The notes under the pieces are model-generated. The model was not told the DNA's origin. It saw only the letters and a list, made by a program, of their open reading frames with translations, and did no database searches. Positions 1 through 32,402 of a stretch of 32,402 nucleotides of DNA are shown here, piece after piece. The stretch covers positions 1 through 32,402 of the forward strand of contig CAJXJZ010000017.1 of the NCBI GenBank assembly GCA_913055745.1, in the 5' to 3' direction. Position numbers and translations under genes: made by a program. Source of the stretch: an uncultured bacterium. Lineage in GTDB: Bacteria; Hydrothermota; Hydrothermia; UBA1063; CAJXJZ01. How positions within the stretch are numbered: the first letter of the stretch is position 1; each line of letters begins with the position of its first letter.

Positions 1-1779
1 AAGCAATTTTTACTCTCACTTCTTGATATATTTGATGAACTTTATAAAGAAGGTCTTATCATATATTCTTCAAAAGATTTTCTGTTTGTTGATCAGTTAG
101 GAAATATAAGCTCATTAGTAGGACTATACATAGATGTTGATATACCTGAGGTTTTAAAAGAGATCTTGAAGAATATCGGTTGGACAATTAGATTCAATTT
201 ACTTGATAAGGATCTTGCAAAGTATAAAATAGTCCAGGATTATGTTAGAGAGAAAATGGATACTGATAGGGCTTTAGATATAGTAATCAGAAATAGAAAG
301 TCAAAACTTATTAAAGATCTTCAAAATGGAGAATGGAATGAAAGCATAGATGGTTGGATAAATCTTTTTAGATGGTGTGTAAAAAATAATAAGTTGACTG
401 ATGGTTTTCCTATTATAACGAAAGACATGGGATTCCAAGAATTTAATAGTTCGGATGAGGAAACCTTCATAATTCCATTTAAATATATGGGTATTGATGA
501 GAAATATGAAGATATCTATCCAGAAAAAAGAATAATGCATGAAAAATATTTTGAAATAGGAAATCCAGATGAAATTATAAGCAAACTAAAAAACTATAGA
601 CAATTTGTAATTGGATTGCCCATTTACAAAAAAACTTTAAAACTACCATATAATAAATTAGGGTCCATTTTGGTTGAAAAACCCTCCGTTTCTAAAGGTG
701 ATCACACAATAGAGGCTACAGAAGAAACCATTTCTACCTTGCCATTCTGGAATGAGATTATTGGAAGAGTGTCACAAAAGCAAGAAAGAGGAAAATTGCT
801 TTTTGAATTTGTTGTTAACTATTTAATAAATCACGATGAAAATTGGAAGAAAGAGGTTTCAGTAAATTGTTCATGTAAAGATGGGACTCATAAAATAATA
901 CCTTCACATTGGTTAGCGAGTTTAAAATCCGATGCGTGGGTTCCACAGAAGATAGTGGAGAACAATGAAGAAAAAATTGTACCGAGAGAGGCTACAAAAG
1001 AGAATATTGAGAATTTATTTGGTCCTGAAGGAATTAAAAAACTGATGGAAAGCAATCAAGAGAATATTATAAACCTATTGCCACATTTTGGTTTTGACGA
1101 ATTAGACTTAGAAATAACACTCCACAGCATTAGGCAAGAGAAAACTGAAGAAGTGATAAGAAAAAAAATAACTAATTTATTGCATGAATTTGCTGATGAT
1201 CCAAATGCACTTGAGGAAGCAATAAAAACGCATAAAAAAAGGTGCGAAGATAAAAAAGTTAAAGAAGAAAATCAAAAAATAGGCTGGAATGTTGAAAAAA
1301 TAATTGCGAAAATAGTACAAGATAGAGGCCTTACTGTCCGGCATCGCTATGAAGGTGCGGATTTAGATATATGGCCAGAAGGATATGAGGGTTGGGATAT
1401 TGGACGTATTAAAATGGAGCATTATCTTTTAGAAGTAAAGTTTACCTCTGGTAATCGCGTCCATTTAAGCAAAGTTCAGTCCGAAACAGCACGACATGAA
1501 AAAGATAAGTATCTAATCTTAGTTGTTAAGAATGCAAATGATTTAAGGGACCGTTTAAAAGAGATAGGTGAAGATGAAGACTCTATTCCCAATGATATAA
1601 TAAAAAGGGTTTTAGAAAATTCCAGAGTAGTGGAAGGAATCCATACGAAATTGGGAGTACTTCCGAACTTTGAGGAGATTGAACCTGACATTCATGGCTA
1701 TTGGGTTAAAGAAAAACTTTGGCAAGGTAAAGACAACATTGATAAATGGCTCGTCAAAAAATTTGGCAATGGTGCATAG
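1..1779 (+). CDS. DUF3883 (NOV C-terminal) domain protein, 5'-truncated by window edge
   Basis: The reading frame is open from base 1, so the gene begins outside the window. The TTG at 166 is an internal codon and not a convincing start. About 592 residues are visible. The last ~170 residues look like a DUF3883/NO VEIN C-terminal domain with a PD-(D/E)XK-like core: GADLDIWPEG, then the strand YLLEVKFTSG (E and K as putative catalytic residues), then a segment with HLSKVQSETARHEKDKYLILVV, the usual family pattern. The middle part includes ASLKSDAWVP, which resembles segments of sacsin-like GHKL-ATPase proteins that often carry this C-terminus; any ATPase domain would lie upstream. Such proteins are commonly found near restriction and other defence genes, but no partner is visible here. 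The fold assignment is from motif reading; the function is inferred. Confidence 0.72.
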   Translation, partial: KQFLLSLLDIFDELYKEGLIIYSSKDFLFVDQLGNISSLVGLYIDVDIPEVLKEILKNIGWTIRFNLLDKDLAKYKIVQDYVREKMDTDRALDIVIRNRKSKLIKDLQNGEWNESIDGWINLFRWCVKNNKLTDGFPIITKDMGFQEFNSSDEETFIIPFKYMGIDEKYEDIYPEKRIMHEKYFEIGNPDEIISKLKNYRQFVIGLPIYKKTLKLPYNKLGSILVEKPSVSKGDHTIEATEETISTLPFWNEIIGRVSQKQERGKLLFEFVVNYLINHDENWKKEVSVNCSCKDGTHKIIPSHWLASLKSDAWVPQKIVENNEEKIVPREATKENIENLFGPEGIKKLMESNQENIINLLPHFGFDELDLEITLHSIRQEKTEEVIRKKITNLLHEFADDPNALEEAIKTHKKRCEDKKVKEENQKIGWNVEKIIAKIVQDRGLTVRHRYEGADLDIWPEGYEGWDIGRIKMEHYLLEVKFTSGNRVHLSKVQSETARHEKDKYLILVVKNANDLRDRLKEIGEDEDSIPNDIIKRVLENSRVVEGIHTKLGVLPNFEEIEPDIHGYWVKEKLWQGKDNIDKWLVKKFGNGA

Positions 1780-1873
1780 AAAATTAAATCCCGTCTGTTT
1801 TATAAATAGCGTCATATGTCTACCTCCATAAAAACGCAGCTATTTGGTATAACTATGAAAATCTGTTAAATCT

Positions 1874-2617
1874 ATGAAGGTTTCATTAGTAGTAAACCGC
1901 ATAACAGAAGATATTGAAGAAAATTTTACGCGAATAGTTAATGCTATAAATAAGTATTCAGATGAGACGGATTTGTTTCTTTTCCCTGAAGGTGCGATAA
2001 CAGGTCTCATAAATAATGACGACCCATCGCATGATTTGCCAATTGCATCACCAATCCCAGGGCGATATACGCGCATTTTGTCCCATGTTGCTAAAGAGCG
2101 AAGTGTTCACATAGGTATTGGTATGTTAGAAAGAGATGGTTATAAACTCTATGACTCGGCTATTTTAATAAACTCTTTTGGTGAGATTGCCCTACACTAT
2201 CGCCGCATAACTCCAACATGGCATGGAAAGAACGCAGACCCGAAGGTGTATTGTGAAGGCACTGAACTTAAGAAGGTAAAAACCAATCTTGGAACGTTTG
2301 CTTTTTTGATATGTGGTGACCTTTTTGATGATAGCCTTATAGGAAAAATTCGTAAGTTGCAAATTGATTATCTTTTATATCCCTTCTCTCGCTGTTTTAA
2401 AGATGGCACTTATAACCAGGAAAGATGGGAGGATGAAAAGCATGAATATATAAAACGCATAAAACTCGCAAAAAGCACTACTTTAATGGTGAACACTCTT
2501 GCTCACAAGGCATTGGATGGAGGAAGTTTTGGAGGCGCTATGATAGTATCGTCTTCTGGAGAGATTATAAAAGAGATACCCATTGGAAAAGAAGGCATCT
2601 TACATGCTGAGATATGA
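1874..2617 (+). CDS. carbon-nitrogen hydrolase (nitrilase superfamily) with Lys-to-Arg change
   Basis: A 247-residue protein with the alpha-beta-beta-alpha nitrilase fold, which hydrolyses amide or nitrile C-N bonds; substrate unknown. The catalytic Glu is visible as E39 in FLFPEGAITG and the nucleophile as C147 in FLICGDLFDD. The lysine motif, normally YRK, reads YRRITPTW at residues 109-116, with R111 at the usual Lys position. GGSFGGAMIVSSSGEI near the C-terminus is typical of the family. The length is slightly short for a nitrilase. No clear ribosome site precedes the ATG; a TATAAC box lies 20 bases upstream, and a four-codon mini-frame (1856-1870) sits between box and start. It is separated from the DUF3883 gene by 94 bases, and a functional link is not evident. 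Confidence 0.85.
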   Translation: MKVSLVVNRITEDIEENFTRIVNAINKYSDETDLFLFPEGAITGLINNDDPSHDLPIASPIPGRYTRILSHVAKERSVHIGIGMLERDGYKLYDSAILINSFGEIALHYRRITPTWHGKNADPKVYCEGTELKKVKTNLGTFAFLICGDLFDDSLIGKIRKLQIDYLLYPFSRCFKDGTYNQERWEDEKHEYIKRIKLAKSTTLMVNTLAHKALDGGSFGGAMIVSSSGEIIKEIPIGKEGILHAEI

Positions 2618-2690
2618 TATACACCTGGTAAATGCCTTTAAATATTTATTTTAAGGAAACAATACCCGCTTGAGGAATGCTGGTTTTAGG

Positions 2691-2771
2691 GACAATCCCC
2701 CTCAGTCCCCCTTCACCAAGGGGGAAAACCACTGAAATTCTCTCTTCCGTAGAAGGAGGTAGGGGGGATGT
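2691..2771. repeat. nested palindromic C/G-rich element (MITE-like)
   Basis: The left arm GACAATCCCCCTCAGTCCCC is roughly matched by the inverted right arm GAAGGAGGTAGGGGGGATGT. Inside the left half lies a second hairpin, CCCCC-TTCACCAA-GGGGG (2707-2724). G and C runs of this kind stand out against the AT-rich background. It looks like a non-autonomous intergenic repeat rather than a terminator, because no T-run follows either arm. Only one copy is in the window, so repetition is not shown. Confidence 0.55.
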
Positions 2772-2918
2772 TTCAACCCAATCTCCTCTTTAATTTTCTC
2801 AACATAAAACTCATTCTCACCTTAATGTATTTTTAAGGAATGGATGCCCTCTTGTTCAACATTTATTTTGAATAAACAGTGGCCAACGTGTAGATTATTT
2901 TTGAGGAACACCGCCAGG

Positions 2919-2947
2919 TTGCATAACCCGTTCAAATACTTTATAAT
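2919..2947 (+). promoter_or_regulatory. tpiA promoter, probably leaderless
   Basis: TTGCAT (2919-2924), a 17-base spacer, then a perfect TATAAT (2942-2947). Only 9 bases separate the box from the tpiA ATG and no Shine-Dalgarno sequence intervenes, so transcription would start at or next to the start codon. Confidence 0.7.
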
Positions 2948-2956
2948 TATTACACT

Positions 2957-3706
2957 ATGAGTAGGAAAATTATAGGTGGTAATTGGAAAATGCATAAAAC
3001 AATCCATGAAACAGAGGATTTCTTTGCATCTTTTTTGCCTCTGTTCAAGGATGTAGATACTGATTACGAGATTGTGATATTTCCACCATTTACATCTCTC
3101 AATACAGCAACATCCCTCACTAAGGATACAGGTATTAAAATAGGTGCTCAGAATATGTATTATGAAGACAAGGGCGCTTATACAGGGGAAATATCTCCAC
3201 TAATGCTTATGGATATTGGAGTTGAGTATGTGTTAGTAGGACATTCGGAAAGAAGGAAATATTTCAAAGAAACAGAAGATTTGTTGTCTTTAAAGATAGA
3301 AAGTGGATTGCGACACGGTTTAAAAGTTATGTACTGCGTTGGAGAGACATTAGAAGAGAGAGAAAGCGGAAGGCATAAAGATATTATTAAAAAGCAATTA
3401 ACCTTGGGATTGAAAAACATTAAAAAAGATTATATAAATCTACTTTCCATTGCATATGAACCTGTTTGGGCTATTGGTACAGGGAAGACGGCAACTCCCA
3501 CTCAGGCACAAGAAATGCATGCTTTTATTAGAGAAATACTTAAAGAACTTTTTGGAGAAAGTGATATACCGATCTTGTACGGTGGTAGTGTTAAACCACA
3601 TAATGTAAAAGAAATAGTGAAGGAACCTGATATAGATGGCGCTCTTGTTGGTGGCGCATCATTGAAGCCAGTTGATTTTATAGAAATCATCAAAAATTCC
3701 AGATAG
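2957..3706 (+). CDS. tpiA: triosephosphate isomerase
   Basis: Interconverts dihydroxyacetone phosphate and glyceraldehyde 3-phosphate in cytosolic glycolysis and gluconeogenesis. The 249-residue length is normal for a TIM-barrel enzyme. The substrate-binding lysine is K11 in GNWKMH. The electrophilic histidine is in VGHSERR, and the catalytic glutamate with the flexible loop is in YEPVWAIGTGKTATP. The phosphate-binding GGSVKP and GALVGGASL motifs are present near the C-terminus. The ATG is set by the conserved N-terminus and the adjacent -10 box. It heads the plus-strand run that continues with secG nine bases downstream. Confidence 0.98.
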   Translation: MSRKIIGGNWKMHKTIHETEDFFASFLPLFKDVDTDYEIVIFPPFTSLNTATSLTKDTGIKIGAQNMYYEDKGAYTGEISPLMLMDIGVEYVLVGHSERRKYFKETEDLLSLKIESGLRHGLKVMYCVGETLEERESGRHKDIIKKQLTLGLKNIKKDYINLLSIAYEPVWAIGTGKTATPTQAQEMHAFIREILKELFGESDIPILYGGSVKPHNVKEIVKEPDIDGALVGGASLKPVDFIEIIKNSR

Positions 3707-3715
3707 GAGGAGATT

Positions 3716-4099
3716 ATGTATTCATTGCTTTTGGTGTTATACATTATAATAATTATTTTAATGGCAGTTGTGATTCTCATACAGGATCCCAAAGAGGGTG
3801 GTCTTGGTGGTGTTTTTGGTGGCGGTGGCATGACAAATATACTTGGTGCAAAAGAGGCACCAAGTTTCTTTGTTAAACTAACAGCCGGGCTTGGTACTAT
3901 ATTTATAATTTTATCTCTGTTTTTATCTTATATTAATCAGCCGCAGGGTGGGGTAGGTAGTGCCTATCAAAAGGCTCTTCAGAGGGCAATGAAAGAGCAG
4001 CAGGCAACACAAGGGCAAGAGGCAGTGCCTGGAACACCCACGCCCGCCCCACAGAATAGTCAAAATATTCCAGCACCTACAAATGAAGGAGGTAAGTAA
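3716..4099 (+). CDS. secG: protein-export membrane protein SecG
   Basis: Small subunit of the SecYEG inner-membrane translocon. It has two membrane helices (about residues 3-22 and 53-71) joined by the characteristic Gly-rich cytoplasmic loop (IQDPKEGGLGGVFGGGG...). At 127 residues it is longer than a minimal SecG because of a low-complexity Gln/Pro/Ala C-terminal tail from about residue 75. A good ribosome site (GGAGGA) precedes the ATG. The stop shares a base with the rplU start (TAATG), implying translational coupling. The tpiA-secG order is common in bacteria. Confidence 0.95.
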   Translation: MYSLLLVLYIIIIILMAVVILIQDPKEGGLGGVFGGGGMTNILGAKEAPSFFVKLTAGLGTIFIILSLFLSYINQPQGGVGSAYQKALQRAMKEQQATQGQEAVPGTPTPAPQNSQNIPAPTNEGGK

Positions 4100-4407
4100 T
4101 GAAGGCAGTATTTGAGGTAAAGGGAAAACAATTTGTTGCAAAAAAAGGTGATGTGATAGAAGTACCTTTTATAGGAGAGGATGTAGAAAAGAAAGAAGTA
4201 GATAAGGTTATGCTTCTCGAAGATGAAAATGGTACAAAAATAGGAAAGCCTTATGTGGAGAATGCAAAAGTCATTCTTGAAAAGATAGAAGATAAACTCT
4301 CAAAGAAGGTTATAGTATTTAAGTTTAAAAGACGTAAAGACTACAAGAAAACCCGTGGCCACAGACAGAAATACAGTGTGGTTAAAGTCTCAGATATAAT
4401 CTTTTAG
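4099..4407 (+). CDS. rplU: 50S ribosomal protein L21
   Basis: A 102-residue L21 of the large ribosomal subunit, which binds 23S rRNA. Conserved features are the N-terminal KAVFEVKGKQF, a middle segment with a Lys-rich loop, and the C-terminal signature KFKRRKDYKKTRGHRQ followed by VVKVSDI. A strong ribosome site (AAGGAGGT, 4086-4093) lies inside the end of secG. L21 is normally followed by L27 (rpmA), but here the next frame encodes a secreted peptidase. The peptidase frame is the same as rplU's and is separated from it by the TAG at 4405-4407. Confidence 0.97.
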   Translation: MKAVFEVKGKQFVAKKGDVIEVPFIGEDVEKKEVDKVMLLEDENGTKIGKPYVENAKVILEKIEDKLSKKVIVFKFKRRKDYKKTRGHRQKYSVVKVSDIIF

Positions 4408-4422
4408 CAGGGGGATTGCCAT

Positions 4423-7400
4423 ATAGGTTTTAAATTATATGCACTTATTGTTATTGCTTTAACCCGGGTTTCTTTAAAAGATCCGGGTTATTATGATTAC
4501 CTTATTATTACGCCTCCTTCTTACATTGAAGCAGCAGAGTCTTTAAAAGTATACAGAGAAAGGGAAGGTTATATTACAAAGATTTTGACAACAAATGAAA
4601 TAGAAAAAAGTTTTGAGGGTCAGGATTTTCAAGAAAAGATACGAAATGCTATAAGAATATGGCATTATGATGGCGGTGTAAACTATGTCTTTCTTGCTGC
4701 GGATGATGATAGTATTCCAACAAGAACAGTCCTTGTGCGGTTGGGTTATGGGGAAGATGACTATATCCCATCTGATTATTACTACATGTGTCTTGATGGA
4801 GATTGGAATGCTGATAGGGATAATACTTATGGAGAGAGAGAAGACAATGTTGATTTATACCCTGATGTATCTGTAACTCGTGGCACCTTTCATTCAAAAG
4901 ATGAATTTATGGACTATGTAAACAGGGTTAAGTATTATGAAACATCCATGGGCATGTATGTTAATAGAGCACTTTTTCACTCGTCCACAGTAGAGTATAA
5001 TGAAGATGGCAGTGATTATGTTGACCAGATAGCCGATGTGTTCCCTGATTCTATGGAAAAGCATTTTCTATATCAAGATGAACAGAGTATAAGTAATTCA
5101 GACATAAATAACTATCTTAGTCAAGGTGTAGGTTATTTCCTTACAATGGCTCATGGGGATATAAATGGATTTTATGCAGACTATGCAGATGAATACTATG
5201 GGATAACCAGTATCCCTTCAGATTCAACAAGGTCAACGCTTGTTGATATATTTTCCTGTCATGCTGGTGCCATAGATAGAAACTGCATTCTTGAATCCTT
5301 TTTCTCACATGACATAACAATAGCAGCCAGAGCCAGTTCAAGAAACGATTTTGCTTCTACAACAGATATGCATGTGTCCTTTTACCAGGCAATATTTGAT
5401 GGAAAGACACTTGGGGATGCAACATTTCTTTATAGATTGCCTTATATATCGTATGCAGAAAACACTGACAATGACAAGAGATATGCTATTATGAGCATGA
5501 TTACCCTGGGAGAGCCATTGATTAAATTCTATACCACAACGCCTAAAAGATTTCTCGTAAAGTATTATGAAGACTCTATAAACTTTAATATAATGGTCTT
5601 TTCACAAGATTCTGTTCCACTTTCTGGAATTAAAACGGTCCTTTCAAAAGAAAATGGCTACCTTATTATAGACACTACTGATTTAAATGGCAATGTTTGT
5701 ATTCCCTTATCTATGCTTACGAGAGGAGAGCATAATCTTAATATTACAGGTAATGATTATTTAAGATTAGACACCTTGGTATATGTACATGGATACTCAA
5801 GGCCAGAGATTCAAAGTATCAGGGTAAGTAGTCTTTATGGGGATTATCCAACATCTGGTAGTCCTGTGGCTATGCACATAAAAGGGAATAACCCTTATGG
5901 ATTGCCATCATTACTTTATATATCTTGCAGTATTGGAAGAGATAATTTTTATAATGATTCTATTCATGTTAAAGGTGAATTTGATATAACTGATACATTC
6001 AAGATCCCCTGGTTTTCAGGTAATCGCTTTTTATCCTGCAAGGCACAATTTGATAATACCAATTTTGGAAAAGATACATCTTTGTTGGTATATGGACCTC
6101 TCATTGGCTTTGGTGGTATGGCATTAAAAAATGATACACTCTCTTTATCTATTGTTAACGGAGGTAAAGGACATTCAGATACTTTAAGCATAAAGGTTTC
6201 ATCGTATAGAAAGTTACATAGTTTTACCACGGTAATCCCTCCTTTTAGCGAGAAAAAGATTAAAATACCAACGAACTTGGATAATTTTCCCATAAGTATT
6301 GGTGTACATTCCAATGTTATAGACACTGAATTTATTATTAAAGACACTACTTCACCTTCCCCTCCAGATGGTCTTTATGCGCAATCAATCTCAGAAGGTG
6401 TTTATCTTGTATGGCAGAGCAAGGACGGGCTATACAATATTTACAGGGGAACAGACTCTTCTAATCTTAAGAAATTAAATATATTGCCTCTTTTGTATCC
6501 ATACTATGTGGACCTGGGTCTTAGTTTTGATACAACCTATTACTATGCTGTAACATTTATTGATTCTATGGGATTTGAAAGTACTCTCTCTCACATTGTT
6601 GAAGGTATTCCCAATCCAAAATTGGCTCCTGGGTGGCCTCAGGTTGCAAGTGGCCTTGGATATTCCTCCCCACTCGTTGCAGACATTACGCCACTCTTCC
6701 CTGGTAAGGAAATAATCATAGGATCTTTTGAAGATTCCTTGGTATATGCCTTTTCAAAAGATGGGATACCCCTTCCTGGCTGGCCTGTTAACATAGGGGA
6801 TATAGTGTATTCTGCTCCTGCTGCATATGACCTTGATGGCGATGGATACGATGAGGTTGTAGTGGCAGGTGGTGGCTCATTCACCCATGTATGGGCATTA
6901 AAAGGAGATGGAACAGTCTTGGATGGATGGCCTGTGTACGTTAGAAAAGGTAATTTTACAGGGCCTGCAATAGGTGATTTAAACGGTGATTCTTTACCAG
7001 AGATAGTTTTTGTATCAAGGTCTGGTGGAGTGTATGTATACAACGTTCATGGCACAATGCTTGATTCTATACATCTTTATGCTGGTGGGTTCTCGCCTGC
7101 ATCCATAGGCGATATAAATCAAGATGATACCATGGATATTGTGATTGGGTGCAAGGATAGTGTGGCAGGCCTGTGGGTATTACATATGAGAAATGATACG
7201 GAACTCGTTGTAAATGATGGCTTCCCAAAAGGTCCTTTTAGTTTTAATGCTCCACTTGTTATAGGTGATGTAAGGCCTGATGTTCCAGGCCTTGAGATAT
7301 TTGGCTGCAGCGAGACGAACAGGGCGGTTTTATTTGATTCAAACGGTGATACTTTGTGGACACGGCCAGTAAATAATGCACCTTATTGGTACAACCCATC

Positions 7401-8097
7401 AATATCAGATATTGATGGGGACCAAAATCCAGAACTTTTAGTGAACCAGGGAACAGGTGTGGCTGTGTTTAAAAGTGATGGTAGTTATTTTCCTGGTTAT
7501 CCAACAACAAAGGCTTCTGGCGGGACATGTCAATGTATTACAACAGATTTAAATGGTGATGGCTTTATGGAGATTTTTAAGGGTGGTGTAGATGGAAAAC
7601 TCTATGCACTTACAGAAAATGCAAATATCTTTCCTGGTTTTCCTATAGACCTTAAAGGGTACGCCTATCCAACACCTACAATAGATGATATAGACAATGA
7701 TGGGACCTTGGAACTTATAGCAGCTAGTTGGTCTAATATGGTTTTTGTGTATGAACTTGGTATTCCAGATTCCTTTATCGGGGATTGGCCCACATATCAA
7801 CACGATATACAGAGAACAGGTAATTACAATTGGAAACCACTATCAGGAGTAAAAGAAAAGAGAGAAAATACCCTCGCCTTCTTAGATAGAGATCTTATAG
7901 TAAAAGGACATATCTATTTTAATAAAGATTGGCAAAAGGTTATGCGTATTGATATTTATGATATAACCGGAAGAAAGGTGGTATCTATAAAAAAGCCTTA
8001 CAAGAGGTCTCTTAATCTATCTTCAGGGGTGTATTTTAGTATTTTGAAAACCCAAAAAGGAAAAGAAGTTAAAAAAAGGATAATAGTTTTACCATGA
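4423..8097 (+). CDS. C25 (gingipain-like) cysteine peptidase with T9SS sorting domain; start codon unclear
   Basis: A large exported protein, about 1224 residues if read from ATA 4423. The frame stays open back to the rplU stop, and residues before the first conventional start (TTG 4585) include a short hydrophobic stretch ([10 protein letters not shown]) and [11 protein letters not shown], the usual beginning of the C25 domain. The true start is therefore upstream, although no ATG, GTG or TTG is there; a purine-rich AGGGGG (4409-4414) lies 8 bases before an ATA. The catalytic pair is His in MAHGDINGF (codon 5152) and Cys in DIFSCHAGA (codon 5257). An FN3-like module follows (about 641-735), then six or more FG-GAP/VCBS-type D-x-D-G repeats (about 737-1135). 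The C-terminus ([10 protein letters not shown]...LSSGVYF) is a type A T9SS sorting signal. The stop overlaps the prfA ATG (ATGA). Confidence 0.88.
4461..4489 (+). promoter_or_regulatory. strong hairpin at the 5' end of the C25 peptidase frame
   Basis: AACCCGG (4461-4467) pairs with CCGGGTT (4483-4489), and inside the loop TCTTT can pair with AAAGA. No oligo-T follows, so it is not a standard terminator. It lies between rplU and the peptidase body and could tune readthrough or translation. Confidence 0.5.
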
Positions 8098-9155
8098 GAG
8101 GCATTGAAGATTATATAAATAAGAAAAAGGAACTTGAGGAGAAGCTCTTAAAAGGTGGCATGCCTGAGAAAGAGAGAAGGGAAATTGCTCAGGCCTATTC
8201 AAGGATTCTACCTTTGGCAGAGAAGGCTGAGAAGATACTTTCGATTGAAAAGAAAATAGAGGATACGAAGAGCCTACTTGATGACCCTGAAATGAAAGAA
8301 CTTGCAGAAGAAGAAATTAAGAATTTAGAGAGAGAAAAAGAAGAACTTATTACAGGATTGAAGAAACTCATATTAAAGTCAACTTTAGACCTTGATAAAA
8401 ACGCTATTATTGAAATAAGGGCGGGTGCAGGAGGCGAAGAGGCAGCCTTATTTGCCGCTGACCTGTTCAGGATGTATACAAAATATGCGGAAAAAATGGG
8501 ATGGAGGTATTCTGTTATGGATTCCCATCCAACAGATATGGGTGGATTTAAAGAAATCGTGTTTTCCATAGAAGGGAAGTCTCCATACAGATACCTTCAT
8601 CTTGAGTCAGGTGTACATAGGGTGCAGAGAGTTCCAATAACAGAGTCAGGTGGAAGAATCCACACTTCTACAGCCTCAGTGGTTGTGCTCCCTGAAGTAG
8701 AAGAAAGTGACGATGATATTAAGATAAACCCGGACGATTTAAAGATAGATACCTTTAGGGCTGGAGGACCAGGTGGTCAGTATGTAAATATGACTGATTC
8801 TGCTGTTAGAATAACCCATATTCCAACAGGGATTGTAGTTGTGTGTAGAGAGGAACGATCACAGCACAAGAACAGGGAGAAAGCCATGAAGCTGCTTAAG
8901 GCTCGTCTTTTGGACCTCAAGGAAAGAGAAGAGAGGAAAAAGGTAGATTCACACAGGAAATCTGTAATAGGTACAGGAGATAGAAGTGAAAAGATAAGGA
9001 CCTATAACTTTCCTCAGAATAGAGTAACTGACCATAGAATAGGTCTTACTGTGTATAAACTTACAGAAATTATGGATGGTGCTCTCTGGGAGATCATCAT
9101 ACCATTACTTGAAGAGGAAGAGAGAAGGAATCTTGAATCCGTTGAACTATTATAG
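8094..9155 (+). CDS. prfA: peptide chain release factor 1
   Basis: Terminates translation at UAA and UAG by hydrolysing peptidyl-tRNA. The 353-residue length matches RF1. The stop-codon recognition tripeptide is PIT (181-183, the PxT of RF1; RF2 has SPF). The catalytic GGQ is at 227-229 in [12 protein letters not shown], followed by the typical [10 protein letters not shown]. The ATG overlaps the peptidase stop by four bases. The next gene encodes the PrmC methylase that modifies the GGQ glutamine, a conserved pairing. Confidence 0.98.
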
Positions 9156-9954
9156 TTTTTTTAGAAAGGAACTTGAAAAGGTGGCATTGTTTCCAGATAG
9201 GGAATTAAGGGATATTATATACCATCTTACAGGTAAAGACACACCTACTTTTCTTTTAAGTCCACCCTCTGAGATAGACATGGAAATGGTTATTGAAGAG
9301 ACCAAAAAGATTATAGAAAAACGAAAAAAAAAGGTTCCACTTGACTATATACTTGGAAAAAGTTTTTTCATGGATATTGAACTTAAAGTAAGTCCATCGG
9401 TTTTAATTCCCCGTCCTGACACAGAGGTTCTTGTAGAGGAAGTTTTAAAGCATAAACCCGGAGATGTTGTTGACATTGGAACAGGGTCTGGTAATATTGG
9501 CATTGTGCTTGCCAGGTATGGTTTTAAGGTAACAGGTACAGATATAAGTTATGCATCTTTGCAGATAGCAAAAAGTAATGCAAAATTAAATAAGGTGGAA
9601 ATAGAGACTAAATTATGTCCTTTTTTTGAATGTTTTAATAAGGGCATAAAGTTTGATTATATAGTCTCAAATCCACCATATATATCACCTAAGGAATATG
9701 AAAACCTGGATTTGGAGGTGAAACAAGAGCCTTATGAGGCTCTTGTTTCACCTTTAGATGGTCTTTGGCATTCTCTGAATATCTTAAGACAATCTAAGTG
9801 TTATTTAAAGAGGGGAGGGTATATATTTTTAGAGATTTCTTCCCTCAGGGCTGAGAAATACACACAGTTAGCACAGGAATTTGGTTATACTGATATAGAA
9901 CTTCTAAAGGATTTAAATGGAAATTACAGGGTTTTGAAAGCGAGGTGGATCTAA
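9133..9954 (+). CDS. prmC: release factor glutamine methyltransferase PrmC
   Basis: SAM-dependent methyltransferase that N5-methylates the Gln of the GGQ motif in release factors. The SAM-binding motif [12 protein letters not shown] and the substrate-glutamine motif NPPY (180-183 from this start) are both present, as is the HemK-type linker [11 protein letters not shown]...[11 protein letters not shown]. The frame is open back to an ATG at 9076, but that would overlap prfA by 80 bases and add residues unlike the family. TTG 9133 or 9142, following AAGGA, gives the usual ~270-residue length, so the start is uncertain. It overlaps the prfA end and is followed one base later by pgeF. Confidence 0.93.
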
Positions 9955-9955
9955 G

Positions 9956-10672
9956 ATGTCTTGGAAATTAGTTGAGAATGAAAGTACCTATCTTGAGTAT
10001 GATGACCCAGAGAGGGTTTTCAGGGTAATTGTATCCACAAAACTCTCCATAGGTCTCAAGGAACATATTGGATATAATTATATAAAGCACCTAAAACAGG
10101 TCCATTCTTCTCGGGTGTATTTAGTGGATAGTTCTACCATAGCTCACAAAATGGAAGGAGATGGTCTTATAACAAAGGAGAGGGGGCTTTTTATCGGAGT
10201 TAGGGTGGCAGATTGCTATCCTGTATTCCTTTTGGACTATAGCCAGCCTGCGATTGGCGTTTTACATGTTGGATGGAGAGGTGCAAAAGAGGGCATTATA
10301 TCCAAGGGCGTAAATAAACTTGTGCGCTATCTCGGAAGTGATCCTGATTCCATTCATGCAGTAATAGGACCCGGTATATGTGTAGAACATTACGAAGTAG
10401 GTAATGAGTTTAACAAAATCAGGAAATTTAAGCCGTTTTTGAAAAAGATAAAGGGCAAACTGCATTTTGACCTTCATGAATTTATAAAAAGTGACTTAAA
10501 AGACAATGATATTTATAATATCGTAGAATCTCCATACTGTACCTACGAAGAGGAAGAACTCTTCTGGTCTAAAAGAAGAGATGGTAAGATACTCGGTGAA
10601 ATGTGGGCTTTTGGTAAAATCAAAGAGTTTAATACCAATATACCTGTTCTTGGTAGCCTTATACCATTATAA
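9956..10672 (+). CDS. pgeF: YfiH/LACC1-type multicopper-fold purine nucleoside phosphorylase (PgeF)
   Basis: A 238-residue protein of the DUF152 'laccase domain' family. Members act on purine nucleosides and are linked to peptidoglycan editing in E. coli. The metal triad is visible as H50 (QVHSSR), C87 (VADCYPVFLLD) and H104 (LHVGWRGAKEG). GPGICVEHYEVG and the C-terminal CTYEEEELFWSKRRDG complete the family signature. The ATG follows the prmC stop by one base, so the two are probably co-translated. The choice between oxidase and phosphorylase activity rests on family knowledge. Confidence 0.9.
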   Translation: MSWKLVENESTYLEYDDPERVFRVIVSTKLSIGLKEHIGYNYIKHLKQVHSSRVYLVDSSTIAHKMEGDGLITKERGLFIGVRVADCYPVFLLDYSQPAIGVLHVGWRGAKEGIISKGVNKLVRYLGSDPDSIHAVIGPGICVEHYEVGNEFNKIRKFKPFLKKIKGKLHFDLHEFIKSDLKDNDIYNIVESPYCTYEEEELFWSKRRDGKILGEMWAFGKIKEFNTNIPVLGSLIPL

Positions 10673-10690
10673 TTATAAAGGAGAAGAAAA

Positions 10691-11596
10691 ATGAGGGTCA
10701 TTGCATTTGATATAGGTGGTACCAATATAGAGTTTGGTATTGTTGAAGATGGGACAATAAAGGAGCGTGGAAAAACAAGTTCCAAGGACATAAAAGATAA
10801 AAATACATTCGTACACATATTAAGGAATATCATACTTGCTGCTTCAAAGGATAGGAAAGTGGACGCTACGAGTGTAGGTATTGCAGGTTTAGTAAATCCT
10901 CAAAAAGGCGAAATTCTAATTTCTCCGAACCTGACATTCTTAAATGGTCTAAAATTAAAAGACGCACTTTCAGATATAACAGACTTTTATATTGACAATG
11001 ATGCAAATGTATATGCACTTGGTGAATGGAGGTATGGAGCAGGTGAGGGAAAGGACAATGTTGTGGTTTTAACACTTGGAACAGGCGTAGGTTCTGGAAT
11101 TATCGCAAATGGAAAACTCTTAAGGGGAGCAAACTTCTATGCTGGAGAGGCGGGTCATGTAATCATTGACTTTGGAGGACAGTGGTGCAAATGCGGCCAA
11201 AGAGGCTGCATTGAAAGTTACATAGGTGGGGATTACTTTCCATTGTTTGCAGAAAGGTTTTTGAGAAAAATGGGGAAGACATGTGATAAATGCACTATGG
11301 AAAAACTATATAAAATGGCATTAGAAGATGATAAAGATGCCCTCTATTTATTTAGTGAATACGGTAGATATATCGCTTTTGGACTTGTAAATATAATCCA
11401 TCTCTTAGACCCTGAGGTCATTGTTTTGGGAGGTGGTATAGCTGAAAGTTTTGAATTATTTAAGGATGCCATGATGGCTGAACTTAGAAGAAGGGTTATG
11501 GGATTTGAGAGGAGAAAACTCTCTATCAAAAAGGGCATTCTGGGAAATTTGGCAGGTATCTATGGGGGGTATGTACTTGCAAAAGAAAAAATGTAG
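10691..11596 (+). CDS. ROK family sugar kinase (glucokinase-like)
   Basis: A 301-residue ROK-family protein that phosphorylates a hexose with ATP; glucose is the commonest substrate, but N-acetylated sugars cannot be excluded. DIGGTN (7-12) is the ATP phosphate-binding loop. FYIDNDANVYALGE carries the catalytic Asp, TLGTGVGSGI is the second phosphate-binding motif, and GEAGHV...CKCGQRGCIESYIGG is the ROK zinc-site signature. There is no N-terminal helix-turn-helix, so it is a kinase and not a ROK repressor. AAGGAG precedes the ATG. Its 3' end overlaps the likely start of ruvX. Confidence 0.93.
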   Translation: MRVIAFDIGGTNIEFGIVEDGTIKERGKTSSKDIKDKNTFVHILRNIILAASKDRKVDATSVGIAGLVNPQKGEILISPNLTFLNGLKLKDALSDITDFYIDNDANVYALGEWRYGAGEGKDNVVVLTLGTGVGSGIIANGKLLRGANFYAGEAGHVIIDFGGQWCKCGQRGCIESYIGGDYFPLFAERFLRKMGKTCDKCTMEKLYKMALEDDKDALYLFSEYGRYIAFGLVNIIHLLDPEVIVLGGGIAESFELFKDAMMAELRRRVMGFERRKLSIKKGILGNLAGIYGGYVLAKEKM

Positions 11597-12005
11597 ATAC
11601 ATGGGCATTGATTATGGAGAACGGAGGATAGGTATTGCTATTACTGATGAACTACTCATGATGGCAAGACCTTACAAAGTTATAGACACAAAGAAAGAGG
11701 ACCCATATGATACCATCAAAAGCATAGTTTTAGAAAATAATGTATGTTTTATTGTTCTTGGGAATCCAATACACCTTGGGGGAGAGGAGAGTGAAATCTC
11801 TCTTAAAGTCAAGGAATTTAAGGCAGAACTTGAAAAAATATTAAAAGGCGTTGAGATTGTACTCTATGATGAAAGGTTTACATCAAAGATGGCAGAGAGG
11901 ATGCTAAGAAGTAGAAAAGTTGACCTTAGAAAATCCAAGGGAGAGATTGATATGTACGCTGCGGCATTTTTATTAGAGGAGTATATTGACTTTCGCAAGA
12001 GATGA
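11571..12005 (+). CDS. ruvX: YqgF/RuvX putative pre-16S rRNA nuclease / Holliday junction resolvase-like
   Basis: About 144 residues of the RNase H-like fold. The first catalytic Asp is in MGIDYGERRIGIAITDE, the family Gly loop in IVLGNP, the acidic YDERFTSKMAE follows, and the last acidic residue lies in KGEIDMYAAAFLLEEYI. In E. coli the family processes the 5' end of 16S rRNA. The open frame reaches back to 11505, but residues before RYMGIDYG look like antisense of the ROK gene. ATG 11571 or TTG 11577 (after GGGGGG) gives the usual length. The stop overlaps the mltG ATG (ATGA). Confidence 0.92.
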   Translation: MYLQKKKCRYMGIDYGERRIGIAITDELLMMARPYKVIDTKKEDPYDTIKSIVLENNVCFIVLGNPIHLGGEESEISLKVKEFKAELEKILKGVEIVLYDERFTSKMAERMLRSRKVDLRKSKGEIDMYAAAFLLEEYIDFRKR

Positions 12006-13009
12006 AAAAAATATTAATTGCTATTTTTTTACTCTTTCCAATTACTTTATTTTACGCGCTTTTTAGAGTACCTGTGGAAGGTCCTGTGCAATTTCCAGTA
12101 AAGAGAGGGGAGGACTTCAGAACAACTATGAGAAGGCTGAAAAGGGAACATATCATAAGGGATACATTCAGGTTTCTTGTTTTAGCAAGGATATTCCATT
12201 TAGATAAAAAAAGTAAATTCGGTTTCTATACATTTAAAAGGGACCTTCCTGAAATAAATGTACTTTTGAGGCTTACAGTGAAGGGTGCTCCACTTAAGGA
12301 ATTTTCAATACGCATCCCAGAAGGCTCCACACTTAAAAACATTGCTCCACTTTTTAGCAAGATTGGCATTGAGCCAGATTCTTTTTTAAGATACACAGAA
12401 GACACAGTTTTCATTAAAAAAGTTAAAAAATGCTGCAATTTAATGGATACGCCATCTACACTTGAGGGCTATCTTTATCCTGACACCTATATTTTTGCGT
12501 ATGGAGAAAGCGTTTACGATGTAGTATGCAAAATGCTGAGGAGGACATGCAGCGTTTTTGATAGCACTCTTATAAAGCGGATGCATGATATGGATTTCTC
12601 TATGCATGAAGTTCTTACCCTCGCTTCACTAATAGAAAAAGAAGCGATGGTAGACTCAGAGAGATATATAATATCAGGTGTATTTCACAATAGGCTGAGA
12701 AGGGGTATACCACTTGCCTCAAATCCCACACTTAACTATATTTTAGATAAAAATTATGGATGGCTACCTCGCTGGGCAATAAGAACAAAAAACCCTTATA
12801 ATACATATATTCATCCAGGCCTTCCACCTGGTCCCATTTGCGCCCCATCAAAAAAATCCATTATAGCAGCACTCTGGCCCAAAAAAGTAAATTATCTATA
12901 TTTTGTGGCAAGAGGAGATGGCACTCATCTTTTTGCCAGAACCTATAGAGAGCACAAGAAAAACATTCAATATGTTAAACGTCTTATGTTTAGTGGCCGA
13001 TCCCGTTAG
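12002..13009 (+). CDS. mltG: endolytic murein transglycosylase MltG
   Basis: Inner-membrane lytic transglycosylase that cuts nascent peptidoglycan and terminates glycan elongation. It has one N-terminal membrane anchor (about residues 4-20), a LysM-like region (IPEGSTLKNIAPLF), then the YceG domain. The landmarks are LEGYLYPDTYIF, the catalytic glutamate E212 in ASLIEKEA, NRLRRGIPLASNPT, and NPYNTY...GLPPGPICAPS. The 335-residue length is normal. It closes the plus-strand run; its stop overlaps by three bases the end of a small minus-strand gene, leaving no room for a terminator. Confidence 0.96.
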   Translation: MKKILIAIFLLFPITLFYALFRVPVEGPVQFPVKRGEDFRTTMRRLKREHIIRDTFRFLVLARIFHLDKKSKFGFYTFKRDLPEINVLLRLTVKGAPLKEFSIRIPEGSTLKNIAPLFSKIGIEPDSFLRYTEDTVFIKKVKKCCNLMDTPSTLEGYLYPDTYIFAYGESVYDVVCKMLRRTCSVFDSTLIKRMHDMDFSMHEVLTLASLIEKEAMVDSERYIISGVFHNRLRRGIPLASNPTLNYILDKNYGWLPRWAIRTKNPYNTYIHPGLPPGPICAPSKKSIIAALWPKKVNYLYFVARGDGTHLFARTYREHKKNIQYVKRLMFSGRSR

Positions 13010-13170
13010 AGTTTCTGTCCGGCGTTATAAAAGGTATTAAAAAAGTATATAATAAGGGCGAAACCGAAAAAGATAAGTAAAGGGTAGAGTAATCGGTGAG
13101 AAATAATATATACAATCACTGCAATGATAATACCGATAAAACCTATTAAGCCAGATATGATATGCAACAT
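13006..13170 (-). CDS. small two-helix membrane protein, 54 aa, unknown function
   Basis: A short frame starting at ATG 13170, one base after the aspS stop (TAATATG), and ending at TAA 13008-13006. It encodes MLHIISGLIGFIGIIIAVIV followed by a second hydrophobic block around YPLLIFFGFALIIYFF, with a charged or polar turn (SHRLL) between and a polar end (NAGQKL). This is a plausible two-helix hairpin in the inner membrane. There is no strong ribosome site, and the adjacency suggests termination-reinitiation from aspS. It resembles small AtpZ/AtpI-like or similar hairpin proteins only in topology, and no family is recognised. Composition and position support a gene; homology was not tested. Confidence 0.6.
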   Translation of the reverse strand: MLHIISGLIGFIGIIIAVIVYIISHRLLYPLLIFFGFALIIYFFNTFYNAGQKL

Positions 13171-13171
13171 A

Positions 13172-14878
13172 TTATTCTTTTATTATCTTAAGATGCAATT
13201 CTTCAAGTTGCTTATTAGAAATAAAATCAGGTGCTTTCTCGTACAATGCCTGAGCGCTTGTTGTTTTAGGAAAGGCAATAACATCCCTTATAGAATCAAG
13301 TTCAAGCATAACAGCAAGAAGTCTATCAAATCCTATGGCAATTCCTCCATGTGGTGGCCCACCAAATTCAAGTGCCTTTAGCAGGAATCCAAAGTTATCC
13401 TCTATCCTTTGTTCATCAATCCCAAGTATATTCAAAAGTTTAATCTGAAGGTCCTTTTTATGATTCCTTATTGAGCCAGAGCCCATCTCTATTCCATTGA
13501 TTACAAGGTCATATTGCTTTCCAATGACCCTGAGAGGGTCACTGTCAAGATATTTTAAGGTATCTTCCTTAGGCATGGTAAATATGTGATGTGCAGGTTC
13601 TATTTCTCCTGTATCAGGATTTTTCTCAAAAAGAGGAAAATCAACAACCCAGAGCACAGCGAAATCCGATTCTTTTTCTTCAAACCTGTAATTTACCATA
13701 TTCCTCAATATACCAGCGAGGTTGTAAACCTTTGTAACTTCATCACCAACAAGAAGATAGGTGCCGCTCTCGTACTCTCCTTCCATATATTTTGATAACT
13801 GGCCAGATAGATGCCTCCCGTCTGATTTAAACCATAAAAGGCCATGTGCACCCTCTTTTTTAAGTTCATTCTGAATACTATCTATTTCTCTTCTTGAAAG
13901 GTTTTTAGAACTCTTTATTCCCAAGATTCTGCCTTTATTTTCAATGATAGCATCCGCAATTCTGAACCCTTTATTAGAAAGAGCGTTTGTGAAATCAAGT
14001 ATCTTATTTGAATATCTTAAGTCAGGCTTGTCTGTTCCATACATCTTTTGGGATTCTGCGTAAGAAAGGCGCAAAAATGGCTTTTTTAACTTTACTCCAA
14101 TTAATTTATCAAAGAGAAAGGTTATGAGGTCTTCTGTAAGATTTAAAACATCATCAACATCTACAAATGACATCTCAAGGTCAATTTGAGTAAATTCAGG
14201 TTGTCTGTCAGCCCTTAAATCCTCATCCCTGAAACACCGTGCAATTTGAAAGTATCTATCAAATCCAGCAGACATAAGGACCTGCTTATAAAGCTGTGGA
14301 GATTGGGGTAGTGCATAGAATTTCCCTATATGTATCCTTGATGGAACAACGTAGTCCCGTGCGCCCTCTGGTGTGGATTTTGTAAGATAAGGGGTATCAA
14401 TTTCCAAGAATCTATGTTCATAAAGAAAGTCCCTTACAAGTTTCATAAGTTTGCTTCTTGCAATAATATTGTGCTGCATCTTTGGTCGTCTTAGGTCCAA
14501 AAATCTGTATTTTAATCTAACTTCCTCAGAAACATCTACTTTGTCTTCTGGAAGGAATGGGGGAGTAGGGGAGTCGTTTAATACTTCTAAATTCTTAATA
14601 ACAATCTCCAACTCTCCTGTTTTCATATCTTTATTGATCATATCTTCTGGCCTTTTCCTTACAACGCCTCTAATCTTCACAACATACTGTGTTTTAAGGT
14701 CTTTTGCACTTTCATAATAAGGTGAATCTGGTTCTGCTACACACTGAACCTCTCCTGTTATATCCCTTATATTCACAAAAATAAGGCCTCCGAGGTCTCT
14801 CACACGTCTCACCCATCCAAAAATGTTAATTTCCCTTCCTATATGTCCTGCATTAACCTCACCACAATAGGCTCTCAT
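13172..14878 (-). CDS. aspS: aspartyl-tRNA synthetase
   Basis: A class II synthetase that charges tRNA-Asp, 568 residues and of bacterial type with a GAD insertion. The N-terminal OB-fold anticodon domain begins CGEVNAGHIGREINIFGWV. The catalytic domain shows EGARDYVVPSR, motif 2 RCFRDEDLRADRQPEFTQID and motif 3 GGIAIGFDRLLAVM. The residue corresponding to E. coli Leu30 is also Leu (L29 in RVRDLGG), as in discriminating enzymes, where many non-discriminating ones have His. That hints at tRNA-Asp specificity but is only suggestive. A strong GGAGG site precedes the ATG. It lies three bases downstream of the prenyltransferase gene. Confidence 0.97.
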   Translation of the reverse strand: MRAYCGEVNAGHIGREINIFGWVRRVRDLGGLIFVNIRDITGEVQCVAEPDSPYYESAKDLKTQYVVKIRGVVRKRPEDMINKDMKTGELEIVIKNLEVLNDSPTPPFLPEDKVDVSEEVRLKYRFLDLRRPKMQHNIIARSKLMKLVRDFLYEHRFLEIDTPYLTKSTPEGARDYVVPSRIHIGKFYALPQSPQLYKQVLMSAGFDRYFQIARCFRDEDLRADRQPEFTQIDLEMSFVDVDDVLNLTEDLITFLFDKLIGVKLKKPFLRLSYAESQKMYGTDKPDLRYSNKILDFTNALSNKGFRIADAIIENKGRILGIKSSKNLSRREIDSIQNELKKEGAHGLLWFKSDGRHLSGQLSKYMEGEYESGTYLLVGDEVTKVYNLAGILRNMVNYRFEEKESDFAVLWVVDFPLFEKNPDTGEIEPAHHIFTMPKEDTLKYLDSDPLRVIGKQYDLVINGIEMGSGSIRNHKKDLQIKLLNILGIDEQRIEDNFGFLLKALEFGGPPHGGIAIGFDRLLAVMLELDSIRDVIAFPKTTSAQALYEKAPDFISNKQLEELHLKIIKE

Positions 14879-14881
14879 ATA

Positions 14882-15832
14882 TTACCTCCCAAAAAATGTA
14901 GGATATACATAATTAAAACGGCGTTCATAGTAAAGCCTCAAGAGTATAAGGATGATGATGCCTAATAAAAGAAAAATAGGGAACTTCAGACCTATTGTTA
15001 ACACAAATACAAAGGAAGATATCCTGTATGATACCTTTGCCATATAATCAGTGTCATCAAAGATAGCGATTACAAAGAGTATGAGACCAATAAGAGATGA
15101 TATAAGTATGTGTATATCCAGAATAATGAAAGCACCAATAAGTGCGTACAGCATAAAAACAGATGCCACTATCGTGGTATTTTTCTTTCCCATAAACACT
15201 CCAGAGGTTATAAGGCCTGCCTTTTTATCTCCTTCAATATCAGGTACAGTGGTATTAAGAAAAACAGCAACTATAAAGAAAAATAAAGGTAAAGAATAGA
15301 GGAGTGCTGAGAGTGTAATACGCCCTGTGCTTGACCAGCCTGCCAAATAGGATAATATACCATAGCCTATACCGTTGGAGAGTGCATCCAAAAAAGGCTT
15401 CCCTTTGAGTTGAAAAGGTGGGATTGAATACATTGCTCCTAAGATTAGGGAAATTATAAGGATAATAATAAAATCTTTTGAAGAGAACAAAATGCCTATA
15501 ACAAAAGATAAAATAGTAAGGACTCCTGCAAATATCCATGCACTTTTGATGCTTATGATATTGTATGGTATCAAAAATAATTTATTATTCGCAAGGTCAC
15601 TTTCTCTGTCATATATCTGATTAATAATGTATACAGCACCCATCAAAAGCGTATAGGATAAGAGATTAATCCAGAAGAGTTTTCCTGGAAGAAGTTTTAT
15701 AGAAAAAGACCCGAGTGCTTCTTCTGTAGCATAGCCAAGGAACATTGGTGCCCATAGTGGTATAAACAGTATGGGCCTCATTAAAAAGAAAAAATCATAA
15801 GATCTTAATGTTGTATCAATGTTCTTTCTCAT
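14882..15832 (-). CDS. UbiA family prenyltransferase
   Basis: A polytopic membrane enzyme (about nine hydrophobic helices) that transfers a prenyl group to an acceptor. The first Asp-rich motif is NQIYDRESDLANNK and the second is DIEGDKKAG; both bind prenyl diphosphate through Mg2+. FFLMRPILFIPLW is the usual N-terminal UbiA segment. The acceptor is not identifiable: quinone precursors, glycerol-phosphate lipids or polyprenyl-phosphate sugars are all possible. The frame also opens at ATG 15877, but that start has no ribosome site. ATG 15832 sits seven bases after a TAAAAT box and places the RP motif at residue 19, so it is preferred (316 residues). It probably leads an operon with aspS. Confidence 0.88.
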   Translation of the reverse strand: MRKNIDTTLRSYDFFFLMRPILFIPLWAPMFLGYATEEALGSFSIKLLPGKLFWINLLSYTLLMGAVYIINQIYDRESDLANNKLFLIPYNIISIKSAWIFAGVLTILSFVIGILFSSKDFIIILIISLILGAMYSIPPFQLKGKPFLDALSNGIGYGILSYLAGWSSTGRITLSALLYSLPLFFFIVAVFLNTTVPDIEGDKKAGLITSGVFMGKKNTTIVASVFMLYALIGAFIILDIHILISSLIGLILFVIAIFDDTDYMAKVSYRISSFVFVLTIGLKFPIFLLLGIIILILLRLYYERRFNYVYPTFFGR

Positions 15833-15839
15833 ACCTACA

Positions 15840-15867
15840 ATTTTATTCCAGAAAAAACGGACATCAA
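15840..15867 (-). promoter_or_regulatory. candidate leaderless promoter for the ubiA-like gene
   Basis: Read on the minus strand: TTGATG (15867-15862), a 16-base spacer, TAAAAT (15845-15840), then seven bases to ATG 15832. This matches the geometry of the other leaderless starts in the window. Confidence 0.5.
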
Positions 15868-15877
15868 AAAAGACCAT

Positions 15878-16187
15878 TATTCAGAATGAATGACGTTGAA
15901 AATGAAATCAATGCATCACCATAGAGATTATTGAAGTAGTAGCAGAGACCGAGCACCTCATATAAAGAATTTATCACATAATGTATCTTATGTTAACCAA
16001 TATAAATGCATGTATAGCAAAGAGTTTTGTAGATGCTACTTTTTTATTAAGGTTTACTTTTGATATATGGAATCTTTTTGCTTAGGTTTATAAAATGAAT
16101 GTGATCCTGTATAATTATAATGCGACTTATAGAGTTTGTAATGTATATTTATTGCTTAAATAATTATCAATATTTAGGAGAAATACT
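15878..16187. other. 310-bp non-coding region between divergent genes
   Basis: No coding frame or RNA gene is recognised. A tandem TATAATTATAAT (16110-16121) is palindromic enough to serve either strand and is the best -10 candidate for the deacetylase gene, although no good -35 is seen. TAGCA...TGCTA followed by TTTTTT (about 16015-16053) could form a weak hairpin. The deacetylase ribosome site AGGAG (16176-16180) ends the region. Confidence 0.5.
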
Positions 16188-16949
16188 TTGCGATGTAATA
16201 GGATCTTAATGTATCATAATATTTCCAGTAAATTTGAGTTATCATTTAGAAGTGTTAGTTCAAACTTACTAAAGAAACATCTTAAACTTTTAAAAAACAA
16301 GGGGTTTAATAATATAACAAAGTTGGATTTAATTAAAGGGGGATTATTTGATAACAAAAAGTCTGTATTTATTACCTTTGATGATGCCTACGAAGGAGTG
16401 TACTACTCTGCCCTTCCAGTAATGGAAGAATTTGGATTCTCAGCGGCAGTGTTTATCCCTGCTGGATATATTGGTAAATTCAATGAATGGGATTTTACGC
16501 CATTCAGTCGGTTAAGACATATGGACAAAAAAATGCTCATAAACCTATCAAAAAACGGCTGGGTTGTTGGCGCACATGGTTCTACCCATACTGACCTCAG
16601 AAAATGCTCAAATGGGTGTTTAAGAAGGGAGATCTGTGATTCAAAAAAGAAGATTGAAGATATTATAGGTGAAGAGGTTTTTCTTTTTGCCTATCCTTTT
16701 GGCCTTTACAATGAAAAGGTTATTGACATGGTAAAAAACTGTGGCTATAAGTACGCCTTTGCAACGGCAAATGGTATAACTAATAATAGGTATGCAATAA
16801 GTAGAATGGCTCTCTATTTTATAGATGCTTCTCCTATACCGCTTTTAAATGATAAGTATTGCAGGTTATATCTTTTTAGGAACAGGATTATTTCTTCACT
16901 CTCAGCACTTACACCCATCTACAAAAAGTACATAAATCATTTGTGGTAA
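16188..16949 (+). CDS. NodB-type polysaccharide deacetylase
   Basis: A 253-residue carbohydrate esterase family 4-like protein that removes N-acetyl (or O-acetyl) groups from glycans. The NodB motifs are TFDDAYEG with the metal Asp D66, AHGSTHTDL with metal ligands H130 and H134, and AYPFGLYNE. No signal peptide is seen, so it may act in the cytoplasm or at the membrane face during polysaccharide synthesis. The start is TTG, supported by AGGAG seven bases upstream and by the conserved ILMYH strand directly after it. It stands alone on the plus strand, and its 3' end overlaps the SLBB exporter gene by 13 bases. Confidence 0.9.
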   Translation: MRCNRILMYHNISSKFELSFRSVSSNLLKKHLKLLKNKGFNNITKLDLIKGGLFDNKKSVFITFDDAYEGVYYSALPVMEEFGFSAAVFIPAGYIGKFNEWDFTPFSRLRHMDKKMLINLSKNGWVVGAHGSTHTDLRKCSNGCLRREICDSKKKIEDIIGEEVFLFAYPFGLYNEKVIDMVKNCGYKYAFATANGITNNRYAISRMALYFIDASPIPLLNDKYCRLYLFRNRIISSLSALTPIYKKYINHLW

Positions 16950-18145
16950 GCAAAATAAAGTGTTAAAATGGTTAATATACCTTGAAGAATAGATACATAT
17001 TCAGCAAAGCGTTTTGTCCGTGAGTAGTTTACAATAATAACATCACCGTCTTCTGGTATAGTTGTCCTCTTGGCATTAATAAGGCTAAAGCCTCTAAGAA
17101 TTTTCACAGGGCCTGCATACTCTGTTTTTCCACCTGCTTTGGATATGTAGTAATCAACTGTTGCACCTTCAACATATGGAATAGATGTACCAGGGCGCAT
17201 TATCTCACCTGCTACAAGCACACCTCTTTGAAGTGGAAATATAAATATGGAGTCTTTTGGATTAACTTCAAAATCCAAAGAGGAAACTCGTTTTATTTTT
17301 CCATTTCTCTTTACAAAGACCTTGTTGCCAAGGATTTTAATATTTAAGTTCTTTCCTACAATATCTTCTAAAAAAGTATATATAGGTTGCGGTTTAGATA
17401 GTGGAACAGAAATTACCCTACTCCTTAAGGTAAAAGTTGTATTCAAAGTATCGCTTTTAATTGGTATAAAAATTGGTGATGAGAGAGGAGGCACAGAAAT
17501 ATCACCCACTATAAAGACACTACTATCTTCATTAATAGAAGGGACAAAGATTTTCTGAACCGATGAAATACTTCTATTATCCCTTGGTGAGTTCAGATGT
17601 TCAAAGGTGCCAAGATTGACTATTGTTGTATCATTTCCTGTAACAAGCATAATTTTTGCAAAGCATGCATTGCCTTTTAGACCACCGGATCTCCATAATG
17701 CATCCCCTATGGTTGAATTGGCAGGAAGGGTGTATATACCTGGATGATAAACAGCCCCTGAGATCTCTACGGATACCATCCTGGAGCCGATTAACATTAC
17801 CTTAAATGAATCCTTCTTATCCAAGAGCTTCTTTGAATAATAGGATAATGTATCAGAAAACTCTTTTATAGTAAGACCTGAAGCATTAACCACCCCAGAT
17901 ACCAAAAAAGTCTTCGTATTATAGGTATACTGTGGTACCTGAATATGTTCTTCTCCTTGTCCCCACGATGTATATATTGGCACATGTCCATCTGGTAATA
18001 CAGCGGTTTTTATACTCATACCAGTGGATTGGGATACAATTAGTATAGTGTCACCTGGGCCTAACACATAAAAGTTAGGATTTACCATGCCTGGCGTATA
18101 AGAATACGACAATAAAAAGTATATAAAAGCACTAAGAATGGTCAT
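16937..18145 (-). CDS. SLBB-domain polysaccharide export protein
   Basis: A 402-residue exported protein of the Wza-like polysaccharide biosynthesis/export class. A hydrophobic N-terminus (MTILSAFIYFLLSYSY) is probably a signal peptide. The Poly_export region begins at YVLGPGDTILIVSQ. SLBB units are visible at VEISGAVYHPGIYTLPANST and VAGEIMRPGTSIPYVEGAT. A C-terminal hydrophobic helix (ILQGILTILTLYFAY) is typical of FCB-type versions. It would form part of the envelope-spanning channel for capsule or exopolysaccharide. It starts 14 bases inside the end of ispG, behind a GAGGAA ribosome site, so it is co-transcribed with ispG. Confidence 0.87.
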   Translation of the reverse strand: MTILSAFIYFLLSYSYTPGMVNPNFYVLGPGDTILIVSQSTGMSIKTAVLPDGHVPIYTSWGQGEEHIQVPQYTYNTKTFLVSGVVNASGLTIKEFSDTLSYYSKKLLDKKDSFKVMLIGSRMVSVEISGAVYHPGIYTLPANSTIGDALWRSGGLKGNACFAKIMLVTGNDTTIVNLGTFEHLNSPRDNRSISSVQKIFVPSINEDSSVFIVGDISVPPLSSPIFIPIKSDTLNTTFTLRSRVISVPLSKPQPIYTFLEDIVGKNLNIKILGNKVFVKRNGKIKRVSSLDFEVNPKDSIFIFPLQRGVLVAGEIMRPGTSIPYVEGATVDYYISKAGGKTEYAGPVKILRGFSLINAKRTTIPEDGDVIIVNYSRTKRFAEYVSILQGILTILTLYFAYHK

Positions 18146-19208
18146 TTTCTTCCTCCATTTTAATTATTTCCTTTTCTATTTCAGAGACTATTTGGTCTTC
18201 TTTAACCTTTTTTATAACCTTGCCTTTTTTAAATATAATTCCATACCCTGGTTCTGCTGCAACACCTATGTCTGCATCACGAGCCTCTCCTGGGCCATTG
18301 ACCTCACATCCCATAACAGCCACTTTTATGGGTATAGAATGCTTTTTTATCATGCGTTCTACTTCCTTTACTATCCGTAGAAGATCTACACGTGTTCTTG
18401 CACATGTTGGGCATGATATGAGCATAGGTCCATTATACCTTATTTCAAGGGATTTTAATATCTCCCATGCCACCTCTACCTCTTTTACAGGGTCTTCTGA
18501 AAGAGATACCCTTACAGTATCGCCTATGCCGTTATAGAGTAAGTGGCCCATGGCTATAGAAGACTTTACTGTTCCTGGTAAAAAAGGACCTGCCTCTGTT
18601 ACCCCAACATGCAATGGGAAATCTGTTTTTTCAGAAAGCAATGTGTATGCCTTTATTGTATGAGGTACTGAACTTGACTTAACAGAGATTATTATGTCGT
18701 AAAATCCCTTTGAGGTAAAATAATCTATCCATCTTATAGCGCTTTCTACCAATGCTTCAGGGAATACGCCACCGTATTTTTCAATCAAATCGTTTTCAAG
18801 TGAACCAGAATTTACGCCTATTCTAATGGGTTTTTTATTTTGTTTTGCCGCTTCTATAATCTCATCTATCTTTTTTTTATCGTTAATATTACCCGGGTTT
18901 ATTCTTATCTTGTCAGCACCCTTTTCCATTGATAATATAGCGAGTCTGTGATTAAAGTGAATATCAGCAATAAGAGGGACATCTAAAAAATCCTTTCTAA
19001 TTGTTTCAAAGGCATTTAAACTTTTAAGGTCAGGTATGGAGATTCTTATAAGTTCACATCCGGCATCTAAAAGTTCTTGTATCTGTTTTTCTGTGGCATC
19101 TATATTAGAGGTTCTCGTAGATGTCATGGATTGAATCCTTACGGGATTTTCACCTCCAATCCCTATATTGCCTACTTTTACAGTTTTGGTCTTTTTTCTT
19201 TTTATCAC
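18132..19208 (-). CDS. ispG: 4-hydroxy-3-methylbut-2-enyl diphosphate synthase (IspG)
   Basis: A 4Fe-4S enzyme of the non-mevalonate isoprenoid pathway that converts MEcPP to HMBPP. The 358-residue length is typical of the short bacterial form. The TIM-barrel part begins PVRIQSMTSTRT, and cluster ligands are C266 and C269 (SCPTCARTR), C301 and E308 (MGCEVNGPGEA). The start is GTG, six bases after a perfect TATAAT, and no ribosome site is present, so the message should be leaderless. Its product feeds the undecaprenyl-type carriers needed by the neighbouring glycan genes and by UbiA-type prenylation, which is a plausible but unproven reason for the linkage. Confidence 0.97.
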   Translation of the reverse strand: MIKRKKTKTVKVGNIGIGGENPVRIQSMTSTRTSNIDATEKQIQELLDAGCELIRISIPDLKSLNAFETIRKDFLDVPLIADIHFNHRLAILSMEKGADKIRINPGNINDKKKIDEIIEAAKQNKKPIRIGVNSGSLENDLIEKYGGVFPEALVESAIRWIDYFTSKGFYDIIISVKSSSVPHTIKAYTLLSEKTDFPLHVGVTEAGPFLPGTVKSSIAMGHLLYNGIGDTVRVSLSEDPVKEVEVAWEILKSLEIRYNGPMLISCPTCARTRVDLLRIVKEVERMIKKHSIPIKVAVMGCEVNGPGEARDADIGVAAEPGYGIIFKKGKVIKKVKEDQIVSEIEKEIIKMEEENDHS

Positions 19209-19214
19209 GCTTAA

Positions 19215-19242
19215 ATTATAAATTTATCTTCGTGTTTATCAA
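19215..19242 (-). promoter_or_regulatory. ispG promoter, leaderless
   Basis: On the minus strand: TTGATA (19242-19237), a 16-base spacer, TATAAT (19220-19215), then six bases to the GTG. This is the strongest promoter match in the window, lying wholly between the stop of the Skp-like gene and ispG. Confidence 0.75.
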
Positions 19243-19252
19243 AAGATAGCAC

Positions 19253-20218
19253 CTATTTTTTGGGCACAATAGGAGCAATCAACTTTCGTGATTTGTTGGC
19301 AAGAGCCTGTTCAAACGCGTCTTCTGCATTCTGTGCTGTCCCTTCTATGGTATTAATAATTCTCATCGTTCTGCTTTCGTATAGTTTAAGAACAAATTTA
19401 ATGCCCTGTGACTGTGTTGTTACTTCTCCAATTATGAAATAATCAGTATTTAAGGCATTTGCCACCTGTGATGCCTCTATTTCATTTAGGTTTTCTGGCC
19501 TTATTCCCATACTACTCATTTTGTTATTAATAGATCCTTGCGGAAGAACATCAAAGTTGGGAGAGTTCTTTAAGGAGGCAATAATATACTGTTGTGAACG
19601 CTTGCCAAGGCCCATAGTTCTTACATCCTTGTCCTTTTCAAGTAATGGAAAAACGCCTATTCTTTTCTTTGTTTCAACATTGGTGTTCGAAACATACTCC
19701 TTATTGAGATAATCAAGTACTTCATTGGTTATATCCAGAGAATTTTTAGTATATATGATGGACTTTGCAGATTTATCTATGATGAGGTCAAAATTTTCAT
19801 CTTTTGCAATTTGGTTTATTGTATTATACAGTTTTTGCAAATAAGGACGCGTTATTGCCTTTAATTTCTTGCTATACTCCCCTCCTTCACCCCATATTCT
19901 TTTTATATAATCATGGTACTCGGCCTCAAGTTCATCTATCTTCTTTTGTTCATCAAGTATCCCCTGTGGTGTAAGCATTGGTATTTTCTTTTTAAGTTCG
20001 CTCTTTTTTTCCTGGAGCAATGAATAGAGACTATCCTGAACCCTCCTCCACTCTGTTTCATATGCCGCCATGTCCTTTTTTGCATCCTGTAGGTCTTTAT
20101 ATTCCTTCATTACTTTTTTCATATCAATGGTGCCTATCTTAAACTCGGCACCTTTAAGTGGCTTTACAAAGGAAAAGATAAAAACCAAAATGGGTATAAT
20201 GTTAATGTATCTTTTCAT
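19253..20218 (-). CDS. Skp/OmpH-like periplasmic protein fused to a CsgG/TolB-N-like domain
   Basis: A 321-residue exported protein. Residues 1-23 form a signal peptide (cut probably after LKGA). Residues 25-174 match the OmpH/Skp chaperone: FKIGTIDMKKVMKEY, a long charged coiled-coil arm, then FDLIIDKSAKSIIYTKNSLDIT. Residues 185-321 look like the CsgG/TolB-N/LpoB fold: KRIGVFPL, FDVLPQ, and VANALNTDYFIIGEV, followed by strands such as FVLKLYESRTMRIINTIEGTAQ. Skp escorts outer-membrane proteins in the periplasm; the second domain usually occurs in envelope assembly factors. The combination is unusual. The start overlaps the gmhA stop (ATGA) behind AAGGAG. Domain calls are from motif reading. 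Confidence 0.82.
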   Translation of the reverse strand: MKRYINIIPILVFIFSFVKPLKGAEFKIGTIDMKKVMKEYKDLQDAKKDMAAYETEWRRVQDSLYSLLQEKKSELKKKIPMLTPQGILDEQKKIDELEAEYHDYIKRIWGEGGEYSKKLKAITRPYLQKLYNTINQIAKDENFDLIIDKSAKSIIYTKNSLDITNEVLDYLNKEYVSNTNVETKKRIGVFPLLEKDKDVRTMGLGKRSQQYIIASLKNSPNFDVLPQGSINNKMSSMGIRPENLNEIEASQVANALNTDYFIIGEVTTQSQGIKFVLKLYESRTMRIINTIEGTAQNAEDAFEQALANKSRKLIAPIVPKK

Positions 20219-20781
20219 TGCTCCTTCTCCATGTATTCTAAGAGTTCAACAAGTAAATGACCATAAAGACGATGTATCTCCTGAATAATTGGTGTGTCAT
20301 CGGAATGAACCTTTAATATGACATCGCATAAACTCTCCACAACTGGTTTTGACTCCCCTGTCATATACAACACATAAAGGCCTTTTTCTTTGGCTTTTTT
20401 TACTGCACGGTTTACATTTTCGCTTTTTCCTGAGGTAGATATAGCCAATAAAACATCTTCTTTTTGCCCAATAGCATCAACCTGTCTCTCAAATACATGC
20501 TCAAAACCAAAATCATTTGAGCATGCGGTAAGTATTGATGTATCTACACTGAGGGCGATGGCAGGATATGGTCTTCTTTCTTTTTTATATTTTACTACAA
20601 ACTCTGCTGCAATGTGTTGGGCATCCGCGGCACTTCCACCATTACCACATACTAAAAGTTTTCTATTGGCATCAAAGGCCTTTTTTATTATACGGGTTGC
20701 CTCTATTAATGATGATATTTGCTCATGGTCAGGAAATGCCTCTTTAAGACGACCTATCCTGCTTTTTATATAGTCTCTCAT
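20215..20781 (-). CDS. gmhA: D-sedoheptulose 7-phosphate isomerase (SIS domain)
   Basis: Makes D-glycero-D-manno-heptose 7-phosphate, the first step toward ADP- or GDP-heptose for LPS or glycans. A SIS domain of 188 residues carries CGNGGSAADAQHIAAEFVV, ISTSGKSENV and TPIIQEIHRLYGHLLVE, the GmhA signature including the His/Glu residues of the active site. The frame also opens at ATG 20796, but the AGGAGG ribosome site lies inside that extension and points to ATG 20781. This start overlaps rfbD by 38 bases. No other heptose gene (HldE or GmhB type) is present in the window. Confidence 0.92.
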   Translation of the reverse strand: MRDYIKSRIGRLKEAFPDHEQISSLIEATRIIKKAFDANRKLLVCGNGGSAADAQHIAAEFVVKYKKERRPYPAIALSVDTSILTACSNDFGFEHVFERQVDAIGQKEDVLLAISTSGKSENVNRAVKKAKEKGLYVLYMTGESKPVVESLCDVILKVHSDDTPIIQEIHRLYGHLLVELLEYMEKEQ

Positions 20782-21607
20782 ATATCCTCCTTGCATAGTG
20801 TTCTATTGGATATGGTTTAAAACCCACAAGCGTGGTAAACTTAAAACTATTAAGAAAACTATTTTTTGGCCTTTTGGCTCTACGGTTTAGCTGGGCTGCA
20901 CTTACCTCTTTAACATTGGCATTTTTACCCATGACTTCTTCATAAATCCTTATAAATTCACAAGGAGTTGCTGGATATCCTCCTGAGATATGGTATATTC
21001 CAAAAGGCGCATTAGAATTAAGTAGTTTTATTGTTGCCTCTGCAAGGTAAGGTACAAAAGTTGGGGCACTTTTTAGGTCATAGGTACATATGATTTCCTC
21101 ATTGCTTAAAATCTTTTCTGGAATAATTGATAGAAAGTTTTTACCTCCTTCATCATAAAGCAAAGAAGTTCTAATAATATAGTAAGACCCACCCTCTTTG
21201 ATTATACTGTCTTCTGCATAAGATTTGGAAAGGCCATAAACAGAAAGCGGTGATTTCGCATCTTCCTCAAAATATTCATCTTTTGAGCCATCAAACACAT
21301 AGTCTGTTGAATAGTGGATAAAAATGGCCCCTTTATCCTTTGCAATTTTGCTCATAATAAGTGGTGAAAGCCAATTAACCTTTAAGCACTCCTCTTTATG
21401 GTCTTCACAATAGTCTGTATTTGTACACGCTGCAGCGTTTATTAGTATATCAAAGTTTAAACTTTTAAGGTAGTTTTCAAGAAGATGGTGGTCTTGAAGG
21501 TCAACATCTTCCCTTGTAGGCGCAAGTATAGAAAAGTTATTTTCTTCAAGAATTTTATATAATCTTTTTCCTAATAGGCCTGTTGACCCAAAAAGTACAA
21601 CCTTCAT
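20744..21607 (-). CDS. rfbD: dTDP-4-dehydrorhamnose reductase
   Basis: An NAD(P)H-dependent short-chain reductase of the RmlD family, 287 residues, making dTDP-L-rhamnose or a similar deoxysugar donor. The Rossmann loop is GSTGLLG (7-13), the NAA element is INAAACTNTD, and the active site is STDYVFDG with Y124 and K128 (YGLSK). The usual RmlA, B and C partners are absent here, so a related specificity is possible. It starts the rfbD-gmhA-Skp unit with an ATG seven bases after a TATTAT box and no ribosome site. Confidence 0.88.
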   Translation of the reverse strand: MKVVLFGSTGLLGKRLYKILEENNFSILAPTREDVDLQDHHLLENYLKSLNFDILINAAACTNTDYCEDHKEECLKVNWLSPLIMSKIAKDKGAIFIHYSTDYVFDGSKDEYFEEDAKSPLSVYGLSKSYAEDSIIKEGGSYYIIRTSLLYDEGGKNFLSIIPEKILSNEEIICTYDLKSAPTFVPYLAEATIKLLNSNAPFGIYHISGGYPATPCEFIRIYEEVMGKNANVKEVSAAQLNRRAKRPKNSFLNSFKFTTLVGFKPYPIEHYARRIYERLYKKQDRSS

Positions 21608-21614
21608 ATATTGA

Positions 21615-21642
21615 ATAATACGGCGATGCTTAGGTAAAACAA
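21615..21642 (-). promoter_or_regulatory. candidate leaderless promoter of rfbD
   Basis: On the minus strand: TTGTTT (21642-21637), a 16-base spacer, TATTAT (21620-21615), then seven bases to ATG 21607. The -35 element lies within the T-run of the preceding terminator. Confidence 0.5.
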
Positions 21643-21660
21643 AAGGGGGCCTTAGCCCCC
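21636..21660 (-). terminator. intrinsic terminator after the P5C dehydrogenase gene
   Basis: On the minus strand the stem GGGGGC, loop TAAG and stem GCCCCC (21660-21645) are followed by TTTTGTTTT (21644-21636). It begins nine bases after the dehydrogenase stop and is the only clear rho-independent terminator seen in the window. Confidence 0.88.
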
Positions 21661-21669
21661 TTCAAGTAT

Positions 21670-23298
21670 TTATTTATCCTCTTTTAGGAATGGATACCTA
21701 TAATCCACAGGTGGATTGAAAGTTTCCTTTATCGAACGCACGCTTATCCATCTTAAGAGATTGAGTTTACTTCCTGCCTTATCGTTGGTTCCTGAAGCAC
21801 GAGAGCCACCAAATGGTTGTTGGGCCACAACAGCACCAGTAGGCTTATCATTGATATAGAAATTCCCTGCTGCATGTCTTAGAATATCTTCTGCAAGTTC
21901 TATTGCATACCTATCTTGTGCAAATATAGAGCCCGTAAGTCCATAAGGAGATGTCTCATCGCAAAGATGCAGGGTCTCTTCGTATTTTTCATCCGGATAC
22001 ACATAAACAGTGAGCACAGGACCGAATATCTCCTCCTGCATAAGTTTGTGCTTTGGATTTTTAGTTAAAACGAGTGTGGGTTCAATAAAGTATCCAACAG
22101 AGTCATCGCATTTTCCACCATATACTATCTCTGTATCCACATCATCCTTTGCAATTTGGATATAACTACAAATCTTATCGAATGATGGCTTATCAATGAC
22201 TGCAGTAATGAAGTTTGTAAAGTCTTCAGGCCCACCCATCTTCATGGTCTTTACTTCCTCTGCCATTATTTCTTTTAGTTCATTCCACATGGACTCTGGA
22301 ATATATGCCCGCGATGCGGCAGAGCACTTCTGACCCTGATATTCATAAGCACCCCTTAGAAGGGCTGTGGCTACCGCTTTCACATCTGCTGAAGGATGCA
22401 CAAATACAAAATCTTTACCACCTGTCTCCCCAACGATTCTTGGGTATGACCTATACTTTGATATATTCTGACCTATGGTTTTCCACATATATTGGAATGT
22501 TTTAGTTGAACCTGTGAAATGAACACCTGCAAAATCTGGATGTTCAAATACTTTTTTACCTATCAGAGAAGAATTGCCAGGGATAAAGTTTATAACGCCA
22601 TCTGGCAGGCCTGCTTCTTGCAAGATCTTCATTATGAAATAGTTAGAATATACAACGACAGATGCAGGCTTCCACAACGACACATTACCCATCAAAGCGG
22701 GTGCTGTTGGTAGGTTGCCACCAATAGAAATGAAATTAAAGGGTGGTGCTGCAAATATGAAGCCCTCAAGCGGTCTATACTCAAGTCTATTATAAACTCC
22801 TTTGGAAGATATAGGCTGTTCCCTATATATCTCCCACGCATACCTTGCGTTAAAACGCCAAAAGTCAATAAGTTCCGCTATATCAATTTCGGCTTGGAAT
22901 GCGTTCTTTGAATGAACAAGCATCACAACGGCGTCCATAAAATACCTGTATTTCGTAGAAAGAAGTTCTGCAGCCTTCAAAAAGATGGAAACCCTTTGGT
23001 ACCATGGCATTCTTTGCCATTCTTTTGATGCCTTTAGTGCAGAAGAGATGGCCATCTCAACTTCTTTTTCGCCCGCCTTATGGTATTTACCAATAATCTT
23101 TCCGTGTTCATGTGGAAGACGACATTCACCCAAATTTCCTGTTTTTACTTCCTTGCCACCAATAATAAGAGGTATTTCTATGATATCGCTTCTTATCTTC
23201 TCTATCTCTTTTTTGACCTCTATCCTTTCCTTTGTTCCAGGTGCAAAAGAAAGGATGGGCTCATTGTTTGGAAAAGGAACATCAAAAACTTTTCCCAT
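21670..23298 (-). CDS. pruA: delta-1-pyrroline-5-carboxylate dehydrogenase (ALDH4 type)
   Basis: Oxidises glutamate 5-semialdehyde (from P5C) to glutamate with NAD+ in proline and ornithine catabolism. The 542-residue stand-alone form resembles eukaryotic ALDH4A1 and Bacteroidetes enzymes more than the PutA fusion. The N-terminus (PFPNNEPILSFAPGTKER) is the ALDH4 signature. FAAPPFNFISIGGNLPTAPA is the cofactor region, with catalytic E291 (VGETGGKD) and C325 (GQKCSAASR). QQPFGGSRASGTNDKAG lies near the C-terminus. No proline dehydrogenase is adjacent. The ATG overlaps the upstream gene stop (TAATG) and has its own AGGAGG site. A terminator follows. Confidence 0.95.
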   Translation of the reverse strand: MGKVFDVPFPNNEPILSFAPGTKERIEVKKEIEKIRSDIIEIPLIIGGKEVKTGNLGECRLPHEHGKIIGKYHKAGEKEVEMAISSALKASKEWQRMPWYQRVSIFLKAAELLSTKYRYFMDAVVMLVHSKNAFQAEIDIAELIDFWRFNARYAWEIYREQPISSKGVYNRLEYRPLEGFIFAAPPFNFISIGGNLPTAPALMGNVSLWKPASVVVYSNYFIMKILQEAGLPDGVINFIPGNSSLIGKKVFEHPDFAGVHFTGSTKTFQYMWKTIGQNISKYRSYPRIVGETGGKDFVFVHPSADVKAVATALLRGAYEYQGQKCSAASRAYIPESMWNELKEIMAEEVKTMKMGGPEDFTNFITAVIDKPSFDKICSYIQIAKDDVDTEIVYGGKCDDSVGYFIEPTLVLTKNPKHKLMQEEIFGPVLTVYVYPDEKYEETLHLCDETSPYGLTGSIFAQDRYAIELAEDILRHAAGNFYINDKPTGAVVAQQPFGGSRASGTNDKAGSKLNLLRWISVRSIKETFNPPVDYRYPFLKEDK

Positions 23299-24878
23299 TA
23301 CTCTTCCTCCTTTTTGTTTTCACCGAAGTCCAGTCCAAACTTGATACCCTGTGCAAGCGGAAGGTCATCTCCATAGTTAATAGTAACTGTCTGTCTTCTC
23401 ATGTATCCCTTCCATGCATCAGAGCCTGACTCTCTACCTCCTCCTGTCTCTTTCTCACCGCCAAAGGCTCCACCTATTTCGGCACCTGATGTACTCGTGT
23501 TTACATTGGCTATTCCGCAGTCAGAACCTTTAGCAGAAAGGAATTTTTCCTCATACTTGAGATTGTTAGTAAATATTGCAGATGAAAGTCCTTGAGGAAC
23601 ATCGTTGTGAATCTTAATGGCTTCATCAATATCCTTTATTTTTATTACATAAAGGATTGGTGCAAAGGTTTCTCTTTTGACAATCTCCATATCAGGCCTT
23701 GCTTCTACAATTGTTGGCTCAACATAAAAACCATTTTCTTCCTCTATTACATTACCACCAACAAGGATTTTACCACCCTGTTTTTTGATCTCCTCAATGG
23801 CATTTTTATAAACATGTATTGCATTCTTATCAATAAGTGGACCACAGAGTACGCCTTCATCCAGTGGATTGCCTACTTTTACCTGTTTGTAAAGGTCTAT
23901 AAGTTCAGAAAGGAATTTGTCATAGATCTTTTCATGTAATAGGAGTCTTCTTGTGGTTGTACATCTTTGACCTGCTGTTCCCACAGCACCAAATAGTATT
24001 GCCTTCTTTGCTACAACAAAATTGGCATCTTCCATTACAATAGCGGCATTATTACCACCCAATTCAAGTATAGTTCTCCCAAGTCTTTTTGCAACACGTT
24101 CTGACACATGCTTCCCCTGAGGTATTGAACCTGTGAATGAAATAAGAGGAAGTCTTTTATCGTTTATCATCCACTCCCCTACTTCACTACCTTTGCCTAT
24201 GACAAGGTTGAATATTCCATTGGGAAGACCGAATTCCTCTAATACCTGTTCAATAATCTTTTGGACGGCTATTGCTGAAAGGGGTGCAGAACTTGAAGGT
24301 TTCCACACCATTGTATCACCACAAACAGCAGCAATAAAGGCATTCCATGAATAGACAGCAACTGGAAAGTTAAATGATGTAATTACACCTATGGGGCCAA
24401 GAGGAAGCCATTGTTCGTACAACCTATGATGCTCCCTCTCAGATTGTATTGTAAGACCATACAACTGCCTAGAAAGGCCAAGTGCAAAGTCAGATATGTC
24501 AATCATCTCCTGCACTTCACCTGTTCCCTCTTGATAGATTTTTCCGACTTCAATTGTAACCAATTTTCCAAGAATGTCTTTGTACTCTCTGAGCCTATTA
24601 CCAATTTCCCTTACGATCTGTCCCCTTTTTGGAGCAGGCACCTCTCTCCAGTATTCAAATCCTTTTTTTGCCTCTTGTATAACCCTTTCGTAGTCCTCTT
24701 TTGTAGCAAGTGCAACCTTTGCTATGGGCTTTCCATCTATTGGAGAGATAGAATCTATAAGATTCCTTCCTTCTATGGGGCTCCATCCACCCTTGCCTGT
24801 GCTTACACCGGAGTTTACCTCCTCAAGGCCGAGTTTAGAGAGAACTTCCTGTATTACCTCCTTAGAGACCTCTGCCAT
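23298..24878 (-). CDS. ALDH7-type aldehyde dehydrogenase (aminoadipate semialdehyde dehydrogenase-like)
   Basis: A 526-residue NAD(P)-dependent dehydrogenase of the antiquitin class, whose members oxidise alpha-aminoadipic semialdehyde in lysine breakdown as well as other aldehydes. Characteristic blocks are WLPLGPIGVITSFNFPVAVY, catalytic E272 in LELGGNN, nucleophile C306 in GTAGQRCTTTRR, and a C-terminal block with GAEIGGAFGGEKETGGG. A strong AAGGAGGT site is seven bases before the ATG, and a promoter is visible upstream. It is co-translated with the P5C dehydrogenase. Pairing ALDH7 with ALDH4 suggests amino-acid-derived semialdehydes as substrates; the exact substrate is inferred. Confidence 0.93.
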   Translation of the reverse strand: MAEVSKEVIQEVLSKLGLEEVNSGVSTGKGGWSPIEGRNLIDSISPIDGKPIAKVALATKEDYERVIQEAKKGFEYWREVPAPKRGQIVREIGNRLREYKDILGKLVTIEVGKIYQEGTGEVQEMIDISDFALGLSRQLYGLTIQSEREHHRLYEQWLPLGPIGVITSFNFPVAVYSWNAFIAAVCGDTMVWKPSSSAPLSAIAVQKIIEQVLEEFGLPNGIFNLVIGKGSEVGEWMINDKRLPLISFTGSIPQGKHVSERVAKRLGRTILELGGNNAAIVMEDANFVVAKKAILFGAVGTAGQRCTTTRRLLLHEKIYDKFLSELIDLYKQVKVGNPLDEGVLCGPLIDKNAIHVYKNAIEEIKKQGGKILVGGNVIEEENGFYVEPTIVEARPDMEIVKRETFAPILYVIKIKDIDEAIKIHNDVPQGLSSAIFTNNLKYEEKFLSAKGSDCGIANVNTSTSGAEIGGAFGGEKETGGGRESGSDAWKGYMRRQTVTINYGDDLPLAQGIKFGLDFGENKKEEE

Positions 24879-24913
24879 TCATTATACCTCCTTTTAGACC
24901 AATGCTTTATATT

Positions 24914-24942
24914 ATTTTATCTCATAAATTGCGGATAATCAA
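24914..24942 (-). promoter_or_regulatory. promoter of the aldehyde dehydrogenase operon
   Basis: On the minus strand: TTGATT (24942-24937), a 17-base spacer, TAAAAT (24919-24914). A short leader carries AAGGAGGT (24893-24886) before ATG 24878. Unlike its neighbours, this transcript has a conventional leader. Confidence 0.6.
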
Positions 24943-24980
24943 AGAATAGGTCTTTATTTAAACATCCAAGGATTGTATTT

Positions 24981-24986
24981 TATAAT
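24981..24986 (+). promoter_or_regulatory. -10 box of the GT4 gene, leaderless type
   Basis: A perfect TATAAT lies ten bases before ATG 24997 with no ribosome site between. The -35 region (TTAAAC, 24958-24963) is a poor match. Confidence 0.6.
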
Positions 24987-24996
24987 TTAGTTTAAC

Positions 24997-26160
24997 ATGA
25001 GGATAGCTTTTGTTACTGAGCACTTTTATCCATTTGTGGGCGGCATCTCAGAGCATACATTCCATCTTGCACAATCCCTTGCAAAGAACAATGAAGTTTT
25101 TGTTTTCGCCCCACATTATTTGGGAATCAAGTATATACCACTGCCCCAAAGGCCTTTATTTGAGATAATTCGTATCGGAAAGGCCACTTTTTTCCCTGCA
25201 AATGGTTCTATGACTGCCTTCACATATACGCCTTCTGCCCTGTTCGCATTCAGAGATTATCTCAAGATGAAGTTTGATATAATTCATATTCAAGGTTCGG
25301 TAGTTCCTACTTTGCCCCTTTTTGCATCTTTATCCCATACAGATGCCATTAAGGTTGTTACATTCCATGCACACCATAAAAAGTCCATAGGTTATACACT
25401 GTTTAAGAGTGTATTTACAAAGGCATTAGCAAAACTTGACGGGTTTATAGCAGTTTCTCGTGCTGCAAAGGATACTATTGAAAGCCATTTTAAAATAGCG
25501 CCTTTGAGTATAATCCCAAACGGCATTGACACAACACGCTTTACTCCTTATGGGGAAAAAATTGATAGGTTTAATGATGGTAAGTTCAACATACTCTTTG
25601 TTGGAAGAATGGAAAAAAGGAAGGGTTTAGATGTGTTGTTGAAAAGCCTAATGGATATTGAAACCGAACAATTTAGGTTAATCGTTGTTGGTGATGGTCC
25701 TCTTATGGAAAAATACAAGAAACAATCAAAAAGATTAAAGATAGAGGTTGTATTTACAGGAAAGGTCTCTCCGCACAACCTTTCAATGCTGTATCGTTCT
25801 TCTCATATATTTGTTGCACCAAGTACAATGGGAGAAAGTTTTGGTATTGTATTATTAGAGGCAATGGCTAGTGGCGTGCCCATTATAGCCTCTTCAATTG
25901 ATGGGTATAGGGAGACATTAAAAGAAGGAAAATATGGTATACTTTTTGAGAACGAAAATGTATATGACCTGAGAAAAAAGATTTTGTATCTATACGAGCG
26001 GGGAGATTTGAGAGAAAAACTGTCAAAAAAGGGACAGTTATATGTGAAAACAAATTATTCATGGGATGTTATTGCACAAAAGACAATGGATTTTTATTTG
26101 TCCCTTCTTTCTAAGGAACAAATAAAAAGTGAAGATGCTCTGTTTTCGGAAAAACTTTGA
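24997..26160 (+). CDS. glycosyltransferase family 4
   Basis: A 387-residue GT-B fold retaining glycosyltransferase of the GT4 group, probably cytosolic or membrane-peripheral, adding a sugar to a lipid-linked glycan or glycolipid. The N-terminal domain begins FVTEHFYPFVGGISEHTFHLA, typical of PimA/PimB-like GT4 enzymes, with an acceptor-side Gly loop. NILFVGRMEKRKGLDVLLKS starts the donor domain, and the E-x7-E motif is MGESFGIVLLEAMASGVPII. Donor and acceptor cannot be read from sequence. It is followed by an M42 peptidase gene that has its own -10 box, so the two may be separate units. Confidence 0.93.
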   Translation: MRIAFVTEHFYPFVGGISEHTFHLAQSLAKNNEVFVFAPHYLGIKYIPLPQRPLFEIIRIGKATFFPANGSMTAFTYTPSALFAFRDYLKMKFDIIHIQGSVVPTLPLFASLSHTDAIKVVTFHAHHKKSIGYTLFKSVFTKALAKLDGFIAVSRAAKDTIESHFKIAPLSIIPNGIDTTRFTPYGEKIDRFNDGKFNILFVGRMEKRKGLDVLLKSLMDIETEQFRLIVVGDGPLMEKYKKQSKRLKIEVVFTGKVSPHNLSMLYRSSHIFVAPSTMGESFGIVLLEAMASGVPIIASSIDGYRETLKEGKYGILFENENVYDLRKKILYLYERGDLREKLSKKGQLYVKTNYSWDVIAQKTMDFYLSLLSKEQIKSEDALFSEKL

Positions 26161-26197
26161 TTTAACTCAAATGCTTTTATTCCCCTCTATTCTGAGT

Positions 26198-26219
26198 TAT
26201 AATTTAACATAAAAGGAGG
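26198..26219 (+). promoter_or_regulatory. -10 box and ribosome site of the M42 peptidase gene
   Basis: TATAAT (26198-26203) followed by AGGAGG (26214-26219), five bases before the GTG start. The leader is very short but keeps a Shine-Dalgarno sequence, in contrast to the leaderless genes. Confidence 0.6.
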
Positions 26220-26224
26220 TTAAA

Positions 26225-27268
26225 GTGGAAAAGTACATAAAACTCCTTATGAACCTTTCTGACGCATTTGGGCCTTCTGGTTTTGAGGAAGATATAAGAG
26301 ATCTCATAAAGGAAAGGATAAGAGGTCTTGGATACACCTATTCAGTTGATAGAAGGGGTAATCTGATAGCAACAAAGAAGGGGACCGGGAATTACACCGT
26401 GATAGTAGATGCTCATATGGATGAGGTTGGATTTATGGTAAAATACATATCAGAGAGAGGATTTATTCAGGTTGTGCCCATAGGGGGATACGATGAGAGG
26501 ATTTTGCCAGGTCATATAATTAAATTCAAGATCAATAATGATTTTGTAGAAGGTGTTTTTTCTACACTCCCACCACATGTTTTATCACCAGATGAGAGGC
26601 AAAAGCCATTAAAATTAGATAAACTCTGGGTAGATGTGGGTGTATCTTCAAGAAAAGAAGTGCTGAAAATGGGTATAAAACAAGGCACGCCTGGTGTTAT
26701 ACATTATCCTTCACGCAAAATGGGAAATAGCATAATGGGGAAGGCATTTGATGATAGAGCAGGTTGTGCTGTTTTATTGTATCTCATGGAAGAACTTAAA
26801 GATGTAAATTTACCTTATGATATTGTGTTTGCCTTTGCCGTACAAGAAGAAGTCGGACTACGTGGTGCAGAAGTGATAAAAGAACAGTATAAAGGTGATA
26901 TAGCACTCATATTTGAAGGCACACTTGCAACAGATATGGAAGGTGTTCCTGAAAAGAGTATGATAACACAGGTTGGTAAGGGACCTGCTTTAACACTTAT
27001 GGACAGAAGCGTTATTGTCTCACAGAAACTCTTAAGATTCATTGAACATGTGGCAGAAACGCATAATATACCATATCAGTATAAGATGCCCGGTGTGGGC
27101 GGTACAAATGGCGGTGCCTATGCGAGAAAGAATACAGAGGTTGCAGTAATTGCTGCGCCAAGCAGGAACATACACTCTGCCACTTCACTTATTAATGTTC
27201 TTGATTTTGAAAATACATTAAAACTTGCAAAAGAGGTGATGCTCTCCCTTCATGAATATATAGAGTGA
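26225..27268 (+). CDS. M42 family metallo-aminopeptidase
   Basis: A cytosolic dizinc aminopeptidase of the TET/glutamyl-aminopeptidase family (also mislabelled endoglucanase in older annotations), 347 residues. Metal and catalytic residues are visible: H64 in DAHMDEVGF, bridging D176 in GKAFDDRAG, base E208 and ligand E209 in VQEEVGLRGA, E231 in IFEGTLATD, and H317 in RNIHS. VGGTNGGAYA is a family signature. It trims peptides after proteasome-like or Lon digestion. The start is GTG, fixed by AGGAGG. The stop overlaps the start of the C5-epimerase-like gene (GTGA), linking a peptidase to a glycan locus without an obvious reason. Confidence 0.95.
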   Translation: MEKYIKLLMNLSDAFGPSGFEEDIRDLIKERIRGLGYTYSVDRRGNLIATKKGTGNYTVIVDAHMDEVGFMVKYISERGFIQVVPIGGYDERILPGHIIKFKINNDFVEGVFSTLPPHVLSPDERQKPLKLDKLWVDVGVSSRKEVLKMGIKQGTPGVIHYPSRKMGNSIMGKAFDDRAGCAVLLYLMEELKDVNLPYDIVFAFAVQEEVGLRGAEVIKEQYKGDIALIFEGTLATDMEGVPEKSMITQVGKGPALTLMDRSVIVSQKLLRFIEHVAETHNIPYQYKMPGVGGTNGGAYARKNTEVAVIAAPSRNIHSATSLINVLDFENTLKLAKEVMLSLHEYIE

Positions 27269-28230
27269 AAAATAGATTATTCTATCTTCTGCGCATTTTT
27301 GAATCTTATGTATTAAGAAAACAGAGTCATTTAGATTTTTGGCATGGTAGTTTAGAGATAAATCCTTATGCCAGTTATGACAGATTGGGTCCGTATTATC
27401 AGAGGTTTAGATATAAGGCGGCATACAAAGGTCCAAGAGATGAAAATGGCATTTTGCTCCTTGACTATCATGGAAAGATAGGAAAGCAATATAACCCCAT
27501 CGCAATAGCCCAGTATGGACTTGGACATTATAATCTCTGTGTTGAAGGCACTAAAAAAAGTTGTAAAGAATTTTTAAAGATGGCGGATTTTCTTGTAAAT
27601 ACACTTGAAAAGAATGAGAAAAATAAATATGTCTGGTACCATCACTTTGACTGGGATTATCATGGTAAGGTTCTCGCTCCGTGGTATTCAGGCTTAGCTC
27701 AGGGAAATGGTATCTCTCTCCTCCTTCGGGCATATGCTACAACAGGAGATAAAAAATACCTCAAAACTGCAGAACTTGCTTCAGAGAGCCTGTTCGCTCC
27801 ATTGAAAGATGGAGGATGTACATATACAGATTTAAATGGATTTAAATGGATTGAAGAGATTATAAGGGTTCCACCAACCCATATTTTAAATGGTTTTATG
27901 TGGGCACTTTTTGGCGTATATGACCTCTACCTTTTGACAAAAAATGAATATCATAAAAATGCATTTGAAGATTACACGAAAACATTAAGGCATAACCTGC
28001 GCATTTTTGATGCAGGTATCTGGAGTTATTATGATGCGAGTGAAGACAAAATGCTTGCGAGTTTGTTTTATCACAGACTACATATCATTCAACTCAGGAT
28101 CTTATACAAAATGACGAAAATAGATACATTCAGAAATTACGCAGAAAAATGGTATGCCTATGCTCAAAATGAACTAAACAAACTAATAGCCCTTTTTTAT
28201 AAATCAGGTTTTAAACTATTAAAATACTAA
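27265..28230 (+). CDS. D-glucuronyl C5-epimerase-like protein
   Basis: A 321-residue protein resembling the C-terminal catalytic domain of heparan/heparosan glucuronyl C5-epimerase, an alpha/alpha-barrel enzyme that flips glucuronate to iduronate in a polymer. Typical segments are YNPIAIAQYGLGHYNL, APWYSGLAQGNGISLLLRAY with TGDKKYLKTA, THILNGFMWALFGVYDLY, and YYDASEDKMLASLFYHRLHI. No signal peptide is present, so it would work inside the cell or needs another partner. Bacterial homologues with heparosan epimerase activity are known (Bermanella). The GTG start overlaps the M42 stop by four bases. Two glycosyltransferase genes follow, so it probably acts on their glycan; the real substrate is unknown. 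Confidence 0.85.
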   Translation: MKNRLFYLLRIFESYVLRKQSHLDFWHGSLEINPYASYDRLGPYYQRFRYKAAYKGPRDENGILLLDYHGKIGKQYNPIAIAQYGLGHYNLCVEGTKKSCKEFLKMADFLVNTLEKNEKNKYVWYHHFDWDYHGKVLAPWYSGLAQGNGISLLLRAYATTGDKKYLKTAELASESLFAPLKDGGCTYTDLNGFKWIEEIIRVPPTHILNGFMWALFGVYDLYLLTKNEYHKNAFEDYTKTLRHNLRIFDAGIWSYYDASEDKMLASLFYHRLHIIQLRILYKMTKIDTFRNYAEKWYAYAQNELNKLIALFYKSGFKLLKY

Positions 28231-28234
28231 TAGT

Positions 28235-29425
28235 ATGAAAATTGTTTGGACCAATCAATTTGCCCAACTCCCGGATAAGGGAGGGGGAACAAGACATTTT
28301 GAACTCGCAAGTGAACTCTACAAAAGATACAACATTAAGACAACAATCATAGCAGGTAATAAGAATTATCTTTCAGGTGAGAAGGTCTTTAAAAAACAGG
28401 GATGCTATAATGTAGGCAATGTTGAGTTTTGCGTATTAGATATTGCATACAGGCCAGGATATGTCTTAAGGACTTACTCATGGCTGGAGTTTGCTATAAA
28501 ACTATGGACATTAAGAGATGTTTTTAAAAGTGCCGACTTTATCATAGGTTCATCTCCTACGATTTTTGGGGCATACTCTACCATGAAACTTGCCCAAAAG
28601 TATAAAAAGACCTTTATACTTGAAGTGCGTGATCTTTGGCCAGAGATCTTAAAAGATAGTAATAAACTCAGTGAAAAATCTCCTGTTTACAGGTTTTTAG
28701 ACAACATTTCAAAAAAACTTTATCGGAATGCTAATCATATTATAACCTTGTCAAAAGGGCAAAAGGACCACATAAAAAACTATACAAAGGCCCCTATTAC
28801 AGTGGTGTATAATGGAATGTCTGATGGTATAGTCTCGAATATAGAAAATATAGAAAAATACAATGGGTTTAATATAGTTTACGCAGGTGCACTTGGATAT
28901 GCCAACGATATAGAAACCATAGTGAAAACAGCCGAGAAGATGAAGCATTATGAAGATATAAAATTTCATATATTAGGTGGTGGGCCATACAGAAAATACA
29001 TAGATGATGCCATAAAAAAAGGCCTATCAAATATTATATATTATGGGATGATGCCCAAAAAAGAAGCATTCAGAATAATGAAGAGATGTCAGGTTGGACT
29101 ACTAACCTTAAGAAACATAGAACTTTTTAGATATGGAGTGAGCCCTAATAAACTCTTTGATTATCTTTCACTTGGACTTTATGTTGTTTCCACAGTAAAG
29201 GGAGAGATTGAAGGGATAGTAAAAGAGAGCGAGTTCGGAGAAACAGTAGAACCTGGTAATCCTGATACTCTGGTACTTACTATAGAAAAACTTTACCATA
29301 GATATTTAAAACATCCAGAGTATTTTGAAAGACAAGAAGGCATAGATTTTGTAAAGGCAAACTATTCAAGAAGAAAGATGACTGAAAAAATCTGGCATAT
29401 TTTTGAAGACATGAAAAGGTCTTAA
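28235..29425 (+). CDS. WbuB-like GT4 glycosyltransferase
   Basis: A 396-residue GT-B enzyme of the WbuB branch, which usually adds amino sugars during O-antigen or capsule repeat-unit synthesis. It begins IVWTNQFAQLPDKGGGTRHF and has the branch-specific FILEVRDLWPEIL, the donor-domain start FNIVYAGALGYANDIETIV, and the C-terminal FRYGVSPNKLFDYLSLGLYV. The ATG lies four bases after the previous stop with no ribosome site, so translation is probably coupled. The sugar donor is not predictable. With the epimerase-like protein it suggests synthesis of a uronate/hexosamine-type glycan, which is inference. Confidence 0.92.
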   Translation: MKIVWTNQFAQLPDKGGGTRHFELASELYKRYNIKTTIIAGNKNYLSGEKVFKKQGCYNVGNVEFCVLDIAYRPGYVLRTYSWLEFAIKLWTLRDVFKSADFIIGSSPTIFGAYSTMKLAQKYKKTFILEVRDLWPEILKDSNKLSEKSPVYRFLDNISKKLYRNANHIITLSKGQKDHIKNYTKAPITVVYNGMSDGIVSNIENIEKYNGFNIVYAGALGYANDIETIVKTAEKMKHYEDIKFHILGGGPYRKYIDDAIKKGLSNIIYYGMMPKKEAFRIMKRCQVGLLTLRNIELFRYGVSPNKLFDYLSLGLYVVSTVKGEIEGIVKESEFGETVEPGNPDTLVLTIEKLYHRYLKHPEYFERQEGIDFVKANYSRRKMTEKIWHIFEDMKRS

Positions 29426-31264
29426 ATGGAAAAGAACAGGGTTTTATGGCAAAAGTTCCTTTTTATAGGTATTTTTATTCTATGGACATGGCATCTTTTC
29501 AAATACATTAAATATGATAAGTTTAGAGTGCCAGGAGACACAGTATATTTTACAGATGAGGGATTTTGGACCTATTCGGCGCGACACAAGTATCTTTTTG
29601 GCACATGGTACGATGATACCTGTCATTATAATCATAGGTTCTTTGTAACACCTTTATTCACTCTTGTGGAGTATGCATCAATTAAAGCCTTTGGTCTTAA
29701 TGAATTTGGTGTAAGATTCCCCTCTGTCTTCTTCTATATACTCACTGTTTTGCTTTTTACATTTTACATCGTTCATGTAAGAAAGAAGTCATATTTAATA
29801 GCGCTTTTTATCCTATTTCCATTTTTCATAGAAAGATTTTTCCTCACACAGTTTACAATGGCTGTTCTTGAGCCTTTATTGATATTTTTAATATCATTGT
29901 CTGTTATAATGTTTACCTATCATGAAAAAACAAATCGTGATATTTTCCTTTATTTATCACTTTTGTTTGCTGTTTTATCGTTCTTCGTGAAATCTCATGG
30001 TATCGTAATAGCGTTCCCTCTTATATTGTTAAGTAAAAAAGACATAAATCAAAAGGTTATGATGGCTATATTGGTATTTAGCATACCAGTTTTATGGACC
30101 ATTTTTGTCAGGGTCTTCTACCCTCTATCCTACCATGCTCTAAGGTATGATTTATTTTATGGTCCAAGGATGAAAGATTTTGCGGGTATTTTTCTAAAGG
30201 ATTATTCCCTCAATCCATTTCACCTGTTCTTAACACCAGTTTTCTGGTTATTCGTTTACATTTTTCTTGTGAAGATAGATGCCAGGTCTATCCATAAAGA
30301 GGACGTCTTGCCATTTACCATTGTAGTCATTGTTTATTTTGTAACAGTATTTATTATGGGACTTTACATAAGGTATAACCTTATCGCTCTCCCTGCCTAT
30401 GTATTGGGTACACTTTACCTCTATGATAAGAAGTTATCTTTAAGAAAAGGATGGATAGGCATACTATTTATAAGTATCATTATGCTTATAATACAGTTTT
30501 TCAATTACAGGTATCTTATAATCAGTTTAAATAATGTCTTTCTCAGAATACTTGCTCTCTGGCTTCCATATATTGTTCTTTATTTTATCTATAAAAAGTT
30601 TGGTCTTTCAATACGAGAAATGTTATTTATATTTTTACTTATAAACGGTCTTGTTTTTATAGCCCCAAAGATAAAAAATCCGCAGGGTGCTATTTTGTAT
30701 CTTGCATATGTCATGATTGTGAACCTAATTGTGGTGCTAATAAGTTTTAATGGGGTTCAAAAACAAAGAACTTCCTTTGCGTTTTCTTATCCTTTTTTCG
30801 TTTTTTTATTGTATGTCATCATAGGTCCTGTTTATTTAAAGAATGAAATAGGATATATTGAAGGCAGAAACAAATTTAGAGAAGTAATAAACAAATGTAT
30901 AAATGATAGGGGCGTTAAGTTTGATATGGTAGGTGGAAGAGCAAGTGATAATATAATGCTCTTTAAGAGAAAAAAGGTTATAGGTGTATTAGGTCCTGAC
31001 TATGAAATAGGTCCCTCTCATAGGGATAAAGGTTATATTCAAGACACAACATGTTTAAAACATAAAAAAATCCTCGTCCTGGGATTCCCATTTCAACATA
31101 AAGTATCTTTGAATAAGGATCCGTATTTTGATGAGTTTTTACATGCCCTACCTTTGTATCCAGATAGCATAAGTTATATTGGCACATGTAAATTCATCTA
31201 CGATATTGACACGACCAATGCACAATCGCTTTACTATATGAACCTTTATCTCATTGATTTTTGA
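29426..31264 (+). CDS. GT-C (ArnT/PMT-like) membrane glycosyltransferase
   Basis: A 612-residue polytopic membrane protein with about 11-13 hydrophobic helices. The first periplasmic loop after helix 1 holds the acidic pair D44-E45 in YFTDEGFWTYSARH, the usual catalytic site of polyprenyl-phosphate-sugar-dependent GT39/ArnT-type enzymes. A soluble C-terminal region of about 130 residues follows the last helix. It would transfer a sugar from a lipid carrier to lipid A, protein or another glycan outside the inner membrane. The ATG follows the WbuB-like stop directly. The 3' end overlaps the small minus-strand gene by 14 bases. Confidence 0.88.
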   Translation: MEKNRVLWQKFLFIGIFILWTWHLFKYIKYDKFRVPGDTVYFTDEGFWTYSARHKYLFGTWYDDTCHYNHRFFVTPLFTLVEYASIKAFGLNEFGVRFPSVFFYILTVLLFTFYIVHVRKKSYLIALFILFPFFIERFFLTQFTMAVLEPLLIFLISLSVIMFTYHEKTNRDIFLYLSLLFAVLSFFVKSHGIVIAFPLILLSKKDINQKVMMAILVFSIPVLWTIFVRVFYPLSYHALRYDLFYGPRMKDFAGIFLKDYSLNPFHLFLTPVFWLFVYIFLVKIDARSIHKEDVLPFTIVVIVYFVTVFIMGLYIRYNLIALPAYVLGTLYLYDKKLSLRKGWIGILFISIIMLIIQFFNYRYLIISLNNVFLRILALWLPYIVLYFIYKKFGLSIREMLFIFLLINGLVFIAPKIKNPQGAILYLAYVMIVNLIVVLISFNGVQKQRTSFAFSYPFFVFLLYVIIGPVYLKNEIGYIEGRNKFREVINKCINDRGVKFDMVGGRASDNIMLFKRKKVIGVLGPDYEIGPSHRDKGYIQDTTCLKHKKILVLGFPFQHKVSLNKDPYFDEFLHALPLYPDSISYIGTCKFIYDIDTTNAQSLYYMNLYLIDF

Positions 31265-31496
31265 CCAGTTTTTCTGGTAGTCCGTGCTTTTCTTTGTGTA
31301 TGTCTGGAATAATCAATCTCACTTTTACCCGAGCGGTGATTTCCTTTCCTTTCGTTATGTGTATGTTTTTACTTGTCTTAGAGCCTCTAACAATTGCCAC
31401 TTTTTTATTTTCATTTACAAAAATAACCTTTGGTGTTGTGTCTTTTGGAATGGAGAATGGGAACCACATAATTAATGCCACTAAGATAGCCATCAT
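31251..31496 (-). CDS. small exported protein, 81 aa, unknown function
   Basis: The frame opens upstream at 31565, but GGAGG (31509-31505), eight bases before ATG 31496, fixes the start. The product begins MMAILVALIMWFPFSIPKDT, a short signal peptide or membrane anchor. It continues with a small basic, beta-rich domain (VIFVNENKKVAIVRGSKTSK, then strands such as EITARVKVRLIIPDIH) and a Lys-rich tail. No family is recognised. Convergent with the GT-C gene and divergent from the GGDEF gene, it has no evident partner. The plus-strand frames over the same bases have no ribosome site and look like antisense. Confidence 0.6.
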   Translation of the reverse strand: MMAILVALIMWFPFSIPKDTTPKVIFVNENKKVAIVRGSKTSKNIHITKGKEITARVKVRLIIPDIHKEKHGLPEKLVKNQ

Positions 31497-31736
31497 TTTT
31501 ATCGCCTCCAATATAATATATGCAATTATTATGCCGTTCTGGACTTCAGAAAAACATTGATACATAATGATTTAAGATACACAAAATGTGCAGTATTTCA
31601 TTTTGTTGTAGCATTTATGTACACTTTGTGTGCAAACACCGTACTTCCTCAAAAATACATCTATACTGTGTCGACCCCGAGCGATGGCTTGCATTTATGC
31701 GTATTATTTTCAAATTTTGAAGGCACGCCCTCTGTT

Positions 31737-31750
31737 TGAACAATTGTTCA
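31737..31750. promoter_or_regulatory. perfect 14-bp palindrome (putative operator)
   Basis: TGAACAATTGTTCA is a perfect inverted repeat six bases upstream of the TATAAA box, overlapping the expected -35 (TTGAAC, 31736-31741). It fits the GAAC-N4-GTTC core of the Gram-positive-type LexA (DinR) box, so damage control is possible; another dimeric repressor could equally use it. Confidence 0.55.
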
Positions 31751-31756
31751 GGATAG

Positions 31757-31762
31757 TATAAA
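31757..31762 (+). promoter_or_regulatory. -10 box of the GGDEF-AAA gene, leaderless type
   Basis: TATAAA lies eight bases before ATG 31771 with no ribosome site between, matching the other leaderless genes. Confidence 0.55.
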
Positions 31763-31770
31763 ATCAAAGT

Positions 31771-32402
31771 ATGAAAGAATTAGAGAAAGATTACTACATA
31801 GATGGGTTAACAGGTGTTTATAGTCGCAAATATCTCCATTTAATAGTGAGTAGAGAGATTGAGCGAAGCAAGAGATACAACGAGCAATTTTCCATAATGA
31901 TATTAGACATAGACGATTTCAAGTTAATAAATGACACATATGGTCACCAGAGAGGAGACAGTGTATTAGCACTGCTTGCAGACACATTAAAGAGAGTATT
32001 AAGGGAATCAGACAGCATAATAAGGTATGGAGGAGACGAATTCATCGTAATAATGCCCAAGGCAGGTATAACAGAGAGTACCAAAGTAGCGAGCAGGGTT
32101 ATAGAGGCAGTAAAGGGAGTAAAAAGAGGTGATATACAATTAAGCGTAAGCATAGGAATAAGTTCATATCCAGACAATGGAGAGGGATGGGAGGAGGTAT
32201 TCAGTGCAGCAGACAGGGCGTTATACGAATCCAAGAGGCTTGGGAAAGGGAGATATGAAGTAGCAGGAGGAGGGATAAAGGGACTTATAATACCCACGAA
32301 GAAGTTAATAGGAAGGCGAAAGGAGCAGAGCGAACTTGCGAGGATGATAGAGGAGAGAGGCAAATTACATTTAGTAGTAGGGGAGATAGGAATAGGTAAG
32401 AC
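31771..32402 (+). CDS. GGDEF diguanylate cyclase fused to an AAA ATPase, 3'-truncated by window edge
   Basis: The frame is open to the right edge; 210 full codons are visible. Residues 8-165 are a GGDEF domain: YIDGLTGVYSRKYL, MILDIDDFKLINDTYGHQ with the metal Asp, YGGDEF at 86-91, and VSIGISSYP. An RESD at 78-81, five residues before GGDEF, is a product-inhibition I-site. After a linker, LIGRRKEQSELARMIEERG and the Walker A GEIGIGKT (204-211) start an AAA ATPase of the AAA_16/STAND kind, usually followed by TPR repeats. It would make c-di-GMP under ATPase control. Codon use is striking: 21 of 23 isoleucines are ATA and 11 of 14 valines GTA, unlike its neighbours. Confidence 0.92.
   Translation, partial: MKELEKDYYIDGLTGVYSRKYLHLIVSREIERSKRYNEQFSIMILDIDDFKLINDTYGHQRGDSVLALLADTLKRVLRESDSIIRYGGDEFIVIMPKAGITESTKVASRVIEAVKGVKRGDIQLSVSIGISSYPDNGEGWEEVFSAADRALYESKRLGKGRYEVAGGGIKGLIIPTKKLIGRRKEQSELARMIEERGKLHLVVGEIGIGK

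Follow-up and report, generated by a model that had tools for sequence, protein, structure and literature searches.

The last gene of a contig from an uncultured member of the Hydrothermota carries a codon usage that sets it apart from its genome, and the deviation is real: transfer, expression level and family membership all fail to explain it. The codon style recurs, more strongly, in a central module belonging to two related genes, A and B. There it is maintained across species divergence, and the module shows the pattern of concerted evolution, with the paralogues of one genome alike and the orthologues apart. Our best explanation as a whole, to which we assign a probability of about 0.5, is that the gene encodes a signal-gated cyclase, that gene conversion homogenizes the A/B module and that a linked process holds the codons and also touches the last gene of the contig. 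Here, the window is the whole stretch of 32,402 bp that was analyzed and corresponds to the entire contig C17 of its assembly (G000; 1.79 Mb, 63 contigs, 95.4% complete); the window gene is its last open reading frame (Table 1).

Table 1. Features of the window gene, in window coordinates
Feature	Position	Strand	Basis or remark
5' part of GGDEF-AAA_16-TPR gene	31771..32402	+	210 complete codons and two bases; truncated where the contig stops
GGDEF diguanylate cyclase domain, residues 9-160	31795..32250	+	Pfam PF00990, NCBIfam TIGR00254 and PDB matches
Codon-skewed stretch (ATA, GTA, TTA, GAG, AGR, AGY)	31831..32402	+	sliding score; no sharp border
RESD, RxxD I-site, five residues upstream of GGDEF	32002..32013	+	position in translation; assigned by the RxxD rule
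GGDEF signature	32029..32043	+	position in translation
Walker A, GEIGIGK(T)	32380..32402	+	GEIGIGK at 32380-32400, then AC

As the window is a complete contig and the frame 31771–32400 stays open up to its end, the gene is truncated there. The cyclase domain scored 146.7 bits against PF00990 (curated cut-off 23.8) and 165.3 bits against TIGR00254, and the best PDB matches in a sequence search were diguanylate cyclases, such as 3ign. The intact GGDEF signature and RxxD site reported in an earlier, sequence-only reading of the window were both recovered; we take the RESD ahead of GGDEF to be the I-site by the RxxD rule. N and D of the IND...GD pattern, which in PleD bind guanine, are also present. 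Given the domain and its motifs, the gene is predicted to encode a diguanylate cyclase making c-di-GMP. The Walker A motif placed after the cyclase domain by the same reading was likewise found and is complete, because the terminal AC dictates threonine whatever base follows.

The rest of the architecture comes from full-length relatives, which are about 1,040 to 1,130 aa long and follow the plan GGDEF-AAA_16-TPR. Two of them, on contigs C16 (1,048 aa) and C8 (1,039 aa), belong to the window's genome and, together with G003:C17 from a related genome, reached 47.8, 36.4 and 52.6 bits for AAA_16 (cut-off 32.6), followed by TPRs; C8 further matched TPR_MalT (63.9 bits, cut-off 45) and came slightly below the cut-off for NB-ARC (20.9 against 23.5 bits). 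The proposed GGDEF-ATPase fusion is borne out in this sense: the window holds the GGDEF domain, and AAA_16 and TPRs follow in the relatives, outside the window itself. A family match at 1e-20 or better was found in 41 of the 60 genomes searched. When paralogues were counted, as had been suggested, open frames longer than 1,000 aa that extend to the Walker A motif numbered at least 14 in G003 and at least eight in G001, and we therefore regard the family as expanded. The window fusion is an ordinary member of this known kind within a lineage-specific expansion. In a tree of 41 family proteins, the window protein grouped with three proteins of its own genus (G003:C17, G002:C415 and G003:C75) with a support of 99/96 and identities of 52–54%. 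A transfer from outside the genus, one of two explanations previously offered for the codons, is therefore disfavored.

We propose that the complete gene would encode a protein of approximately 1,060 aa in which the TPRs bind a signal, the AAA_16/STAND-like ATPase swaps ADP for ATP and then assembles, and the assembly pairs the GGDEF domains; c-di-GMP would then be made until the I-site stops synthesis. That the ATPase gates the cyclase is plausible if STAND proteins are taken as the model: according to the available text of PMC6468293, a bound signal should open a STAND ATPase with a TPR sensor and drive its assembly, which in the window family would bring the GGDEF domains together. The family shares the ATPase-then-TPR order with the STAND proteins MalT and PH0952 treated in that text but differs from them in using a GGDEF domain as the effector and in an ATPase that scores best with AAA_16. 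A sequence search of solved structures with the ATPase part returned TPRs only and no ATPase relative. The window protein has the GGDEF, RxxD and IND...GD residues of the I-site cyclases of the PleD/WspR type, whereas the input of its family is a C-terminal ATPase-TPR part rather than an N-terminal receiver, GAF or PAS domain. Class III cyclase-AAA_16-TPR proteins have an identical plan with another catalytic domain; the window's genome contains one on contig C58 (L031:633-3386), where a 918-aa class III cyclase-AAA_16 protein precedes a frame coding for a TPR-like protein. Our literature search yielded no description that we recognized of a GGDEF-STAND-TPR family by name, and the available text of PMC7159879 mentions GGDEF only in vWA-MoxR systems.

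Searches of the window's genome, an assembly about 95% complete in which genes may be missing by chance, found no EAL domain and none of the PilZ receptors that the sequence-only reading had proposed to look for. Two MshEN matches were detected, and the one that could be read lacks the RLG motif. The only candidate c-di-GMP phosphodiesterase seen was an HD_5-GAF-GGDEF protein on contig C30 (L024:2819-4399) with HHEYVNGKGYP, which we take to be an HD-GYP-like motif. Contig C2 encodes an unusual combination of GGDEF, sigma-54 activator ATPase and Fis-type HTH in 618 aa (L019:2341-4194).

Codon preferences usually characterize a whole genome or an expression level. In the window gene, 21 of 23 Ile codons are ATA and 11 of 14 Val codons are GTA, the counts given earlier; across 259 sampled ORFs of the genome (276,581 bases), the shares are 0.51 for ATA and 0.34 for GTA (uncorrected binomial P values of 5.4e-5 and 7.9e-4). 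The impression that its codons are unlike those of nearby genes was well founded. The gene ranked first among the 259 sampled ORFs in overall codon deviation and first in ATA share among the 208 genes with at least 15 Ile, and it had the lowest third-position T among the 221 genes of at least 150 aa. The ribosomal and elongation-factor genes checked in the same genome lack the pattern; such genes are likely to be highly expressed, and we rejected high expression as the cause of the skew.

To summarize the skew, we defined a preferred-codon score as the share of ATA, GTA, TTA, GAG, AAG, AGG and AGY among the codons of their seven amino acids; the set was derived from the A/B module, after ATA and GTA had already been flagged in the window gene. 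The window gene scored 0.698 (88/126) against 0.363 ± 0.059, the highest of the 259 ORFs. Its first 20 or so codons were nearer to the background in a sliding score, and a change-point within the gene had a support of only 2.99. We then considered the 31 full-length family genes that passed a length and motif filter (loci L085, L218, L221 and L227 contributed none). All 31 use ordinary codons, with a score of 0.17–0.51 in every region; for the window gene, the two regions covered score 0.61 and 0.76. The sequence-only reading had also named an expanded gene family as a possible source of the codons: the membership and the expansion stand, but family membership does not account for the skew.

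The sister genes emerged from contig ends. In the window's genome, contigs C4 and C13 both terminate inside a GGDEF domain and have their last 55 bases in common, and contigs C2 and C47 both start in a TPR region and have their first 55 bases in common; equivalent forks with 127 shared bases on each side were found in G001 and G003. Shared ends of this kind are the trace of a repeat in a word-based assembly, from which we infer two genes per genome with a common middle. As read from these ends, each genome has a gene A and a gene B with differing beginnings and ends around a shared central module, which comprises the middle of the GGDEF domain, the ATPase and the first TPRs. Among the four genus genomes, we saw the 5' ends of A in three and of B in four and the 3' ends of A in four and of B in three (the reading in G002 was confined to the 5' end of B and the 3' end of A); as no assembly spans the module, the pairing of 5' and 3' ends is an assumption. 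In all four assemblies, the readable sequence lacks the portion of the module that holds Walker A. In a tree of the N-terminal parts, A and B each formed one clade across species, the A clade with a support of 93/84, which falls under the star mark. Gene A has an intact GGDEF in the motif RYGGDEF, whereas gene B reads RYRGDLF and, lacking the signature, is probably inactive as a cyclase. The pair suggests that cyclases with a live and a dead GGDEF domain share one ATPase platform. Contig C160 of G002, at first assigned to A/B, was dropped, as on inspection by eye it appears related to C8.

Within a genome, A and B are nearly identical across the module. On its 5' side, the nucleotide identity was 1.0 in G003 (39 codons), G001 (39) and G000 (16); on its 3' side, it was 0.981 in G003 over 108 codons, all identical in protein, 1.0 in G001 over 32 codons and 0.955 in G000 over 22. 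Between species, identities of A with A and of B with B were 0.79–0.91. At third positions, the contrast was larger, with 0.91–1.0 within the three genomes against 0.62–0.78 between species. Beyond the module, A and B shared 0.62 of nucleotides upstream and 0.38–0.41 downstream. Part of the agreement exists by construction, because the shared assembler word must match, although the 3' stretch in G003 extends well past its 127-base word. Long-lasting concerted evolution is known in prokaryotes, where the available text of PMC6053082 deals with full-length genes (tuf and others). Paralogues alike at silent sites and orthologues apart are common to the tuf type as described there and to A/B; the latter differ in sharing a central module only, with a codon table of its own, and in joining an active-looking with a probably inactive paralogue. 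We recognized no description of a codon-skewed, concertedly evolving conversion module in the literature searched.

The codon table of the module is close to one codon per amino acid for several residues. In the module pieces of G002, we counted ATA in 44 of 45 Ile, AAG in 29 of 29 Lys, GAG in 67 of 71 Glu, TTA in 30 of 37 Leu, GTA in 24 of 35 Val, AGG in 21 of 34 Arg and AGY in 29 of 33 Ser codons; in the same reading frame, the score was 0.87 in the module and 0.30 in the flank. The switch takes place within a few codons near the border of A/B identity. The 5' change-point fell at ILPNT in four of the five ends; for the remaining one (A of G003), codon 57 came out best, within a supported range of 56–108 that takes in ILPNT. 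The 3' change-point was at or just past GDVYMY in all seven ends (A in G000–G003; B in G000, G001 and G003), which, the sequences being related, do not amount to seven independent events. Identity between A and B begins within about two codons of the 5' change-point and stops about 6–12 codons past the 3' one. Between species, module codons for the same amino acid were identical in 0.62–0.76 (small samples of 16–93 codons), close to the 0.64–0.69 that codons drawn independently from the table of the module itself would give. The skew thus persists despite the turnover of silent sites and is therefore maintained; a decaying relic would have drifted to the background, and the module has not.

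Codon style places the window gene beside the module. Among 7,108 windows, which overlap and pool the window's genome with relatives (some loci also overlapping each other), it was the fourth-ranked ORF behind three module-bearing ORFs; only these four exceeded a score of 0.70, and the next ORF reached 0.68. In control sets, 0.70 was reached by one of 109 ORFs in the relatives' loci, the G002 module itself, and by none of 572 ORFs in named genomes. The skew of the window gene is weaker, 0.70 against 0.82–0.87, and differs from the module in Arg (AGA 7, AGG 7), Lys (AAA 7/18) and Gly (GGA); its log-odds against the module codon table are about zero, placing it between module and background. It has no close DNA match to A or B in the comparable module region (nucleotide identity 0.46–0.55), and its last 200 bases have no other match within the bin. 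The window contig breaks at the Walker A motif, inside the ATPase region likewise lost from A and B. That the two skews share a cause, which we infer from codon style alone, has about even odds.

A search with the G003:C17 relative identified an open frame of 444 aa with which contig C56 begins and which is probably the other half of the gene, its 3' part. In its two best matches, relatives that also lead for the window part, the frame aligns to residues 622–1060, and some 400 residues, the ATPase, would be missing between the halves. Owing to identities of 27–28% and a gene order not in common with these relatives, the assignment stays at probable; contigs C2 and C47 were also considered as the 3' half and were rejected as C56 fits the same relatives better. 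The codons of C56 are ordinary, unlike those of the window part, and we count this against a shared process acting on the window gene.

We considered what could hold such a codon set. In our preferred explanation, recurrent gene conversion between the paralogues A and B would homogenize the module, and a process tied to the conversion, either biased repair or selection acting on the coding strand, which is rich in G and poor in C, would hold its codons and touch the window gene more weakly. A more specific form, which we advance only tentatively, is an ongoing conversion-coupled process that rewrites the silent sites to about one codon per amino acid in the active and the dead paralogue of each species, both keeping an identical assembly platform, with the window gene as a third target, less far advanced or more weakly affected. 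Selection on translation or mRNA, with a codon set serving speed, cotranslational folding or regulation through particular tRNAs and the A/B homogenization a separate matter, would cover the window gene without shared DNA. It would also fit the persistence of the skew through silent-site turnover and the way the third base follows the second (A after T; G after A or C). It appears doubtful, given that the skew is absent from the likely highly expressed genes and from every one of the 31 full-length relatives, whose domains are the same, and that it ends near the border of A/B identity and not at a domain border.

Less likely still is a local DNA bias, in which mutation that differs between the strands, or selection favoring a coding strand that is G-rich, C-poor and prone to R-loops or G-quadruplexes, would itself provoke the recombination. 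The module is indeed rich in G (0.362) and poor in C (0.074) in comparison with its flank (0.228 and 0.168); its windows in G002 have a GC skew of 0.58–0.76 and the module a G4Hunter-like score of 0.51–0.72, exceeding the maxima of 0.55 (over the 3,387 windows of the window's genome) and 0.49. C is not simply lost, however, as GAC makes up 13 of 27 Asp codons against 0.26 in the background and the C-free codons TTG, ATT and AAA are avoided, and we rejected cytosine loss alone as the cause; furthermore, the GC skew of the window gene (0.22–0.47) is within the range of other genes. The import of the gene, or of its 5' part, from an organism rich in ATA and GTA would account for its being the most deviant ORF sampled, but we consider it quite improbable: the protein nests within its genus, the module protein has seven genus members as its best other matches (38–44%), ahead of G047 from another family of the phylum (38%), a scan of viral contigs with the module gave no match, and silent-site turnover without loss of the skew speaks against a decaying import. 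An assembly chimera or artefact, suggested by contig ends falling within the A, B and window genes, is the least probable of all, as the module ends show the same skew and borders in four separate assemblies and the 55 and 127 bases shared at contig ends resemble assembler words, which true repeats leave.

If the conversion-linked explanation holds up, the module offers a natural setting for telling recombination and silent-site choice apart by experiment. The forks also serve as a warning that short-read assemblies lose genes like A and B.

Elsewhere in the window, we observed a type IX secretion sorting tail on a protein of 1,170 aa (4585–8097; TIGR04183, 24.9 bits, cut-off 23) and two adjacent aldehyde dehydrogenases (21670–24878), which match L-glutamate gamma-semialdehyde dehydrogenase with 819.9 bits and L-piperidine-6-carboxylate dehydrogenase with 776.6 bits, each above the cut-off. 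The protein encoded at 27265–28230, adjoining glycosyltransferase genes, carries a D-glucuronyl C5-epimerase C-terminal domain (153.6 bits).
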